Part shown: piece by piece, positions 1-64,000 of the stretch | Position numbering within the stretch: position 1 is the first letter of the stretch | How the letters are laid out: each line of letters begins with the position of its first letter | From: Enorma massiliensis phI | GTDB taxonomy: Bacteria; Actinomycetota; Coriobacteriia; Coriobacteriales; Coriobacteriaceae | NCBI RefSeq assembly: GCF_000311845.1 | Contig: NZ_HE978575.1 | Coordinates: 396,446 to 460,445, forward strand | Direction of reading: 5' to 3' | DNA length: 64,000 nucleotides | Translations under genes and position numbers: made by a program | The notes under the pieces: model-generated | The model's input: only the letters and a program-made list of their open reading frames with translations | Told to the model about the DNA's origin: nothing | The model's database searches: none

Positions 1-210
1 CAGGGCCGAGTGCGTGCACGCCCGCACGTTCGAGACGCGCGATCAGGCGGCGCTGGAGATATTCGACTACATCGAGTGCTCCTGCAACAGGGTGCGGATC
101 CACTCCGCGCTCGGCAACCTCAGCCCCGAGGAGTTCGAGGCGAGGCATGCGCAGGAGGCCGCTTCGGCGGCGTAGAGGGTGTCAACGAAATCGGGGTAAA
201 TTCAGATTCA
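1..210 (+). mobile_element. IS3-type element, right end only
   Basis: After the transposase stop at 173-175 the sequence runs into a terminal repeat that reads, on the minus strand, TGAATCTGAATTTACCCCGA. The same end occurs at 13931 and 20425 and, inverted, at 21737. The element therefore ends at about 210; the rest lies outside the window. Confidence 0.8.
2..175 (+). pseudogene. IS3-family transposase OrfB, C-terminal fragment
   Basis: The frame is open from the window edge and encodes the end of an IS3-type OrfB integrase: the ECVHARTFETRDQAALEIF segment followed by the IHSALGNLSPEEFEA end that is typical of the family. Two relatives with the same ending lie on the minus strand near 13.97 and 20.46 kb. 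Only 57 residues are visible, so whether the upstream part is intact cannot be judged. Confidence 0.85.
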
Positions 211-212
211 GC

Positions 213-302
213 GCCGTCACCGCGGTCCTCTCCTCGACGGTCACGCTCGTCGCCTACGCGTGCTGTGTGGCGGCGGGCAACGCGGACCGCGCTCAGAAAT
301 AG
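213..302 (+). pseudogene. C-terminal stub of a membrane protein next to the IS end
   Basis: Directly after the IS end a frame encodes a hydrophobic stretch (AVLSSTVTLVAYACCVAAG) and a short polar tail before a TAG at 300-302. There is no start codon. It reads like the tail of a small membrane protein whose 5' part was removed or separated by the IS insertion. The original gene is not recognised. Confidence 0.4.
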
Positions 303-314
303 CCAAGGGAATCC

Positions 315-941
315 TTACTTTGCCGTACCCTGGTCCGACTCTTTGAGTAGGGTGTTCGCCTCCAGATCGCGTTTCATGAGGTTCAGCGCACGATCCAGTT
401 GGCGGGTGATTTCTTCGGTTTTTTCGTAAGCGTCCGAGTTGACGCTTTTCTCCTTTTCGATGTCGCCGTACAGCAATTGGAAGTAGTTAAGCTGCACGCG
501 GCATAATCTGATGATTTCCATGCCGAGGTCGGAGACCTCATCAGAAAGAAAAGGGGCATTTGCCTTCAACGAAAGCTGCGCGGAGTTGTGAGCTTCCGAG
601 GCAGCTCGGTACAGGTCGCCTCGGTACTCCATTTGCTTTTCCTCGTCTTTGGGCAAAAACTCTATGCCCCTCGGGAAGAGGCAGCTTGCGCATGACACGA
701 GATTCGACAGCTTGCTTGAGACATCAGCAGTCGCGTCGTATTTCTTCTTGAAGCCGTATAGCTGCGCCTCTCGTTCAATCGAAAGCTGTTGCTCCTTGAT
801 GAGCCGGTCGATTTCGTGCCTATGCTCCTCACGACTCTTTCTCGTGGCGAGCTTGTAGGAGATAAAGCCACCGAGGAGGGCGGTAATGATGGAGATGAAG
901 GGCTCCGAGGACAAGAGGGATAACAGATCTTCGACAGACAT
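315..941 (-). CDS. Hypothetical membrane-anchored coiled-coil protein
   Basis: A 208-residue protein of unknown function. It opens with one hydrophobic segment (about residues 14-30, ISIITALLGGFISYKLA), followed by a long charged helical region rich in Glu, Lys and Arg (about 33-60, starting REEHRHEIDRLIKEQQ), which suggests an N-terminally anchored protein with a cytoplasmic coiled coil. The start is supported by a GAGGAG ribosome site a few bases upstream. The TM-plus-helix layout resembles small proteins often carried by Gram-positive prophages, and it sits beside other phage-like genes. No catalytic motif was recognised. Confidence 0.7.
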   Translation of the reverse strand: MSVEDLLSLLSSEPFISIITALLGGFISYKLATRKSREEHRHEIDRLIKEQQLSIEREAQLYGFKKKYDATADVSSKLSNLVSCASCLFPRGIEFLPKDEEKQMEYRGDLYRAASEAHNSAQLSLKANAPFLSDEVSDLGMEIIRLCRVQLNYFQLLYGDIEKEKSVNSDAYEKTEEITRQLDRALNLMKRDLEANTLLKESDQGTAK

Positions 942-1023
942 GCCTTCTCCTCTTCTTAGGTTGCAGGAAGAGACTCATCCCAACAGTAACAAACGTGCGG
1001 GACACCGTGCAATCTGCTTGGCA

Positions 1024-1143
1024 TCAAGCGCCGTACAAAGCGCCGGCCGAATCAAGGGCGGTGTAGAGCCCGACGAGCACAGCAACGACGAACACAGCAA
1101 AAAGCAGAGCGACAGCAACTTTTAGAAAAACAGGGAACCTCAT
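1024..1143 (-). CDS. Small single-pass membrane protein (39 aa)
   Basis: A longer frame continues upstream, but the ATG at 1143 has a textbook ribosome site (GGAGGTGG, six to seven bases upstream), so the product is 39 residues. Almost all of it is one membrane span (FLKVAVALLFAVFVVAVLVG) preceded by a positively charged start. It is divergent from the CHAP lysin gene and may be a holin-like or other phage-associated peptide, but size and topology are the only evidence. Confidence 0.6.
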   Translation of the reverse strand: MRFPVFLKVAVALLFAVFVVAVLVGLYTALDSAGALYGA

Positions 1144-1219
1144 AAGACCACCTCCGTCGCGGCACGCGTAGCCCCTTCGACCGAGGGGCGCCACGCCGCG
1201 ACGGAGCGTACATACCGGC

Positions 1220-1864
1220 ATGCGCGAGAGGAGGATGATGGCAGCTTCCAAGAGATTCATCGAGGAGCTCTACGCGGAAACGGCCCTCGGCGTCAGATTC
1301 ATGGTCACGCTCTCCGCGAGGTCCCCGGACGAGGCGGCGGCGTCCTACGGCTTCACGGCCGAGCAGGGGGACATGCTCGCGCAGCTGCTCGATGACCGCT
1401 ACGCCGCGATGTGGCAGTCGGTCCTCTACGGGGTAACCGGCGGCAGCGGGGACATCGTCGAGGTGGCCGCCTCGCAGATCGGCAACGTCGGCGGGCGGCC
1501 CTACTGGTCATGGTGCGGGTTCTCCGGGCGCGTCGAGTGGTGCGCGCGCTTCGTGAGCTGGTGCGCCAACGAGTGCGGCTACATCGAGGCCGGGGTGATC
1601 CCGAAGTTCGCCGCCTGCTCGGCCGGGGTCCAGTGGTTCGAGTCCGCGGGGCTGTGGAGCGACCGGGGGTACGAGCCGCAGCCGGGCGACATCGTGTTCT
1701 TCGACTGGGGAGGGGACGGCGGCGCCGACCACGTGGGCATCGTGGAGTCCTGCGACGGCTCGACCGTCCACACCATCGAGGGCAACACGAGCGACTCCTG
1801 CGCGAGGAGGAGCTATCGCGTCGGCAGCGCGTCGATACACGGGTACGGGACGCCGCTGAACTAA
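1220..1864 (+). CDS. CHAP-domain cysteine peptidase, phage-type lysin
   Basis: A 214-residue protein whose C-terminal two thirds is a CHAP amidase/endopeptidase domain. It shows the nucleophile-type motif EWCARFVSWCANE, then PQPGDIVFFDW, DHVGIVE and the HTIEGNTSD block carrying later active-site residues. CHAP enzymes cut peptidoglycan stem or cross-bridge peptides. The N-terminal ~75 residues are helical and unassigned. The start is uncertain: ATGs at 1235 and 1238 follow GAGAGGAGG very closely, while the ATG at 1220 has only a distant GGAG. There is no signal peptide, as expected for a lysin released by a holin. It could be a prophage remnant or a domesticated lysin. Confidence 0.85.
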   Translation: MRERRMMAASKRFIEELYAETALGVRFMVTLSARSPDEAAASYGFTAEQGDMLAQLLDDRYAAMWQSVLYGVTGGSGDIVEVAASQIGNVGGRPYWSWCGFSGRVEWCARFVSWCANECGYIEAGVIPKFAACSAGVQWFESAGLWSDRGYEPQPGDIVFFDWGGDGGADHVGIVESCDGSTVHTIEGNTSDSCARRSYRVGSASIHGYGTPLN

Positions 1865-2186
1865 GACACGCCATGAGCCTTTGTCGAAAACGCTCGCCGC
1901 AGCTGTCGTGTTCAAAAAGTTAGGCATATCTAATAAAAGAGTAGACACATGGCGGTTGAGCCAGCGGGATGCCCTCACGTCAAGGTCCCACACCAATCCG
2001 GAAAACGTGCTCGGTGGCGGAGATGGCGATCCTTCCGCGCGTGAGCAGAAACGCGGTCTACGATGGAGTTTCCTTGGAACGACCCTCTACCGTCGAGGAG
2101 GATGAGGGATAGGAAGAGGGGGACGCTTCACGTTCAGGGGCGAGTTCCTCGAGTGGAGCAAGCGCCACGCGACGTGAATCTTGCCG
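1865..2186. other. Region without a supported gene
   Basis: About 320 bases between the lysin and the AraC remnant. Short open frames exist on both strands, but none has a convincing start site or recognisable protein signature. Confidence 0.5.
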
Positions 2187-2757
2187 TCAGGTTGAAGGCC
2201 GAAGCCGAGAGCGCTCTTCTCGTTCTGGGATTGAATGCTGGCGCTGCTTTCTGAACTGCGTGGGCGTGCAGCCCCTGTCCCTTCGGAAGGCCTCCGTAAA
2301 TGCACCCGGCTTGGTATAGCCTACTTTTTCGCCGATTTCCGCTATCGCCAAATCGGTTTCGGCAAGTAGGCGAGCGGCCTCTTCCATGCGCTCGTGCGCG
2401 ACGTAGTGGGATGGCGACAGTCCCGTTGCCGTTTTGAAGAGGTTTTTCAACTTTGTCTTCCCTATGTAGAGCTGGTTTGCCAGGAGAGAGCAGGACAGGT
2501 CCCCTCCAAGGTTCGAGGCAATGTATCCGCAGATGAAATCGATGGCTTCGCGGTCTTCGCGAGTCAGGGGAAAAGGTAATCGACGTGCCCCTTGCCGACG
2601 CGCCTTCGGAAACGTGCGCCTCGTACTCTTCGCCCTCTCCTCCGAGATATACCGAGATCGCTCCGACGCTGAGCGGCGCTCCCTGCTTCTGCGCCACTCC
2701 GTCGATTTCGTCGTAGAACGAAACGCAAAGATGTTCGGTGCACCGATACCTCAGGAT
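2187..2757 (-). pseudogene. AraC-family regulator, 5'-truncated and frameshifted
   Basis: The C-terminal AraC DNA-binding domain is clear: a first helix-turn-helix (SCSLLANQLYIGKTKLKNLF) and a second (IAEIGEKVGYTKPGAFTEAF). Upstream, the preceding linker is found in another frame up to YEAHVSEGASARGTSITF. Removing one base from the A4 run at 2571-2574 (T4 on the coding strand) joins the two as SITFPLTRED. An in-frame TGA at 2758-2760 limits the 5' side and the N-terminal effector domain is missing. The gene is probably dead. Confidence 0.75.
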
Positions 2758-2771
2758 TCAGTTTTTCTTGA

Positions 2772-2810
2772 ATGTCATTCTGAATAACAACCTCGAATAA
2801 AGAATGACAT
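2772..2810. promoter_or_regulatory. 10-bp perfect inverted repeat ATGTCATTCT/AGAATGACAT
   Basis: ATGTCATTCT at 2772-2781 is repeated inverted as AGAATGACAT at 2801-2810, with a 19-bp spacer. It lies just upstream of the broken AraC gene and has no T-tract, so it looks more like a regulator-binding site than a terminator. Confidence 0.4.
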
Positions 2811-2842
2811 ACAATCCGCAGTGCGTTAGCATTCAGAAACTC

Positions 2843-2896
2843 AAACCGCCTGCCCCTATGGCCGAGCTAATCGGTCTGTGGGATAGGCGGTTTTCT
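2843..2896. terminator. Bidirectional terminator after the hydrolase operon
   Basis: AAACCGCCT (2843-2851) pairs with AGGCGGTTT (2885-2893), followed by TTTTCTTT on the plus strand. It sits downstream of the minus-strand hydrolase-methyltransferase operon. Confidence 0.65.
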
Positions 2897-3024
2897 TTGC
2901 TATTGGGTGATGGATAGATAGGGCTATTTGCTGTCAGGATAAAGGTCGATTTTTTGGCATTTTCTTTCGCTGTAAGCGGCTTTTGGGCGGCTTGTCATAT
3001 CCTGATCCACGCGGGAAACACTGT

Positions 3025-3945
3025 TCAGTGGGAACTCTCGTTTTCTCTTTCTCCACATGGGCAATCCAGATATGAACAATCCAATGTGTGTTGGTGGATA
3101 AAGTCCGTCACCAGATCCGCGTATTGATCCAGCCGCACCATCAGCGCCAGGTGGCCGCCGGTAAGGTCGGTGACCACCGTGGGACTTGGCATCAGGGCGA
3201 TCAGGTCCTCCCGGCAGGCCGGGGTGAAGGTGGTGTCGTCCTCGGACAAAATCAGCAGCACCCGCCCCTCCCACGGGGCAAAATCATTGCGGGTCATGCC
3301 AAAGTAGTGTTCTGCGTCACAGAGAAAGTCAATCATGTGCTGTTCATAGGGCTTGGTGAGCAGTTCCATCATAGCGCCGCACAGTTCCTCCATAGCGGCC
3401 TTTTCCTGGGCTGTAAAGCCATCGGTTTTCTTTTTCATCACCGCCCATCTCATCATCCGCTTGATGAGCGGAAACGGCAGGAAGGCAAGCCATTTTTTGA
3501 ACTTCCGCTGGCTTTCGATTATCTTCATCAGATCCTGATACCCGGCCTTGCTCATGTTGCCGGACAGCGAGCAGGTGTTGGAGAGGGCCAGCCCCTCCAC
3601 CACTTCCGGGTGGCGGGAGGCGATGACCTGGGCCACTACGCCGCCCAGGGACTGTCCCACCAGCCAGACCTTTTCCTTCAGGTGGCGGAGTAGTTCAGCC
3701 ACGGCATCGGCAAACTCGCCGTTGTCCCCGAACTGGAGCTGATAGTCAAAGGTCAGCACCGAAAAATCCCTGGCGAACCGGGCAAAGTGCTTATAAAACA
3801 GGTCGGACAGCCCAATGCCGCCCGTGAGCAGGACCAGCGTGGCTTTGGCCTGGGGATTTTGATAGTAGCGATAGGTAAAGAGTTTCCCGCTGCTGACCGT
3901 GAAGGTGGCGGCGGGATAAGTCCGGCGAAATTCTGCAAGCGTCAT
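3025..3945 (-). CDS. Alpha/beta hydrolase
   Basis: An alpha/beta-hydrolase fold protein of 306 residues. The nucleophile elbow GQSLGG supplies Ser, the SEDD segment after VLLIL a likely acid, and GGHLAL the His, so the triad is complete. Between them lies a charged cap domain. Ester or amide hydrolysis is likely but the substrate cannot be told. The ATG at 3945 follows AAGGAAG; a TTG one codon earlier is less likely. It is the last gene of a three-gene operon, 15 bases after the ATC-hydrolase-like gene. Codon choice resembles Bacillota more than neighbouring genes, suggesting transfer of the operon. Confidence 0.85.
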   Translation of the reverse strand: MTLAEFRRTYPAATFTVSSGKLFTYRYYQNPQAKATLVLLTGGIGLSDLFYKHFARFARDFSVLTFDYQLQFGDNGEFADAVAELLRHLKEKVWLVGQSLGGVVAQVIASRHPEVVEGLALSNTCSLSGNMSKAGYQDLMKIIESQRKFKKWLAFLPFPLIKRMMRWAVMKKKTDGFTAQEKAAMEELCGAMMELLTKPYEQHMIDFLCDAEHYFGMTRNDFAPWEGRVLLILSEDDTTFTPACREDLIALMPSPTVVTDLTGGHLALMVRLDQYADLVTDFIHQHTLDCSYLDCPCGERENESSH

Positions 3946-3960
3946 CAAATCTTCCTTTTT

Positions 3961-4620
3961 CTATTTTCCCTGCCGTTCTTTGTCCCAACGGGAACCCTTT
4001 TTGCAGATATAAAAGTCACAGCAGTCACCGCCGGCAGCCAGCGTTTTGGTACGGTAGAGCCGCCCACCCATCCAGTCGACGGACATCGTGTCCAGAGCGC
4101 ATAGATAGGGAACCAGATGAGGAAGGCCCTCCTGTCGGCCCAGGGCACACAGACCGCACTGGTGGTAAAGGATCGTATATTCCTCTGCATCCCGGCCGAA
4201 GATGACCTCGGCATTCCACTGAAAGGGGTTCCTATCTGCATCCGCCAAAGATGCAATCGCTGCTCGCTTATATTGAGCCTTCAATGTAAATGCAGTCTTG
4301 GCTTTGCCCCGGAAGGCGGTCACAACCAGAGGAGAACGCATACTGGCACTTACCATGCCCTCAAAGCACTTTTCACTCATTTTTTCTTCTGCCGCCTTAT
4401 AGATAGACAGCCATAGAATTCCACCAGTCAGGCAGACCCGCAACGGGTTTTCCATCATGGAGCCAATATCCGGGGTACGGGATACCATTTGCCGGTAAAT
4501 CTGCTTAGAGAGCTGCTTCAACGCAGAAATATCCCATCCCAACTCCTGCCTTGCCAGATACCGAAATGCGGCAGGAGCGATGGCAGCCCACATCAGCCTT
4601 TCACAATATGTATAGTTCAT
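3961..4620 (-). CDS. L-2-amino-thiazoline-4-carboxylate hydrolase-like protein
   Basis: A 219-residue member of the ATC-hydrolase-like family, seen from the C-terminal block CGLCALGR, PYLCALDTMSVDW and GGDCCDFYI. The Cys residues and Asp of this block are characteristic. Founding members open the thiazoline ring of L-2-amino-thiazoline-4-carboxylate on the way to cysteine, but most relatives in gut bacteria are uncharacterised. A GGAGGT ribosome site precedes the ATG. It is the middle gene of the operon, 14 bases after the methyltransferase. No signal peptide is visible, so it is probably cytoplasmic. Confidence 0.75.
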   Translation of the reverse strand: MNYTYCERLMWAAIAPAAFRYLARQELGWDISALKQLSKQIYRQMVSRTPDIGSMMENPLRVCLTGGILWLSIYKAAEEKMSEKCFEGMVSASMRSPLVVTAFRGKAKTAFTLKAQYKRAAIASLADADRNPFQWNAEVIFGRDAEEYTILYHQCGLCALGRQEGLPHLVPYLCALDTMSVDWMGGRLYRTKTLAAGGDCCDFYICKKGSRWDKERQGK

Positions 4621-4634
4621 GACAAACCTCCGTC

Positions 4635-5450
4635 TTACTTTCGCCCCACCAGCATCCGGGAGTCGCCCGGCATCATCATGGCCGCCCGGCGGCGGGAACC
4701 GAAAGCCTCCTGGGCCGTGTCGATGAGCCGTACATCCGCATATCCCATGTCCCGCAGTTCCTGGGCGAAGGCCTCCATGTTCCCGTGCATGTGGGGCTTC
4801 ATCTCATCGTTGAGGGCGAACACGCCGCCTTTTTTCAGCACCCGCAGGGTCTCCAACAGCAGAGCCTGCTTGTCCGCACCCATTACATTGTGGTAGACAT
4901 AGTTGCTCACCACGGCGTCGAAACTCTCATCAGGGAAATCCAGCTTGTTCGCGTCCCCATGCTTGAATACGCACCGGGCCGCCGCGCCCTCGCTTGCGGC
5001 GTTTTTCTCGCACATGGCCTGGCCGTAGCCGTAGGCCGCGCCCCAATAGTCGATGCCGGTGACCTCAGCATCCGGCCAGGTCAGCGCCGCCCGGATGCTC
5101 AGCGCCCCGGAGCCGCAGCCCACCTCTAAGAGGCTGCCCTGGCCGTCGAAATTAAGATGTGCGAGGACGGTCTTGTGCACCCGCTCCATCATCCCGCCTC
5201 CGCCGAAGGCATACTGTTTCCGTATCCATGTGATCCAGACCAGCAGGGCCAGCAGCGCCGCTGCGGCGACGGAGAACAGGACGCCCAGCGCGGCGATATG
5301 GAACACCGTAAATGACAGCACCGCCAGTACCACAGACAGCGCCAAAAGGGCGCCTACCACATAGAAAACAGGGTTTGACATCCAGTTCCCGTAATGTTCC
5401 CCATGCGTCCCAAGGCGGATTTCTTTTTGCTGAACTTGATTTTGCTTCAT
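4635..5450 (-). CDS. Membrane-anchored class I SAM-dependent methyltransferase
   Basis: A 271-residue methyltransferase with two hydrophobic N-terminal spans (about residues 28-75) followed by a Rossmann domain. SAM-binding motif I is SLLEVGCGSGALSI, then the acidic EVTGIDYWG, then the LDFPDESFDAVVSNYVYHN region and LRVLKKGGVFALND. The frame is open 50 codons further upstream, but the ATG at 5450 is the one with an AAGGAG ribosome site 8 bases away. It is first in the operon with the ATC-hydrolase-like and alpha/beta-hydrolase genes. The methyl acceptor is unknown; a small molecule handled by the two hydrolases is possible. Confidence 0.85.
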   Translation of the reverse strand: MKQNQVQQKEIRLGTHGEHYGNWMSNPVFYVVGALLALSVVLAVLSFTVFHIAALGVLFSVAAAALLALLVWITWIRKQYAFGGGGMMERVHKTVLAHLNFDGQGSLLEVGCGSGALSIRAALTWPDAEVTGIDYWGAAYGYGQAMCEKNAASEGAAARCVFKHGDANKLDFPDESFDAVVSNYVYHNVMGADKQALLLETLRVLKKGGVFALNDEMKPHMHGNMEAFAQELRDMGYADVRLIDTAQEAFGSRRRAAMMMPGDSRMLVGRK

Positions 5451-5539
5451 TTGAACCATCTCCTTACTGAGCATCTCGGGGTCAAAAATGATTCGGCTCG
5501 GTGACCATGCCGCCGGCAAGCCGCCGCGCGTCAGCGTTC

Positions 5540-6571
5540 CTAGAACTCCCCCTTGACTTCGTGAACGCCCTCCCTCTCGCCGAATCGACGCCGCCTCCAC
5601 TCGCTCGGTGCGGTTCCGTATTCCCTCTTGAACGCGGAGGAGAACTTGCTCGGGTTCGCGTAGCCGACGCGCACGGCGGCTTCGGCGACGCGCGCTCCCC
5701 TGGCAAGCAGGGCGGCGGCGACCTCCATGCGCCGCTTGCGGAGGTACCCCGCGACAGTGCTCCCGTATGCCCGCGAGAAGTACTGGTTGAGTGTCGCCGC
5801 GCTCACACCGAACGCCGACGCTAGCACGCGGGCGTCATGGGCGCAGTCGAGAGAGCCCTCGAGCTCGTCGTGCACGGCGGCAACGATGCGCATCTGGGTG
5901 CGTGTGAGGATGAAGCGGGGTCTGGCGCAGGAGAGGTCGCGACGTTGGAGGCCAAGCAGCAAGCCGAGAACCTCGTAGGTGGCCAGAGCCCTGTCGGGTG
6001 CTTCGACGAGGGCGGCGATGCGTCTCATATGCCCGTTGAGCTCGCCGTCGCCGCTGAGCACGGCGGCGCTGCCCGCCTGTCGCGCGATGGCCTCGACGGC
6101 ATCCTCGTCATCGAGCAGCGAGAAGAGCGGCGATCGAGCGATACGCGTGTTCACGAACACCTCGACGCCCCGGTAGCGTCCCGAGGGGTACCGGAACTCG
6201 GCGGGGCGCTCCTGCGAGCAGCTGATGCACACCTCGCCGGCCGAGACCGTCGCCAGACCCCCGCTCGGGACGTCGACCTCGCAGCGGCCCTCGTGGCATA
6301 GGTTTATCGTCAGCCATTTGCCCCGCGAGAACGCGGGGAGGGGGACGGACGGGACCTCTGGAACGTTGGGGCACCGCTCGCACGCGAAGTCGACGTTGGC
6401 GACGAACAGGTCGCGCGACAGGGGGCGGCCTCGCATGCACCCGCTCCCGACCGGGTGCGACAGCACCAGCTCGTAGACGCCGTCGGCGTCTTGGACGAGC
6501 TCGACGCCGGAGGCGACGCGCAGGCGCGTCCCCCGGTTGCTCTCCGTATCGGTGAAGGGTGCGTTTCCCAT
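5540..6571 (-). CDS. AraC-family transcriptional regulator
   Basis: A full-length AraC regulator of 343 residues: an N-terminal beta-rich effector domain (about 1-215) and a C-terminal double helix-turn-helix (about 225-330), with DARVLASAFGVSAATLNQYF and VAEAAVRVGYANPSKFSSAF. The second helix-turn-helix is the most conserved part of the family. It lies on the same strand as and upstream of the hydrolase-methyltransferase operon and is divergent from feoAB. It could control either; a link to iron is plausible because AraC-type regulators of iron uptake exist, but the sequence does not decide. Confidence 0.85.
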   Translation of the reverse strand: MGNAPFTDTESNRGTRLRVASGVELVQDADGVYELVLSHPVGSGCMRGRPLSRDLFVANVDFACERCPNVPEVPSVPLPAFSRGKWLTINLCHEGRCEVDVPSGGLATVSAGEVCISCSQERPAEFRYPSGRYRGVEVFVNTRIARSPLFSLLDDEDAVEAIARQAGSAAVLSGDGELNGHMRRIAALVEAPDRALATYEVLGLLLGLQRRDLSCARPRFILTRTQMRIVAAVHDELEGSLDCAHDARVLASAFGVSAATLNQYFSRAYGSTVAGYLRKRRMEVAAALLARGARVAEAAVRVGYANPSKFSSAFKREYGTAPSEWRRRRFGEREGVHEVKGEF

Positions 6572-6599
6572 AGGCTATCTCCCGCTCGCGCAGTCCAGC

Positions 6600-6740
6600 C
6601 CCATTCGTCTCAAAAGTTTATTTTATCTAACTTGATGAGATTTGGAGCTGAACCTACATCGCGGAGTTGAGGGGGCACACGTTCCAGGCTTACTTTGGTG
6701 GCTGCGGGCGTCATGCCCGTTTAAGGAAAGGAGCGATTCC
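6600..6740 (+). promoter_or_regulatory. Intergenic control region of feoAB
   Basis: About 140 bases between the divergent AraC gene and feoA. An A/T-rich patch at roughly 6613-6645 (AAAAGTTTATTTTATCTAAC) stands out from the G/C-rich surroundings and is a candidate promoter and iron-regulator site. I could not match a specific Fur or DtxR box. Confidence 0.3.
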
Positions 6741-6965
6741 ATGAGACTATGCGATGTGGCGACGGGGCTTTCTGCCCGTATCGCATCCGTATCCGGCGAC
6801 GACCGGTTCGTCTCGCGCGTCACGGCCATCGGGCTGACGGAGGGATGCGCCGTCGAGGTCCTGCAAAACGTCAAGAACCGGCCCGTGCTCGTGCACGTGC
6901 GCGACAGCGACGTGGCGCTCGATCGCGGCGACTGCATGCGCATCGAGGTGGAGGTGGTCGCATGA
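6741..6965 (+). CDS. feoA: FeoA ferrous iron transport accessory protein
   Basis: A 74-residue SH3-like FeoA protein: MRLCDVATGLSARIASVSGD, then RVTAIGLTEGCAVEVLQN and a final RDSDVALDRGDCMRIEVE strand. FeoA proteins act with the FeoB permease in Fe(II) uptake at the membrane. An AAGGAAAGGAG ribosome site 8 bases upstream fixes the ATG at 6741. Its stop overlaps the feoB start as ATGA, so translation is probably coupled. Confidence 0.92.
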   Translation: MRLCDVATGLSARIASVSGDDRFVSRVTAIGLTEGCAVEVLQNVKNRPVLVHVRDSDVALDRGDCMRIEVEVVA

Positions 6966-8899
6966 GCTGCGAGAGATGTGCGGCTTCCTGCCCCGCGGCG
7001 GGAGGCGCGAAGGCGCCCGCCGCCCGCAAGGCGGCGGGCGGCGTCACGGTCGCGCTGCTCGGCCAGCCCAACTCGGGCAAGTCGACGCTCTTCAACGGGC
7101 TCACGGGGGCGCGCCAGCACGTGGGCAACTGGCCCGGCAAGACCGTGGAGCGGAAGGAGGGGACGTTCGAGCGCGGTGGCACGGCGTTCCAGGTCGTCGA
7201 CCTCCCCGGCTCGTACGGGCTCGCGGCCAACTCGCCCGAAGAGGAGGTGACGCGCGACTACCTCGCATCGGGCGCTGCCGACATCGTGCTCGTGATGGCC
7301 GACGCGTCGCAGCTCGAGCGCAGCCTCTACATGCTCGCCGACTTCGTTGCGGCGTGCCCGGAGCAGCCGTGCCTGCTCGCTCTCAACCTCATGGACGTCG
7401 CCGAGAACCAGGGCAAGCGGATCGACGCCGTCCTTATCGCGCGGCGGCTGGGCGTTCCTGTGGTGCCGCTCGTCGCCTCGCGCCCCGAGGGATACGGCGC
7501 GCTGCTTGACGCGCTTGCACGCACGGTGCGCGAGCGTTCCGTCGTGGATGGCGCGCGCCTGAGCGAGGGGATCGCTGCCGCCCCCGACACGATCCAGGGC
7601 ACGGCCGCAGCGAAGTTCGCCTGGATCGAGGGGCTGCTCGACGGAGCGGTGGAGGCGCCCGCGCGCCCGCACGCGCTTTCGCGCTTCGATCGCGTGGTCA
7701 CGGGCTCGCGCTGGTCGAAGCCCATCACCATCGGCATGATCTTGCTCGGGTTCATCCTGGCGTTCGTGCCGGCTATTCCCATCATGATGCTCGGCGGCGC
7801 CATCTCGTCGCTCGGGCAGGTCGTGGCGGGCGCGCTCGCGCAGGCGGGCGCCCCCGATGTTCTGGGCAGCTTCCTCGCGGGCGTGGTGTTCAACAGTTTG
7901 TGCTTCGGCACCATGATGGTGGGCTACGTCTTCGGCATCAACCTCGTGTTCGGCCTCTACGAGGAGGCGGGCTACATGGCGCGCATCTCCTACGTGTTCG
8001 ACCACACCATGGCGCGCTTCGGGTTGCAGGGCAAGTCGCTCATGCCCTTCCTCATGTGCCTCGGCTGCACGATGGGCGGCATGTCGGGTTCGCGCGTCAT
8101 CGACTCGTGGGGCCAGCGCATGCTCACGGTGATGATGGCCTGGGCCATCCCGTGCGGCTCGACCTGGGGCGTGGTTCCGGTGCTCGCCGTGGCGTTCTTC
8201 GGCGTGGCCGGCGCGCCGCTCGTGATCGTGGGCATCTTCGCCGTGACGATTCTCATCATGTGGCTCGTGGGCAGGGTGTTCGGCCCGCGCTTGGTGGCGG
8301 AGGGCGAGCGTGCGGGCATGGTCATGGAGCTTCCGCCGTACCATCGGCCGCATCTGGGCAACGTCGCGCGCGGCGCCCTGCTCAAGAGTCGACAGATGTT
8401 CGTGCGAGCCATCCGGGTCGTCGCCCTCTTCGCCTTCGCGATTTGGGCGCTCACCTACACCGCGACCGGCAGCGTCGAGGGGTCGGTGCTCTACGCGCTC
8501 GGTACCGCCATCGAGCCGGTCACGCGCTTCTTCGGCATGGGTTGGCAGACGTTCACCGCGTGGTTGTGCGCCCTCGTGCTCAAGGAGTCCGCGCTCGGGG
8601 TGCTCTCGGGGCTCTTCACGGGTGCCGCGACGCCCAACGCCGTGCTCGTGGGCGTTATGACCGGCGGCGCCGCCGCGGCGTCGAACATCGGCGAGGTCAT
8701 GGCGCAGGCCATCTCGGCTCCCGAGGCGCTCGCGTTCATCTTCGCGTTCACGTTCAACATGCCGTGCGCGGCGAGCGTGTCGGCGACCTGGGGTGAGGTG
8801 CACTCGACCAAGTGGACTGTCATCACGGCGCTCTTCTACATCTGCTGCTCTCTGCTGTTGGGGTGCGTCGTCTACCACGTGAGCGCGCTGTTCTTGTAG
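6962..8899 (+). CDS. feoB: FeoB ferrous iron transporter
   Basis: A 645-residue FeoB: an N-terminal G domain (G1 GQPNSGKST near residue 33, G2/G3 region WPGKTVERKEG and VDLPGSYGL, G4 NLMD) and a membrane domain with two Gate (nucleoside-recognition) halves, including EEAGYMARISYVFD and LGCTMGGMSGSR. It imports Fe(II) across the inner membrane. It is shorter than the E. coli protein (about 770 aa), mostly in spacer regions. The N-terminus carries CERCAASCP, a Cys cluster that might touch iron. It overlaps feoA by four bases. Confidence 0.95.
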   Translation: MSCERCAASCPAAGGAKAPAARKAAGGVTVALLGQPNSGKSTLFNGLTGARQHVGNWPGKTVERKEGTFERGGTAFQVVDLPGSYGLAANSPEEEVTRDYLASGAADIVLVMADASQLERSLYMLADFVAACPEQPCLLALNLMDVAENQGKRIDAVLIARRLGVPVVPLVASRPEGYGALLDALARTVRERSVVDGARLSEGIAAAPDTIQGTAAAKFAWIEGLLDGAVEAPARPHALSRFDRVVTGSRWSKPITIGMILLGFILAFVPAIPIMMLGGAISSLGQVVAGALAQAGAPDVLGSFLAGVVFNSLCFGTMMVGYVFGINLVFGLYEEAGYMARISYVFDHTMARFGLQGKSLMPFLMCLGCTMGGMSGSRVIDSWGQRMLTVMMAWAIPCGSTWGVVPVLAVAFFGVAGAPLVIVGIFAVTILIMWLVGRVFGPRLVAEGERAGMVMELPPYHRPHLGNVARGALLKSRQMFVRAIRVVALFAFAIWALTYTATGSVEGSVLYALGTAIEPVTRFFGMGWQTFTAWLCALVLKESALGVLSGLFTGAATPNAVLVGVMTGGAAAASNIGEVMAQAISAPEALAFIFAFTFNMPCAASVSATWGEVHSTKWTVITALFYICCSLLLGCVVYHVSALFL

Positions 8900-8994
8900 C
8901 GGGTTGTGCCTGAGGGGAAGGGCTGGTGCGATAGGGCGAGCAAAGTGTGGCGCGCCGCGGCATCCGAGGGGTTCCGATTACCGGATGTGCCTGC

Positions 8995-9183
8995 GGTCGC
9001 CTGCTTGAAGAGGCTTTTGAACCTGGTAACTCCCATGCCAGCGACCGATGCCACCTCCTCCTGGCTCGCGCCATCGCGCCAACGTGAGTTCGCGAGCTCC
9101 ATGGCGGCGAGGATCCCGACCCGCGCCCGGCGGTCCTCGGGCAGGGCCGCGACCGCGGTGCCGACGAGGGAGCTGAGCAGCAT
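8995..9183 (-). pseudogene. Fragment of a helix-turn-helix (AraC-like) protein
   Basis: A short stretch reads ELANSRWRDGASQEEVASVA then GMGVTRFKSLFKQATAG, the first helix-turn-helix of an AraC-type domain. After that the frame leaves the pattern, and there is no second helix-turn-helix or effector domain. It directly adjoins the truncated endolysin, so a deletion or recombination scar is likely. Confidence 0.45.
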
Positions 9184-9253
9184 CCTCGCCGCCCCTCGTA
9201 GACGAGCCCCGCCCCCGGGGCCGCAGGGCCCGTGCGCGCGATCTCGTTGAGCG

Positions 9254-9493
9254 CCCCGTCGTGGTGATCGCCCCGTCCAGGGCGCCCTCCCAGGGCGTGT
9301 GCTGCAGCGCCACGGCCCAGGCCGTGATCGTCGAGGAAGAGCAGTCGTAGTCGCCTACCCTGATCCGATAGTCTTTGCCGTCGATCGTCCAGGTCTCCCA
9401 GATGGCGCCGTATCGCTCCTCCCAGGAGTACCCGAACCTGTCGTCCTCGCACATCCGGCGGTGGACCTCGGCCGCTATCTCGTTAAGCCGCAT
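9254..9493 (-). pseudogene. Phage endolysin, N-terminal part only
   Basis: The frame starts MRLNEIAAEVHRRMCEDD and continues through DYRIRVGDYDCSSSTITAWA, the N-terminal catalytic start of an NlpC/CHAP-like phage lysin with its Cys, up to EGALDGAITTTG. Then the frame leaves the family pattern and joins the regulator fragment. The start overlaps the holin stop by a few bases, as usual in a lysis cassette. The enzyme lacks most of its domain and is not expected to work. Confidence 0.65.
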
Positions 9494-9731
9494 CAACGTC
9501 ACCGCCCTTCGGCACGTCGATGTCTGCCTCGTCAAGGTGTTTGCCGAGCTCCGCCATCACCGGCGAAAGCACCGCCATGCACAGCGCCACCACGATCGCG
9601 CGCGCCGCCGGGTCGAGCACCGCCGCGCCCACGAGCACGTCGATGTTCGCAACGACAACGCCGAGGATGACCTGCACGATCGTGCGGGCGAGTCTCCATT
9701 GCCATTCGTTGCTCGTCAGAAATTTGGTCAT
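9483..9731 (-). CDS. Phage holin-like membrane protein
   Basis: An 82-residue protein with two membrane spans (IVQVILGVVVANIDVLVGAA and AIVVALCMAVLSPVMAELG) and charged ends, just upstream of and overlapping the endolysin. Holins of this size and topology make the membrane lesion that releases the lysin. It starts 4 bases inside the end of the preceding gene. Assignment rests on topology and position. Confidence 0.65.
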   Translation of the reverse strand: MTKFLTSNEWQWRLARTIVQVILGVVVANIDVLVGAAVLDPAARAIVVALCMAVLSPVMAELGKHLDEADIDVPKGGDVDAA

Positions 9732-9955
9732 GATGCCTCCTTGGTCCGGTGGTATAACGTCTCGATGTCGTTTCGGGCCACGGCCATTTGCTGTTCGAGC
9801 GCGTACGTTCTCGATACGACTTCGTTGTGCTGGCGGACGCGCTCTGATAGCGTGTCGATCTTCAGCTCTAGGACCGCCTTGCTCCTAGAGTTGGAGACGA
9901 TCACGCCTATCAGCGTGAGAACGCCCGTCACAGCCGCCGCAAGTACCGCTTCCAT
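9728..9955 (-). CDS. Small phage membrane protein with coiled coil
   Basis: A 75-residue protein with one N-terminal membrane span (VLAAAVTGVLTLIGVIVSN) and a helical charged tail (LKIDTLSERVRQHNEVVSRT). The layout is that of XhlA/hemolysin-accessory-like proteins in phage lysis modules. The ATG at 9955 follows a run of G residues acting as ribosome site. The stop overlaps the holin start. Confidence 0.6.
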   Translation of the reverse strand: MEAVLAAAVTGVLTLIGVIVSNSRSKAVLELKIDTLSERVRQHNEVVSRTYALEQQMAVARNDIETLYHRTKEAS

Positions 9956-10098
9956 GCGCAAACCCCCCCCGTGTGCCTCAAACGACCTCTTACGGGTGGG
10001 AGTATCGGATTAGGTCTCAAACTCGAACGCATGCCCCGGAAACGACGAAGGCCCGACGCATTCGCGCCGGGCCAACGCCGGAAAGGAGGTGACTGCCG

Positions 10099-10296
10099 CT
10101 AAAGGGCAAAGAGTATTGCCAGGATGGGAAGGGCCATGAACGCCGCCATCGTCGCACAGCCGACATTGCTGGAAAGCTGCCGCGGCGTGCTCTTCTCAGC
10201 GGGCTCGTCCTCGCGCGTCGCCTCTTCAACGGCGATGCTCGTGGCTATATCTTGAGGGTCCAGCCCGCCGCTTCCGTTGTAGTCGATGAAACGCAT
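10099..10296 (-). CDS. Small prophage protein with C-terminal membrane span
   Basis: A 65-residue protein opening with MRFIDYNGSGGLDPQDIATS, a DxDGxG-like segment that could be a single EF-hand-type loop, and ending in a hydrophobic span (MAAFMALPILAILFAL). TAGGAGGAA two bases before the ATG is a strong ribosome site. It lies in the prophage lysis region; its function is unknown. Confidence 0.6.
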   Translation of the reverse strand: MRFIDYNGSGGLDPQDIATSIAVEEATREDEPAEKSTPRQLSSNVGCATMAAFMALPILAILFAL

Positions 10297-10304
10297 GGTT
10301 CCTC

Positions 10305-11033
10305 CTACCTATCGTCGTGGTCGGCTTCTTTTAAGCCGCGCGCGGAGCAGAAATTGCCGAACGCGATCAGGGCGTTTTTAACCGTGCTCTTTGATTGCCT
10401 GCCGAGCTCCTCTTTCGGGCCGCCGGCGGAGTATTCCTGGATCAGATCGCCTATCAGGCCGGGCAAGTCGTTCCAGCCGCACCCCTCCCATTTGCAGACG
10501 CGCGCAACGGCCCTCTTGTACGAGTGGCATGTGCCCGGGTTCCCGCCTTTGGTCTTGACCGTGTAGCCCTCTTCGGCGAGGAAGTCGTAGAACCCATCGG
10601 CAAGGCCATCGCCCGTCGCGTGAATGGCCCTGCGCAACCCGTTCGTTGCGGCATGCCGAGAGCCTGCGGCTGCCCTCCCGGCGCCGCCCTTCCGCAGCTC
10701 CGCCGAGTCGTATGCACGGTGACAGTTGCTGCAGAGGAACAGGAAGCATTCGCCCATGGGCTCGTGGGCGCGCATAACCTCTTCCTCGAACTCATGAAGG
10801 TCCGCTATGTCGTACTCGTCGCCAGCCCGGTGCTTTTCCAGTACTTCCCGAGCAATCGCCTTGCGCCCTCTTCCGTGGACGTGGGCGGCCTCAAGTGTCC
10901 TCTTCTCTCCGCAGTGTTCGCAGCGCCCGTTTGCGCGGGCTTTCAGCGGCCTCGACACGGTCTGCACGCGGTTCCTTATGCGCGGCATTATGAAGCAGTC
11001 GAAATCCTCGATTGTGCCTGTGAAGCTTGCCAT
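10305..11033 (-). CDS. HNH-type zinc-binding protein, prophage-associated
   Basis: A 242-residue protein with an HNH-nuclease-like core: CEHCGEKRTLEAAHVHGRGR, then FLCSNCHRAYD, giving two CxxC pairs and the His pair expected for the beta-beta-alpha-metal fold. HNH proteins nick or cut DNA and are common in phages. The C-terminal half (about residues 125-240) is unassigned. A GGAAGG site favours the ATG at 11033 over the one three codons upstream. Confidence 0.7.
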   Translation of the reverse strand: MASFTGTIEDFDCFIMPRIRNRVQTVSRPLKARANGRCEHCGEKRTLEAAHVHGRGRKAIAREVLEKHRAGDEYDIADLHEFEEEVMRAHEPMGECFLFLCSNCHRAYDSAELRKGGAGRAAAGSRHAATNGLRRAIHATGDGLADGFYDFLAEEGYTVKTKGGNPGTCHSYKRAVARVCKWEGCGWNDLPGLIGDLIQEYSAGGPKEELGRQSKSTVKNALIAFGNFCSARGLKEADHDDR

Positions 11034-11199
11034 GTTGTTCATCCTTCCGTTTAACGGCGTTACAGCGTCCGACGCTGCCTGCCCCCCCTCGTTTTACTGT
11101 TCCAGGGCGCAGTTGCGTAAGGGCTTGTTCGCCCTCCTTACTCCAGTGAGTACTAATAATGAAGTTGCGCAGCGCTACTCGGCCCCGGCCGAAGGCCCC

Positions 11200-11808
11200 T
11201 TAGCGCCCGATGCTCTTGAGGTATCCTTGCACGTTCTCGGCGAACTTGCCGAACTGCGGCTTGTCCCAGTACTCGACCGACTGCCGCAGCGATTCGCACG
11301 CGTTGCCGAAGCTGGGCTCGCCGAGCTCTTCCTGTATGCGACCCATGTAGTACTCAAGGTCTTTCATCTTCATGTTGCGGGTGTTGGGCTTGCCAGCGAC
11401 CAGGTTGTCGAGGATCACCAGGTAGATGAACGCGCTGCCACGGCTCATCCCGGTGTCCCCCGAGATCTCTTCTGCCAGCCGTTGGGCGTCGAATCCCGGA
11501 GTCCCGTGGGTCTCGGAGAAGGCTCGCCAGACGCACTCGACCATCTCGAAGGTGATCTTGCCGGTGCTGCGCTGGGCCTGTTTAGAAGGCTCGGGCTGCT
11601 GGGGCGCTGCTGCAGGCTCGAGGGAAGTCGGCGCCGTTGCCGCGCCCTGTATGGGGGCGAAGGGGTCGAAGGGGATCCGCCCCTCGGCGACGGTCCTCTG
11701 CAGGAAGAAGCGTATAGCGAGCTCTGTGGTGAGGCCCATGCCCCCGTAGACGGCCTGCGCGTCGCGGGCGAGCTCGTCGTCGATGTCGAAAGCGATTGTC
11801 GTGCTCAT
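11200..11808 (-). CDS. RelB/DinJ-like N-terminus fused to an unknown C-terminal domain
   Basis: A 202-residue protein. The first ~45 residues (MSTTIAFDIDDELARDAQAV, then LTTELAIRFFLQRTVAE and IPFDPF) match the RelB/DinJ antitoxin ribbon-helix-helix domain. A Pro/Ala-rich linker (about 50-80) leads to a helical domain (about 85-200) that I do not recognise. AAGGAGG six bases before the ATG fixes the start. No toxin gene follows. The promoter region carries repeated TTCACT sites, which fits autoregulation by a ribbon-helix-helix protein. It may be a prophage regulator rather than an antitoxin. Confidence 0.65.
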   Translation of the reverse strand: MSTTIAFDIDDELARDAQAVYGGMGLTTELAIRFFLQRTVAEGRIPFDPFAPIQGAATAPTSLEPAAAPQQPEPSKQAQRSTGKITFEMVECVWRAFSETHGTPGFDAQRLAEEISGDTGMSRGSAFIYLVILDNLVAGKPNTRNMKMKDLEYYMGRIQEELGEPSFGNACESLRQSVEYWDKPQFGKFAENVQGYLKSIGR

Positions 11809-11902
11809 AGTGAACCTCCTTGTTTTGATGTTCACTATTCTGCAGATTCACTTTCTCTTGTCAATAGTAAATATATAGTCAAATTCACTTTGACAATTCA
11901 CT
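11809..11902 (-). promoter_or_regulatory. Promoter region with repeated TTCACT boxes
   Basis: Direct TTCACT copies lie at 11831, 11848, 11884 and 11897, plus an inverted AGTGAA at 11809, within an A/T-rich patch. On the minus strand TTGTCA and TATTTA spaced 17 bases are a plausible -35/-10 pair. The repeats probably bind the RelB-like protein made from the next gene. Confidence 0.5.
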
Positions 11903-11933
11903 AATACTAGTTAATAGGTTTACAACCTCACTA

Positions 11934-13324
11934 TCATTGTGCCGTCAAATAGCCGGGCGTGCTCGCCGTGTCTATGCGGAAGTACGTGTATGAAGTGGCT
12001 GAGCTGGACCATGCCGTGCCGTTCCCGCCGACCAGGCTGCGGCAGTTGTAGAAGCACGAGCTCCCCGAAACCCCGCTTGATGGTAGCTCCCACGTGGAGT
12101 CGGCGTAGATGGCCGCGAGTACGGACGCCCCACCGAACGTGTAATACAGATCCGTCAGCGCCAACGGGTCGAAGCCCCTGAAGTCGAGCGACGTCAGCGC
12201 AGAGCAAGACGAGAATGTGAAGCGCATCGACGTAACGCTGGAGAGGTTGCCGAGGCCAGAAACGGACGTCGCCGCAGTACAGCTATACAGCAAATAGTCG
12301 AATCGCAGCGTCGAATACGTCGCCATGTCCGCCGCGAAGGTGACGGCGGTGAGATACTGCCTGTGCGTTGCGCCTGCCGTGCCGGTCCATGGCGTGAACC
12401 CGAGTCCCACATACTTGCCGATAGCACAGATGCGTCCCGTTGCCCGAAGCGTGCGCGAGGGGTCCGGCGCCTGCGTGGCCGTGAGCACAGCCTCGCCGTC
12501 CTCGTAGAAGTGCCCATAGAACCAGGTTCTTGCATCTTTGTTTGGGTCAGTAAGTACGCCGCCGGCCCCGATCTTGCATACGGATGCGCCGCTCGTCGTC
12601 GAGGGCACGAAGCCGTCGGTACCGCCGACCAGGCGCGAGCACCCGTTGAACATAAGCGAGCCCGAAAGCCCGGAGTTGCTGAAGGAGGTGGCGTAGATCG
12701 TCTCGAGCATGGAGCAGCTGCCGAACATCTGGTTCGCGCTCCTCATGCCGCTCATGTTCTCGAAGCCGGAAACCTCGGTCATAGATTCAAAGGCGTTCAG
12801 CAGGTAGTTGGCATTGGTCATGCCCACCTGCGCCACGACGAGTGGAAGACGACCTTCTGCACTTGAAGCTTCACCGAATCGTAGGGCCGCGCGGATGCCG
12901 ACGAGTAGCCCGCTGGGTCGACCTCCCAGGCGTCTACTGGCACGCCACCAGAATAGCAATGCCGTCCGTCCACGTAGTTGAACTCCAAAGTGCCGAGCGA
13001 TGTCAGTACAGCGCGGGGCTTCAGCCCCACGTCCCACGAAAGCGCCAGTATCGCGGCCGCCATCTCGCCAGGTAGGTACGTGTCCGTCGAGCCATTCTGC
13101 CCGCGTATCGCGTCTGCTATGTCCTCGAAGACGTGCCCGCTCAGGATGCCCGATTCCAGCGTCATGTAAATCTGCGCCTGGTAGTTGCCCTCGTTCGTCC
13201 CGTCGAGCGCCGTTACGGCGGCAGCCATCTCGCCAGGCGTGAAGAGCGTGGCCACGCCCGCTTGAAAGCGTATAGCATTTGCTATGTCTGTAAGCACGGA
13301 TGTCTCGATAGTTCCAACGGCCAT
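11934..13324 (-). pseudogene. Prophage tail/receptor protein with BspA-like repeats, frameshifted
   Basis: The 5' part starts MAVGTIETSVLTDIANAIRF and contains two copies of an AIR-x-LPGEMAAA-like module, typical of phage tail proteins of gut Gram-positives. The 3' part has BspA-type surface repeats (for example FENMSGMRSANQMFGSCSML and LGNLSSVTSMRFTFSSC). They are in different frames: near 12830-12850 one base is missing, so translation stops at 12818. The start overlaps the stop of the collagen-like gene. The ~367-residue downstream portion is probably not made. Confidence 0.7.
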
Positions 13325-13930
13325 CAGAAGCTCACCCCGGAAAGGTCGTCGAGGTCCGCGATCGCAGCGTTGATCTGCTGCGTGACCCAGCTCTGAGTCG
13401 CGTAGCTCGAAAGGTCGATTGAGAGCACTCCGCCCGAAAGCGACAAGGGGGAAGCGGGCGTGAAAGTTGTGCCCGACGCGCCGGCCGGTCCAGTCTCGCC
13501 TTGCGGGCCCTGTGGCCCGGTCGCCCCGGTTTCGCCCTTCAACCCCGTGAACGCGAAGGCGAACGTGCGGGCGGAAGCCGTTCCGCCGAGCGTCACGCTC
13601 GCGGAAGGCGTGCCGGTGGAAGCGTCGACCGTCGCAGATGCCCCGGTTATGGTCGCGTCCTCGCCGTCGTCGCCGGCAGGGCCCTGCGGCCCGGTTGCGC
13701 CCGTGGCTCCTGTCTCTCCCTGCGGCCCTTGCGGCCCCCGTGGCTCCGGTTTCGCCCTGCGGTCCCGTCGCGCAAGTTTCTCCTGTCGGCCCCTGTGGCC
13801 CCACAAGATCGGCGGAGCTCGTGCCGGACGCGCTCGTGACGGTGAGGACGGTCCCGTTCCAGCTGTGCGTGCAGGAAACGCCGTCGGAGCCTGCAGGCCC
13901 GGTTTCTCCCTTCGGGCCAGTCTCTGAATC
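13324..13930 (-). pseudogene. Collagen-like phage tail fibre, frameshifted and cut by an IS
   Basis: Gly-x-y triplets (GPKGETGPAGSDG, GPQGETGATG, GLKGETGATGPQG) separate short globular segments, the signature of phage tail fibres. The frame changes at the C5 run 13735-13739. The 5' end is lost at about 13930, where the IS terminal repeat begins. The last part (to DDLSGVSF) is intact in frame. It is probably the gene upstream of the BspA-like tail gene in the former tail operon. Confidence 0.7.
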
Positions 13931-14230
13931 TGAATCTGAATCTACCCCGATTCCGTTTACACCCCTACGCCGCCATCGGTCGGCGGCCCTCCCCGGGCCA
14001 GTTGGCCCGCTCGAACTCCTCGGGACCGAGGTACCCCAGCGCCGAGTGGGTCCGCTTGCGGTTGTAGAGGCACTCGGTGTAGTCGAATATCTCCAGGGCG
14101 GCCTGCTCGCGCGTCTCGAACGTGCGGGCGTGCACGCACTCGGCCTTGATGAGCCCCATGAGCGACTCCATGGCCGCGTCGTCCCACGGCGACGATATCG
14201 AGCCCATCGAGGGCGCGGTCCCCGCGCCCC
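13931..14230 (-). mobile_element. IS3-type element fragment
   Basis: It begins with the terminal repeat TGAATCTGAATCTACCCCGA at 13931 (a further TGAATC unit sits at 13925) and contains only the 3' end of orfB. The other end is missing; homology stops near 14230. It is inserted in or next to the collagen-like tail gene. Confidence 0.7.
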
Positions 14231-14231
14231 G
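13965..14231 (-). pseudogene. IS3-family transposase OrfB, C-terminal fragment
   Basis: It encodes the DDE-domain end: APSMGSISSPWDDAAMESLM, IKAECVHARTFETREQAALE and HSALGYLGPEEFERANW. The catalytic Glu region is present but the first two acidic residues and orfA are gone. It is closely related to, but not identical with, the copies at 1-210 and 20425-21737. Confidence 0.8.
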
Positions 14232-14289
14232 CATGGCCCTCTTCGATGAGTTCATCGAGAAGTGGGACCGCGGCGAGTACCACGACTAG
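14214..14289 (+). pseudogene. C-terminal stub of an unidentified gene
   Basis: Where the IS homology ends, the plus strand encodes MALFDEFIEKWDRGEYHD before a TAG. It is coding-like but lacks a credible beginning, so it may be the remainder of a gene destroyed by the IS or by prophage integration. Confidence 0.3.
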
Positions 14290-14395
14290 CCTGCGCGCTA
14301 TATAGCCGCGACCATATCGCGTCCGTGATGGGGATGCGTCCATCTCGATCCGGACCCTTGGGGCCGAGCCCCTCCCTTCACGAAGTGAGCGACTG

Positions 14396-14436
14396 CGCCC
14401 GCGTCCCGTCAGGGGGCGCGGGCTTTGCTTTGGTTT
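14396..14436 (+). terminator. Candidate terminator hairpin
   Basis: GCCCGCG and CGCGGGC flank a short loop and are followed by TTTGCTTTGGTTTGCTTT. It lies in a ~380-base stretch (14290-14670) with no supported gene. Confidence 0.45.
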
Positions 14437-14591
14437 GCTTTACCCCGCTGCTTGCCCGCATTCGGCGTCAAGGGCGAAGGCGGGCGGGATCGTCGGCGCG
14501 GCACAATCGAGCTGCATACGTTTGCACGTATTTCTTTGTTTTCGCATGTTGTCGTGCGTCTTGCTGCAGATGCTGACAGCTTGCTACAAGG

Positions 14592-14624
14592 GGAGGGGAG
14601 CCCTGAGGGGTTTCCCTCCTTTTT
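14592..14624 (+). terminator. Intrinsic terminator on the plus strand
   Basis: GGAGGG (14592-14597) pairs with CCCTCC (14614-14619), with an inner CCCT/GGGG pair, followed by TTTTT. No protein gene ends just upstream on this strand, so it may belong to lost prophage genes or an unrecognised RNA. Confidence 0.5.
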
Positions 14625-14670
14625 GATATGAAGGACGAGCGTCTGTGCTGGTGGATATCGGCAGAAACCA

Positions 14671-14709
14671 ATGCGCCCCCTGCGGCGGCGATGCCGGCTG
14701 GGGGCGCAT
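14671..14709. terminator. Hairpin after lacG
   Basis: A perfect 10-bp stem: ATGCGCCCCC at 14671-14680 and GGGGGCGCAT at 14700-14709, with a paired inner G/C segment. It lies about 40 bases after the lacG stop and is followed on the minus strand by a moderately T-rich stretch, so it probably ends the lacE-lacG transcript. Confidence 0.65.
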
Positions 14710-14748
14710 GCGTTTAATGATATGCGGCGCTAACAGGTGATTCGATGC

Positions 14749-16179
14749 CTACAGGCAGTGATTCTGGGCGACGCGCTTGAACCAGTACGCGCTGGCCTTG
14801 GGCGTGCGCTGCTGGGTTTCAAAGTCAACGTAGAAGAAGCCGTAGCGCTTGTTATAGCCGTTGGTCCAGCTGAACTGGTCCTGCAGGCTCCACATAAAGT
14901 AGCCGCCAACGTTGACACCGCATTCGATGGCCTTGAGGATCCAGCGCAGGTGGTCTTCGACGTATGCGATGCGTTCGGAATCGTCCACGGTGCCATCGAC
15001 AAGCTGGTCCTTGCGACCCATGCCGTTTTCGGTGATAAACACCTGCCTGTAATTGGGATAGCGCAGTGAAATATCCATCATAAGGTCGAACAGGCCCTTG
15101 GGATAGATAATCCAATCCCAGTCCGTGGTGGGAATGCCGGGGCGTACGGCGCGCTCGCCCACGCCCGCCACGCGCCAGCGACCGGTACCCTTGTCGCCAG
15201 TGCCGTTGTGATGAAGGTCGGTCTCACCGTCGAACGCCTTGAGAAAACGGCTTTGGTAATAGTTGATGCCCAGGCAGTCGTTGAGCTGCGCGGCGCGGCG
15301 CATAATCGAGAGGTCATCGTCCAAAAACTCGACTGAGCCGTTGCTCGCCTGGCAGAGGTGCTCGATGATCTGGAGCGTATCGGGCGCATAGTCGCCGCGG
15401 AAGGTGGCGTCGAGCAGCAGGCGGTTTTGCAAAACATCGTCGTTTTTGGCTGCCTGGATGTCGCCTGGGCAGGCGGGGTCATAGGGGTACTTGTATTCCA
15501 GTGCGTGGATGACGCCGATCGTTCCGGGATAGCCACCCTGCTTGTAGGCCAAGACGGCGCGGGCGTGGGCGAGCATCATGTTGTGTTGGGCCTGCAGGCA
15601 CTCGTGCAGGCAGCCCTTCTTGCCCTGCGGCCAGGTGCCTTCGACATAGCGGTTGAGCGTGGCCGCTGCGATCTCGTTGAACGTGAACCAACGGGTCACC
15701 TCGGGGTACTCGTCAAAGCAGAAGCGGGCATACGCCTCAAAGGCGTCGATGGTGTCGCGGTTGAGGAAGTCTCCGTTGGCGTAGAGCGCGGCGGGGGAGT
15801 CGAAATGGTGCAGGGTCACGTATGGCTCGACTCCGTGGGCGCGGCAGCTGGCGAAGAGGTTGTGGTAAAAGGCCACGCCTTCAGCGTTGGGCTCGCCCAC
15901 GCCGCCATTGGGAAAGATGCGGCTCCAGGCGATTGAGACGCGGATGCCGTTCATGCCGAAGCGCTCGCACAGCTCGAGGTCACTATCGTAGCGGTTGTAA
16001 AAGTCGCAGGCGGGCTCGGGCGAGAAGCGACCTTGCTGGGCGAGGTAGTCGTCCCATGCGACCTTGCCCTTGCCGTGGGATTGGCAAGCGCCTTCTACCT
16101 GGTAGGCGGCGGTGGCGCCACCAAAAACAAAGTTGTCGGGAAAGCGCTGGGAGGTATCGGCGGGGGAGATGTGACTCAC
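14749..16179 (-). CDS. lacG: 6-phospho-beta-galactosidase (GH1)
   Basis: A 476-residue glycoside hydrolase family 1 enzyme. The acid/base Glu169 is in WFTFNEI and the nucleophile Glu384 in FITENG. The closing WSLQDQFSWTNGYNKRYGFF and VDFETQQRTPKASAYWFKR are characteristic of LacG. It splits lactose 6-phosphate, delivered by LacE/LacF, into glucose and galactose 6-phosphate in the cytoplasm. A 6-phospho-beta-glucosidase role is the alternative, but the adjacent lactose-type PTS favours LacG. It follows lacE after a gap with a strong hairpin. Confidence 0.88.
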   Translation of the reverse strand: MSHISPADTSQRFPDNFVFGGATAAYQVEGACQSHGKGKVAWDDYLAQQGRFSPEPACDFYNRYDSDLELCERFGMNGIRVSIAWSRIFPNGGVGEPNAEGVAFYHNLFASCRAHGVEPYVTLHHFDSPAALYANGDFLNRDTIDAFEAYARFCFDEYPEVTRWFTFNEIAAATLNRYVEGTWPQGKKGCLHECLQAQHNMMLAHARAVLAYKQGGYPGTIGVIHALEYKYPYDPACPGDIQAAKNDDVLQNRLLLDATFRGDYAPDTLQIIEHLCQASNGSVEFLDDDLSIMRRAAQLNDCLGINYYQSRFLKAFDGETDLHHNGTGDKGTGRWRVAGVGERAVRPGIPTTDWDWIIYPKGLFDLMMDISLRYPNYRQVFITENGMGRKDQLVDGTVDDSERIAYVEDHLRWILKAIECGVNVGGYFMWSLQDQFSWTNGYNKRYGFFYVDFETQQRTPKASAYWFKRVAQNHCL

Positions 16180-16220
16180 GGCGAATCCAATCTTGTTTGA
16201 AGGGCTGAAAGGGGTTAGGA

Positions 16221-16261
16221 GCGGTTCGGGAGAAGACGGCAGGGCGCTGCTCCCGAACCGC
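16221..16261 (-). promoter_or_regulatory. Intercistronic hairpin between lacE and lacG
   Basis: GCGGTTCGGGAG (16221-16232) and CTCCCGAACCGC (16250-16261) form a perfect 12-bp stem with a 17-base loop. No T-tract follows on the minus strand. It may partly terminate transcription or stabilise the upstream lacE message, so lacE and lacG amounts could differ. Confidence 0.5.
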
Positions 16262-16306
16262 GGAAATGGGGGCTCTATTCGAGTGCGCTACTGCACGCGC
16301 AGGGAT

Positions 16307-18181
16307 CTAGAGGCCCAGCTGCTGGGCTACAAATGCCAGCGATGCCTCGCCGTCGCGGGTGAGGTCGATGTACTGCTTGCCGCGGGTGACGCAGCAGGCA
16401 ACGCCCATACGCTCGCCGTCGGCCTTGAGGTCATCGAAGTATGACGCTGCCTGGGGCGCCAGGATAACAAGGTCAAAGTCCGGCATGATGTCCAGATGGC
16501 TGCCGTAGGCGTCCGCTGCGGTCTCAAGGTCGATGCCGTGCTCGCGGGCAGCTTTGGCCAGCGCGTTGGCGAGCAGGCCGGAGGTTCCGCCTCCCTGGCA
16601 CAGGACCAGGACACGACGGCCGTTGAGCGCTGCATAGGGGTCGCTCGCAGCGGCGATAGTGCTGGACGAGGCGCTGGCAACGGCGTTATCAGATGCAGCG
16701 GGGGTGGTGTTACCCGCAGATTCTTCGTCCATAGGCTGGCCAGCGGCACGCTTTTTCTCTGCTGCCATGCTCGCGGCAGCCTGGGCGACGGCACCGGTGG
16801 CGACGCTTGCCGTGTCTGCCTTGCCCTGGAACGCCGCGTTCATGGCTGCTTGCTTCTGGGCGGCCCGCTGTGCGACCTCAGCCTGATCGGCCTCGGCTTC
16901 TTCGGCGCACTTCTCACGGTCGTACACCTTGAAGAAGGGGAAATAAATGAGGAAATCGACAATCAGCAGGGCGGGGATGAGCAGGAACGCAAGGGGCTGA
17001 AGTCCCAGGCCCATGGCGATGCCCACGGGCGCGGGGGTGGTCCAGGGAAGGCTGAACATGAAACCGTTCATACCCAAGACGTCGATGAAGAACTTGGTGA
17101 TCCAGATATTGGCGATGGGCGCGAAGATGAAGGGGATGAAGAAGATGGGGTTCAAGACCATGGGAGCGCCGAAGAGGAACGGCTCGTTGACGCCAAAGCA
17201 AACCGGTACGGCTGAGGCACGGCCCACGGCGCGCATCTCTTTGGACTTGGCGAGGAAGGCGAACATGAAGCAGATCACCAACGTGGCGCCGGTGCCGCCC
17301 ATGGCGACGACGAAATCCTGAAGCGGTTTGGTGAGGACGGCGGTTGCGTGCTCGCCGGCCTGGTACATGGCCATGTTGAGCTCGAGGTTGGAGATGAGGG
17401 CGGCGGAGATTGCGGGCTCGATGATGGAGGGGCCGTGGACGCCTACAAACCAGAAGAGAGACATGGCGCCGTAGATGATGGCGAGGCCCAAATAGCCATC
17501 TGCCGCGGAGAAGAGCGGCTGGAACACCTGGATAACGCCTTGGGCGAAGCAGAAGCCAAAGATGTTGCGGAATGCAAAGTCAAAGCCCCAGAAGAAGAGC
17601 AGGCAGACGCCAAAGGGGATGATGTCCTTGAAGGTCTGGGAGATATTGGGCGGCACCTGTTCGGGCATCTTGATGGTGATGTTGCGCTTGATAAAGAACT
17701 TGTAGATGATGCCGGTGGCGAACGCACAGATAAAGGCGGTTAGCAGGCCCTTGGAACCCATGTAGCCGTTGGCGAGGCCGGAGATGGAGACACCGTTATC
17801 CGTGAAGCTGATGGCGTCGCTGGAGAGCAGCAGAAAACCGATGAGCGATGCAATCATGACCGAGATGAAGTTGATCTGGTTGTTCTTGGGCAGGTCGCGA
17901 TTCTGCGCATCGCAGAAGTGCTTGGCCGTGGTGGCCGCTGCGCAGATGCCGACGATGCCCATGGAGTAGTTGTAGGCCTTCATGAGAACGTCGTTGATCT
18001 CTGCCGGCCAGTAGAAGCCCCAGACATTGGGGACGGCACTGACCAAAAGAAAGATGCTGGAGACGATGATGATGGGCATGACGGAAATGAAGCCGTCGCG
18101 AATTGCCTTGAGGTACTTGTTGCGCGCGATGGCGTTGAAGAAAGGCTTGCCTTTCTCGATGAACGCTATGAGCTTTTCCAT
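16307..18181 (-). CDS. lacE: PTS lactose transporter, EIICB component
   Basis: A 624-residue fused IIC-IIB permease. Residues 1 to about 425 form the membrane IIC domain of the Lac/cellobiose family (for example GVHGPSIIEPAISAALISNL, VCFGVNEPFLFGAPMVLNP). A long Ala/Ser-rich linker (about 430-515) leads to the IIB domain, where Cys528 in VLVLCQGGGTSG is the phosphorylated residue. It imports lactose and phosphorylates it at C6 with phosphate passed from LacF. It is transcribed toward lacG. The operator palindrome at 18295 lies ~115 bases upstream of the start. Confidence 0.92.
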   Translation of the reverse strand: MEKLIAFIEKGKPFFNAIARNKYLKAIRDGFISVMPIIIVSSIFLLVSAVPNVWGFYWPAEINDVLMKAYNYSMGIVGICAAATTAKHFCDAQNRDLPKNNQINFISVMIASLIGFLLLSSDAISFTDNGVSISGLANGYMGSKGLLTAFICAFATGIIYKFFIKRNITIKMPEQVPPNISQTFKDIIPFGVCLLFFWGFDFAFRNIFGFCFAQGVIQVFQPLFSAADGYLGLAIIYGAMSLFWFVGVHGPSIIEPAISAALISNLELNMAMYQAGEHATAVLTKPLQDFVVAMGGTGATLVICFMFAFLAKSKEMRAVGRASAVPVCFGVNEPFLFGAPMVLNPIFFIPFIFAPIANIWITKFFIDVLGMNGFMFSLPWTTPAPVGIAMGLGLQPLAFLLIPALLIVDFLIYFPFFKVYDREKCAEEAEADQAEVAQRAAQKQAAMNAAFQGKADTASVATGAVAQAAASMAAEKKRAAGQPMDEESAGNTTPAASDNAVASASSSTIAAASDPYAALNGRRVLVLCQGGGTSGLLANALAKAAREHGIDLETAADAYGSHLDIMPDFDLVILAPQAASYFDDLKADGERMGVACCVTRGKQYIDLTRDGEASLAFVAQQLGL

Positions 18182-18294
18182 GGACCCTCCGTTTGCATGG
18201 TTTTGCTTTTGCAGCCACTAAACGTGCTGATAGAGATGGCTGCCAGGGCGAGCTTGTGCTGCTTACGAGTATGTTTGCCCGGATGTTACTCGTT

Positions 18295-18333
18295 ATGAGC
18301 ACGTGCTCATTTCTACAATGAGCACGTTAACAT
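18295..18333. promoter_or_regulatory. LacI-type operator(s) between lacE and lacI
   Basis: ATGAGCACGTGCTCAT at 18295-18310 is a perfect 16-bp palindrome with the central CG of LacI-family operators. A second, partial copy (ATGAGCACGTTAACAT) begins at about 18319. The same perfect palindrome precedes lacF at 20042. This region separates the divergent lacE and lacI genes, so it may control both. Confidence 0.75.
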
Positions 18334-18568
18334 AAGTTGATAGCGGTGCAAGGGGTGTCGGGGGTAAAGGGATGCGAGCGGTCGATTATCGGCGGCAAGC
18401 GGCGGGATAGACGTAGACAGAGGTGCGCGGAAAAGATGATAGCCTTCGTCCAATGCGCGCGTGCTCTTCAGTCTGCACTCGGTTGATGCTACATTTACCA
18501 GAACAGCAGTTTGAACAGCAATTCGAGCATCAATCTGAGAGCATGCGCAATACGAGGGGAGCCGTTGG

Positions 18569-19615
18569 ATGGAACGGGATAACAAGATGACGGCGGTAGA
18601 TTCCGCAGTGCACAAGTCTGGCAGGGCGGTGTCCATGGCAGACGTCGCCAAGCTTGCCGGCGTCTCCCGACAGACGGTGTCGCGCGTGGTCAACGGGCAG
18701 GCGTGCGTGGTCGAGGAGACTCGAAGGCGCGTTATGGATGCCATGGACCAGCTTGGCTTCTACCCCAGCTTTGCCGGTAGGTCGCTGCGCGGCGGCAAGT
18801 ACGGCTGCATCGGCCTGTGCATGTTCGATATCACCCATACGGGTAACGTCGCTACGCTGGAGGGGCTTATGTCCGCCGCCCGCGAGTGCGGTTACGCCGT
18901 CACCTTGATCGAGTTTGATGAGAGCGAGTCCGTGCGCCTGCGGGACACCGCGCGTCGCCTGGCGGAACTCCCCGTGGACGGCATGGTGTTCAACACCAAC
19001 AGGACCATCGAGGATTTTGACGAGTTCGAGCCGCTCAACGGCCTGCCCACCATCATCATCTCCATGAAGGAGCACCCGCGCTGCACCACTATCGACTCCG
19101 ATCAATACGGGTGTTCGCAGCTTGTGGTCGACCACCTTCGCTCGCGCGGCCATACGCAGATCAGGCACCTGGCCGGTCCCAAAGACTCGATTACGGCGGA
19201 TTTCAGGACGCGCGGTTGGCGAGACTCGCTGGAGCGCGCGGGGCTCGAAGTCGTTGAGCCCCTACACGGGGATTGGACTGCGGACAGCGGCTACGAGCTT
19301 GGCGAGAAGCTCGTCCAAGACGCTGAGATGACGGCGCTCTACGCGGCCAACGATCAAATGGCCATGGGTGCCATCATGGCGCTGCGCGCCCATGGCAGGC
19401 GTGTACCGGAAGACGTGAGCGTTATAGGCGTGGACGATTCCATGCAGGGCATGGTGCCCCACAATGACCTGACCACTGTGCGCTTCGACATGCGCGAGCG
19501 TGGTCGAAAGACGTTCGACTACTTCTTCTCCCAGCTATCGAGAGAATCAAAGGTCGAGGCGGTGCGTTTGCCGGGCGAGCTGGTCGAGCGCGGCACCGTG
19601 GCTGATCGCATATAG
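18569..19615 (+). CDS. LacI-family repressor of the lactose genes
   Basis: A 348-residue LacI/GalR regulator. The N-terminal helix-turn-helix is VSMADVAKLAGVSRQTVSRV followed by a hinge helix at about 50-70; the rest is a periplasmic-binding-protein-like sensor (IDSDQYGCSQLVVDHL, ALYAANDQMAMGAIMAL, VSVIGVDDS). It lies between and opposite to lacE-lacG and lacF, whose promoters carry the same palindrome, so it very probably represses them until an inducing sugar (perhaps a galactoside phosphate) binds. A methionine at codon 7 is an alternative start. Confidence 0.9.
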   Translation: MERDNKMTAVDSAVHKSGRAVSMADVAKLAGVSRQTVSRVVNGQACVVEETRRRVMDAMDQLGFYPSFAGRSLRGGKYGCIGLCMFDITHTGNVATLEGLMSAARECGYAVTLIEFDESESVRLRDTARRLAELPVDGMVFNTNRTIEDFDEFEPLNGLPTIIISMKEHPRCTTIDSDQYGCSQLVVDHLRSRGHTQIRHLAGPKDSITADFRTRGWRDSLERAGLEVVEPLHGDWTADSGYELGEKLVQDAEMTALYAANDQMAMGAIMALRAHGRRVPEDVSVIGVDDSMQGMVPHNDLTTVRFDMRERGRKTFDYFFSQLSRESKVEAVRLPGELVERGTVADRI

Positions 19616-19623
19616 ATGAAGAT

Positions 19624-19646
19624 GGGGCCGCTCGGAAGCGGCCCCC
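19624..19646. terminator. Terminator between convergent lacI and lacF
   Basis: GGGGCCGCT and AGCGGCCCC form a 9-bp stem with a CGGA-type loop just after the lacI stop. It can serve both convergent genes. Confidence 0.65.
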
Positions 19647-19687
19647 TCATTAGTTGGGTTGTCTCAAAAGCTTGATGGCGCCTTGCG

Positions 19688-20026
19688 CTAGGCGAGCCTG
19701 GCTTCAAGTTGGGCGATGCGCTGGTAGGCATCGATGGTGAACTTGGTCTGCTTCTCAAGCAGCATGGTGGTCATCAGGGTGTCCTGGGCATGCACCATGA
19801 TGAAGGTAACCTCCATTTCGCCGCCTCCGGCTTCCTGGGAGAGAAGCCTGGTCTGGACGTCGTGGGCGTCGATAAGAGCTTGCTTTGCAGATTCGTGAAG
19901 GGCGCGCGCCCCATCGATGTCGCCTTGGCTTGCCTTTTCGCATGCGGCGATTAGGTCGGTCTGGGCGTCGCCAGCGTAGGCGACAATCTCAAAGCCGATC
20001 ATCGAGATCTCTTCTTTTGATGTCAT
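19688..20026 (-). CDS. lacF: PTS lactose-specific EIIA component
   Basis: A 112-residue all-helical IIA of the Lac family: MIGFEIVAYAGDAQTDLIAA and the phosphorylation site TFIMVHAQDTLMTT with His79. It accepts phosphate from HPr and passes it to Cys528 of LacE. GGGAGGAA precedes the ATG. It is a separate transcription unit, convergent with lacI, with the operator palindrome starting 16 bases upstream of its start codon. Confidence 0.92.
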   Translation of the reverse strand: MTSKEEISMIGFEIVAYAGDAQTDLIAACEKASQGDIDGARALHESAKQALIDAHDVQTRLLSQEAGGGEMEVTFIMVHAQDTLMTTMLLEKQTKFTIDAYQRIAQLEARLA

Positions 20027-20041
20027 GGTTCCTCCCGTAGT

Positions 20042-20057
20042 ATGAGCACGTGCTCAT
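20042..20057. promoter_or_regulatory. LacI-type operator upstream of lacF
   Basis: ATGAGCACGTGCTCAT, identical to the palindrome at 18295-18310, placed directly before the lacF ribosome site where a bound repressor would block transcription. Confidence 0.75.
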
Positions 20058-20254
20058 TTTGTTACGCAATTTTGCTTGCTGTTGGAATATCCGGGCAAAT
20101 GGAACAATATCATCTCAACAAAACCAAACAAGATGAAACGTGATATTTACAGTGTGAGCGGCATAAAAACTGCCGTAAACGGTCTTGTACGGCTGTTTAC
20201 GTGGGAAATCGTTTATTTTTCTGACAGTCTAGAACTTAGGTGATGGATCGAGCG

Positions 20255-20424
20255 CCCCGGCAGAACGGGATATACTCTTCCCAGCCAAACGTAGAATTTG
20301 CCCGAGCGCCCACCCGGATCTATGTTTGGCGACATTCCCTCCGGGTGGGCGTTCGGGCGGATGGGAATACTCCGCCTTGAAGCGACTGAACCCCTACTCG
20401 GGGCTCGTCGGCGGCCTGTCCGCC
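20255..20424 (+). ncRNA. Possible structured RNA, cut by an IS
   Basis: A -10-like TATACT (about 20270) precedes a stretch that folds strongly: GCCCGAGCGCCCACCCGG (20300-20317) pairs with CCGGGTGGGCGTTCGGGC (20341-20358) with one G-U pair, then a GGCGGA/TCCGCC hairpin and a CCCC/GGGG hairpin follow before the IS starts at 20425. No protein frame is convincing. It could be a small RNA or a terminator cluster; I do not recognise a family. Confidence 0.25.
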
Positions 20425-20458
20425 TGAATCTGAATTTGCCCCGATTCCGTTTACATCC

Positions 20459-21365
20459 TTACGCCGCCGTTTTGGCGGCGCCCTCCATATGCCTCGCCTC
20501 GAACTCCTCGGGGCTGAGGTGCCCCAGCGCCGAGTGGATCCGCACCCGGTTGCAGGAGCACCCGATGTACTCGAAGATCTCGAGGGCTGCCCGCCCGCGC
20601 GTCTCGAACGTGCGGGCGTGCACGCGCTCGGACTTGATGAGGCCCATCAGCGACTCCATCGCGGCGTTGTCCCACGGGGGCGAGACCGACCCCATCGAGG
20701 GCCCGATGCCGGCTTCGCGCATCGTCTCGCCCAGCAGCAGCGACACGTACTGAGGGCCGTGGTCGCCGTGGTGGACGCACCCCCTCTTCGGGCGCCGCCT
20801 CGCTATCGCCATCTTGAGCGCGTCGTCGGCGAGCTCGGCCGTCATGTGCGGGGACATCGACCAACCGGCTATCATCCTCGACCATATGTCCATGGCACGG
20901 CGAGGCAGGGCCATCCCCGGTGCGTGCGCACGTAGGCGATGCCCGCGAACCATGCGCGGTTCGGCCCGTCCGCCGAGAAGCCTCGCTTGACCAGGTCGGG
21001 AGCCGCGTTCGCCTGCGGCGCGGCCGGTTTGGCCGCGCCCTTCGGCCTCCTGGCGCGGCCGCGCGTCGTTCCGACCATGCCGTTGTCGCGCATGAGGCGC
21101 GCGACGCGCTTGCGCGAGGTCCGATCGCCGGCCCTCTTGAGCTCGGCGAAGACCTTCGGCGCCCCGTAGTTTCCCCGGCTCGCCCCGTATATCTCGGAGA
21201 TCTTCGCCGCGAGCTCGGCATCGCGCAGGTCGTGCGCGCTGGGCGGCCTCCTCCTCCACGCGTAGCAGCCCTGGCGGGTGACCTTCAGCGCGGCGCACAT
21301 CTCGGACACGCTCCAGGAGCCTTCGTTGAGAAGGATGAAAGCGAACTTGGCCCCCTCCGCCTGGG
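20459..21365 (-). pseudogene. IS3-family transposase OrfB, frameshifted
   Basis: The N-terminal part (SEMCAALKVTRQGCYAWRRR, SRKRVARLMRDNGMVG) carries the HTH_21-type segment. The DDE integrase core starts GPNRAWFAGIAYVRT and continues in another frame as MDIWSRMIAGWSMS, HHGDHGPQYVSLLLGE and WDNAAMESLMGLIKSE. Around 20891-20897 one base is missing compared with the expected LAV-x-MDIWSRM junction. It begins in the -1 frame relative to orfA, as in IS3 elements that make OrfAB by frameshifting. Confidence 0.8.
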
Positions 21366-21368
21366 CCC

Positions 21369-21656
21369 CTACAGCTGCCTGCTGGCGAGGAAGGCGCTCG
21401 CTTTTAAAAGCATCTCGTTCTCCCTCTTGAGCCGCTCGTTCTCGCGCCTGAGGCGCCTGAGGTCCTCCGCCATCTGGAACGGGTTGTCCTCGGGCGGCGC
21501 CTGCGCGGCATCCGCCCTCCTGGCCCAGTCCGACAGGCTCCCCGGGTCGACCCCGAGCTCACGGGCGGTTTCGGCGTAGGTGCCGCCCCTCTCCCTGTGC
21601 AGCCTCACCGCCTGCTGCTTGAACTCCGCGGTGTACTTCGGTGACGGTTTCCCCAT
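21369..21656 (-). CDS. IS3-family transposase OrfA
   Basis: A 95-residue OrfA: a helix-turn-helix (KYTAEFKQQAVRLHRERGGT, TARELGVDPGSLSDWARRA) and a leucine-zipper-like C-terminal helix (LRRLRRENERLKRENEMLLK). OrfA binds the IS ends and, fused to OrfB by -1 frameshifting, forms the transposase. Confidence 0.88.
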   Translation of the reverse strand: MGKPSPKYTAEFKQQAVRLHRERGGTYAETARELGVDPGSLSDWARRADAAQAPPEDNPFQMAEDLRRLRRENERLKRENEMLLKASAFLASRQL

Positions 21657-21737
21657 CCCCGCCTCCTTTCCCCGTTTACGGCATCATGCCGAAACGGAAG
21701 TCCGTGTGTCAACGGGAATGGGGCAGATTCAGATTCA

Positions 21738-21870
21738 CCCCGACGCACCCGGCGCCCAGAAGCTCGACGCGGCGGTCAGGGCGTGGACCGCGATGCGCGC
21801 GAGGCGGGACTCCGGGGAGATCTCCGAGGAGGAGTACCTCGACTGGAAACGCGGGTATAAAGGAAGATAA
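21738..21870 (+). pseudogene. C-terminal stub of a gene interrupted by the IS
   Basis: Right after the IS end, a coding-like frame runs AVRAWTAMRARRDSGEISEE and EEYLDWKRGYKGR to a stop at 21868-21870. It has no start of its own; its 5' part was probably lost when the IS inserted. The original protein is not recognised. Confidence 0.35.
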
Positions 21871-21932
21871 TTCGATGGTGTTTTGGCCGTTCCTGGGTAT
21901 GTCGCGGTCATCAAATATGTTAAGGGGGACTT

Positions 21933-22902
21933 GTGAGAAAGGCTCTAGTCGTAGGGATTGACAATTATCCGGGTTGCCCGTTACAGGGGTGCCGCAATGA
22001 CTCAGAAGCGATAGAGGACCTTCTTGCAAATAACGAGAATGGAGACCCAAACTTCTCTGTATTCAAGAAAGATGACGTGCCCACTAAGGGGGAGCTTCGA
22101 GAGCACATTAGGAAGTGCTTCGACGGAGATTGCGAAGTGGCTCTCTTTTATTATTCTGGGCATGGGTATATCGATTCCGTCGGTGGTTATTTGGTTACTC
22201 CCGATTACTCTCCTAATGATTGGGGCGTATCGTTAGACGAAGTGCTCACGATTGCCAATCAGTCGAAATGCCGAGAGAGAATCATTATCCTCGATAGCTG
22301 TTATTCGGGACAGATGGGGAACATCAAAACCTCCGGGCAAAACACTGCTGTGATTAACGAGGGAGTTACAATTCTTTCCGCCTGCCGTGAATTCGAGACA
22401 TCGATGGAAATCGATGGACACGGAGTGTTTACTTCGCTGCTGGTAGAAGCCCTCAAAGGGGGGCGCTGCCGATATCACTGGAGCAATTAGTGCTGGTGGG
22501 ATTTACGCATTTATCGATAAGGCTCTAGGCCCTTGGGAGCAAAGGCCTGTTTTCAAGACGAACGTGTCCCATTTCACCTCTATTCGGAAGGTTACTCCTC
22601 AAGTAGACATCAAGACGATTCGGCGATTGGCGGAGCTGTTTACTGAGGAATGCTCTGAAGTGCAACTCGATCCATCGTTTGAGCCTACAAACACACCTGG
22701 GTGCCCTCATGAGGTTGTTGAGCCCTATGCGAAGCAACCGAATACGGAAACCTTCTCCGTTCTTCAAAAGCTTGAAGGGATTGGCTTAGTTGTCCCCACC
22801 GGAGAAGAGCACATGTATTATGCGGCCATGAATTCCGGGAGTTGTCATTTGACACCCATGGGCAAGCAATATTGGCGGCTGGTGAAAGATGGGAAAATCT
22901 AA
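21933..22902 (+). pseudogene. Caspase-like (C14) protease of a TIR-linked defence pair, G6 frameshift
   Basis: The N-terminal ~170 residues are a caspase-hemoglobinase fold: MRKALVVGIDNYPG, the catalytic His77 in FYYSGHGYI and Cys123 in IILDSCYSG. The frame then stops at 22490, but dropping one G from the six at 22458-22463 continues it through KGGAADITGAISAGGIYAFI to a stop at 22900-22902, giving ~322 residues. The C-terminal ~140 residues are unrecognised and may sense a signal. A GTG start follows AAGGGGGAC. The TIR gene starts 16 bases downstream. A protease activated by a TIR-made nucleotide would kill infected cells. Either phase-variable, broken, or a sequencing error. Confidence 0.75.
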
Positions 22903-22918
22903 ATAGGAAGGGTTTGCG

Positions 22919-23329
22919 ATGGCTGGTTTGAGAACCTATCACGTGTTTATTAGTCATTCATGGAAATACCCGGATCCTTACGAGACGGTCAAGAAATGGC
23001 TGGATGATGCGTCCTACTTTTACTGGAGCGACTACTCTGTTCCGTTTTACGATCCCCTCGACGCAAATTCTGTTAGGGAGTTAAAGACAAAGATTTCAAC
23101 ACAAATTGCTAAATGCAGCTGTGTCGTTATTCTTGCGGGGATGTATGTTAACTACAGCCGATGGATTGACTTCGAGATAGATACAGCAATTGAGATGGGT
23201 AAGCCGATTATAGGTGTTCGGCCTTGGGGCCAGGAGAGGGTTCCCAAAAAGGTTGCAGACAACTCTGATGTGATGGTCGGCTGGAACTCCTCCAGTGTGG
23301 TTCAGGCAATAAGGGATTACTCAGTTTAG
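22919..23329 (+). CDS. TIR-like (ThsB/MTH538-type) protein of the defence pair
   Basis: A 136-residue single-domain TIR-like protein: YHVFISHSWKYPDPYETVKK, the WSDYSVP loop, CSCVVILAGMYVNYSRWIDF and the likely catalytic Glu86 in WIDFEIDTAIEMGKPIIGV. Thoeris ThsB proteins of this family make a cyclic-ADP-ribose-like signal from NAD on phage infection, which switches on a partner effector. Here the partner is the adjoining caspase-like protease, so the two probably form one operon. An AGGAAGG ribosome site precedes the ATG. Base composition is clearly more A/T-rich than neighbours, consistent with transfer. Confidence 0.8.
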   Translation: MAGLRTYHVFISHSWKYPDPYETVKKWLDDASYFYWSDYSVPFYDPLDANSVRELKTKISTQIAKCSCVVILAGMYVNYSRWIDFEIDTAIEMGKPIIGVRPWGQERVPKKVADNSDVMVGWNSSSVVQAIRDYSV

Positions 23330-23930
23330 AGAAAACTGTACGCTCACCGTCGCTTACTTCTGTTATGAAAAGCATAAAGGAGTGAAAAGAACTCGGAGTC
23401 GTACTGTCATTTATTGCTATGGGCATTACACATAACCGCGAACCGATAAACTGAAGTTGAGTTCAATTTGAGTTCAACTCGGGCACGTGAAATGCGGCTG
23501 ATTTCGGTTAACGGGGAGACGGTGGTGCACCACGTAGACGAGAGGCTATGGAAGTGCACGATTTGATTACCGAGCAGAAGTAAGTGGGTTATAAACAATC
23601 CACTGCAAAAACCTCGCTCACCGATGGCTGTGGGGGCGCAAGGCTGCCGAAGTGAGGTGCATTTGGACTGACGGTAGCAGCGTGCGCTTCTGTGGTCGCG
23701 GGAACCGCCATGGAAAAGGTTAAGCCAATGACCGAAGGTGGCGCGATGAGCGCCAAGGGCGATCTGTGATGGATGCTTGCGCCGGCCTCGTTGGGAAATC
23801 CGGCTTCGCCATGCGACAGTTTGAACACATGAGGCGAGTGATCGTTCGTCGCAAGGCCGACCGATAGGAACCGATCGAACTGTCTGCCGCTCTAGACTTC
23901 TTCGTCGGCGCATCCTATGTGCGTCCGTAT
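23330..23930. other. Gene-poor stretch after the caspase-TIR pair
   Basis: About 600 bases without a convincing gene. One 38-codon frame (about 23449-23565, containing MRLISVNGETVVHHVDERLW) looks mildly coding-like but has no ribosome site. The rest may be remnants of transferred DNA. Confidence 0.35.
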
Positions 23931-23969
23931 ATAATTACTCAAGATAATTACTACAGATAATTATTTTTT
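23931..23969 (+). promoter_or_regulatory. Three tandem 13-bp repeats upstream of marR
   Basis: ATAATTA starts at 23931, 23944 and 23957, exactly 13 bases apart; the first two units share ATAATTACT and end in AG. The array ends ~19 bases before the marR start and lies in a strikingly A/T-rich patch. It is probably the operator of the marR-MFS operon. Confidence 0.55.
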
Positions 23970-23987
23970 GAGACGGAAGGAACAGAA

Positions 23988-24515
23988 ATGAACGGGCGCT
24001 CATTCAAGATGCTGATGGATACGCTGCGGCGCGCGCGTCGCATCGACGGCATGATGCCGCAGCTGCCGCCTGACCTCACCAACGGGAGGACGCGCGTGCT
24101 CGACACGCTCTATGAGCTGGGCGGCTACGCCAAGGAAGATGCATCGAGGCGCCGCGCCGTGCGCGTGAGCGACATCGCGGACGATATGGGCACCACGTGT
24201 CCCGGCGTGACGCGCATGGTGTGCGACCTCGAGCGGGATGGTTACCTGCACAAGTCTGCCAGCCCCACGGACGGCCGCGAGGTGTTGGTTGAGCTGACCG
24301 AACACGGTCTCGCTACGCATCGCGTTTGGTACGAGGAGGTCTACGAGTACACCGCCCTGCTTCTTGGCGAGGCGGGCGTGACCGAACATGACATCGAGGT
24401 GACGGTTCGGACTGTCAAGCGGCTGCTTGAGGTTGTAGGGGAGGCCGACCTCACACGCTGGCAGAACGAGCGCTTGGGCCGTAAGGCCGCGGCGTGCGGA
24501 AGTGCGGAGGAGTAG
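23988..24515 (+). CDS. MarR-family transcriptional regulator
   Basis: A 175-residue MarR protein with a winged helix: VRVSDIADDMGTTCPGVTRM for the recognition part and LHKSASPTDGREVLVELTEH for the wing. The flanking helices (MLMDTLRRARRIDGM and the C-terminal TVRTVKRLLEVVG) form the dimer. MarR proteins repress nearby exporters and release on binding small aromatic ligands. It overlaps or abuts the MFS gene, and repeats upstream suggest autoregulation. GGAAGGAA precedes the ATG. Confidence 0.88.
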   Translation: MNGRSFKMLMDTLRRARRIDGMMPQLPPDLTNGRTRVLDTLYELGGYAKEDASRRRAVRVSDIADDMGTTCPGVTRMVCDLERDGYLHKSASPTDGREVLVELTEHGLATHRVWYEEVYEYTALLLGEAGVTEHDIEVTVRTVKRLLEVVGEADLTRWQNERLGRKAAACGSAEE

Positions 24516-24517
24516 GA

Positions 24518-25927
24518 GTGGATGATAGCCGGAAGCTGCCGCGGCGCGTCGTCGCGTCCGTGATTGCGGCGGGCATCATGTCCTTTTCGGGCGTGGTGGT
24601 CGAGAGCTCTATGAACGTGACCTTTCCGTCTCTCATGCGGGAGTTCGGCATCGATACCGCGACGGTTCAGTGGATTACCACGGGCTATCTGCTCGTGCTG
24701 TCGGTCATCATCCCCATGTCTTCGTATCTGCGTCGGCGCTTTACCATGCGCGCGCTATTCGTGGCGGGAGCCTCCTGCTTTCTGGCGGGAACGCTGACGG
24801 CGGCGCTGGCTCCCGCCTTTCCGGTGCTGCTCGCCGGACGCTTGGTGCAGGGCGTGGGCACGGGCGTAGCGCTGCCCCTCATGTTCAACATCATCTTGGA
24901 GCAGGTGCCGCGCAAGAACATGGGGCTTATGATCGGTATCGCCAACTTCATCACCTCGACGGCGCCCGCCATCGGCCCGTCGCTCGGCGGCTTTCTCGTG
25001 AGCGTCCTAAGCTGGCGCGCGGTGTTCTGGGTGCTCGTGCCGCTGGTGGCTGCGTCGTTTGCCCTGGGCGCCGCCTGCATTCGGCAGTCGACGACGTCGG
25101 GGCGCCCGTCGCTCGACGTCTGCGGCCTCATCATGCTCGCTGTCGGGTTTGCCAGCTTCATCTTTGCCGCGAACAGCGCCTCGTCAGCCGGATGGGCGAG
25201 CCCGTCTGTGCTCGGCCTGTTCGTCGTGGCAGCTGCCGCGATCGCGCTGTTCTGCCGGCACTCCCTTGCCACGCCGGGTGCCCTGCTCAATGTGCGCGTG
25301 CTGCGCGACCCGGTGTTTGCCCTTTCGGTCGCGGGTATCCTCCTCGTGCAGTTCTGCACACTGGGGCTTGCGTTCCTCATCCCCAACTACGCGCAGCTGT
25401 CGCTTGGCATCGATGCGTTTACCGCGGGCTGCCTGCTGGTGCCCGGATGCATCGCGGGCGCCCTTCAGGCGCCGCTTTCGGGCATCGTCTACGATCGCTT
25501 TGGCGCAGGGCTTTCGATTATCGGCGGGTGCGTGGTCACGCTCGCGTCCACAATCCTGTTCTTCGCGTTCGCGCCCACGCTTACCGGGCCGCTCATCGTT
25601 CTCTTCTTCGTGCTCTACTCGTTGGGAAAGGGGGCGAACCTGCCGGGTAACATGACAAACGGCCTGGCGCACCTGCCCATCGAGCATAACCCGGATGGAA
25701 ACGCGATCGTCAACACGGTGCAGCAGCTGGCGGGCGCGATCGGCACGGTGTTCGTCTCCACGATCGTCGCCAGCGCGCAGGCGATTGATCCTGCGCACAT
25801 GGCCAACGCGACGGCCGCGGGCACCCAGCAGGCGTTTCTGCTGGTGGTCGTCTTTGCGGCGGCGGAAGCCGTCTGTGCGGCACTAATCTTCGGCGCTTTC
25901 AAGAATCGTACGCGTTCCGTGCGATAG
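24518..25927 (+). CDS. MFS drug exporter, DHA2 (EmrB/QacA-like)
   Basis: A ~469-residue transporter with about 14 membrane segments. The A-motif-like loop (SSYLRRRFTMRALFVAGASC), the motif C-like stretch TAPAIGPSLGGFLVSV and LAGRLVQGVGTGVALPLMFN place it in the DHA2 drug:H+ antiporters. The likely start is the GTG at 24518 directly after GGAGGAGTAGGA, two bases after the marR stop. It probably exports a toxic compound sensed by the MarR protein; the substrate is unknown. Confidence 0.88.
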   Translation: MDDSRKLPRRVVASVIAAGIMSFSGVVVESSMNVTFPSLMREFGIDTATVQWITTGYLLVLSVIIPMSSYLRRRFTMRALFVAGASCFLAGTLTAALAPAFPVLLAGRLVQGVGTGVALPLMFNIILEQVPRKNMGLMIGIANFITSTAPAIGPSLGGFLVSVLSWRAVFWVLVPLVAASFALGAACIRQSTTSGRPSLDVCGLIMLAVGFASFIFAANSASSAGWASPSVLGLFVVAAAAIALFCRHSLATPGALLNVRVLRDPVFALSVAGILLVQFCTLGLAFLIPNYAQLSLGIDAFTAGCLLVPGCIAGALQAPLSGIVYDRFGAGLSIIGGCVVTLASTILFFAFAPTLTGPLIVLFFVLYSLGKGANLPGNMTNGLAHLPIEHNPDGNAIVNTVQQLAGAIGTVFVSTIVASAQAIDPAHMANATAAGTQQAFLLVVVFAAAEAVCAALIFGAFKNRTRSVR

Positions 25928-25975
25928 GCCGGCTTGCCGCCGGACCCTGGGCCCTCCAAAGCGCCGAGAAGAGCG

Positions 25976-25999
25976 CGGCGGGCGGGAGCGCGCCCGCCG
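25976..25999. terminator. G/C-rich hairpin between convergent genes
   Basis: CGGCGGGCG (25976-25984) and CGCCCGCCG (25991-25999) form a perfect 9-bp stem with a 6-base loop between the convergent MFS and XRE genes. There is no T-tract, so termination is likely but not certain. Confidence 0.45.
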
Positions 26000-26024
26000 T
26001 CGTCATGCGTGCCCCTCGACCCGG

Positions 26025-26411
26025 CTACCCTGCGAAGAGGCTGCCCTGAGACACCCCATAGATCACGACCAGGGCGAAGAGCGCCAGGACGACACCCCCG
26101 ACGACGAGGAAAGCCCGCCAGGCCCGAAGCACCGCCTCCTTGCCCCGCTCCACGTCCGCGTAGATTGAGGAGATCTGCTTGTCGGACTCGTTGAGGGCGC
26201 GCACATCGCCCACGTCGATTCCCCGCACGAGCTCGTCCAGGCCGATCCCGTAGTAGTCCGATAGCAGGACGAGCCGCTGGAAGTCGGGGTACGACTGCCC
26301 GAGCTCCCATTTCGACACTGTCTGCCTCGAGACGCCGAGTTCGTACCCTAGCTGCTCCTGCGAGAGGCCCCGTTTCCTCCTGAGGTCGATGAGTCGGTCG
26401 TTGAAGTTCAT
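26025..26411 (-). CDS. XRE-family regulator with C-terminal membrane span
   Basis: A 128-residue protein: an N-terminal HTH_3 domain (LIDLRRKRGLSQEQLGYELG, VSRQTVSKWELGQSYPDFQR), an acidic linker and one C-terminal membrane helix (AFLVVGGVVLALFALVVIYG). Membrane-tethered XRE regulators of this build are common in Gram-positive gut bacteria, often without known ligand. AAGGAA supports the ATG at 26411, not the longer frame upstream. It is convergent with the MFS gene. Confidence 0.85.
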   Translation of the reverse strand: MNFNDRLIDLRRKRGLSQEQLGYELGVSRQTVSKWELGQSYPDFQRLVLLSDYYGIGLDELVRGIDVGDVRALNESDKQISSIYADVERGKEAVLRAWRAFLVVGGVVLALFALVVIYGVSQGSLFAG

Positions 26412-26559
26412 GGCCGTTCCTTTCGGTCGGTTTACGCGGTCCGCGCCGCTTGGGCGCGAGACCATGGAACTGCGTGAGCGGCGCAGGAGCAACCAACAAC
26501 GGTTGGCAATTCGTCAATCTAGCGCGGCATCGGGCCCGGTTACAGCTCTGTAGTCGCCG

Positions 26560-26575
26560 TGAATCTGAATCTACC
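26560..26575. repeat. Orphan IS3-type terminal repeat
   Basis: TGAATCTGAATCTACC matches the first 16 bases of the IS end at 13931. No IS genes accompany it, so it is likely the scar of a lost or decayed copy. Confidence 0.4.
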
Positions 26576-26627
26576 TGCACGGTTGCTGCTGGCGAACGTC
26601 AGCGCCTCACATTTTGGAGAGACGTAC

Positions 26628-27107
26628 ATGGACCACGATTTCTACGAGTGGGCGTCCGATGCTCCGCTGCGTGCGCCCGACGGGTTTTCAGAGGCGGCGA
26701 CTGCGGCGGGGGTTGCCGCCTCGGCTGCGGAGCGTAACGAGATGCTGGCTTATGCGCTCCAGACCTTCAGCCGCGGCCACGCGCAGCTGCTCGGGCGTAT
26801 TCTCTCTGGATACGAAAAAGCGAAGAAGCTGCAAATCCGCGGGATGATCGGCTATGCGGCGGCTGCAGTGCTGGCCCTGGTAATCCTTCTGGCACTTCCG
26901 CTCTCCATGGATATGGAGCTCAGGGTTCTTGTGTGGCTCTCGTTTGCCGGGCTGCTCTTCATCCCGTTCATTCCCCTGTGGATTCTGCTCTGCAATCACA
27001 TTCTCGCGCCCGATTGGAATGCCTATGCGACGTGGTACCGCCGTCGGGACCGTAAGGAGCTCGGTTTCGAGGATCTCTATCGCGCCATGGGTATGATGCG
27101 CCCGTAA
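26628..27107 (+). CDS. Hypothetical two-span membrane protein
   Basis: A 159-residue protein of unknown function. The N-terminal ~60 residues are soluble and acidic, then two membrane spans follow (GMIGYAAAAVLALVILLALP and VWLSFAGLLFIPFIPLWILL) and a basic tail with WYRRRDRKELGFEDLYRAM. The ATG at 26628 follows GGAGAG; the frame is open further upstream into the IS-like repeat but without a ribosome site. It is followed by a strong hairpin terminator. Confidence 0.65.
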   Translation: MDHDFYEWASDAPLRAPDGFSEAATAAGVAASAAERNEMLAYALQTFSRGHAQLLGRILSGYEKAKKLQIRGMIGYAAAAVLALVILLALPLSMDMELRVLVWLSFAGLLFIPFIPLWILLCNHILAPDWNAYATWYRRRDRKELGFEDLYRAMGMMRP

Positions 27108-27228
27108 GGGCAGGGAGAAAAGAAGCCGCGCTGGCACTCATCCGCTACGAAAGCGAGAACGCTGAAGACAGCTCCCGCTTTCCGGTCGCAGCAATATCCG
27201 CCTGATGTTCTCTGGCAATGGAGTATTT

Positions 27229-27266
27229 CGGCCCTGTTTTCTCCAAGTAACGCGAAAACAGGGCCG
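27229..27266. terminator. Terminator hairpin
   Basis: CGGCCCTGTTTTC (27229-27241) and GAAAACAGGGCCG (27254-27266) form a perfect 13-bp stem with a 12-base loop, between the convergent membrane-protein and oleate hydratase genes. Confidence 0.75.
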
Positions 27267-27305
27267 TGATCATTGAAGAGGCGGGGGAAATCGGAAGCGT
27301 AGGCT

Positions 27306-27333
27306 GGCGCGCGGCAAGCTCTCGCCGCGCGCC
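27306..27333. terminator. Second hairpin just after the oleate hydratase stop
   Basis: GGCGCGCGGC (27306-27315) and GCCGCGCGCC (27324-27333) form a perfect 10-bp stem. There is no T-tract; it may stabilise the mRNA end or help termination. Confidence 0.45.
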
Positions 27334-27346
27334 GTGCCCATCCCCG

Positions 27347-29242
27347 TTAGATCGCCTCGAACTCCTTCAACACCTTCTCGATGTCCGTTCCCCTGACCTT
27401 CTTGAGCGCTTCCTTGAGCGCGAATCGCTCGACCAAACCGAGCTTCATGTCGGTGATCGGCTTGCCATCGCGCAGTTTCACACTTGCCATGAGCAGGTCG
27501 CGCACGTCAAAGACGCTTCCCCATACCTCGGGCACGCCGCGGTCAACATCGCAGAGTGTGTAGACGGCCTCCATGCCCGTGCGCATGGAGTACTCCGTGG
27601 TGAAGATGGTGTCGCGCGGTGTCTCGGCAAACTGGCCGATGAAGGCGAAGTTGACCGCACCGTCGGGCACCACGTCGGGGCGGTCGCCTGCGGCGCGCGG
27701 CATGAAGAACGCCGTGATGTAGGGCATCATGACGGGCACCGTGTTGGCATGGTTGGCGGCGAGCTCGGCGATGCGCGCCTCCGGAACGCCCATGTGATAG
27801 AGCCACTCCTGACAGATCTCCTCGCCGGTGCAGTCGCACATGGGCTTTTTCACGTAGTTGCCGGGCTCGTTGGGGAAGAGGCCGTACACCCACACGCACA
27901 GCTCGTTCTTGGGCTGGTCGCGGAACTGCTGCTGGCGGTTGAGCGTCCAGCTCAGGAGCCAGTTTGAGTCGGTGCAGGTTACGATGCCGCCGGTGACCAC
28001 ATGGCCGGTGAAGGGGTCGCGCTTGCAGATCGACTGGATGTAGGGCGGGATCTCGCCGTCGAGGGTCGTCACCGTAGCGCTCATCCACTTGGTCTTCTCG
28101 GGGTCGCCGCAGAAGGTGTCGGGATGACCGAAGCTGGGGTCCTGTTCCGCGATGCGGCGCCACATATCCCAGCCGCCGCCAGGGGCAAGCTCGGGCTTCC
28201 ATGCAGCGGGTTTGTCCTGCGCGCCCATGGTGGAGTTTTCGACGCAGCCGCCGTTGGTGATGAAGACGAGGTCGTTTTCGGTGAGGTCGATGACCGTGGT
28301 CGCGCCGGGTTCGGCTTCGCCGCTCGTTGCCGCCTGGCTCAGCACGATGCGCGTCGCCACCTTCTTCGCGGGCGAGCTGTAGGGGTTGCGCGGGAAGGCT
28401 GCCTGCTGGATGCGCTGGATGGTGTCCTGGCCGGTGCCAGTGTGCGGGCGCACCGGGCCCGCGCCGCCTCCGATGGAGAACCTTATGTCCTCGACCTTCG
28501 TGTTGAAGTGGAACTGCACGCCTGCTGCCTTAAGGTATTCGATGAGGGGCAAGATCATCGACTCGTACTGGTTGTACCTGGTGAAGCGCAGGGCCGAGAA
28601 GTCCGGCAGCCCGGCGATATGGTGGATGTAGCGCTTGATATAGAGCTTCATCTCGAGCGCGGAGTGCCAGTTCTCGAACGCGAACATGGTGCGCCAGTAC
28701 ATCCAGAAGTTGGAGGAGAGCACCTCGTCGTCAAAGAAGTCGGTGATGGGACGGTCGTAGAGCTTCTCGTCGGGTGTGAAGAAGAGCTCCATGATCTCCA
28801 TAGCCGCCTTGTCCGAGAGGCCGAAGTTCCCGGCGCATCCCGCGTCTTGCCCGCGGTTCTTCGTTGCGCGGCAGAGCGAGTAGTTGGGGTCTTCCTTGTT
28901 GAGCCAGTAATACTCGTCCAAAACGGAAACGCCGGGGGTCTCGATGGAAGGGATGGAGCGGAAGAGGTCCCACATCACCTCGAAGTGGTTGTCCATCTCG
29001 CGACCTCCGCGCATGACGTAGCCAAGGCCGGGAATGTCGAGGCCGTCACATGCGCCGCCGGGCACGCTGTCTTTTTCGAAGATGTGAATGTTCTTGCCTG
29101 GCATCTGGGCGTCGCGAACGAGGTAGCACGCCGCGGAGAGCGCCGCGAGGCCCGTGCCCACGATGTAGGCGCTCTTGTGATCGATGCCCGCGGGTTTCTT
29201 GGGGCGAGCAAATGCTTCGTAGTTGCCGCTTGAATAGTACAT
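27347..29242 (-). CDS. ohyA: Oleate hydratase, FAD-dependent
   Basis: A 631-residue member of the myosin-cross-reactive-antigen family, i.e. oleate hydratase. The dinucleotide fold is AYIVGTGLAALSAACYLVRD with IHIFEKDSVPGGACDG following; RYNQYESMILPLIEYLKAAG and the C-terminal FIGQFAETPRDTIFTTEYS are conserved. It adds water to the cis-9 bond of oleic or linoleic acid to give 10-hydroxy fatty acids, a detoxification of host and dietary lipids at the membrane face. The full length matches the family. A TetR gene lies just upstream on the same strand, a likely fatty-acid-responsive controller. Confidence 0.93.
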   Translation of the reverse strand: MYYSSGNYEAFARPKKPAGIDHKSAYIVGTGLAALSAACYLVRDAQMPGKNIHIFEKDSVPGGACDGLDIPGLGYVMRGGREMDNHFEVMWDLFRSIPSIETPGVSVLDEYYWLNKEDPNYSLCRATKNRGQDAGCAGNFGLSDKAAMEIMELFFTPDEKLYDRPITDFFDDEVLSSNFWMYWRTMFAFENWHSALEMKLYIKRYIHHIAGLPDFSALRFTRYNQYESMILPLIEYLKAAGVQFHFNTKVEDIRFSIGGGAGPVRPHTGTGQDTIQRIQQAAFPRNPYSSPAKKVATRIVLSQAATSGEAEPGATTVIDLTENDLVFITNGGCVENSTMGAQDKPAAWKPELAPGGGWDMWRRIAEQDPSFGHPDTFCGDPEKTKWMSATVTTLDGEIPPYIQSICKRDPFTGHVVTGGIVTCTDSNWLLSWTLNRQQQFRDQPKNELCVWVYGLFPNEPGNYVKKPMCDCTGEEICQEWLYHMGVPEARIAELAANHANTVPVMMPYITAFFMPRAAGDRPDVVPDGAVNFAFIGQFAETPRDTIFTTEYSMRTGMEAVYTLCDVDRGVPEVWGSVFDVRDLLMASVKLRDGKPITDMKLGLVERFALKEALKKVRGTDIEKVLKEFEAI

Positions 29243-29340
29243 GGCAGCACCTTTCTAACGTGCGCATCGGGCGTGTCCCGTGCGTCTCATTCCATGGTGG
29301 AGCTGCGATGGGCGGCGCACCATAGACAGTGCCGTGCCTC

Positions 29341-29375
29341 TGTACGGTTTCTTATCAATACGGCCGGATTGTACA
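29341..29375 (-). promoter_or_regulatory. Near-palindromic site upstream of ohyA
   Basis: The sequence has an imperfect palindrome (CAATACGGCCGGATTG, 29356-29371) inside outer TGTAC/GTACA arms at 29341-29345 and 29371-29375. On the minus strand it lies ~100 bases before the ohyA start. It is a candidate operator for the TetR protein encoded upstream. Confidence 0.4.
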
Positions 29376-29415
29376 GATGGGCGAGAAAGGCGGGCGAGGT
29401 GCCCGTATCGCGTTC

Positions 29416-30030
29416 CTACGGAGCGGCAGACCCTTCCGGAACGCTCCCCTCGCTTCCGGCGACGTAGCCGCCGGGGATCTCGAGCCGGTCAAGCGCGGTT
29501 TCGATGGCGCCGTCTGCGATGGTAGCCACGCGCTGCACCAGCTGCTGCGGGTCGTCGCGCATGTCTCGGGCGATCCAGTCCAGAACCGTCCCGATGAGCG
29601 CATGGGCGAAGAAGCGCGCGATGAAGTCCCTGTCCTGCTCGCGCACATGCCTTCGTGCTGCATGCTCGTCGACCACGCTTTTCACCAGGTCGCTCACCAC
29701 AGGGACGAGAAACCGTTCAACCTGTTCGCGGCTCATGTCGTGATAAATGCTCGCGATGAAGGGCTTGTTCTTGCGCAGGGCGAGAAACGTGTCAAGAAGG
29801 CCGGTCTGCCAGGTGCCCGCGGTCTTGTTGCCGGCGATGGCTCGTGCGGCGTCCTCTTCGCACGCCCATTCGACCAGGTCGTAGATGTCCTGGAAATGGT
29901 AGTAGAACGTCATGCGGCTGATGCCGCAGTCGCTCGTGATGTCTGCGATGGTGATCTTGTTCAGGGGCTTCGTAAGCAAAAGGCGCTTGAGCGACTCCTC
30001 GAGCGCGCGTTTAGTGAGCTGACTTGGCAT
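29416..30030 (-). CDS. TetR-family transcriptional regulator
   Basis: A 204-residue TetR regulator with the N-terminal helix-turn-helix KITIADITSDCGISRMTFYY followed by HFQDIYDLVEWACEED. The all-helical ligand domain covers the rest. The frame is open upstream, but the ATG at 30030 follows GGGAGGG and begins MPSQLTKRALEES, as in close relatives. It is upstream of ohyA with the same orientation, ~170 bases apart, so it probably senses fatty acids and controls ohyA. Confidence 0.85.
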   Translation of the reverse strand: MPSQLTKRALEESLKRLLLTKPLNKITIADITSDCGISRMTFYYHFQDIYDLVEWACEEDAARAIAGNKTAGTWQTGLLDTFLALRKNKPFIASIYHDMSREQVERFLVPVVSDLVKSVVDEHAARRHVREQDRDFIARFFAHALIGTVLDWIARDMRDDPQQLVQRVATIADGAIETALDRLEIPGGYVAGSEGSVPEGSAAP

Positions 30031-30408
30031 GTGCCCTCCCGGTGGTCGTTTCTCTCCGTATACCCGTGCGCGTGAGGGGAATTTGCGGACAACGGTGGTG
30101 GCACAAACAGAGCTGGCCATATCGGATGGCGGACACGCTGGTTTGGGCAGGAATCCTAGAATCTAGAAGAGACTCGTTTGAAATTGCTCCCCACGTACTG
30201 CGCGGGAGAAAAATGGGAATATGGCGTCGGCGTACAGTTACTGTTGGTTTGATGCGGGCGCGGAACGGCTCTCTTCGGGTGCGGATGTCTGCCACGCGTA
30301 GACCGACCGTGCGCTCAACTTCGCTCGCGTCTTAAGTTTCACGAGTCTGCGCTGGTGCGCGTCACGCACGAACGCTGCGGCGCTGCTGCCGAGGAGCGCC
30401 CTCCCAAC
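30031..30408. other. Intergenic region, no gene seen
   Basis: About 380 bases upstream of tetR and downstream of the ATPase gene. No ORF with a credible start or domain was found. Likely holds the tetR promoter; nothing else stands out. Confidence 0.5.
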
Positions 30409-31641
30409 TTATTTCAGCAGCCAATCAACGAGGCTGCGCTGCTCAATGCCGTTATGGTCCGTCGCGCCGATGCGGTCCAGGGTGAGCAGCGTCTTGGGGT
30501 AGGCGTCCCCCAGCAGCTCGAACGGACGCAGCTCGCGACGCAGCGTCGCCTCGTCCAGTACGGACAGCGCGACCTGATAGTAATGCGGCTTGCCCTCTCG
30601 CTCGGCAACGAAGTCGACCTCCAGATCTCCCACGCGCCCTACGCGCACCGAGTGATAGCGCCGCAGCAGCTCTAGATACACGACGTTTTCCACGCGATGC
30701 CCGAGGTCGCTGCCGTCGCGTCCGAGCAGCAGGTGTCTGAAGCCAAGGTCGCCGAGGTAGTACTTTCCCCCCTGCTGCAGCAGGCGCCGACCCTTGGCGT
30801 CATAGGGGTCGGCCTTGAAGATGAGGTAGCACTCCATGAGCGCGTTGAGGTACTCGCTGACGGTGGTCGGGGAGACTTTTGAGCCGTTGGCCGTCAGCGT
30901 GTCCGCGACCGTTTTGAGCGAGAAGCGATTTCCAACGTTATCGGCGAGAAAGGCGAGAAGCGCGCGCAAGACCGGCATGCTGATGCGGGGGTGCCGCGTC
31001 GCCACGTCTTTGACGAGGACGGTGTTGAGCACACCGTCAAGGTACTCGGACACGTCCTCGGCGGGCAGTAGGGAGGCGTACGGCATGCCCCCCAGCGAGA
31101 GATAGCGGTTGAGCAGCTCGGTATCGTCCGCGTCGTCCGTAAAGGCGGCGCGGGCACCACGATACTCCGCGAACGAGAGCGGCAGGAGTCGGAACTCAAC
31201 ATAACGGCCGGTAAGCAGCGTGGCAAGCTCGCTCGAGAGCAGATCGGAGTTCGAGCCGGTGACGTAGACGTCGCAGTCTTCGCGCGCATACAGCGCGTCG
31301 ACTGCTCGCTCAAAGCCCTTGACGCGCTGGGGCTCGTCGATAAACACGTAGCAGCTCGGGGAGCTGATGCGGGCGACGACGTAATCGTAGAGTTCTTGCG
31401 GCGTGGTGGGGGCGGCAAAGCCCAGGCGCTCAAGATCGATCGAGACGATTGACCTCTCGTTCACGCCGGATTCGACAAGGACTCGCTGGGCCAGTTTGAG
31501 CGCGGTCGACTTACCGCAACGCCTCAGGCCGGTCACCACTTTGATGACGTCACGGTCCTTCCAGCGGAGAAGCCAATCAGTTGCCTGAGGGCGCGGGACG
31601 ATGACCGGCTGGTTTGTCATGAGCGAGTCCAATCTGTCCAC
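30409..31641 (-). CDS. AAA ATPase with DUF4143 domain
   Basis: A 410-residue protein of the AAA_14/DUF4143 group. The Walker A is VVTGLRRCGKSTALKL, Walker B lies in CYVFIDEPQRV, and VYVTGSNSDLLSSELATLLT is the sensor 1 region. The C-terminal DUF4143 domain (about 190-400) has a nuclease-like ending (VDFVAEREGKPHYYQVALSV). The family is widespread, often in multiple copies, and its role is unknown; relation to toxin-antitoxin or defence genes has been suggested. An ATG seven codons later (MTNQPV) is an alternative start. Confidence 0.85.
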   Translation of the reverse strand: MDRLDSLMTNQPVIVPRPQATDWLLRWKDRDVIKVVTGLRRCGKSTALKLAQRVLVESGVNERSIVSIDLERLGFAAPTTPQELYDYVVARISSPSCYVFIDEPQRVKGFERAVDALYAREDCDVYVTGSNSDLLSSELATLLTGRYVEFRLLPLSFAEYRGARAAFTDDADDTELLNRYLSLGGMPYASLLPAEDVSEYLDGVLNTVLVKDVATRHPRISMPVLRALLAFLADNVGNRFSLKTVADTLTANGSKVSPTTVSEYLNALMECYLIFKADPYDAKGRRLLQQGGKYYLGDLGFRHLLLGRDGSDLGHRVENVVYLELLRRYHSVRVGRVGDLEVDFVAEREGKPHYYQVALSVLDEATLRRELRPFELLGDAYPKTLLTLDRIGATDHNGIEQRSLVDWLLK

Positions 31642-31643
31642 CC

Positions 31644-31732
31644 AAATGGATAAACCAAGGAAATATCTTAATTCTATCCATTTATCTAGATGAATATCGG
31701 TGAATTGGTAAATCTATCCAACAAACTGGATA
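31644..31732. promoter_or_regulatory. TATCCA/TGGATA inverted sites upstream of the ATPase
   Basis: AAATGGATA (31644-31652) faces TATCCATTT (31675-31683), and TATCCA (31715) faces TGGATA (31727-31732). The paired sites sit in an A/T-rich stretch just before the gene, suggesting a regulator binding them. Confidence 0.45.
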
Positions 31733-31741
31733 AATTGAGGT

Positions 31742-32344
31742 ATGGAATCAGCTTTGCGGTGCATCACACATCACCTGTGTGTTACGGCCGCGAAAGAATT
31801 CGTTCCTCATATGGCCGAAGATCTGCCCGGTCGCCCCGTTGTCCAGGCAGTCCCTTTCTCGACATGCTCTGGGTGAACCCATTCTCAGTGAGCGTCCTGA
31901 CGTACGCCGCATGCTGGTGCTGCCAGCCCATGTCATCGACCGCATGGGCTGCGTCCCCGCGCGCTACGCCCGCGTGGCAGCCGCCTACGAGGCCATGCGC
32001 ATCGACTACGCGTGTTTTCGGGCACTTACCTGACGACCAAAGGAGCTCCGGCGTGTGCTGGGCAGGCGCTTGTGCGCTGCCGAACGTCTCGGCGGCGCCC
32101 TTTACGCTATTCGCCATGGCCAACGGGCTTGTCTTTGCAGGGGCTCGGATCGCTTGGAACGGGGGGGCAACGGGCATGTCCGGCCTTCCGTCCGACGAGG
32201 ATGGCTTAGCTGGGATTGGAGCGGGGCTGCCGTGGGCCATTTGCGGACGCGCGTTCACATCCCCGAAACACGGGGCATGTACATTAAACTCTCAGGCCGC
32301 GCTGTCCGCGCGCGGCCGCCAAGAGGCCTATCGAGGGGAAATCC
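31742..32344. other. ~600-bp leader region, no supported gene
   Basis: Open frames exist, and one (31900-32033, ending AAYEAMRIDYACFRALT) is mildly coding-like, but none has a recognisable domain. Just before the symporter, GGCCGCGC (32295-32302) and GCGCGGCC (32310-32317) form a hairpin preceded by ACTCTCAGG. Sodium:alanine symporter genes often have glycine riboswitches, but the rest of the consensus is not visible. Confidence 0.35.
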
Positions 32345-33775
32345 ATGCTTGACCAGATTATGTCCATGCTGGCCGCACTGAATAACAACGTGCTATGGGG
32401 CATTCCCATGGTCGTGCTGATGATCGGGACGGGCGTGTTCTTGCTCATCGTTACCAAAGGAGCCGTGTTCACGCGTTTCAACGTCGTGATGCGCTACACC
32501 ACCAAGACGCTCTTCAACCGCCTCGACAAATCTGAGCTAGAGCATGGTGCCATCTCGCCGTTCCAAGCGGTATGCACCGCGCTTGCCGCCACGCTCGGCA
32601 CGGGCAACATCGTGGGCGTGGCGCTTGCCGTGGCAACGGGCGGGCCGGGCGCTATCTTCTGGCTGTGGTTGAGCGCGCTCGCGGGCATGGTCATCAAATA
32701 TTGCGAGGTCACCTTGTCGGTGGCCTATCGAACCCGCAACGAGCGCGGCGAGATCGTGGGCGGCCCCATGTACTACATCTCGCGCGGCTTAGGCGTTTCC
32801 TGGCTCGCGGTGCTCTTTGCCATCTTCGGCTTCCTGGCCTCGTTCGGCATCGGGGCGAGCGTGCAGGCCAACTCGCTTGCCACCAGCGTGAACGCGACCT
32901 TTGGCGTCCCGCTGCCCGCCATCGGCGCCGTCGTGGCGGCGCTTGCCGGGCTCGTTCTCATCGGCGGCATCAAACGCATCTCGCAGATCACCGAGGTGCT
33001 GGTGCCCTTCGCAGCTGTGTTCTATCTCATCGCCGCCTTCGTGGTGCTCGTTTTCAACGCGGCCGAAATTCCAGCCGCCATCGGCATGATTTTCCGCGAT
33101 GCCTTCACCGGAACGGCGGCAACGGGCGGCTTCGTGGGGGCGACGGTCATGTACGCCTGCCGTGTGGGCATGTCGCGCGGCGTGTTCACCCACGAGGCCG
33201 GCATGGGCTCGGCGCCTATCGCGCACGCCTCCGCCGACACCGACCATCCCGCCCGCCAGGGCCTGTGGGGCACGTTCGAGGTGTTCTTCGACAGCATCGT
33301 CATGTGCACCATCACGGGGCTCGTGATCATCACTTCCGGGCTCTGGTGCGCAGACCCCATGATGTCCGAGGGCGCCATGAGCTCGGCGGCCTTTGGGCAG
33401 AGCATCCCGGGTGGCCAGTACGTGGTGACGGTGGGCCTCATGCTCTTCGCCTTCGCGACGCTCATCGCGTGGTACTACTATGGCGAGAAGTGCGTGGAGT
33501 ACCTGTTTCGCGCGCGCCGGGGTGCCCGTGTGGCAATCCGCATCTACCAGGTGGCCTATGTGGCCATGGTATTCGCGGGCTGCGTGGCGAACCTCGATGC
33601 CGTGTGGGAGTTCGCCGACTGCTTCAACGGCCTCATGGCGATCCCCAACCTCATCGCGCTCATTGCACTCGCGCCCGTGATCAGGCGCCTCTCGCAGGAT
33701 TTCTTCCGCGACCCCGATCTGCGGCGCCCGCGCAACACGGATTACGACGGGCTGCTGGTGTTTAGGGACAAGTAA
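32345..33775 (+). CDS. Sodium:alanine/glycine symporter (AGCS family)
   Basis: A 476-residue amino-acid carrier with about 11 membrane spans. AGCS signatures are ALAATLGTGNIVGVALAVAT, GGPMYYISRGLG and FTHEAGMGSAPIAHASADTD. It imports alanine or glycine with Na+ at the inner membrane. An AGGGGAAATCC ribosome-like stretch precedes the ATG at 32345. It stands alone, convergent with the AAA ATPase at 33848, with a dispersed repeat right after its stop. Confidence 0.92.
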   Translation: MLDQIMSMLAALNNNVLWGIPMVVLMIGTGVFLLIVTKGAVFTRFNVVMRYTTKTLFNRLDKSELEHGAISPFQAVCTALAATLGTGNIVGVALAVATGGPGAIFWLWLSALAGMVIKYCEVTLSVAYRTRNERGEIVGGPMYYISRGLGVSWLAVLFAIFGFLASFGIGASVQANSLATSVNATFGVPLPAIGAVVAALAGLVLIGGIKRISQITEVLVPFAAVFYLIAAFVVLVFNAAEIPAAIGMIFRDAFTGTAATGGFVGATVMYACRVGMSRGVFTHEAGMGSAPIAHASADTDHPARQGLWGTFEVFFDSIVMCTITGLVIITSGLWCADPMMSEGAMSSAAFGQSIPGGQYVVTVGLMLFAFATLIAWYYYGEKCVEYLFRARRGARVAIRIYQVAYVAMVFAGCVANLDAVWEFADCFNGLMAIPNLIALIALAPVIRRLSQDFFRDPDLRRPRNTDYDGLLVFRDK

Positions 33776-33776
33776 T

Positions 33777-33806
33777 GGGTTGATTGGGGACGGGTTCGTT
33801 TCATCC
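33777..33806 (+). repeat. Dispersed 30-bp repeat, copy 1
   Basis: A ~30-base unit with core TTGGGGACGGGTTCGTTTCA followed by TCC. It recurs at 35306 and 36356 with two or fewer changes, always intergenic and in the same orientation. Confidence 0.7.
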
Positions 33807-33847
33807 CCTTCGGACGCGAGGAATGCCTGCACACCAATGGCGAGCGC

Positions 33848-35230
33848 CTACCGATACAGCTCCTCCAGCCCGATGAGCGCCGTGCGCTCGTCTGCCTGCG
33901 CCTCAAACCCGGAGCGCGAGAAGAACCCGTACCGGTGGCACGTGAGCCCCGTCCGCTGTACCTGCTCGATCTCATCCTCGATCATCCGTTGTGTGATGGG
34001 TGTCGTGCGGAATTTCGCCTCGTAGAAGGAGTATCCGAGCGGGTCTTTGGTTACAACGTCGAACTCTCCGTTCGTCCTTGTCACCGGATCGTCGTAGGAA
34101 TACGTGCCTATCAGGTCGAAGGGTGGCTCGCTATTACCCATGCGGTTCTGTCGTACGAGGTACTGGCGGCACACCTCCTCGAAGGCGCGGGGGACGAATT
34201 GGGTCTCAAAGTCGTCGTTCACGTAGCGGTCGTAATAGACCTCGGGGTCAAGGACGCTGCGCTGCGACAGATACCTGAAGACGTAGCGGTAGTAGAACTT
34301 GGAGAGCCCGTCGCAGATGACGTACGAGGTACGCTTCTTGTTGTTGGGATCGTTGATGGGTGAGCGCCGTTGGACAAGCTGCATCCCGATCAGCCTGTTG
34401 AGCACGTTGACCAGCGTCGCGCCGCTGGAGACGTGCGACTGGCTCAGGATGTCTCGGTAGCGGGCATGCCCGTCGGCGAGGGCGGAGAAGATCTCGTGGG
34501 CGTTGCCGATTTTCGAAATCTCGGAGAGCAGGTAGGAGGGCACCTCGTCCTCAAGCCGCGCATCCGGCTCGAGAATCAGGTGAATGAGGTTCTCCCGAAC
34601 CGATGCGTTCTTGTCAATGAGGCGGTTGTAGTACGGAATGCCGCCGAACACGCTGAAGAGACGAACCTTATCCTCGCAGGAACGCTCCGGATAGAACTGC
34701 GCAGACTCGTAGTAGTCCATCGGCTGGAGGTTGATCTTGAGGTCGATGCGCCCATAGAGGGGGTTGTCTCGCTCCAGCAGGGACTTCATGACCTCTGCGT
34801 ACGACCCGCAGAGGATAAGCGAGAGGTGCGAGCGGTCGCGATACTCGTCGAGAAGAACCTGGAGGATGCTGTCCATTCCTTTCACGACGTCGCGGAGGTA
34901 GGGATACTCGTCGATGGCGAGCACGATCTTCTCGCCTGTCGCTCGGTCGAAGACAAAGCGCAGGGTGGCCTCGATGTCGGAGAAGGCGAGCGGCGGCATA
35001 TCGAAGGCCTCTGCGATGACCTCGGAGAGGTTTTTCGTGTTGTTCTCGGTGGTGGTCTGGCGGCACTCGTAGTAGATGGTACGTGCGTCGCTTGCCTGCC
35101 GCATGGTGTGGAGGATGAGCTCGCTCTTGCCAACGCGCCGCCTGCCGTAGAGGAGTGCTGCGTTTTGGATGGGGGAGGAAAGCTGGGCCAGGAGCTTTTC
35201 CTGCTCTTTCGTGCGGCCGATGAATGTCAT
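33848..35230 (-). CDS. ATPase with ATPase_2 (AAA) and DUF234-like C-terminus
   Basis: A 460-residue protein of the archaeal-type ATPase_2 group. Walker A is LLYGRRRVGKSELILH, Walker B IVLAIDEYPYL and sensor-1 region LSLILCGSYAEVM. The C-terminal part ends in a nuclease-like fold (GEFDVVTKDPLGYSFYEAKF; D-x-n-E-x-K). The family resembles DUF4143 ATPases in layout; biological role unknown. The ATG at 35230 lies just behind a striking inverted repeat. Confidence 0.85.
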   Translation of the reverse strand: MTFIGRTKEQEKLLAQLSSPIQNAALLYGRRRVGKSELILHTMRQASDARTIYYECRQTTTENNTKNLSEVIAEAFDMPPLAFSDIEATLRFVFDRATGEKIVLAIDEYPYLRDVVKGMDSILQVLLDEYRDRSHLSLILCGSYAEVMKSLLERDNPLYGRIDLKINLQPMDYYESAQFYPERSCEDKVRLFSVFGGIPYYNRLIDKNASVRENLIHLILEPDARLEDEVPSYLLSEISKIGNAHEIFSALADGHARYRDILSQSHVSSGATLVNVLNRLIGMQLVQRRSPINDPNNKKRTSYVICDGLSKFYYRYVFRYLSQRSVLDPEVYYDRYVNDDFETQFVPRAFEEVCRQYLVRQNRMGNSEPPFDLIGTYSYDDPVTRTNGEFDVVTKDPLGYSFYEAKFRTTPITQRMIEDEIEQVQRTGLTCHRYGFFSRSGFEAQADERTALIGLEELYR

Positions 35231-35246
35231 TTTTTACTCACCTCAG

Positions 35247-35283
35247 TTTACTCAAAAAAGTTGAGTCAAAATTTTTGAGTAAA
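35247..35283. promoter_or_regulatory. 12-bp perfect inverted repeat before the ATPase gene
   Basis: TTTACTCAAAAA (35247-35258) and TTTTTGAGTAAA (35272-35283), with further ACTC/GAGT half-sites inside and at 35236. It looks like the operator of the minus-strand ATPase gene. Confidence 0.55.
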
Positions 35284-35305
35284 GTATAACAGATTAGCTT
35301 GGTAG

Positions 35306-35335
35306 GGGTTGCTTGGGGACGGGTTCGTTTCATCC
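35306..35335 (+). repeat. Dispersed 30-bp repeat, copy 2
   Basis: Core TTGGGGACGGGTTCGTTTCA, identical to copy 1 in this part. It lies between the ATPase promoter and the end of the PIN toxin gene. Confidence 0.7.
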
Positions 35336-35446
35336 TCCCAGGCACGAGGATTACCGAAGCTGACGCACTCGACTCCGAGCTCGCCGTCCCCCCAGGCGCA
35401 GGGCGCTACGGCTTACTCCCGCTGCGAATATGCGCCGTTCAGGTAA

Positions 35447-35968
35447 CTACCCATCAAGTTCGGCGAGCAGCTCGAGCCCTTCCTCGGCGGTAATGCAGAA
35501 ATCGCCTACGTGTCGCCTGAGCGCGTCGTCGTGCGTCATGAGGAAGTTCGCATCGACGTCGTCGAGCGCGGCGAGGACGAGGTCATCTTCGAAGTCATCG
35601 TGGATGCGCTTGTAGGTGAAGGCGCCGAGCACCTCCGTGCGGCTAACGGGTGCGACAAGGGCTTTTTCGAGCACGCTGCGCACGCAGCCCCAGGAAACCT
35701 CACGCGCGGCAGCGGCGATATCGGGCGTAATGTCCTTTCCGGCACGTCGAGCGTCGAGCTTCATGAGGCTCGCAAGTTGGTACGCGAGGTCCTTAAGCGA
35801 GAGCGATGGAACATAGAGCGCGATGTCCTCGCGTCCGTAGGTCTTCGCTATAAACGTGCTCACCGCATGGTGATGCACGCCGCGCGCGAGGAAGTAATCA
35901 AGCCAGATGTTGGTGTCGACGAGGATCTTGATGGGGAGGCGAGCGCCTTCGCACGGGGACTTCGTCAT
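35447..35968 (-). CDS. PIN-domain toxin
   Basis: A 173-residue PIN-domain RNase of a type II toxin-antitoxin pair. The first acidic residue is in IKILVDTNIWLDYFL, later ones in LSLKDLAYQLASL, DDFEDDLVLAAL and NFLMTHDDAL, giving the usual metal-binding cluster. PIN toxins cut tRNA or mRNA. Its ATG overlaps the antitoxin stop as ATGA, so translation is coupled; a slightly longer frame upstream is ignored for this reason. Confidence 0.85.
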   Translation of the reverse strand: MTKSPCEGARLPIKILVDTNIWLDYFLARGVHHHAVSTFIAKTYGREDIALYVPSLSLKDLAYQLASLMKLDARRAGKDITPDIAAAAREVSWGCVRSVLEKALVAPVSRTEVLGAFTYKRIHDDFEDDLVLAALDDVDANFLMTHDDALRRHVGDFCITAEEGLELLAELDG

Positions 35969-36312
35969 GCGAGCCCCCATTTCTCGAGCTGCTCGGCCGC
36001 GGCAAGCTCGCGGAGCTCGTCGTAATCGACGGCGCCATCCACGGGCTCCTCGATGCCGACCTTCTGGTAGAAGGACGAAACGATCGCAGCGCCTTCAGAC
36101 ATGCGGTCGGGAGTGCCGCTGTCCGCCGCGCCGGCAGCTTGATCGCCGCGTAGCAGGTGCGTCAAGGCGGGCGGGAGCGTGCCCTGCACGGTGGCGAATT
36201 CCCACAGCGCGCGCACGACCTGCGACGGCGTGTACCCAAGCTCGGCGATGACGGCGTTGCCGGATGCCTTGAGAGCGGAGTCCATTCGGATGTTCATCTG
36301 TGCGGCGGCCAT
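35965..36312 (-). CDS. RelB/DinJ-family antitoxin
   Basis: A 115-residue antitoxin. The N-terminal ribbon-helix-helix is MNIRMDSALKASGNAVIAEL followed by GYTPSQVVRALWEFATVQG and LPPAL; the C-terminal half is acidic and would wrap the toxin. RelB-like antitoxins usually pair with RelE, but here the partner is a PIN protein, a known mix-and-match. It would repress the operon through the palindrome at 36325. Confidence 0.85.
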   Translation of the reverse strand: MAAAQMNIRMDSALKASGNAVIAELGYTPSQVVRALWEFATVQGTLPPALTHLLRGDQAAGAADSGTPDRMSEGAAIVSSFYQKVGIEEPVDGAVDYDELRELAAAEQLEKWGLA

Positions 36313-36324
36313 GGCAACCTCCTG

Positions 36325-36350
36325 CTATACGAACTTTGAAATAAGTATAG
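36325..36350. promoter_or_regulatory. Promoter/operator of the RelB-PIN pair
   Basis: CTATAC (36325-36330) and GTATAG (36345-36350) face each other in an A/T-rich stretch 12-38 bases before the antitoxin start. On the minus strand TATACT could act as -10. Confidence 0.5.
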
Positions 36351-36355
36351 CAAAT

Positions 36356-36385
36356 GGGTTGCTTGGGGACGGTTTCGTTTCATCC
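36356..36385 (+). repeat. Dispersed 30-bp repeat, copy 3
   Basis: Core TTGGGGACGGTTTCGTTTCA; one base differs from copies 1 and 2 within the core. It lies between the RelB-PIN promoter and the end of the HigA-ImmA gene. Confidence 0.7.
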
Positions 36386-36453
36386 CCCTTGGGCGCGGGA
36401 GCGCTGTGCTGCGTTCCCGCTTCGATCTTGCAAAGCGAAGCCACACCAAGCTA

Positions 36454-36494
36454 AAGATTATTCTAGATAGAATTATTCTGCGGAGAATAATCTT
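36454..36494. terminator. A/T-rich inverted repeat at the end of the HigA-ImmA gene
   Basis: AAGATTATTCT (36454-36464) and AGAATAATCTT (36484-36494) are perfect inverted repeats; a nested ATTATTCT-GCGG-AGAATAAT hairpin lies inside. It spans the stop codon of the minus-strand gene and may end its transcript. Confidence 0.45.
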
Positions 36495-37584
36495 GCTCTT
36501 GGAACGGAATGCGCACGTCGAAGATAAGCTGGTTGCAGTAGCTGCGCTCGAGCATCCGTTTTCGATGCAGCTCCTGCACGACAATACAGGGGACGTCACC
36601 CTTCTGTCGCGCCATCGCTTCGATGTCGTGGGCACGGTTCATGCCCCGATACTCACTTACGCCTCCGCCGAATAGCCAATCACGAGCAAATTGGTCGGCA
36701 GCAACCTCTTCGCTTTTTCGCTTGCTGGATGACTTATTGAATTCGAGCTGCGTTGTGGGGGTTTCATCATTAAGGATGTGGCCGAGCTCATGGAAGAGCG
36801 TCCAGATCACATTGTTGTTTTTCTTGCGGCGACCGGTGAGCTGAATTACGGGCACACCGTTGCGCGTCCAAATGACAATGCCGTAGATGGGGAACTTTTC
36901 GGGCGGCTCGATGAACTGGCATATCACTCCAACGCTATCGAGCAGCTGAATTATGTCGTCGAGCATAGTGTCGTCGGCAGACAGAACACGCTCCTTGAGT
37001 TGAGGGAGGAGCTTCTCCAGCCCGTTCCGATCGAATTTGAGGCAGTGGGCGCGTTTGTATGCGGCAGTGCGCTCCCCGGCTGCGAGCCAGGTCATCATGA
37101 GCGCTTCGTCGTATGTAGCGCTGGACTCGCGGAGCGTCGAAAGCGCTGCGCCGAGCTTAATGGAGCAACCAGCAGAGAAGGATTCAAAGGTGCCGTAGCC
37201 GGTAAAGCTGAGCAGATCCGATAGAACCTGTGTCTTATCCCGCATGGTCGCCGTGGTGGCTCCCAACTTACGCAGGTATGCGCCAAGCTGAGGCGTGACA
37301 ATGCCTTCATGCTGCTTCAGCTGCTGATCGTTTCGCAGGCGAGCACAATCATTCTGATACTGTGCTTCGTAGCGAAGCCATGCGTCACTCGGAATTGAGG
37401 TGACGCGGCCTAGCCTAATTGCGGTATCTGGCGTAATCGGCGCTTTTCCGTTTATGATCTCGTTTACAAGTTTTCTAGACACGTCAAGCCGCTGTGCAAG
37501 TTCTGCCTGGGTGATGCCGTTGCCCTCTTCCTCAATCCATTCCTGGAGGAACTCACCCGGCGCTACGGCATAGTTGGTAGGCAT
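36463..37584 (-). CDS. HigA-type antitoxin fused to an ImmA/IrrE metallopeptidase
   Basis: A 373-residue protein. Residues 1-95 are a HigA-like XRE domain (NGITQAELAQRLDVSRKLVN, IINGKAPITPDTAIRLGRV). Residues ~200-330 are an ImmA/IrrE peptidase with the zinc motif WTLFHELGHILND and a later Glu region (EEVAADQFARDWLF). ImmA proteins cut repressors. It lies downstream of a HigB-like toxin, so the XRE part likely neutralises it while the peptidase may control turnover. This HigA-peptidase fusion is a recognised but less common form. Confidence 0.85.
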   Translation of the reverse strand: MPTNYAVAPGEFLQEWIEEEGNGITQAELAQRLDVSRKLVNEIINGKAPITPDTAIRLGRVTSIPSDAWLRYEAQYQNDCARLRNDQQLKQHEGIVTPQLGAYLRKLGATTATMRDKTQVLSDLLSFTGYGTFESFSAGCSIKLGAALSTLRESSATYDEALMMTWLAAGERTAAYKRAHCLKFDRNGLEKLLPQLKERVLSADDTMLDDIIQLLDSVGVICQFIEPPEKFPIYGIVIWTRNGVPVIQLTGRRKKNNNVIWTLFHELGHILNDETPTTQLEFNKSSSKRKSEEVAADQFARDWLFGGGVSEYRGMNRAHDIEAMARQKGDVPCIVVQELHRKRMLERSYCNQLIFDVRIPFQEQDYSPQNNSI

Positions 37585-37644
37585 GAGTTATCATCTCCTC
37601 TTCCAGTGTTTAATTTTCAGGTATCGCTTTTAAGTTCTCCTTGC

Positions 37645-37980
37645 TTACTCTTCGTGATAATCAATTATTTCGACAACGCGCGCCTCGGTCGACCGTCTTT
37701 CCTTCTCGATATCGATAATCCGGACGCCATCTTTGAGCGGCTCGATGATGATTCGTTCGTTAGACGAGACGCCACCTGACCACTGACCCTTCCTGTTTTC
37801 CTTGAGCCGATGCCATTTTCCTAACGGGTCGTTCACCTCTAGTTGCGCGATGCTGTCGCTTGCTTTAAGCGCGGCGATTCGAAGTCTTAGCTTTCGCTCG
37901 ATGTCTGGCCGCCGCTTATGCATCTCGCGCTCGTCCTCGCAAAGCTTCTGGAGCTTCTTGGTTTGAAACGAGATTTTCAT
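37645..37980 (-). CDS. HigB/RelE-like toxin
   Basis: A 111-residue RelE/ParE-superfamily protein: FQTKKLQKLCEDEREMHKRR at the start, then DPLGKWHRLKENRKGQWSGG and RIIIEPLKDGVRIID at the end, the usual HigB/YafQ-like core with a basic active-site face. It precedes the HigA-ImmA gene with a 60-base gap in the reversed toxin-first order typical of hig loci. Such toxins cut mRNA on ribosomes. Confidence 0.85.
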   Translation of the reverse strand: MKISFQTKKLQKLCEDEREMHKRRPDIERKLRLRIAALKASDSIAQLEVNDPLGKWHRLKENRKGQWSGGVSSNERIIIEPLKDGVRIIDIEKERRSTEARVVEIIDYHEE

Positions 37981-38145
37981 TGACCGCTGCCCATGAGGAG
38001 GGGATGATTGTGTGTCATGTTTACGCCACTCCTTTCATGTAACCTGATTAGTTACATGTAGTATAGGCGCTTCGATTCTACGTGTCTATAATGATGTAAT
38101 GAAAAAGGTTACTCATCTCATGTGACGTGCATTGGAGGAAGCCAG

Positions 38146-38543
38146 CTACTCAGTAGAAGTATCTGAATGCCGTAGCGCAGCCATATCCTCCCTGCTCAAA
38201 AGCCATAGCCGCGTGGGGGCATCTGAGATTCCGTCGGCGTCGAAGAAGACCTTATCGTTGTACAATACGCCCGCTTCGCATCGTCATCGCATTGGCTGAA
38301 TTCCGCCGGTTCGGCGGGACGCATATACCGCGTTACGCACAGGCCGTCGTCGTCAGAGAAGATGGCGCGCCCGCATTCGTTGCAAAGCCAGATTTCCGCT
38401 TTATCGCCGGGGAGATAGGGCAGGCCGAAGAACGTCTCGCTCTCCGCGTACTCGTTCATGAGGTCGTCGGAGACAAAGCGGTAGATAGTCTCGATGCTGT
38501 TGCCGCGGACGTCGTTGCCGCAGACGCAGCCAATATGTGCCAT
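38146..38543 (-). pseudogene. Small zinc-ribbon protein, frameshifted near 38264
   Basis: The N-terminal part is coding-like: MAHIGCVCGNDVRGNSIETI, then AEIWLCNECGRAIFSDDDGL, so CxC and CxxC pairs form a zinc ribbon. After DDDAKRAY the frame turns improbable, but a +/-1 shift at about 38264 gives YNDKVFFDADGISDAPTRLW and ends at 38146-38148. So one base has probably been lost. Function unknown; it flanks the restriction locus. Confidence 0.6.
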
Positions 38544-38831
38544 GCGGAGCTCTTTAGAAATCGACTAATAATTTAGATGTCGCTGACTACAGTAAATACC
38601 ACACGGTTAAGGGCGGGATGTCTGGCAAACACAGGAAAGGGCTTGAATATAAAGCTCAAGGTGTTGATATCGATATTATCGATGCGGATACTTTTTTTCG
38701 AGATGCTCGGTGATTAACGCTAGCCGCGCTCTGACAGAGCGCACCGTTGTGTTCGCAACGCAATAGATGACGCCAGCTCACGCGTCAACTCTGTTGAGAC
38801 TAACCGATTGCAAGAAAGCTGATTATGCAGT
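38544..38831. other. Intergenic, no gene seen
   Basis: About 290 bases between the zinc-ribbon gene and the restriction-operon promoter. No ORF with support; no strong hairpin followed by T's. Confidence 0.4.
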
Positions 38832-38910
38832 AATAGAAATGTTCAAAATAATTAGAACATTTCTATTGACTCGTTCCCCCTCTCCAGTATTATTGTTCTT
38901 AACAATTGGA
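38832..38910 (+). promoter_or_regulatory. Promoter and operators of the type I restriction operon
   Basis: A perfect 13-bp inverted repeat (AATAGAAATGTTC at 38832-38844, GAACATTTCTATT at 38855-38867) overlaps TTGACT (38866-38871), which has TATTAT (38888-38893) 16 bases downstream. A second GTTC...GAAC pair follows at about 38895-38915. The -35 box lies inside the first palindrome, so a bound regulator would block transcription. Confidence 0.65.
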
Positions 38911-39058
38911 ACATGTTTCAGCTTCTATCAGAATCCACATCGGATTGAAGAAAGGACGATCGCGTAAGTCATTAGTGTTGTAAAGAGACCACCAGAACTG
39001 GTGCATAGCAAAACTAAGCGCCGTTGTGGTCCGCATGCCATTCAGAAAGGAGATGAAC

Positions 39059-39651
39059 ATGCCTTGCGAATACCTGCCTCTTGGCTCGCTTGTTGATATA
39101 AAAACTGGCGCACCTATGAGCCGCGCAAAAAAATAGCAGTTGGAGACGACCTAATTGAAACAAGGGTGCTCGTTCCAGCCGCGATGGCAGATTCGCGCAT
39201 CGATGACGCTCAGCTTGTGATCGAGAAGGTTTCGAAGGTCAAAGAGGAGCTTTTTACACGAGAGGGCGACGTAATCATCAAAGCATCTACCCCCTATGAT
39301 TGCGTCTACATCGACAAGGAGCATGAGGGGCTGCTGGTCACCTCATTTGGTCTCATACTTCGGTCGACCTCGGAATCATTAGTTGATATGCGTTACCTTG
39401 CTTTATTTCTCGGACTCGAACAAGCAAACACAGAGCTTCAGAATATGAGTAAAGGCATGACTATCCAGCTTCTAAAGAAAAGGGATATCGGTGACTTAAT
39501 GATCCCTGTTCCTTCGACAGAGGAGCAGGCGCGACTCGGAGCTCTTTCTGAAGGCGTCCAAAGGTACAAAGAACTTTGCCGCGCCATATCCGAAAAGAGC
39601 AACGTGTTACTTCAAAGCGAGTTCGCTCGTATAGTGCAGGCTATTAACTGA
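39059..39651 (+). pseudogene. Half-length hsdS-like specificity gene with an A7 frameshift
   Basis: The ATG at 39059 follows AGAAAGGAG and starts MPCEYLPLGSLVDIKTGAPM, the usual opening of a type I S-subunit target domain. The frame stops at 39134 behind an A7 run (39127-39133). With one more A it continues (RVLVPAAMADSRIDDAQLVI, MTIQLLKKRDIGDLMIPVPS) to the stop at 39649-39651, giving ~197 residues: one target-recognition domain and a helical spacer, i.e. half an HsdS. It may be a phase-variable switch or a sequencing error. Confidence 0.65.
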
Positions 39652-39684
39652 TTCAAAGACGGCCACAAGGAGAAGGACTTCAAT

Positions 39685-41205
39685 ATGATTACCGGAGCAA
39701 CAAAGAGCAAAGTTGATGCCATCTGGCAGAAGATGTGGGAGGGCGGTATCACTAACCCGCTCGATGTAATCACCAATATCACCTATCTAATGTTCATGCG
39801 TCAGCTTGACGAAAAGGAGCTCAAAACGGAGCGCATGGAAGCGATGCTCGGTGAGCCTCTGCCGCACATCTTCCCGGATGAATACGAGAATGATCGAAAG
39901 GAGACCATCGCCGGTAAAGAGATGCGCTGGGGCAGCTTCAAAGACAAGCGTGCCGAAGAGATGTATCGCATCGTTGACCGATTCGCTTTCCCGTTCATTA
40001 AGACCTTGGGTGACGAGTCTGCATATTCCCGTGCAATGGAGAACGCAACCTTTGGGTTCCCCGCAGGCAAACCGTCGCTCTTGGAGAAGGCCGTTACAGG
40101 TGTAGATGAACTGCTCCGCGATTTCGACGAGCATATCGGTGACTTAGGCGACCTTTACGAATACATGCTCTCAAAGCTTTCGACGGCGGGCACCAATGGC
40201 CAGTTCCGCACACCCGCCCACATCCGCGACATGATGGTGAAGTTTGTTGATCCCAAGCCTGGCGAGCTCATTTGCGATCCAGCTTGCGGTACAGCAGGTT
40301 TCCTCATTTCCGCCGCTGAACATATTCGTAGCAACTATGAGAATGAGATGACAACCGCACAGTGGGACGCCTTCACGGGTACGAACGGCGCAAATCCCCA
40401 ATTCAGCGGCTTCGAAATGGATCAGACGATGCTGCGCATTAGCGCTATGAACCTCATGCTCCATGAGGTCGAAGCTCCTGATGTTCGCTACCTTGACAGC
40501 ATTTCGCAAAAGAACGGCATCTCTAACAAGTTCGACGTCATCCTTGCGAATCCTCCGTTTACCGGATCGGTTGATGTTGAAGACATCAATAAGAACCTAC
40601 GTGCCATCGTTGACACCAAGCAAACTGAGTTGTTATTCGTCGCGCTGTTCCTGCGCATGCTCAAAATCGGTGGTCGCTGCGCTTGCATCGTTCCGAATGG
40701 CGTGCTGTTCCGTTCAAACTCCAAGGCATATGGGCAGCTGCGCCGGGAGCTGGTAGACAATCAGAAGCTTGAAGCGATTATCTATATGCCCAGCGGTGTC
40801 TTTAAGCCATACTCGGGCGTAAGCACGGCGATCCTCGTATTCACCAAGACCAATGCCGGTGGCACGGATGATGTCTGGCTTTACAATATGGAAGGCGATG
40901 GCTTCACACTTGATGATAAGCGTGATCCAGACGAGAAGCGTAACGATATTCCGGATATCCTTGAGCGCTGGGTAAAGCTTGATTCCGAGCGCCAGCGCGA
41001 GCGTACGGAGAAGAGCTTCCTCGTTCCGAAACAGGAAATTGTTGATAATGATTACGATTTCAGCTTCAACAAGTACGCAAAGACCGAATATGAGCGCATT
41101 GAGTACCCGCCCACAGAAGAAATTCTGGCCGATCTTGAAGACCTTAATGCCCAGATGGCAGCTGGGCTAGCCGAACTCAAGAAGATGCTGGGCGGTGATC
41201 TCTAA
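39685..41205 (+). CDS. hsdM: Type I restriction-modification methyltransferase subunit (HsdM)
   Basis: A 506-residue N6-adenine methyltransferase subunit. HsdM N-terminal helices (KVDAIWQKMWEGGITNPLDV, YLMFMRQLDEKE), the SAM motif ICDPACGTAGFLISAAEHI (about 198) and the catalytic NPPF (about 287) are all present, with the insertion-free length of the family. With HsdS it methylates the site; with HsdR it cuts unmodified DNA. It overlaps hsdS as TAATG. A stretch of ~33 bases separates it from the half hsdS. Confidence 0.95.
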   Translation: MITGATKSKVDAIWQKMWEGGITNPLDVITNITYLMFMRQLDEKELKTERMEAMLGEPLPHIFPDEYENDRKETIAGKEMRWGSFKDKRAEEMYRIVDRFAFPFIKTLGDESAYSRAMENATFGFPAGKPSLLEKAVTGVDELLRDFDEHIGDLGDLYEYMLSKLSTAGTNGQFRTPAHIRDMMVKFVDPKPGELICDPACGTAGFLISAAEHIRSNYENEMTTAQWDAFTGTNGANPQFSGFEMDQTMLRISAMNLMLHEVEAPDVRYLDSISQKNGISNKFDVILANPPFTGSVDVEDINKNLRAIVDTKQTELLFVALFLRMLKIGGRCACIVPNGVLFRSNSKAYGQLRRELVDNQKLEAIIYMPSGVFKPYSGVSTAILVFTKTNAGGTDDVWLYNMEGDGFTLDDKRDPDEKRNDIPDILERWVKLDSERQRERTEKSFLVPKQEIVDNDYDFSFNKYAKTEYERIEYPPTEEILADLEDLNAQMAAGLAELKKMLGGDL

Positions 41206-42374
41206 TGACGAACAAACCCCCCTTTGCGGGGGAGGGCGCCCGCCGCGTGAGGCTGGGCGAGCTGATTTCCAAGGCGAAAACAGAGCGCTGCGGGGATAGG
41301 TCGTTCCCAGTTCTATCGATGACCATGCACGATGGAATCATTGCGCAATCGGAGCGTTTCAAGAAAGCGATTGCTTCGAAGGACGTTAGCTCATACAAAG
41401 TCGTTTATCCCGGTCAGCTCGTTGTTGGATTTCCAATAGATGAAGGCGTGATTTACGTTCTGGGGTTTGATAAGCCTGGAATTATGAGCCCCGCTTACAA
41501 CGTTTGGGATATTGACGCGAGTATTGTCTTCCCGGGCTATCTTGAGCTTGCGCTGCACGGACCTAGCTGCATGGCGTATTACGCTGACAAGATGAGGGGA
41601 ACCACTGCTCGCCGCCGCACTCTGACGTCAGATAACCTAACTGCAATGAGCATACCGCTTCCAGACTTTAGCCAACAGAAACGCATCGTTGACATCTTCG
41701 GTACCGTCAGGGCACAGATGAATGTATGCCGTCGTCAGTTCTCTCTATTCGATAATCTGGTCAAATCCCGCTTTGTCGAGATGTTCGGGGATCCGACCAA
41801 TGGCGTTGCTTGGCCCTCTAAACGTTTGGATGAAATATGCACGATAGTCACGGGCAATACGCCGCCACGAAAAGACCCTTCTAATTACGGTGACTATATA
41901 GAGTGGTGCAAGACGGATAATATTACCGATGCAAAGTATTTATCTACAGCATCAGAGATGCTTTCCGAGGAAGGTGCGTTAAGAGGACGCGTTGTACCAG
42001 CTGGAAGCATATTGATGGCGTGCATTGCTGGAAGCGTAAAAAGTATAGGGAAAGTCGCCGTTGCTGATCGCAGTGTAGCGTTTAATCAACAAATCAACGC
42101 TCTGATTCCGAGTGAAATGATTGACGTCGAATATTTGCTATGGGCTCTAAGATTGTCAAAAGATTATCTTTGCTCAGGCGTGAACATGCAGCTTAAGGGC
42201 ATACTGAACAAAACATCGCTATCCGCGAAAAGTTTCTGTGTTCCTCCGCTTGCCCTCCAGCAGCAGTTCGCCGCCTTCGCCGCCGAGGTCGACAAATCGC
42301 GGGTTGTAGTGCAGAAGCAAATCGAGAAGCTCCAGGCGCTTTACGACAGTCTTGCGCAAGAGTATTTCGGCTAG
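41205..42374 (+). CDS. hsdS: Type I specificity subunit (HsdS), expressed copy
   Basis: A 389-residue S subunit with two target-recognition domains (about 12-150 and 205-350), each followed by the conserved helical linker (LPDFSQQKRIVDIFGTV and PPLALQQQFAAFAAEVDKSR). The middle block NLVKSRFVEMFGDP is where domains join. It starts one base inside the hsdM stop. Three stretches (41211-41257, 41757-41794, 42274-42302) are repeated in the second copy downstream, so domain exchange is possible. Confidence 0.92.
   Translation: MTNKPPFAGEGARRVRLGELISKAKTERCGDRSFPVLSMTMHDGIIAQSERFKKAIASKDVSSYKVVYPGQLVVGFPIDEGVIYVLGFDKPGIMSPAYNVWDIDASIVFPGYLELALHGPSCMAYYADKMRGTTARRRTLTSDNLTAMSIPLPDFSQQKRIVDIFGTVRAQMNVCRRQFSLFDNLVKSRFVEMFGDPTNGVAWPSKRLDEICTIVTGNTPPRKDPSNYGDYIEWCKTDNITDAKYLSTASEMLSEEGALRGRVVPAGSILMACIAGSVKSIGKVAVADRSVAFNQQINALIPSEMIDVEYLLWALRLSKDYLCSGVNMQLKGILNKTSLSAKSFCVPPLALQQQFAAFAAEVDKSRVVVQKQIEKLQALYDSLAQEYFG
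41211..41257 (+). repeat. hsdS direct repeat 1, copy a (47 bp)
   Basis: Starts AACAAACCCCCCTTTGCGGG and ends GCGTGAGGCTGGG. It codes for the first residues of HsdS, NKPPFAGEGARRVRLG, and is identical to 43525-43571. Confidence 0.9.
41757..41794 (+). repeat. hsdS direct repeat 2, copy a (38 bp)
   Basis: Codes for LVKSRFVEMFGDP in the central linker, identical to 44080-44117. Confidence 0.9.
42274..42302 (+). repeat. hsdS direct repeat 3, copy a (29 bp)
   Basis: Codes for FAAEVDKSR in the C-terminal linker, identical to 44612-44640. Confidence 0.9.
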
Positions 42375-42543
42375 AAGTCTAGCGTGAAGAAGTCGTTTCG
42401 CATTGACGTTGGCTATGGGGAAACGTGCAAACTTACCAGGCACGATTACTGGCGCACCGGTTTGCTGCGCATCCCCCGGATGCCTGATGGGCACATTAGG
42501 CACATTCGCGCTACGCTTGCCTCCCGGATGAATGGAGGCAGGT

Positions 42544-43524
42544 ATGTTGTCAATCAGCGATGCGATTCGTCAGGTCGAACGGATGATGGTGACGACGTTG
42601 GACGGTACGCAGATGCGCCGTCTGCACGATGCGCTCATTGAGTGCTTCATTGAGCAGACCGTCGAGCGTCATAAGCACCTCGGCAACACTGAACTCCTCG
42701 AGGCGTTTCTTGATGCTAAACGCCTCGAGGGTTGTTCTGGTCGTTCTCTTAAGTACTACCGGAGTACGCTTGTGAGGTTTGTGAGCACGCTCAACAGCTC
42801 TCTCATGCTAGCTACAACTGAGCAGATCCGCTCATATCTGGGCGGTTATGGAGAAAAGAGCGGCGCTGGTAACGTGACAATCGACAACGTAAGGCGCATC
42901 ATATCGAGTTTCTTCTCATGGCTTGAAGCGGAGGATTATATCTATAAGAGCCCCGCTCGCCGAATTAAGAAGATTCGAACGGTAAAGACAGTAAAAGAGA
43001 CTTATTCCGATGAAGTAATTGAGCTGATGCGTGATGGCTGCACGACAAAGCGCGACCTCGCAATTGTCGACTTGTTGTCATCAACGGGTATTCGCGTGGG
43101 AGAGCTGGTGAACCTCGACCGTGAGGACATCGACTTCGAGGCAAGAGAGTGCATCGTCTTGGGAAAAGGCGGAAAGGAGCGTCGCGTCTACTTTGATGCT
43201 CGAACGAAGCTTCATTTGGTCGAGTATCTTGCGGAGCGCAACGATGATAATCCGGCCCTGTTCGTCTCGCTCTGCAATCCTAATAGAAGGCTGCAAATTA
43301 GCGGGGTGGAGATACGACTGCGCGAATTGGGGCGGCGCCTGGGCATTTGTCGTGTCCATCCCCATAAGTTTAGAAGGACGCTCGCAACACGCGCTATTGA
43401 CAAAGGAATGCCCATCGAGCAGGTTCAGGTGTTGCTGGGACACCAAAAGATAGATACGACGCTCAGATACGCGATGGTCGATCAGCGTAACGTTCGGATG
43501 TCGCATCGAAGGTACATCGCATAA
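42544..43524 (+). CDS. Tyrosine recombinase between hsdS copies
   Basis: A 326-residue phage-integrase-family recombinase. The N-terminal SAM-like domain spans ~50-150. Catalytic residues are in SSTGIRVGELVNLDRED (Arg), HPHKFRRTLATRAI (His-x-x-Arg), LLGHQKIDTTLRYAMV (His and the nucleophile Tyr). The ATG at 42544 follows AATGGAGGCAGGT. Recombinases of this type sit in type I loci of other bacteria and rearrange hsdS target domains. Here the hsdS copies are in direct, not inverted, orientation, so the likely action is excision or exchange. It is not next to a prophage. Confidence 0.88.
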   Translation: MLSISDAIRQVERMMVTTLDGTQMRRLHDALIECFIEQTVERHKHLGNTELLEAFLDAKRLEGCSGRSLKYYRSTLVRFVSTLNSSLMLATTEQIRSYLGGYGEKSGAGNVTIDNVRRIISSFFSWLEAEDYIYKSPARRIKKIRTVKTVKETYSDEVIELMRDGCTTKRDLAIVDLLSSTGIRVGELVNLDREDIDFEARECIVLGKGGKERRVYFDARTKLHLVEYLAERNDDNPALFVSLCNPNRRLQISGVEIRLRELGRRLGICRVHPHKFRRTLATRAIDKGMPIEQVQVLLGHQKIDTTLRYAMVDQRNVRMSHRRYIA

Positions 43525-43571
43525 AACAAACCCCCCTTTGCGGGGGAGGGCGCCCGCCGCGTGAGGCTGGG
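43525..43571 (+). repeat. hsdS direct repeat 1, copy b
   Basis: Identical to 41211-41257 and placed directly after the recombinase stop (TAA at 43522-43524), in frame with the following S gene but without an ATG. Confidence 0.9.
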
Positions 43572-44727
43572 GGATATTGCGAGTGTGAAAGCCGGTAACG
43601 TTGCGCCGAAGAAGGGTCTGTTTTCCGAGAGGGGGATACCGTTTGTTAGGGCTGGAAGTTTATCCCGGCTGCTCGATGGTGAAAGCCCCAGATCACTTGA
43701 ACGAATTGACAAGATGACCGCGGACAAGCTCGGTATGCAACTGTTTCCAGAGGGGACTATCTTATTCGCAAAAAGCGGCATGTCCTGCATGACGGGTAAT
43801 GTTTATGTCTTAAAAGAGCCTTGTTACGTTGTCTCTCATCTTGCGTGCGTGGCTATAGACAACACGGAGCTTACTCTCTATTTGAAGCACTATTTCAGAT
43901 GGAATAAGCCTAATGCCTTGGTTGAGAACCCATCGTTTCCCTCCATTAGGTTGGGCAAGATAAAAGATATGGAAATAAGACTTCCCGACGCCAGGCAAAT
44001 TGCAAGGTGGGTGTCGACGCTTGAGAGGATTGAGGGGCTGATGGAAACTCACGAACATCAGCTCTCTCTCCTTGACGACCTGGTCAAATCCCGCTTTGTC
44101 GAGATGTTCGGGGATCCTGTTGAGAATCCAATGCGGTTACCGTGTAAAGCGATTGCATCACTCGGTGAACTCAAGAACGGAGTTAATTATCGGAAAGGCG
44201 AGTCTGGCGTTGAGATTAGGTGTCTGGGTGTTTCAGATTTTGGCGCTAAATCGGAGCTAAAAGATGTTACAAATCTGAATTACGTATCGCTCGCTTCTCC
44301 TCCATCTGAGGAAAACCTTCTTAAAGACGGAGACGTCGTTTTTGTTCGCTCAAATGGAAACAAGAAGCTAGTTGGTCGCTGCATGTCGGTATATCCTGGG
44401 AGAAAGGATGTAACCTTTAGCGGTTTCTGCATTCGTCTTCGCATCACGTCCGATCTCGTTCGCATTCCTTATCTGGTTTGGTCGCTCAGGCAGCCATCAA
44501 GCAGAGAAAGGCTTATTGGAAGAGGGGCGAATATCCAAAACCTGAATCAAAGAATTCTTGGTGAAATGCACCTTCCAATTCCTCCCCTCAGTTTGCAAGA
44601 TGCTTTTCTCACCTTCGCCGCCGAGGTCGACAAATCGCGGTTTGTCGTTCAACAACAGGTGGTTAAGTATAATGACGTTATTGCATCCAGTGGAATTGCG
44701 ATTATCGGGCGGAGCGAGCTGGCATGA
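43525..44727 (+). CDS. Second HsdS copy lacking a normal start (silent or weakly expressed cassette)
   Basis: A complete two-domain S subunit body: first target domain (VRLGDIASVKAGNVAPKKG on), linker LLDDLVKSRFVEMFGDP, second target domain, and FAAEVDKSRFVVQQQ. Its frame begins inside repeat 1b straight after the recombinase stop and has no ATG; a GTG at 43561 behind GGGGGAGGG is the only start in reach. It seems a donor of alternative target domains. Its stop overlaps hsdR as ATGA, so hsdR translation may be coupled to it. Confidence 0.8.
   Translation, partial: NKPPFAGEGARRVRLGDIASVKAGNVAPKKGLFSERGIPFVRAGSLSRLLDGESPRSLERIDKMTADKLGMQLFPEGTILFAKSGMSCMTGNVYVLKEPCYVVSHLACVAIDNTELTLYLKHYFRWNKPNALVENPSFPSIRLGKIKDMEIRLPDARQIARWVSTLERIEGLMETHEHQLSLLDDLVKSRFVEMFGDPVENPMRLPCKAIASLGELKNGVNYRKGESGVEIRCLGVSDFGAKSELKDVTNLNYVSLASPPSEENLLKDGDVVFVRSNGNKKLVGRCMSVYPGRKDVTFSGFCIRLRITSDLVRIPYLVWSLRQPSSRERLIGRGANIQNLNQRILGEMHLPIPPLSLQDAFLTFAAEVDKSRFVVQQQVVKYNDVIASSGIAIIGRSELA
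44080..44117 (+). repeat. hsdS direct repeat 2, copy b
   Basis: Identical to 41757-41794, at the linker between the two target domains of the second S gene. Confidence 0.9.
44612..44640 (+). repeat. hsdS direct repeat 3, copy b
   Basis: Identical to 42274-42302, in the C-terminal linker. Confidence 0.9.
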
Positions 44728-47700
44728 ACTTCGATTTTCTCAAACGAGAAGATGGCTACTATAGCCTCTTTGCGGATGCTTGCATTGAAGCGGAGAAGGT
44801 TTTCTCTACGTCGCCCGCCATGTGTGCTGTCGGCTGTCGCAAAGCGCTTGAGCTCGCGGTTAAGTGGGTCTATGCAATTGATACAGACATTAGCATGCCC
44901 TACCGCGACAATTTGTCATCTTTGCTCCACGAACGGTCGTTCATGGACGCTGTTGATGAGCGCGTATGGCGGAAGCTTCTTGGGATAAACAAGCTTGGCA
45001 ATCTTGCGGTACACACCGAGCGTGTCGTTACACCCGCGGACGCGATTTTGGTACTGCGCAGCCTTTTCGAGTTCGTTGACTGGATCGACTATTGCTACGG
45101 CCCAGATTATTCTGTACGAACATTTGATGAGAAAAAGATTCCAAAGAAAGGAATCCAACTCACAGCAGCTCAAATTAAGGTCGTTAAGGATCGCGAGTCA
45201 CTTCTCAATGAAAAGGACGAGGAGATTAAGCGGCTCGAGGCTGAGCTGAAGAAGCTGAGCGCTCAGGCGGCTCAAATCAAAGAAGAGGATAGGCCGAAGC
45301 GCGATTTCAACCCAGAAGACATCTCCGAATTTGAGACGCGCAAGCACTATATCGACTGGGATCTTGCGCTCGCTGGCTGGAAACTCGACGAGACCGTTCT
45401 TCAAGAGCGAGAAGTTCACGGCATGCCGGTTGAACCGGGTTACAACACGGGTGTGGGCTACGTTGACTATCTTCTTATGGGTAAAGACGGGCGTCCGCTC
45501 GCCATTGTCGAGGCGAAGCGCACCTCTTATTCTGAACAAAAGGGTCTCAAGCAGGCGCGGCTTTACGCAGGTTGCCTTGAGAGGGAGTTTGGCTATAAGC
45601 CGCCTATATTCCTCACGAATGGATTCGCTACACTGTTTGTCGATGACGAAAACGGTGCTCCACGTCCGGTAAGCGGATTCTTCTCGCAAGATGATCTGCA
45701 GAAGCTTTTTAACCGTAGGGCGGCTACGGTAAAGCCTACGACCCTGACAGTAAATGAAGCGATAGCTGGCGGCGGAAAGCGCTATTACCAGATTGAGGCT
45801 ATCCAACGCGTATGTGCTAACATCGAAGAGGGGCATCGCAAGAGCTTGCTGGTTATGGCTACGGGAACCGGCAAGACTCGTGTTTCGGCCGCCCTGGTTG
45901 ACGTGCTCATGCGTTCAGGGCATGTTAAGAACGTCCTCTTCTTAGCGGATCGCGTGGCGCTTGTCAGGCAAGCAAAGCACGCTTACCAAGATTATCTGCC
46001 CAATGAGTCTCTGTGCAATCTCTGCTCAAATAAGGATGAGCGCAATGCTCGCATCGTTTTCTCCACGTATCCGACCATCATGAATGCAATTGATGGGGAG
46101 CGAAATGAAGACGGCGACCGTATGTTTACGCCAGCGCATTTCGACCTCATTATTGTTGACGAGGCGCATCGCTCTATCTTCAAGAAATATCGGGCGATTT
46201 TCGAATTCTTCGACTCTCTTGTCGTTGGACTCACGGCAACACCTGCCAACGAGGTTGATCGAAATACGTACGACTTCTTTGATGTTGAGCGTGGCGTGCC
46301 GACCTATGTTTACGAATACAAAACAGCAACGGAAGTCGATCATGTCCTTGTTCCGTATTACGGCATAGAAACTCATACGAGCTTTATCGACGAAGGTATT
46401 ACCTACGACGAGCTATCTCCTGAGGAGCAAGAGCGGATTGAGGAAGATTTCGAAGATACCGGCCAAGAGGTTCCTGACAAAATCGAGAGCACAGACCTTA
46501 ATAGATGGGTGTTTAACGAAGAAACGGTCGACAATGTTCTAGTCACGCTCATGGAGAAGGGCATCCATGTCCAGGGCGGTCAGGAGTTGGGCAAGTCGGT
46601 AGTCTTTGCCCAAAACCAAAAGCACGCGCGCTATATTGTCGAGCGTTTCGGTAAGCTTTACCCGGGACTTCCGGGAGACTACATTCAGGCTGTTGTTCAT
46701 TCTGACGACTATGCGCATACCATTATTGAAGATTTTGAGCTGAAGGTTCGGCCGGTTATCGCCGTGTCGGTTGACATGATGGACACAGGCATTGATGTGC
46801 CCGAAATCGTAAATCTCGTATTCTTCAAAAAGGTTCGCTCCAAGATTAAATTCTGGCAGATGATTGGTCGCGGAACCCGTTTATGCGAGGGGCTGAACGT
46901 TACTGACCCGTTGGATGGCACCCACGAGGACAAGGAGCGCTTCTTCATTTTCGATTGGTGCCGCAATTTCGAGTTCTTCCGTGAAAACCCGCACGTTGTT
47001 GAAGGGAAGTTAACCGTTTCCGTTGCTGAGCAGGTTTTTTGCAGGCAGGCAGAGCTCGCTATGCTTCTGCAAAACAGCGCTTTTACGGCCGATGACTATC
47101 AGGCATGGAGAAAAGAGCTCGTCGAAACTATGCACGGCCAGGTAATCGCTTTGAATGACGAGCTCTTCACCGTTCGTAAACATCGCCGAGAGGTGGAGAA
47201 ATACCGCCGTATCGAATCCTTTACGCTGCTTTCTGACGTTTCGTTTGCCGAGCTTAAGAATCCGATTTCGATGCTTGTTGTCAATGATGAGGCGGACTTT
47301 TCTGCGTTGCGCTTTGATAACGTCATGTATGGTTACATGATTGCGACCTGCAAAGCCCAAAATACAGATTCGTATAAGAAAAAGATTGTGAGTATGGCAA
47401 GGCTGTTGCAGTCGTTGTCGACCGTTCCCCAGATCAACGAGCAAATGCCCCTGATTAGGCAAATCGCAGAAGGGGACATGCTGGATGGGGCTACCCTGCT
47501 GCTTCTTGAAGATATTCGCAGGCGACTTCGCTCGCTTATTCAGTTTATTATCACTGGGCCGCAACGACGGGATGTTATCACCCACCTGGATGACCCGATC
47601 ACGGAAATGACCTATGGAGTGTCCGCAGATATTGGTGAAAACTTCGAGAACTATAGGCTTAAGGTCGAGCGCTATCTTAGGGATTATTCTAATAACGTGG

Positions 47701-48107
47701 TTATTCACAAGTTGCGGACCAATAAGCCGATGACTGAATATGAATTTAGCCAACTCGAGCGTATCTTTACTCACGAACTTGGCAATGCGGAAGATTACGC
47801 AAAAGCATATCAAGATACTCCGTTTGGCCTTTTAGTTCGTCGGGTAGTTCATCTCGACCGGGACGCGGCGATGGAGGCCTTTGCCGATTTTCTTAGCGAT
47901 CAGAGCCTCAATGAACAGCAGATCTCGTTTATTAAACGCGTAATAGATTATGTGGTTGAGAACGGATATATGGAGCCTGCGGCACTTAATCATCCACCGT
48001 TCGATCGCCCGAAATCTTTCATGCAGATGTTTAATACTCAACAGCAGATGAACTTGGTGACTGTAATCAAGTCAATTAAAGAGAATGCCGTTTCGCCCGC
48101 TGCATAA
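44724..48107 (+). CDS. hsdR: Type I restriction endonuclease subunit (HsdR)
   Basis: A 1127-residue translocating nuclease. Residues ~1-110 are a DUF4145 domain (AVGCRKALELAVKWVYAIDT), then a coiled coil (about 150-190), the nuclease with VGYVDYLLMGKDGRPLAIVE and EAKRTS (PD-ExK), Walker A VMATGTGKTRVSAA (about 379), DEAH-type VDEAHRSIFKKY (about 480), motif III GLTATPAN and motif VI FWQMIGRGTRLC, and an HsdR C-terminal helical domain. It pairs with HsdM/HsdS to cut unmodified DNA far from the site. GGCGGAG precedes the ATG. The sequence is intact. Confidence 0.95.
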   Translation: MNFDFLKREDGYYSLFADACIEAEKVFSTSPAMCAVGCRKALELAVKWVYAIDTDISMPYRDNLSSLLHERSFMDAVDERVWRKLLGINKLGNLAVHTERVVTPADAILVLRSLFEFVDWIDYCYGPDYSVRTFDEKKIPKKGIQLTAAQIKVVKDRESLLNEKDEEIKRLEAELKKLSAQAAQIKEEDRPKRDFNPEDISEFETRKHYIDWDLALAGWKLDETVLQEREVHGMPVEPGYNTGVGYVDYLLMGKDGRPLAIVEAKRTSYSEQKGLKQARLYAGCLEREFGYKPPIFLTNGFATLFVDDENGAPRPVSGFFSQDDLQKLFNRRAATVKPTTLTVNEAIAGGGKRYYQIEAIQRVCANIEEGHRKSLLVMATGTGKTRVSAALVDVLMRSGHVKNVLFLADRVALVRQAKHAYQDYLPNESLCNLCSNKDERNARIVFSTYPTIMNAIDGERNEDGDRMFTPAHFDLIIVDEAHRSIFKKYRAIFEFFDSLVVGLTATPANEVDRNTYDFFDVERGVPTYVYEYKTATEVDHVLVPYYGIETHTSFIDEGITYDELSPEEQERIEEDFEDTGQEVPDKIESTDLNRWVFNEETVDNVLVTLMEKGIHVQGGQELGKSVVFAQNQKHARYIVERFGKLYPGLPGDYIQAVVHSDDYAHTIIEDFELKVRPVIAVSVDMMDTGIDVPEIVNLVFFKKVRSKIKFWQMIGRGTRLCEGLNVTDPLDGTHEDKERFFIFDWCRNFEFFRENPHVVEGKLTVSVAEQVFCRQAELAMLLQNSAFTADDYQAWRKELVETMHGQVIALNDELFTVRKHRREVEKYRRIESFTLLSDVSFAELKNPISMLVVNDEADFSALRFDNVMYGYMIATCKAQNTDSYKKKIVSMARLLQSLSTVPQINEQMPLIRQIAEGDMLDGATLLLLEDIRRRLRSLIQFIITGPQRRDVITHLDDPITEMTYGVSADIGENFENYRLKVERYLRDYSNNVVIHKLRTNKPMTEYEFSQLERIFTHELGNAEDYAKAYQDTPFGLLVRRVVHLDRDAAMEAFADFLSDQSLNEQQISFIKRVIDYVVENGYMEPAALNHPPFDRPKSFMQMFNTQQQMNLVTVIKSIKENAVSPAA

Positions 48108-48130
48108 ACCGAAAATGAAAGGTTTCCACT

Positions 48131-49057
48131 ATGCCAATTCCAACTCAGACCGAGATGTTTCTCGTGGTCTTGGAGCTCATGAAAGACGGCAAAGAGCGCA
48201 AGCGCATCGGCATCATTAACGACGCCTGCGATATGCTCGGTCTCTCGGATCGAGAGCAGGCACTAGTTACCTCAAGCGGTGTCCCGGTTTATCGCAGCCG
48301 TGTTAGCTGGTCGGTCTCTTATCTCGCGCGTGCGGGCATGCTTTTCAAAGTGACACATGGCGTATACAGGATTAGCGATTACGGAAATGCTGCTGTTGAG
48401 AAATACGACAACGCGCAGCTGCTTTCCGATGAAATCAACAAGGCTATTGCAGAAAAGAATCCTTGGAAGTCGAAGAAAAAGGGTGATGCCAAGCAAAAGG
48501 GGGATAAGGATCCGTTGGATGAAGGGGTTCTTCCTGATTCCATCAACGAGACGTCTCCGCAGGAGCAAATCGACGCTGCTTTCGCACAGTTGAAAACTGA
48601 CCTGCAGGACTCGTTGCTTTCCTCGATTATGGATAAAGACCCGGGCTTCTTCGAGAAGCTTGTCGTGGATCTTCTGGTGAAGATGGGTTACGGGCAGGGC
48701 GAGCAGACGCGTATCAGCAATGATGGCGGTATCGACGGTATGATTGCAACGGATGCTCTGGGCTTTGACCCAATCTATGTCCAGGCCAAGCGCTATTCGG
48801 CTGAAAAGCACGTTGGGCGCCCCGAACTTCAAGGTTTTGCAGGCGCGCTTGGGAGCATCTCGCGCGGCGTGTTCATCACCACATCAAGCTTTGCGCAGAG
48901 CGCGATTGATTGGGCGCGGCATTACCCTCATGCAACGCTCGTGCTTATCGACGGCAAACGCCTTACCGAGCTGATGATTCAGTACGATCTTGGCGTTTCG
49001 ACTGAAAAGGTATACCGCATCAAGCGAATTGATGGCGACTACTTCGGAGAAGAGTAG
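48131..49057 (+). CDS. mrr: Mrr-type restriction endonuclease (type IV)
   Basis: A 308-residue protein. An N-terminal winged-helix Mrr_N domain (YRSRVSWSVSYLARAGMLFK, HGVYRISDYG) leads to a charged linker (about 105-145) and the Mrr_cat nuclease (FFEKLVVDLLVKMGYGQGEQ, SNDGGIDGMI, VQAKRYSAEKHVG: D-x-QAK). Mrr enzymes cut methylated DNA. It follows hsdR by 23 bases, so it is part of the operon; it must tolerate the modification made by HsdM. Confidence 0.9.
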   Translation: MPIPTQTEMFLVVLELMKDGKERKRIGIINDACDMLGLSDREQALVTSSGVPVYRSRVSWSVSYLARAGMLFKVTHGVYRISDYGNAAVEKYDNAQLLSDEINKAIAEKNPWKSKKKGDAKQKGDKDPLDEGVLPDSINETSPQEQIDAAFAQLKTDLQDSLLSSIMDKDPGFFEKLVVDLLVKMGYGQGEQTRISNDGGIDGMIATDALGFDPIYVQAKRYSAEKHVGRPELQGFAGALGSISRGVFITTSSFAQSAIDWARHYPHATLVLIDGKRLTELMIQYDLGVSTEKVYRIKRIDGDYFGEE

Positions 49058-49136
49058 CGCTTTGTCGCATATGGAAGCTACAACCTCTGCCACTCGTTAG
49101 CAAACGTGTGAGATGCTCTTGCGACTAATGTAAAGC

Positions 49137-49175
49137 GGCTTACAGGACACGCTGTTTGCCCTGTAAGCCTTATTT
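49137..49175 (+). terminator. Terminator of the hsd-mrr operon
   Basis: GGCTTACAGG (49137-49146) and CCTGTAAGCC (49160-49169) form a perfect 10-bp stem followed by TTATTT. It also lies at the end of the minus-strand reverse transcriptase gene. Confidence 0.8.
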
Positions 49176-49180
49176 GGGAA

Positions 49181-51067
49181 TCAGGACGGATCCCGATCCC
49201 GATCTAGCGGGTCAGTGTTGTTGTGACTACGTGGCAGCGGCAATTCAACGTCCTCCAATATGCTTGCAATGAGCCCTTCGAGAGATTGCTTTGTTTTAAG
49301 TATTTCTATTTGATATGTATTGCGAATCAAATCTGAGCCCGCATGGATTAACGGATTATCTCGGCGAAGCCTTTCGGCGGCATGTATAATCTGTTCAGAT
49401 TTCGGTATCTCACAATATAGCTTAGCTAACTCTTTTTCACTATATAAGAAGCCCCTCTGCTTCTTTTTCAGTATTTTGCGTTTGAAGAGAGTCGAGAATC
49501 TATCGAAATAGGCTCGATAGTACGATATTTGTTCAAAAAAGTTTTGCGTTCTTCCATGGAACAGCTGGTTGACGAATTGGATTTTGCTCCGATCATCATC
49601 GGCGATAACGAATAGTATTTTCGATTCAACTTCTGTAATCGGGTCGCGGATGAATTGGTCGTTAATACAATATTTATCGATAAAGATGGACAGTCCGAGT
49701 TCTGACTTGCGCAGCAGCGACAGAAGGTCACGGTGATGCATTCCTCTGTTGATGAGATAGTTTAGCGCGATGAGCGTGTCGATACTGGACCAAGTCCCAT
49801 CTCTATAGGACAGGAAAAGCGTATTCAACAAACGTTTGATTAGATAATCATCATGAGTATCAAGAATGCACTTAACAAGTTCGTTTGTTCCATAAGTCAG
49901 AATGACCTTGCCGCTCAATAGAGCTTTTTTGATTGAGTTCTTGACGCTTAGGCAACTTAAATTGGCATTGCTATAAATAACGCTCCGGAAAGCAGTCATT
50001 GAATCTATATGCCTATCTTTTTGAGAAAATGTCAACTCGACAGCTGCTTTGAAGTCTTGCTGGCAATAATTCCTTTCGAATGACATGCGAGCAATCTCTT
50101 CAAACAATTGAGATATGCGACCTGGGGGGTCTTCAATTACTTCCCCCGTGTAATGACCTGAGAAATCAACGCATGATTCTGTTGCTTCGGCTAATGAGAG
50201 CTCACTTGTTTGGCCGAATTCTACCTTGTTCAGATTTAGAGCAAGTCCGTTTTTCCTCAAGATATCTGCGTATTTATTGAGAATCAGTTCCTTTATTTTG
50301 AATGGGGATGATTCGTTCGACACGTTGATAAATATGAACATGTCATCCACATAGCGAATCATTTTGAATGACTCGGCACCGCAATTGCTATCAATGCAGC
50401 GGAAAAGCTCCGCATCGATGTCGGAAAGATATACCTTGGTAGCCAGGAAGCTCAGCGTCGGATGGTTTTGAATGGTTGGAAACTTACCCGCTCCGCAATA
50501 GAGCAGTAGCGCGCGAAGGAAAAGGCAGTCGGTAGCTGAGAAATTCTTATCGGAGTAACTTTGCATCTTTGACATGAGCTTGTCGACATTAATTGAGTTG
50601 TAGAAATTGGAGAGGTCTGTTTTGAGGTAGTAGGAGTACTGGCTTTTTGCAATCCGTTTCTGGTCACAATACCGTCGATAGCTATCCTTATACTGCGCGC
50701 AGTTGTTTGCTAGATCGCCGGCGTATTCACATATCATGTCTTCGCGCGGGTCAGCGAAACATCTCTGGTACTCAATCCCAAAAGCAACAAGGTATAAAAA
50801 CATAATTGGAGAAATGAGTGTTGAATCGCGAAATGACGCGCCTTGCTTCTGAATGAAACCACTAGTTACATAATTCATCGAAGTACAAGCAATGAAGGCA
50901 CCGTCTTTAATGTAAGCCGAGAAAAAGTTCTCCGAAGATAGAAGTTGCCAATCAAAAGTGTTGAGAACTGAGAATGGATACCATTGTAGATAGCACCTCA
51001 AGCGACGTTTCTGGTCCTTCATGGTTTTGCATGCTGCTTTCCAAGAGCTGTACGAGGGGTGCATCAT
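49181..51067 (-). CDS. AbiA-like abortive infection reverse transcriptase with HEPN domain
   Basis: A 628-residue protein from the ATG at 51067 (an open frame extends to 51160). The reverse transcriptase-like palm has YYLKTDLSNFYNSINVDKLM (motif A) and MIRYVDDMFIFINV (motif C, YVDD). The C-terminal helices hold a HEPN-type RRDNPLIHAG (R-x5-H). RT plus C-terminal HEPN and this length are the layout of lactococcal AbiA. Such polymerases make untemplated, protein-linked DNA and stop phage growth. It is A/T-richer than its neighbours. No strong ribosome site supports the start. Confidence 0.8.
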   Translation of the reverse strand: MMHPSYSSWKAACKTMKDQKRRLRCYLQWYPFSVLNTFDWQLLSSENFFSAYIKDGAFIACTSMNYVTSGFIQKQGASFRDSTLISPIMFLYLVAFGIEYQRCFADPREDMICEYAGDLANNCAQYKDSYRRYCDQKRIAKSQYSYYLKTDLSNFYNSINVDKLMSKMQSYSDKNFSATDCLFLRALLLYCGAGKFPTIQNHPTLSFLATKVYLSDIDAELFRCIDSNCGAESFKMIRYVDDMFIFINVSNESSPFKIKELILNKYADILRKNGLALNLNKVEFGQTSELSLAEATESCVDFSGHYTGEVIEDPPGRISQLFEEIARMSFERNYCQQDFKAAVELTFSQKDRHIDSMTAFRSVIYSNANLSCLSVKNSIKKALLSGKVILTYGTNELVKCILDTHDDYLIKRLLNTLFLSYRDGTWSSIDTLIALNYLINRGMHHRDLLSLLRKSELGLSIFIDKYCINDQFIRDPITEVESKILFVIADDDRSKIQFVNQLFHGRTQNFFEQISYYRAYFDRFSTLFKRKILKKKQRGFLYSEKELAKLYCEIPKSEQIIHAAERLRRDNPLIHAGSDLIRNTYQIEILKTKQSLEGLIASILEDVELPLPRSHNNTDPLDRDRDPS

Positions 51068-51160
51068 CAGCAAGCCAATCTTTACTGATATCAGTCGTGA
51101 AGTAGCTTGGATATGCGAGCGGTATCGACATGCAAATCCGCGCTGCGGCAATCGTAGCAT

Positions 51161-51540
51161 GAGCCTAGAAGTCGTAAGAACAAGCTTTCAAATTGTCAGA
51201 CGGGTCTCTATACGGAAAAGCAAAAACCGGTGATGTCTGTAGTTTACATGCTGAGCATCATTGCTCGTGCGCCAGTCGGCTAGAACTCTCCCTGTTCTGC
51301 TTCGAGTGCGTCGTGAACTTCTTTGTGTCGAGGTTCAAGTATCTGCCGCGTTCGCTAATACGCATTTTTTACATCGCGTCTGGATAGGGCTTTTTCATGG
51401 TTAACTCGGATGCAGGTTCGGCATGCGGACAGGTCGTGAATGCAACAGCACTGTTGCATGACTTCAGCTTAGGAATCATGCGCTACATATAATAGGCGGC
51501 TTATAGCTCAGCCAGCTGTTCTCAAAAAATGATTTTGCGT
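51161..51540. other. Non-coding stretch upstream of the reverse transcriptase
   Basis: About 380 bases with no supported gene, A/T-rich around 51355-51420. It holds the palindrome at 51441-51458 and should contain the promoter of the reverse transcriptase. Confidence 0.4.
51441..51458. promoter_or_regulatory. Perfect palindrome TGCAACAG-CA-CTGTTGCA
   Basis: Two 8-bp arms around a 2-bp centre, between the reverse transcriptase and DUF4268 genes. With such a short centre it fits a protein-binding site better than an RNA hairpin. Confidence 0.45.
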
Positions 51541-52518
51541 TTAGTTATCAGTCGTCAGGGCGCTTGCTTTACTTTCGATCGTCTCGAACTCATTCTCCAG
51601 GCGAACCATTTCATTTTGAAGAGCCATAATCATGTTAAGCTGCCAATCTATGAATTCCGGCCACTTCTCACGATTGGCTTTGATGTCATGGCCGCTCTTA
51701 TAGAAACGAACGCCTTTGCTTTTCCTGTTATATGGTGTTCCGGCAATACCGAGTGCTTGTTCAAGCTCTTGACGGCGAGAGAGGACAAAGTCGCCAAAAT
51801 CGGTATCGTGCACACACGCCTCTACACCAATCTGTTTCTTCTGCGTATTAATCAAAAGTACCAGATGGTATCTTATCGAGCCTGCTCCTAATTCTGTCCA
51901 ATGATGCGCTTGCGGCTTGTGCGGTTTAAACAATTGTGAAAAGGTCTCGTTTTGAGCAGCGCAGTCGACGTACGTCTGCCAGTATTCGAGTTTGATGCGC
52001 TCAGTTTCTGAGAGATCCGACTTGGCTTTTTCCGCACGTGCCCACTCGTTGGGTGATTCTACTACGTTGAATCGAGGAGCCATGGGAGAGTCGCCAATGC
52101 GCCACACCTCGATTTCAACCAAGAAGAACGCGCAGTCGCTGTCTGTGTGTTCGTTGAGCCATTCGATTGCGTTGCGATGTTCGTCGCGCGCACGCGCAAC
52201 GACCCAGATCACCACACCTGCTCCTTTGCCTGCGGCATATGTAATGATTTTTCCCAAGTGATCATGGTTGGTATCTTCGAGCTGGTTTTCGATAATCACC
52301 TTACGCTCTGTGTCAGCCTCTTGAGCATAGATGTCTACCGCAAACGAGCCGACTGCACTTTCTGTATCCTTGAGCTCGAGTTCAATGGAACAGGCATCGC
52401 CAAGCATGGTGAGGTTTTCTTCTTGTGCAAGCCACTTGGTAAAGTTAAGTGCTTCATGTGGCCAGACGTCCCGGACGTTTACCTTTTCGATCTTTCCGAG
52501 TTTGGGCTGATTTGCCAT
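51541..52518 (-). CDS. DUF4268 protein with nuclease-like N-terminus
   Basis: A 325-residue protein. The N-terminal half looks like a PD-(D/E)XK fold: SFAVDIYAQEADTERKVIIE followed by NQLEDTNHDHLGKIITYAAG, with Asp and Glu-x-Gln in the place of the catalytic strand. The C-terminal half is DUF4268 (YWQTYVDCAAQ on, RYHLVLLINTQKKQIGVEAC). Such proteins are frequent near restriction systems and are thought to be effectors or nucleases, but their function is not settled. It lies between the reverse transcriptase and the McrC remnant. Confidence 0.8.
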   Translation of the reverse strand: MANQPKLGKIEKVNVRDVWPHEALNFTKWLAQEENLTMLGDACSIELELKDTESAVGSFAVDIYAQEADTERKVIIENQLEDTNHDHLGKIITYAAGKGAGVVIWVVARARDEHRNAIEWLNEHTDSDCAFFLVEIEVWRIGDSPMAPRFNVVESPNEWARAEKAKSDLSETERIKLEYWQTYVDCAAQNETFSQLFKPHKPQAHHWTELGAGSIRYHLVLLINTQKKQIGVEACVHDTDFGDFVLSRRQELEQALGIAGTPYNRKSKGVRFYKSGHDIKANREKWPEFIDWQLNMIMALQNEMVRLENEFETIESKASALTTDN

Positions 52519-52589
52519 GGCTTTGCTTTCTGCGCGGCGCGGTTATGAATTGGAATAACTGTACCACGAGGATGCTAGGGAGGAGTTCA

Positions 52590-53127
52590 ATTTGCTCGCC
52601 AGCGGAGGCGCTTTGCTGAGGCGTATCGCCTGAGAAAAAAGGCGCGGCTTGCCGACGTCTTGAATGGCGACTCGCCGCATCGGCTGTACGAGAAATTCAT
52701 CCTTGAGTACTACCGCAAGCACTGGAGCTGGCTGCATCCTGCGGCGCGAGAGATCGACCACGGGATAGGCGATTCAGCACCGGATTTTCTGCCGCGTATG
52801 CTCACGGACGTGACGCTGGCCAACGGAGACAAGTGCCTCATCATCGACGCCAAATGCTACGGAACGATTCTGGGCACCCACTACGATAAGGAGATTCTCT
52901 CACCGGCGAACTTGAACCAAATCTTCTCGTATGTCATGCATGCGGCGAACGCATTTGACGGCGAAGTCTCGGGCATGCTGCTCTATGCGAAGACGGAGGG
53001 CGCGGAACTCGAGAGCGAAAGCTGGCTGGAGCTGGGTCATACCTACCATGTGCGAACGCTCGATTTGAACCAGGACTTTGCTGGCATCGCCGCGCAGCTC
53101 GATGCGATTGCGGAGTTATTGGGCTAA
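52590..53127 (+). pseudogene. McrC-like C-terminal nuclease fragment
   Basis: The frame RLYEKFILEYYRKHWSWL, then DVTLANGDKCLIIDAKCYG, is the PD-(D/E)XK nuclease of McrC (D...IDAK). Upstream the helical coupling segment (KKARLADVLNG) continues for only ~25 codons and there is no McrB gene or proper start. So it is the 3' end of a former McrBC type IV restriction system; the fragment has only a TTG at 52660 as start. Confidence 0.7.
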
Positions 53128-53186
53128 GGTATGTGCGGGCGCCTCGCACCAAGGTAAGCTAATTTATGCAAGATTTCACGCATAAG

Positions 53187-53210
53187 AAAGGCCCGACTCA
53201 TCGGGCCTTT
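53187..53210. terminator. Bidirectional terminator
   Basis: AAAGGCCCGA-CTCA-TCGGGCCTTT, a perfect stem with T's on both strands, between the convergent McrC remnant and Abi gene. Confidence 0.85.
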
Positions 53211-53294
53211 CCAGGTGTAGACCGAAGCCTTCCACCGCGATTGGTTGTAGTCTAGCATACCCGGAGTTCTTTCGCCATTTCAGCGATAGGCGGT

Positions 53295-54257
53295 TTACCC
53301 ATTGCTCGCATATTTCCGTAAAGCGGTAAGCTTATTGCGCGCGGTTGTTTTGATGATTTTGGAGTAGATGTTGAAGGGCAGTTCAGCGTAGAAGACCTTC
53401 AAGATGTTTTCATAGCCTGAAATGAACTGCTTGCATTCGGTTTTAGTCAAACGCATCTTGCGCATGAGGTAGGCGATGAGAACGATGTAATCAGTTATGT
53501 CGGAGAAATCGACGCCGACAACTCCTGTTTCCTGCTTTATGAGTTGAGCAACTCCAGAGTGGACAGCGCCGGATCGGAAACGAACATCGAGCACAACACC
53601 ATTATGCGCAACAGCATTCCGGAGATCTTTTAGGGCAAAAATAATGTCTTTTAGGCGGCGCTCCGATTCCAAGTTGGTGGGCATATCAAGATCGCGAACG
53701 ATGGACGTTTGAACACGCTTGTTGAGACATTCGTAGAATGCGCCAAAATTGCCAAGTGTCATAACTTCGAAAATTGCCCAGATGGGGATATCCTTGTCAG
53801 CATCACGGAAATGGCCAATGACGTCACGATTTTTATGGTTGCGAAAGATGAGGTTGTCAATTTCGCCGCGCAGTCGTTGGCGTCTATCCCACGCTTTGCG
53901 ATATCTATCCCCTCTGTAGTTTCGGTAATCAGTGAGACTTTGCTTCCAAATGTTTTCAAACGTTGCCGAGCCCGTGTCTTTGAGAACGGCTTCAAGCGTA
54001 TAGTTTTTGAGGCATGTTTCAATTTGCACGACATGGGGGTAAAGCAGCGTTTTGACTTGCATGTCAAAATCGTAGAGAGCGGCAACCTGTGAGAAGTCCG
54101 TGAGTGGAAGTCGGTTGCTTGCTTTTCCCGCAAAGCGGTAGCCCTTGTATCCATGATAGTAGCCAATATTCTTAAGCTTGCGCTTCTGGGCTGAGCCTTT
54201 GATTGCTATGCCGCAATTTCGTAAATGCTTCATGAGCGAATTGAGCGTTTTGGGCAT
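53295..54257 (-). CDS. Abi-family (AbiD/AbiF-type) HEPN abortive infection protein
   Basis: A 320-residue Abi_2-family protein: KNIGYYHGYKGYRFAGK early on, LYDFDMQVKTLLYPHVVQIE and later the HEPN motif DIIFALKDLRNAVAHNGVVL (R-N-x3-H). AbiD/F proteins block phage growth, probably as RNases. A GGAG site is 8 bases from the ATG at 54257. No partner gene overlaps it, as usual for the family. A/T-richer than the chromosome average, suggesting transfer. Confidence 0.85.
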   Translation of the reverse strand: MPKTLNSLMKHLRNCGIAIKGSAQKRKLKNIGYYHGYKGYRFAGKASNRLPLTDFSQVAALYDFDMQVKTLLYPHVVQIETCLKNYTLEAVLKDTGSATFENIWKQSLTDYRNYRGDRYRKAWDRRQRLRGEIDNLIFRNHKNRDVIGHFRDADKDIPIWAIFEVMTLGNFGAFYECLNKRVQTSIVRDLDMPTNLESERRLKDIIFALKDLRNAVAHNGVVLDVRFRSGAVHSGVAQLIKQETGVVGVDFSDITDYIVLIAYLMRKMRLTKTECKQFISGYENILKVFYAELPFNIYSKIIKTTARNKLTALRKYASNG

Positions 54258-54480
54258 TGTGATGCTCCGAGATTCAATAAGGTAACGGAAACATATTCTA
54301 CCGCTGGAAATGGACGCGTCGTGTGGGATTGTTCGCGAGGTTGATTATTTGGAATCAGATCACTATGCTGTGCATTCTTTTCGTGCGAGGTTTTGCCCCG
54401 CTTGATCAAGGAGGCTCTCGATGCGGCAAAGCGCAGTATCGCGAGACGCTCGAACTCACCAAGATGGCACCGCACTGCCC

Positions 54481-54807
54481 CTACCTATACGTCACCAGCG
54501 TATGGAACCCTTCCATGCTGCCGGTGAGTCCCTGGCCTTGGATCGAATTGAACTTTACGTCCAAGATTTCATAGCCGTCGTCTTGCATGGCGCTGATAAT
54601 CGCGTCGATCTGTCCGGTGTACTTGTTCTCGCACTCGAATGTCTGGTTCAGGAACTTCGAGAAGCTGTTCAGCATCACGACGTGTACTTTGCCGTCTTTG
54701 GGCGCGAGGCTTGCGCGCACGGTCTCGGCGTATTGGAACATGCCGTCACTCCGGTACTGCTGCGCCTTGTTTTCGAGCTTTTCTTCACGCGAGCCGAAGA
54801 TTCCCAT
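54481..54807 (-). CDS. Hypothetical protein (108 aa)
   Basis: A small soluble protein starting MGIFGSREEKLENKAQQYRS with AAAGGA before the ATG. The C-terminal half (AIISAMQDDGYEILDVKFNS, GLTGSMEGFHTLVTYR) has the look of a DUF4177-like or Sbp-type small beta-alpha fold, but I do not recognise it with confidence. Confidence 0.6.
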   Translation of the reverse strand: MGIFGSREEKLENKAQQYRSDGMFQYAETVRASLAPKDGKVHVVMLNSFSKFLNQTFECENKYTGQIDAIISAMQDDGYEILDVKFNSIQGQGLTGSMEGFHTLVTYR

Positions 54808-54950
54808 GATGCGTCCTTTCGAATGGTGAACGATGGCGAGTCTGCGTCTTTAGGACATCGTATCGCACTGGGACGACTGCGGTCTTTGAGCACATGGGTG
54901 AGCGGTCTGCAAGTTGGGAGACAAACAGGCGCACAGCTCATCCTGCTTTT

Positions 54951-54973
54951 GTGATACTATCACTACAGTGATA
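54951..54973 (+). promoter_or_regulatory. GTGATA/TATCAC operator of the DUF3990/XRE pair
   Basis: GTGATA-C-TATCAC (54951-54963) overlaps TATCACT-AC-AGTGATA (54958-54973), giving three half-sites ~30 bases before the DUF3990 start. GATACT within it could be the -10. The XRE protein of the operon is the likely ligand. Confidence 0.6.
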
Positions 54974-55004
54974 CTTCAGATACAGAAGCGAAGGCGGTGG
55001 CGCC

Positions 55005-55673
55005 ATGATCCTCTGGCATGGGTCGTCCGAAATCATTAAGCAACCGCGCTTGGAGCTGTGCCGTCCATACAACGACTACGGCGCGGGCTTCTACTGTACT
55101 GAGCATGAAGACCTTGCAAAGGAATGGGCGTGCCCTGGTGAAGCGGATGGGTTTGCGAATCGCTATGAGCTTGCTACGGACAAGCTCGCCATCCTCGACC
55201 TTTCTAGCTCGGAATATTCGGTGCTCACTTGGCTCGCTTTGTTGCTCGCAAATCGCCGCGTCGATCTCTCGAATGCCATCGCTCGCACCGCTCGCGACTA
55301 CCTGCTCGATCGCTTTCTCATCGATACGTCGGGTTTCGATATCATCCGCGGATACCGTGCAGACGATTCGTACTTTTCGTTCGCGCGGGCGTTTTTGAAC
55401 AACACGATTTCCGTAGCGCAGCTTTCCGAGGCTATGCGTTTGGGAAATCTGGGCGAGCAGGTTGCGCTTACCAGTGCGAAGGCGTTCGAATGCATCCAAT
55501 GTACCGGCTATGAACTTGCGTCTTGCGAGATCTATCACGCGCGTAGGGCCGAACGCGATCGCCGTGCGCGGAGCCAGTACCAATCTCTTTGCGCGCGGCT
55601 CGATCGCACCGGGCTGTATGTTCGCGATATCCTGCTCGAGGAGGTCGATCCCCATGACCCACGTCTCTTCTAA
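55005..55673 (+). CDS. DUF3990 protein, ADP-ribosyltransferase-like toxin candidate
   Basis: A 222-residue DUF3990 protein: ILWHGSSEIIKQPRLELCRP and NDYGAGFYCTEHEDLAKEWA are the conserved opening with His and Tyr placed as in the ART fold; later NTISVAQLSEAMRLGNLGEQ and QVALTSAKAFECI are family-typical. DUF3990 genes are usually followed by small partner genes and are proposed toxins of type II systems. Here the partner overlaps by 20 bases and carries an XRE domain. Function is not experimentally settled. Confidence 0.8.
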   Translation: MILWHGSSEIIKQPRLELCRPYNDYGAGFYCTEHEDLAKEWACPGEADGFANRYELATDKLAILDLSSSEYSVLTWLALLLANRRVDLSNAIARTARDYLLDRFLIDTSGFDIIRGYRADDSYFSFARAFLNNTISVAQLSEAMRLGNLGEQVALTSAKAFECIQCTGYELASCEIYHARRAERDRRARSQYQSLCARLDRTGLYVRDILLEEVDPHDPRLF

Positions 55674-56346
55674 AGGCCGTGGCGTCGCTGCCCGCGCGTA
55701 CGACGTCCTCTACCTAGAAGACGCCATGTCCTGCCTTGCATGCTTCTTCGACTATGCGGCCTGGGACTACGGTGCCGAAGGATTTGAGGTTGCGAACCTT
55801 TTTGCGTCGAGTCGGCTTGCCCGGCAGTTCGAAACGGGGGCACCGTGGGTGGTTTCCGGGCGGTCGGGCATCGAGCTCTTCTGGGACATGTGCGGCGAGC
55901 TTGGTTACGACGATGAACAGGCGATGATCGAGCAGGGCTTTCGACCAGACAGGACGCCTGAGTATTGGGCGGGCTGGATCGCCGCGTACGTCCAATGGCG
56001 GTTTGCGCTTACGTTCCGCACGGTTTTCGATGTGTTGCCGTTCGATGTGCTTGTCGACTTGTACGACCCGTGGCACGAAGCATCCGAAGAGCGCATGGCT
56101 CAGTTGTTTGCGGAGCGGATGACAAGCTATCGGGGGCAGACGAACCTCGCGCGCATGCGGAGTGCCTGTGGGTACACGCAGCGTGAACTCGCCGAGCTAT
56201 CATGCGTTTCGCTGCGGTCGATACAGATGTATGAGCAGCGCAACAAGGATATCAACCGGGCGCAGGCTTCCGCCGTGGCGCAGATCGCTCGCGTGCTTCA
56301 CTGCCGGGTAGAGGATCTGCTCGAAGCGGTTGTTGCGGTGGCGTAG
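55654..56346 (+). CDS. XRE-domain antitoxin candidate, partner of DUF3990
   Basis: A 230-residue protein: an N-terminal domain (about 1-160; MSCLACFFDYAAWDYGAEGF, ASSRLARQFETGAPWVVSGR) that I do not recognise but which could bind the toxin, and a C-terminal HTH_3 domain (NLARMRSACGYTQRELAELS, VSLRSIQMYEQRNKDINRAQ). The ATG at 55654 lies inside the DUF3990 gene, so translation is coupled. The typical DUF3990 partner is a small protein; a partner with its own DNA-binding domain is less common and explains the operator upstream. Confidence 0.8.
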   Translation: MTHVSSKGRGVAARAYDVLYLEDAMSCLACFFDYAAWDYGAEGFEVANLFASSRLARQFETGAPWVVSGRSGIELFWDMCGELGYDDEQAMIEQGFRPDRTPEYWAGWIAAYVQWRFALTFRTVFDVLPFDVLVDLYDPWHEASEERMAQLFAERMTSYRGQTNLARMRSACGYTQRELAELSCVSLRSIQMYEQRNKDINRAQASAVAQIARVLHCRVEDLLEAVVAVA

Positions 56347-56378
56347 CCCGGTATGGGGCGTTGGAGGGGCGTAGCGTC

Positions 56379-57047
56379 CTACCGCTCAACCTTCCGCACG
56401 ACTTCGATCCCCGCCGCGACCTCGGAGGCAAATTCGTCGAAGTTCTCCGGCACGCCCACGATGCTGCCGTAGTGGATGGGTACCACGGTCTTCGGGTGCA
56501 GCGCGTTCACGAACGCTGCGGCCTGATGCGGGTCGCACGTGTACGTCCCGCCGATGGGCACGAGCGCCACATCGCACGCCACCTGCTCGTTATCCGGGTT
56601 CTGGTCGGTGTCGCCCGCCGCGTAGTAGCGCACGCCGTCGACGGTGAGCACATAGCCCAGCCAGCCGTGCGTCTGCGGGTGCATCCCCAGGCGCTCCGGC
56701 TCCACGTTGTATGCAGGCACGGCCTCGACGGCAACGCCGGGCAGCTCGAGCCGCCCGCCCGCTTGCAGCAGGTGCACCGCCGTTGCCCCAATCTCATCCG
56801 CCACACGGGCCACCTCGGCACCCATGCTTGCCGGTGCCACGAGTTCGGTGTGGTCACCCGCCACACGCGCGATGTCCTCCGGCGAGAAGTGGTCGAAGTG
56901 CGCGTGGGTTATGAACACGTAGTCCGCGTCGTGCGCCGCCTCGGCATCCGTGAGGCTGAAGGGGTCAAGGTAGATGACCACGCCATCCTTGCTCTGGATG
57001 CGGATGGCGCTTTGCGTGAACACGCGGACGTTCTCGAGGCTGGTCAT
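56379..57047 (-). CDS. Metallo-beta-lactamase-fold hydrolase
   Basis: A 222-residue MBL-fold protein of the UlaG/UPF0173-like group: VFITHAHFDHFSPEDI gives the metal ligands His48, His50, Asp52 and His53; AAGDTDQNPDN and VVPIHYGSIVG supply later ligands. It is a cytoplasmic metal-dependent hydrolase of unknown substrate. It is convergent with the DUF3990/XRE pair and divergent from the lipoprotein gene. Confidence 0.88.
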   Translation of the reverse strand: MTSLENVRVFTQSAIRIQSKDGVVIYLDPFSLTDAEAAHDADYVFITHAHFDHFSPEDIARVAGDHTELVAPASMGAEVARVADEIGATAVHLLQAGGRLELPGVAVEAVPAYNVEPERLGMHPQTHGWLGYVLTVDGVRYYAAGDTDQNPDNEQVACDVALVPIGGTYTCDPHQAAAFVNALHPKTVVPIHYGSIVGVPENFDEFASEVAAGIEVVRKVER

Positions 57048-57127
57048 GGGCGTTCCTTCTTGGGTTGTTCTGCGCCGGGCATATCCCGTTCATACCCCAT
57101 TTGCGCGCTCAGAGCCGCGGCAGATTC

Positions 57128-57160
57128 TCTCAGCTATTTCTCAGGTTCCTTCGGCATTAT
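57128..57160 (+). promoter_or_regulatory. Promoter of the lipoprotein gene with response-regulator-like repeats
   Basis: TCTCAG at 57128 and 57139 are direct repeats 11 bases apart, the spacing used by OmpR-family regulators, followed by a -10-like CATTAT at 57155. The likely binder is the response regulator encoded two genes downstream. Confidence 0.5.
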
Positions 57161-57234
57161 GACCATGCGCCCAGAGGAAGGCGCAAGGATTAGCGAAAAC
57201 CGCTCGAAGCGGAACGCAAGAGAAGGAGGACATC

Positions 57235-57756
57235 ATGAAGAAGCTCGACCTCGCCAACCCCAAGCTCGCCCTCGTCCCCCTGTGCATGATCGGCCTGTGC
57301 GGCGTGCTCTTCCTGACCGGCTGCGATACGTCGGCGGCAAGCGCTCTGGTTTCAGGTGCGACGAAGGGACAGAGCGTGGTAGCAAGTGGCGACGACGCCA
57401 ATGGCGCGAACCAGGCTCCGGCGACCACGCAGGCTCCCGCCCCGGGCGCTACGGACTACGACGATGGCAACACCAACTACGACGACGGCGCCACGGACTA
57501 CGACGGCAACAGCGTGTACGAATCGGGTGACAGCCTCTACGACGATTCTTGGGATGACGGAAACAGCGGCTACGATGACGGCGCTTCTGCCTACGTCGCA
57601 CCCGCGCCCGCCCCCGCGGCTTCGGCACCCGCGGTCTCTGCTCCCGCTACGGGCAACAGCGGCTACAGCAACTACGACTCCGACAGCGGCTACGACTCCG
57701 ATAGCGGCTACGACGCGGACAGCGGTTACGACTCCGACAGCGGCTACGACGACTAG
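57235..57756 (+). CDS. Lipoprotein with Ser-Gly-Tyr-Asp repeats
   Basis: A 173-residue secreted lipoprotein. The signal sequence (VPLCMIGLCGVLFL) ends in the lipobox LTGC, with Cys30 as the lipid-bearing residue. The mature part is low-complexity: Asp/Gly/Tyr-rich units (NTNYDDGATDYDG, SGYDDG), a Pro/Ala stretch (about 120-140) and repeats of SGYDSD at the end. It is probably a flexible surface or cell-envelope protein. AGAAGGAGG precedes the ATG. The same SGYDDG repeats occur in the sensor kinase of the adjacent two-component system, pointing to a shared function. Confidence 0.8.
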   Translation: MKKLDLANPKLALVPLCMIGLCGVLFLTGCDTSAASALVSGATKGQSVVASGDDANGANQAPATTQAPAPGATDYDDGNTNYDDGATDYDGNSVYESGDSLYDDSWDDGNSGYDDGASAYVAPAPAPAASAPAVSAPATGNSGYSNYDSDSGYDSDSGYDADSGYDSDSGYDD

Positions 57757-57797
57757 CGCGGCGATGTCGAAAAACCCCTGGGGTTATTTTACATGCT

Positions 57798-57814
57798 GTA
57801 AGGAAACGGTAAGG
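57798..57814 (+). promoter_or_regulatory. Direct GTAAGG repeats upstream of the response regulator gene
   Basis: GTAAGG at 57798 and 57809, 11 bases apart, in the gap after the lipoprotein gene. The spacing is that of OmpR-type sites, so it may mediate autoregulation. Confidence 0.4.
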
Positions 57815-57930
57815 CTTTTCGGATAGAGCTACCGCTTGCCGAAGGAGGGGCGCTACGCTGCAAGGGCGAGCGCCCTTCTCCGTAGAATCGACTTGCACGG
57901 TGCGCTCGGAGCGGAATGGATGGGATTCAT

Positions 57931-58605
57931 ATGCGCGTCTTGGTCGTTGAAGACGAGGAGAACATCGTCGCGTACCTCAAGGCGAGCTTGGAAGACGAGG
58001 GCTTCACCGTCGATATCGCCTGCGACGGCAACACGGGTCTGGAGATGGCGCTCACCGAGGCGTACGACGTCATCACCCTCGATATCATGCTTCCCGGCAT
58101 GAACGGCTACAACGTGTGCGGCGAGCTGCGAGGCGCGGGCATCACGACGCCGGTGCTCATGCTCACCGCCAAGGACGGCGAGTACGACGAGGCGGATGCG
58201 CTCGACATTGGTGCCGACGACTTTCTTCGGAAACCCTTTTCGCTTGTGGTGCTGGTAGCGCGCTTGCGAGCGCTGCTGCGGCGCGGGGCGAGCAAGGGTT
58301 CGGCGAAGCTGCAGGTGGGTGACCTCACGCTCGATCCGGCTTCCAAGGCCGTCGAACGCGGCGGCACGGCGATCGAGCTCACGCCGCGCGAGTTCGCCTT
58401 GCTGGAATACCTCATGTACAACGCGGGGAAGGTGCTCACCAAGACGCAGATCCTCGACCACGTGTGGTCACCGGGGTACATGGGCGGCGACAACGTCGTC
58501 GAGGTGTACGTGGGCTACCTGCGGAAGAAAGTTGACGCGGCGTTTGGGCAGCGTCTCATCCACACCGTGCGCGGGGTGGGGTATCGGATGTCCGAGCCAG
58601 CGTAG
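57931..58605 (+). CDS. OmpR-family response regulator
   Basis: A 224-residue two-component regulator. The receiver domain has the acidic pair VEDEEN, the phosphorylated Asp51 in VITLDIMLPG and Lys in DFLRKPFS; the C-terminal winged helix is LTPREFALLEYLMYNAGKVL, LDHVWSPGY and VRGVGYRMSE. The ATG at 57931 follows GGATGGGA; a slightly longer frame (57916) is possible. It is followed ~130 bases later by its sensor kinase. Confidence 0.92.
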   Translation: MRVLVVEDEENIVAYLKASLEDEGFTVDIACDGNTGLEMALTEAYDVITLDIMLPGMNGYNVCGELRGAGITTPVLMLTAKDGEYDEADALDIGADDFLRKPFSLVVLVARLRALLRRGASKGSAKLQVGDLTLDPASKAVERGGTAIELTPREFALLEYLMYNAGKVLTKTQILDHVWSPGYMGGDNVVEVYVGYLRKKVDAAFGQRLIHTVRGVGYRMSEPA

Positions 58606-58737
58606 GGCGACGCAAGGCCGGAGTCTGGTACGGGTGATGCCGCTGGGACGTGCTGCCGCGTGGAAACGCGATGTCGCACGTGCGCGCCAGCGTGCATGAC
58701 ACCGTGGGACGCATCGGCCGGAAACCAGGGAGAGACC

Positions 58738-60534
58738 ATGCATCTTTTCAAAAGCATTCGAGGGAAGGTTTCGGTAATCACCGTCGCGGTGTGCGCGGCT
58801 GCCATGGTCGCCATTACGGCCGCCGTTGCGCTGGCGACGGGCTGGGCGATCAGCGCCACCATCTCGGGCAGCCTAGATCAGCGTCTCGACGAGATCGAAG
58901 CGCAGGTCGCTGCCGGCCAGATGCCCGACGAGCTGCGCGGGACCGGCGCCGATCTTGTACAGATTATCGATGAGTCTGGAAACGTGGTGGCGTCGAGCGA
59001 TTGGGCGAGCGACGTGGCGCCCATCTCGGCGGGCGGCTTGGCGCCGGGGGAGGAGCGCCGCGGAGAGCGCGAGCGCGTCTCTCTGACGTTTGACATGGCT
59101 GATGGACAGCCTGCCGAAGACGACGTCGACGATGCGGCGCCGCAGGCGGAGGAGCGCGAGCAGGCGGATTCTTCGGCAACGCCGCAAAGTAGCCCGTCAC
59201 GACCGCAAGCTTCCGTGCCGGCAGCCTCTTCGAACTATAACAGCGGGTATTCGTCTGCTCCCGCTCCGTCGCAGTCGCAACAAGCTGCCTCGAATTACGA
59301 CGACGGAGGTGCTTCCGGCTACGACGACGGGGGCAACTCCGGCTACGACGACGGGGGCAACTCCGGCTATGACGGCGACGCCTCGGCGCGCGGCCGCATC
59401 TATGCACATGCACGCCATTTCATACAGCAGCGGCTTCCTTTCGTGGCGGAGCAGGCGGGCGCATCGTCTGCCCAGGAACTTTCGGTATCGGTCGAGGAGA
59501 TGCACATCGACGCCACTACGGCGCTCGGTATCGAAGGGCCGATCCTCGTGGTGGAGCGCGGCGTCCAGACGCCCGATGGCGTGGTTACCATCGCCGCGCT
59601 GACGTCGCTCGCTCCCGCGCGCGAGGCAATGAGGACGGTCGCCATCGTGCTCGCCATCGCCATGCTTGGCTCCCTGTGCGCAGTCGCGGTGCTCTCGTGG
59701 TTCGCCGTCGCGCGCACGCTCGCGCCGGTCGAGCGCATGCGCGCGGAGGCCGCGACGATATCCATCGGCGACTTGAGCCGCCGCTTGCCCGTGCCGGAGC
59801 ACGATCGCGACCTGGAACCGCTGGCAACCACGTTCAATGATATGCTCGCGCGCCTCGAGGCTGCCGTCGCGGAGCAGCGCCGTTTCGTCTCCGATGCGTC
59901 GCACGAGCTCAAGAGCCCGGTGGCGGCTATTCGCGTCATGCTCGAGACCATGCGCGACCATCCGGACGCGGTTGACGCGGATACGCTTGCAAACGACCTG
60001 CTCTCTGAAAACGAGCGTCTGGGCGGCATTGTGAGCAACCTGCTGTTGCTCGCGCGCCAGGATGAGGGCGTGTCGCGTTTGGACAAGCAGCAGCTCGACC
60101 TGTGCGACCTGCTCTATGAAGAGGCCTCGTCTTTGAAAGCGAGGGCGTCGTGCGAGGTCGATGTTTCCGGTGTGGAGCCGGTGGTGTGCACGGCAGATCA
60201 CGAGGCGCTTTCGCATGCGGTGCGCAACGTGCTCGACAACGCAGCGCGCTATGCACGGAGTCGCGTGGCGATCTCGTGCCGCAATGTTGAGAACGCGGAC
60301 GGCGAATTCGTCGAGATCGTTGTGAGCGATGATGGGCCGGGTATCCCGGAACAGGATCGCGAGCGCGTGTTCGGTCGGTTCGTACGCCTGGAAGAGGGTC
60401 GTTCGCGCAAGAACGGCAGTACCGGGCTGGGTCTTTCTGTGGTGCGGACGATCGCGCGGCAGCATGGCGGCGATGCGCGCTTTATCGACCCCGAACTCGG
60501 CGGCGCGAGCATCGCGATTCACATCGAGGCGTAA
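58738..60534 (+). CDS. Sensor histidine kinase with Ser-Gly-Tyr-Asp repeats in the extracellular part
   Basis: A 598-residue kinase. Two membrane spans (about residues 14-38 and 300-325) enclose a ~260-residue outer domain, which holds an acidic stretch, a Ser/Pro/Gln region and repeats (GGASGYDDGGNSGYDDGG). A HAMP linker (about 325-378), the phosphorylated His389 in SDASHELKSPVAAIR, the N box RNVLDNAARYA, DDGPGIP and GSTGLGLSVV follow. AGGGAGAG is close to the ATG. It phosphorylates the upstream regulator; the repeats also occur in the adjacent lipoprotein. Confidence 0.92.
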   Translation: MHLFKSIRGKVSVITVAVCAAAMVAITAAVALATGWAISATISGSLDQRLDEIEAQVAAGQMPDELRGTGADLVQIIDESGNVVASSDWASDVAPISAGGLAPGEERRGERERVSLTFDMADGQPAEDDVDDAAPQAEEREQADSSATPQSSPSRPQASVPAASSNYNSGYSSAPAPSQSQQAASNYDDGGASGYDDGGNSGYDDGGNSGYDGDASARGRIYAHARHFIQQRLPFVAEQAGASSAQELSVSVEEMHIDATTALGIEGPILVVERGVQTPDGVVTIAALTSLAPAREAMRTVAIVLAIAMLGSLCAVAVLSWFAVARTLAPVERMRAEAATISIGDLSRRLPVPEHDRDLEPLATTFNDMLARLEAAVAEQRRFVSDASHELKSPVAAIRVMLETMRDHPDAVDADTLANDLLSENERLGGIVSNLLLLARQDEGVSRLDKQQLDLCDLLYEEASSLKARASCEVDVSGVEPVVCTADHEALSHAVRNVLDNAARYARSRVAISCRNVENADGEFVEIVVSDDGPGIPEQDRERVFGRFVRLEEGRSRKNGSTGLGLSVVRTIARQHGGDARFIDPELGGASIAIHIEA

Positions 60535-60623
60535 CCGAGAGCCCCTTCGACGCCTCCTCTCTATCTGTTTTGAACTGCGCCACCAAAGCTGACATTGAGA
60601 AGCATAACTTACAGGAATTTGAC

Positions 60624-60650
60624 CTACATCGACGATAAACGGGGATGTAG
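60624..60650. promoter_or_regulatory. Inverted repeat CTACATC/GATGTAG with promoter-like TTGACC
   Basis: CTACATC (60624-60630) and GATGTAG (60644-60650) overlap TTGACC at about 60619 in the gap before the DUF4867-like gene. Confidence 0.35.
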
Positions 60651-60763
60651 AGCGAATCTGTGCATGCGAATCGTGCGATAATCGACGCATTCGACGTTGC
60701 CGGCGCGGGTGCGCCGTCCGCGCTGCATGTCAGTCGAATCCCAGCAGAAGAAGGGGAGACACC

Positions 60764-61432
60764 ATGCTCATCGAATCCATCTATGACGAATCATTCCGCA
60801 ACTATGGTCGCGTGTGGGCAGATGTTCCTGCCGCGTTCACCGAGCCCGTGGTCCACGCGCTCGCCGAGCATGCGCCTTGCCCGGAGGACGGCACGAAGTA
60901 CGAGGCCAGCGCCGCCGCACTCGAAGAACTCGAGGTCGCGCCTGCGCTCAAGGGGCTTCTCTTCGGCGGTCGTCCCACTCAACTGGGTTGGTGCTGCGGC
61001 CATAACACGCGTCTCAACGCCCTGGAGTACCACCGCTCCAGCGAGTTCAACCTCGGCGCGAACGACTTCATCCTGCTCCTTGCGAAGCAGCACCAGATAG
61101 AGGGGATGGGCGTCGACGTCACGCTCGACATGTCGCTCGTGCGCGCGTTCCGCGTGCCCGCCGGTGTGCTCGTCGAAGTCTTTGCCGACACCCTGCACTA
61201 CGCGCCTTGTCAGACAGGCGATGAGGGCTTCCGCACGCTCGTCGCGTTGCCCCAGGGCACGAACGGCCCTCTGCCGGAGCTCGATTCTGCGCTTGCCAAC
61301 GCCGGCGATGCCCCGCTCCTGTGGGCTGCCGATAAATGGCTCATCGTGCACGCGGAGAGCAACAAGGCTGCCGCCGGCGCCCACGTGGGTCTTCTGGGCG
61401 AGAGCATCGATATCGCGGAGGATATCGCGTAG
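60764..61432 (+). CDS. DUF4867-like cupin protein
   Basis: A 222-residue cytoplasmic protein that resembles the DUF4867 family: WCCGHNTRLNALEYHRSSEF, ANDFILLLAKQHQIEGMGVD, FRVPAGVLVEVFADTLHYAP. The His/Glu arrangement and VEVFADTLHYAPC fit a cupin-type barrel, possibly a sugar isomerase-like enzyme. A GGGGAG site precedes the ATG. The reaction is unknown. It stands alone before the chimeric remnant. Confidence 0.65.
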   Translation: MLIESIYDESFRNYGRVWADVPAAFTEPVVHALAEHAPCPEDGTKYEASAAALEELEVAPALKGLLFGGRPTQLGWCCGHNTRLNALEYHRSSEFNLGANDFILLLAKQHQIEGMGVDVTLDMSLVRAFRVPAGVLVEVFADTLHYAPCQTGDEGFRTLVALPQGTNGPLPELDSALANAGDAPLLWAADKWLIVHAESNKAAAGAHVGLLGESIDIAEDIA

Positions 61433-61503
61433 TAGTCAAGCAGCATACGGCATGGGCGCGGGCGCAAAAGCGAAGTGCCTGCACGAAGAAAGAGGGCAGC
61501 CTC

Positions 61504-61586
61504 ATGAAGATCGCTATTCCAACCATGGGTGCGGGCGGCCTCGAGTGCGAGCGCTCGGGTCATTTCGGCCACTGCGACTGTTTTAT
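61504..61586 (+). pseudogene. N-terminal stub of a NifX/NifB-associated (Fe-Mo cofactor) domain protein
   Basis: MKIAIPTMGAGGLECERSGH followed by FGHCDCF is the start of the dinitrogenase-cofactor-type domain found in small gut-bacterial proteins. After CDCF the homology ends abruptly and surface-protein sequence begins in another frame. So only the first ~28 residues remain. Confidence 0.6.
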
Positions 61587-62065
61587 CCGGCTGGACGCAG
61601 AACGGTGCTGCGGTGGGCTCCTTCGACGATCCCTCCGCAGCTCAGACCACCTTCACGATGCCGGCGGGTGCCGTCGAGCTCACTGCGAACTACGATGCGC
61701 ATAGTCTGGCGCACCACGACGGACAGGATCCCACCTGCACCGACCCTGGCTGGGCTGCCTATGACGAGTGCGCCTGCGGCTACTCGACCTATCAGGAGAT
61801 CCCTGCTGCCGGCCATAGCTTCGTAGACGGCGTCTGCACCGTGTGCGGCGAGAAGGAGTCGAGTCAGGATCCGGACCAGACGACCCCCGTCAATCCTGAG
61901 CGCCCGGCTGAACCCAGCGAGCCCGGCTCGTCTGAAGGGCTGGAGCAGGATGCGGCCGCCATTCCGGCTACGGGTGATATGAGCATGCTCGCGGTGGCTG
62001 CGGCGGCGGTTGTTGGCGCTGCGGTGCTCGCAGGCGGGCTGCTCGCAAGGCGGCACAGGAGCTAA
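61584..62065 (+). pseudogene. C-terminal part of a surface protein with sortase-type signal
   Basis: From the junction the frame reads LSGWTQNGAAVGSFDDPSAA, then TFTMPAGAVELTANYDAH (a Listeria-Bacteroides/BspA-like repeat), CTDPGWAAYDECACGYSTY, an acidic/Pro region and IPATGD with a C-terminal membrane span (MLAVAAAAVVGAAVLAG) and RRHRS. That end is a LPxTG-like wall-anchoring signal. The large N-terminal part is missing; a chance start at 61529 exists but has no signal peptide. Confidence 0.65.
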
Positions 62066-62103
62066 CGCGACGGTACGACAACCTTTATCTAGATGAGACT
62101 TTA

Positions 62104-62138
62104 GGGCGGATGCTTAGGTAACGGGCATCCGCCCTTAT
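62104..62138 (+). terminator. Terminator after the surface protein remnant
   Basis: GGGCGGATGC (62104-62113) and GCATCCGCCC (62125-62134) form a perfect 10-bp stem followed by TTATC. Confidence 0.7.
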
Positions 62139-62351
62139 CGTCTGCCGTGCGCTGCATGCCAAGTCTCACTTCAAGACTCTCCGCAAGACGCTCCATCGTG
62201 CCTCTCTATGCTGGGCCATTGAACCGGTTTCGGTTTAGGCAAGGCGGCGAGCGCTTCTTCGCCGTATGCAGTCCGCGCTACAATGTCTCCATTTGATGGT
62301 AGCCGCCCTCGATGCGGCTTAGGTGCCGCGGCAGGAGGGAAAGGGGAGCCG

Positions 62352-63314
62352 ATGCCGATGATATTCTCGCTTGCCCCCATGGAGGGGATCACGGGAAGCG
62401 TATTTCGCAGGGTCCACGCGGAGTGCTTCGGCGCCCTCGACCGCTACTACACTCCGTTCCTCGCTCCGCCGCAGGTAGGCTCTTCGTTTGGCGGCAAGGC
62501 GTATAAAGAGGTCGACCCGGAGCGCAACCAAGGTCTCGACGTAGTTCCGCAGCTGCTCACCAACGATGCAGACAAGTTCGTGTGGGCGACGCAGGTGCTT
62601 GCCGATATGGGCTATGCGGAGGTGAACTTGAACCTGGGGTGCCCTTCCGGGACGGTCGTTGCCAAGGGGAGGGGTGCCGGCTTTCTCAGAAACCTCGGGG
62701 AACTCGAAGGGTTCCTGCAGGAGGTGTGCGACCGGTCGCGTCTTCCGATCTCGGTCAAGACGCGGGTCGGTGTGCTGGAAGACGCTGAATACGAGAAGAT
62801 CCTCGAGCTGTACTGCCGTTTCCCGCTCCAGGAGCTCATCGTCCATCCTCGTGTTCAGAAAGATCGCTACCAGGGCGTTCCGCGCCTGGAGCTCTACGGC
62901 GAGACGCTCAGACGGGCGCCGTTTCCTGTGGCGTATAACGGGGACATCTTTGGGACCGATGACATGGCGGCGTTACTCGAGGCGTATCCGGAGACGCGCC
63001 ACGTGATGCTCGGCCGCGGCATCCTCTCCAACCCCGCGCTGGCGCGCATGCTCAACGGCGGGCAGGCTGCCGCAGCAGCCGAGCTCAAGCACTTCCACGA
63101 CAAGCTCTTCTGCGCCTATGAGGAAGAGATCGGCGGCAACGCGGTGTTTCGCATGAAGGAATGGTGGTCCTACGCCAAATATTCCTTCGCAGACCCGCAG
63201 GTCGTGCATCGCGCGGTGCGGAAAGCTCGCAAGGTGGGGGAGTACGAGGAAGCGGTCGAGCGCGTGTTCCAGACGCAAGGGCCGAGCGCGGAGCCGCGCT
63301 TCGGGGGGTTCTAG
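62352..63314 (+). CDS. tRNA-dihydrouridine synthase family protein
   Basis: A 320-residue Dus enzyme: FMN-barrel start IFSLAPMEGITGSVFRRVHA, NLNLGCPSGTVVAKGRGAGF with Cys97 as the only Cys in the catalytic segment, ISVKTRVGV and HVMLGRGILSNPALARML. It reduces uridines in the D-loop of tRNA with NADPH and FMN. AGGGGAGCCG precedes the ATG at 62352. Between GCPS and the following Gly-rich segment the canonical Ala-Cys is replaced by GAG, so the exact Dus subtype is unsure. Confidence 0.85.
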   Translation: MPMIFSLAPMEGITGSVFRRVHAECFGALDRYYTPFLAPPQVGSSFGGKAYKEVDPERNQGLDVVPQLLTNDADKFVWATQVLADMGYAEVNLNLGCPSGTVVAKGRGAGFLRNLGELEGFLQEVCDRSRLPISVKTRVGVLEDAEYEKILELYCRFPLQELIVHPRVQKDRYQGVPRLELYGETLRRAPFPVAYNGDIFGTDDMAALLEAYPETRHVMLGRGILSNPALARMLNGGQAAAAAELKHFHDKLFCAYEEEIGGNAVFRMKEWWSYAKYSFADPQVVHRAVRKARKVGEYEEAVERVFQTQGPSAEPRFGGF

Positions 63315-63422
63315 GCGGATGCTTCCTGCCGGGCATCCCGGCGACCGGTCCCGTCCGGTTGCCCCTGTCCGCGTGGGCGGGTATCCTAGTCACTCCAACA
63401 TCGAATGGTCTGGAGTCATTGC

Positions 63423-64000
63423 ATGGACATAACCCTCACGCTCGCAGAAGAGCTGAACCTCAAGCCTGCTGCCGTTCAGGCGGCCATCGACCTTATCGAC
63501 GAGGGCAACACGATTCCCTTCATCGCGCGCTACCGCAAGGAAGCCACGGGCGGTATGGACGACGTCGCGCTCCGCACGCTGGGCGACCGCCTTACCTACC
63601 TGCGTAATCTCGAACAGCGCAAAGAGGACGTGATCATCCTCATCAACGCCCAGGGCAAGCTCACGCCCGAGCTTGAGTCCGAGATTCGCTCTGCCACACA
63701 GCTCCAGCGCGTCGAGGACCTCTACAAGCCCTACCGCAAGAAGCGCCAGACGCGCGCGCAGAAGGCCCGCGAGGCGGGGCTCGAACCGCTCGCCAACATG
63801 ATCATCATGCAGGTCACGCCCAAGGGCGGTGCGACTCCGATCGACGCGGCCGCCGCATACGTTACCGCCGAGGCGGCCCAGGCCAGTTACGACACGCCCG
63901 AAAAGGCCCTTGCAGGTGCTCAGGACATCGTGGCCGAGACGGTTGCCGAGGACCCGGAGAACGTTGCCGACCTGCGCTCCTTCACCGAGGGTACGGGCGA
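63423..64000 (+). CDS. tex: Tex transcription accessory protein, 5' part
   Basis: The first ~192 residues of Tex: MDITLTLAEELNLKPAAVQA, LIDEGNTIPFIARYRKEATG, LRTLGDRLTYLRNLEQRK and LYKPYRKKRQTRAQKAREAG. These N-terminal helices are well conserved; the YqgF-like and S1 domains would lie beyond the window. Tex acts on transcription or RNA. The gene is cut by the window edge. Confidence 0.92.
   Translation, partial: MDITLTLAEELNLKPAAVQAAIDLIDEGNTIPFIARYRKEATGGMDDVALRTLGDRLTYLRNLEQRKEDVIILINAQGKLTPELESEIRSATQLQRVEDLYKPYRKKRQTRAQKAREAGLEPLANMIIMQVTPKGGATPIDAAAAYVTAEAAQASYDTPEKALAGAQDIVAETVAEDPENVADLRSFTEGTG

Follow-up and report, generated by a model that had tools for sequence, protein, structure and literature searches.

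In the pneumococcal tvr (SpnIV) locus, hsdS genes are shuffled by excision and reintegration at direct repeats with the recombinase TvrR, and the excised circles have been detected by PCR (Kwun et al. 2018, PMC6265443). The direct repeats of tvr lie at the midpoint and the tail of hsdS and have a common core, and only the upstream hsdS is active (PMC6265443). In the SsuCC20p locus of S. suis, the hsdS allele is locked once the recombinase has been deleted (PMC10790761). A survey of duplicated hsdS genes in REBASE sought inverted repeats and leaves direct repeats unmentioned in its text, so that hsdS loci with direct repeats would be missed by it (PMC7394358). A preliminary description of the locus studied here had set its direct repeats against known type I shufflons, which it took to work by inversion; as tvr works by circles formed at direct repeats (PMC6265443), this contrast falls.

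The locus lies in a 64,000-nt stretch, called the window below, of the genome of the gut bacterium Enorma massiliensis phI. We propose, with a probability of about 0.8, that it is a type I restriction-modification shufflon which acts by excision and reintegration.

Layout of the operon and its neighbourhood

The window contains one type I restriction-modification operon on the plus strand, in the order hsdM–hsdS1–tyrosine recombinase–start-less hsdS2–hsdR. The DNA methyltransferase subunit gene hsdM (39685–41205; PF02384/PF12161, PADLOC MTase_I) is followed by the first specificity subunit gene, hsdS1 (41205–42374; PF01420, PADLOC Specificity_I), the ATG of which overlaps the hsdM stop codon (TAATG). 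hsdS1 encodes the target-recognition domains (TRDs) A1 and B1, carries the canonical C-terminus (...IEKLQALYDSLAQEYFG) and is presumed to be the expressed copy. The restriction subunit gene hsdR (44724–48107; PF04851, PF08463, PADLOC REase_I) ends the operon, and the adjoining genes for HsdM, HsdS and HsdR place it, by their predicted products, among the type I systems.

The recombinase gene (42532–43524, XerA-like) is intact and gave matches to PF00589 (8.7e-32) and NF040815, both above cut-offs. The catalytic R, K, HxxR, H and Y could be read in its translation (TGIRVGEL, GKGGKERR, HPHKFRRT, LLGHQK and TLRYA) within a phage integrase catalytic domain, so that the product is predicted to be an Xer-like tyrosine recombinase. 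An alternative ATG at 42544 has a better Shine-Dalgarno spacing. The sole content between hsdS1 and the recombinase gene is a leader of about 157 bp (feature 42375–42543, fold z = -2.96), with a predicted hairpin (GCTTGCCTCC/GGAGGCAGG) over the recombinase Shine-Dalgarno sequence. A leader hairpin was also predicted in a closely related locus, L033, with one G-C pair changed to G-U, and this structure may keep recombinase expression low.

The second specificity gene, hsdS2 (43525–44727; PF01420; TRDs A2 and B2), opens on the codon right after the recombinase stop (TAA AAC AAA CCC ...), directly at the first repeat, in frame and with no ATG. The preliminary description had recognised this start-less beginning and had missed two further features of the gene, a non-canonical C-terminus that runs into the hsdR start and a GTG at 43561 that is a possible weak start.

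Downstream of the operon lie an Mrr-type type IV enzyme (48131–49057) and, on the minus strand, an abortive-infection reverse transcriptase of the AbiA/DRT class, 659 aa long (49181–51160; PADLOC AbiA, E 8.7e-178), and together these and the operon form a defence island. Two further minus-strand genes, at 36463–37584 and 33848–35230, match the PD-Lambda-2_B (weakly) and PDC-S27 defence candidate models. Upstream of hsdM there is a half-size hsdS-like ORF on the plus strand (39166–39651), with a weak MAD5 match, which contains none of the site cores of this locus. Similar half-S ORFs stand ahead of hsdM in L033, L133 and L137 and are annotated upstream in Ligilactobacillus plasmids (L183–L186).

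Three direct repeats with a common core

The two hsdS genes share exact direct repeats of 47 bp (41211/43525), 38 bp (41757/44080) and 29 bp (42274/44612) on either side of the recombinase gene, which lengthen to 50 nt (98%), 60 nt (88%) and 40 nt (93%) when mismatches are allowed. They lie in frame at the N-terminus, the middle and the tail of hsdS1 and hsdS2 alike. All are direct, and no inverted match of at least 15 bp was found between the two hsdS sides of the locus. The preliminary description was correct on the lengths, the placement and the direct orientation of the exact repeats.

Inside each of the three repeats there is a 14-bp, partly palindromic core, CAAA-N6-TTTG, the 6-nt centre of which is the same in hsdS1 and hsdS2 but differs by position: CCCCCC at site 1, TCCCGC at site 2 and TCGCGG at site 3. 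All copies were read on the plus strand. The upstream site 1 core (CAAA-CCCCCC-TTTG, 41213–41226) lies in the 47-bp repeat (41211–41257), which runs from the third codon of hsdS1; the upstream site 2 core (CAAA-TCCCGC-TTTG, 41762–41775) lies in the 38-bp repeat (41757–41794), where KSRF is encoded in the central linker; and the upstream site 3 core (CAAA-TCGCGG-GTTG, 42293–42306), at DKSRV in the tail linker, belongs to the 29-bp repeat (42274–42302) and has one arm mismatch (GTTG). The downstream copies are at 43527–43540 (site 1, just past the recombinase stop), 44085–44098 (site 2) and 44631–44644 (site 3, CAAA-TCGCGG-TTTG).

The core arms are unusual at the codon level, because in the other ORFs of the window Lys is encoded as AAA in 34.5% of cases and Phe as TTT in 27%, while AAA is present in six of the six core copies and TTT in five. 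The pattern of the mid and tail cores had four matches in the whole 2.28 Mb genome, all of them in this locus and on one strand, and its reversed control had no match in the genome. In both copies of the site 1 repeat (41216–41237 and 43530–43551) the minus strand also gave a terminator-like hairpin; the promoter and terminator scan as a whole was at chance level.

Core centres are matched within loci

Within 11 coriobacterial loci, that of the window included, all 33 of 33 position pairs share the 6-nt centre between the hsdS copies, under a selection that favoured matched pairs, most of which were found also when that preference was removed. These loci have seven distinct centres at the N-terminal site, four at the mid site and six at the tail (for example CCCCCG / TCCCGG / CTGCGA in L138 and CCCGCG / TCGCAG / TTGGAA in L037). 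Where the second hsdS copy is inverted (L134, L139 and L142), the centres are reverse-complemented in L134 and L139, and in L142 at the mid site. At the mid site of 47 loci, the centre was shared in 49 of 63 within-locus pairs, compared to 8.8% between loci, and a permutation test of the same pairs gave a mean of 6.1 and a maximum of 16. Constant arms, with centres that are identical in the two partner sites, are what a tyrosine recombinase would need.

The tail core differs between its two copies in the window locus and in L136, L137 and L044, with GTTG as the right arm upstream and TTTG downstream. Because the right half of the tail core thus seems to stay with the fixed tail, exchange probably falls within the 6-nt centre.

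Relatives of the recombinase

When public genomes were scanned with the recombinase, 80 loci were obtained, which nearly all have hsdS genes alongside, and in many of them a core or core-like site lies no more than a few bases past the recombinase stop. Direct matches of at least 15 bp between the hsdS sequence flanking the recombinase were present in 68 of 81 loci and inverted ones in 17 of 81. AAA-N6-TTT occurred in 73 of 134 direct repeats of at least 18 bp, and in 5% of random segments. In a tree of 90 recombinases, drawn from Actinomycetota, Bacillota, Bacteroidota, Fibrobacterota, Spirochaetota, Synergistota and Deferribacterota, the layout was direct at 65 loci and included an inverted copy at 18, and it switched between these states about six times. 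This ratio, which also counts against the idea that such systems only invert, is valid for this recombinase family only, because the loci were sampled by similarity to the recombinase of the window. The latter groups with those of L033 and L136 (support 100), and the loci of both have the same layout as that of the window.

We consider it somewhat better than an even chance that, across many phyla of gut anaerobes, recombinase-linked variation of hsdS more commonly takes the form of direct-repeat cut-and-paste, in which the 6-nt centre is an address that restricts each piece to its own position, and that this form has been overlooked because the published survey sought inverted repeats (PMC7394358).

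The preliminary description had suggested looking for strains that have one hybrid hsdS and lack the recombinase, but the closest relatives gave none: among the ten most similar hsdM loci (at least 67%, that of the window included) from 151 genomes of the order, nine keep the recombinase, and the tenth is on a contig that ends early.

Other arrangements were seen in the family. In L135, L137, L138, L056, L044 and L045 hsdR follows the first hsdS and precedes the recombinase, and therefore the predicted circle would carry hsdR too; in L037 the recombinase and a spare hsdS are ahead of hsdM. L108 (Clostridium luticellarii) has a 577-bp stretch identical in both hsdS genes, from 4512 onward and from 26 bases past the recombinase stop, which may reflect recent copying of one target domain or an effect of assembly. 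A family recombinase (49% identical) is also encoded on the archaeal plasmid Methanosphaera pNP174 (L187, L188); this plasmid was deposited twice with the arrangement unchanged between the records, and no hsdS is annotated beside its recombinase. No terminal repeat or other mark of a circle was seen in four contigs (5.2–24 kb) that are recorded as 'Bacteriophage sp.' and encode a family recombinase, and the IMG/VR loci were mostly ends of larger contigs.

Movement of domains between loci

One and the same recombinase of the family (57% identical to that of the window) is encoded on four Lactococcus plasmids, whose flanks are near-identical but whose half-hsdS sequences stand in at least three arrangements. 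Between two of these plasmids, pJM2A (L179) and pJM1A (L181), the crossover is confined to a 15-bp interval matching the core TAAATCATCATTTA: in offset coordinates, same-orientation identity stops at 579 and inverted identity starts at 565, with the core at 565–578. This 14-bp Lactococcus core is identical to the inverted repeat of SsuCC20p of S. suis.

In Veillonella, the silent downstream slot of VA142 (L070) corresponds to the expressed slot of VA137 (L073), with 99.2% identity over 505 bp, and the homology of the shared module breaks off at the cores of the mid and tail sites. Similarly, the expressed slot of a Rubneribacter locus (L037, after hsdM) matches the silent slot of a Gordonibacter locus (L038, after the recombinase) at 99.4% over 514 bp, and this first-domain module runs from the site 1 core to the mid site. 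Both translocations span related species, so that horizontal transfer with ordinary homologous recombination could also have produced them.

Proposed mechanism of excision and reintegration

In the mechanism that we propose, the recombinase encoded between the hsdS copies would recombine direct sites with CAAA-N6-TTTG cores. Excision at any like pair would release a circle of about 2.3 kb with the recombinase gene and two TRDs; in silico, the circles were 2314 bp (site 1), 2323 bp (site 2) and 2338 bp (site 3), each with the recombinase, and the hsdS left behind was in frame at 402, 399 and 394 aa respectively, with a non-canonical tail. The in-frame fusion at any pair and the recombinase-bearing circle had been foreseen in the preliminary description and were reproduced here, although as a mechanism that account was incomplete, since excision alone loses the recombinase and gives an hsdS with a non-canonical tail.

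Reinsertion of the circle at the same site would restore the original locus, and at another site it would exchange either the first or the second domains, or the two together. In silico, reinsertion at a different site gave A2B1, A1B2 and A2B2, with the canonical tail, the recombinase and an unchanged length, so that excision with reintegration yielded four in-frame hsdS of 389–397 aa, all with the canonical tail. Reintegration at a different site would thus make the locus a reversible four-state switch, which goes beyond the excision first described. The hsdS next to hsdM could hold any of the four domain pairs while the recombinase is kept, each pair presumably reading a different DNA motif, and the start-less hsdS2 would be mainly a store of domains.

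The segment from site 3 through the C-terminal tail and the recombinase to site 1 would move as a single unit, and therefore an integrated locus would always give the expressed hsdS its proper tail; loss of the circle would leave an hsdS with the wrong tail. As the three 6-nt centres differ, recombination would be expected only between like positions, by which the frame and the order of domains would be kept.

What the analysis shows directly is the anatomy of the locus, the core sites, their matched centres, the in-frame products obtained in silico and the translocation of modules between related genomes with edges at cores. We infer the action of the recombinase on the sites in the window, the formation of the circle, the rates and the silence of hsdS2 in this organism.

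Alternative explanations

A frozen tandem duplication of hsdS, with sites that were once active in a locus that no longer switches in this organism, is very unlikely. It would fit the single state seen in the assembly, the degenerate arm of one site 3 copy and the lack of a toxin–antitoxin pair or other partner gene, but the recombinase is intact, the 47-bp repeat is exact, the four TRDs are all different, all frames are open and the same layout is shared by L033 and L136.

In another explanation, the two hsdS copies exchange sequence by RecA-dependent homologous recombination or gene conversion, with the recombinase as a bystander or remnant. The repeats, at 29–47 bp, and the position of the mid and tail repeats within conserved coding sequence are compatible with this, and the repeats of about 70 bp in tvr show some recombinase-independent excision by a further pathway, seen in the absence of recA too (PMC6265443). 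Against it, loci that have little else identical share a short core in which the arms are fixed and the centres are matched by position, the Lactococcus plasmid crossovers map to a 15-bp interval, the recombinase is intact and in many of the 80 loci adjoins a site, and switching in S. suis needs the recombinase (PMC10790761). We judge this explanation very unlikely.

Also very unlikely are two independent expressed specificity subunits that give one restriction-modification system two fixed targets, since, although the downstream hsdS of SsuCC20p is transcribed and methylates (PMC10790761) and the GTG at 43561 could start hsdS2, this gene has no ATG and a non-canonical tail, only the upstream hsdS is active in tvr 2+2 loci (PMC6265443), and the matched centres and module translocation would be left unexplained. 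Under excision and reintegration hsdS2 need not be silent, because the downstream hsdS is active in SsuCC20p; in the window it is probably silent or weakly expressed.

Comparison with known systems

In H. pylori, target domains are reported to change position within hsdS, as they would here, but the movement is inside one gene and was seen between strains (PMC3077401). In the SpnIII/ivr (cod) system of S. pneumoniae, hsdS genes exchange sequence at a short repeat with the help of a recombinase, on which the exchange depends; the system differs in acting by inversion at inverted repeats of 15, 85 and about 300 bp, of which the 15-bp repeat alone needs the recombinase (PMC4948785). SsuCC20p of S. 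suis is similar in its related layout, the AAA-N6-TTT form of its core, the 14-bp length of that core and a recombinase related to that of the window, as judged from the presence of its 14-bp repeat on the Lactococcus plasmids. It differs in that its repeats are inverted and all have one centre, its domains invert or switch place, and its downstream hsdS is active (PMC10790761). The inverted repeats between hsdS copies that characterise inverting shufflons (SpnIII, SsuCC20p) are absent from the window locus at lengths of 15 bp or more.

The 2+2 form of tvr has the same order, hsdM–hsdS–tyrosine recombinase–second hsdS–hsdR, with all repeats direct. As in tvr, the window locus has direct repeats of one orientation in both hsdS genes with the recombinase between them, and its repeat types share a short common core (CAAA-N6-TTTG in all three), the tvr core being compared by description only. 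The window locus would work like tvr but is not filed as a tvr locus. tvr has a phd-doc pair (tvrAT) beside the recombinase and a terminator-like attenuator, whereas the window locus has no toxin–antitoxin pair and only the leader with its predicted ribosome-binding-site hairpin. tvr also has two repeat types and none at the 5' end, so that its first domain next to hsdM is immobile, whereas the third, N-terminal site of the window locus (47 bp, 41211/43525) would allow each of the four domains to move and deprives the second copy of a start codon.

These data suggest that many gut anaerobes use recombinase-driven excision and reintegration, as characterised in pneumococcus, to change the targets of restriction and methylation. 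They also propose a testable recombination site for this family of enzymes, with conserved arms and a centre that is variable but matched within each locus, and with the site so defined genomes and long reads can be screened directly for such switches. The window locus differs from tvr in its third, N-terminal site, its start-less cassettes and its lack of a toxin–antitoxin pair.
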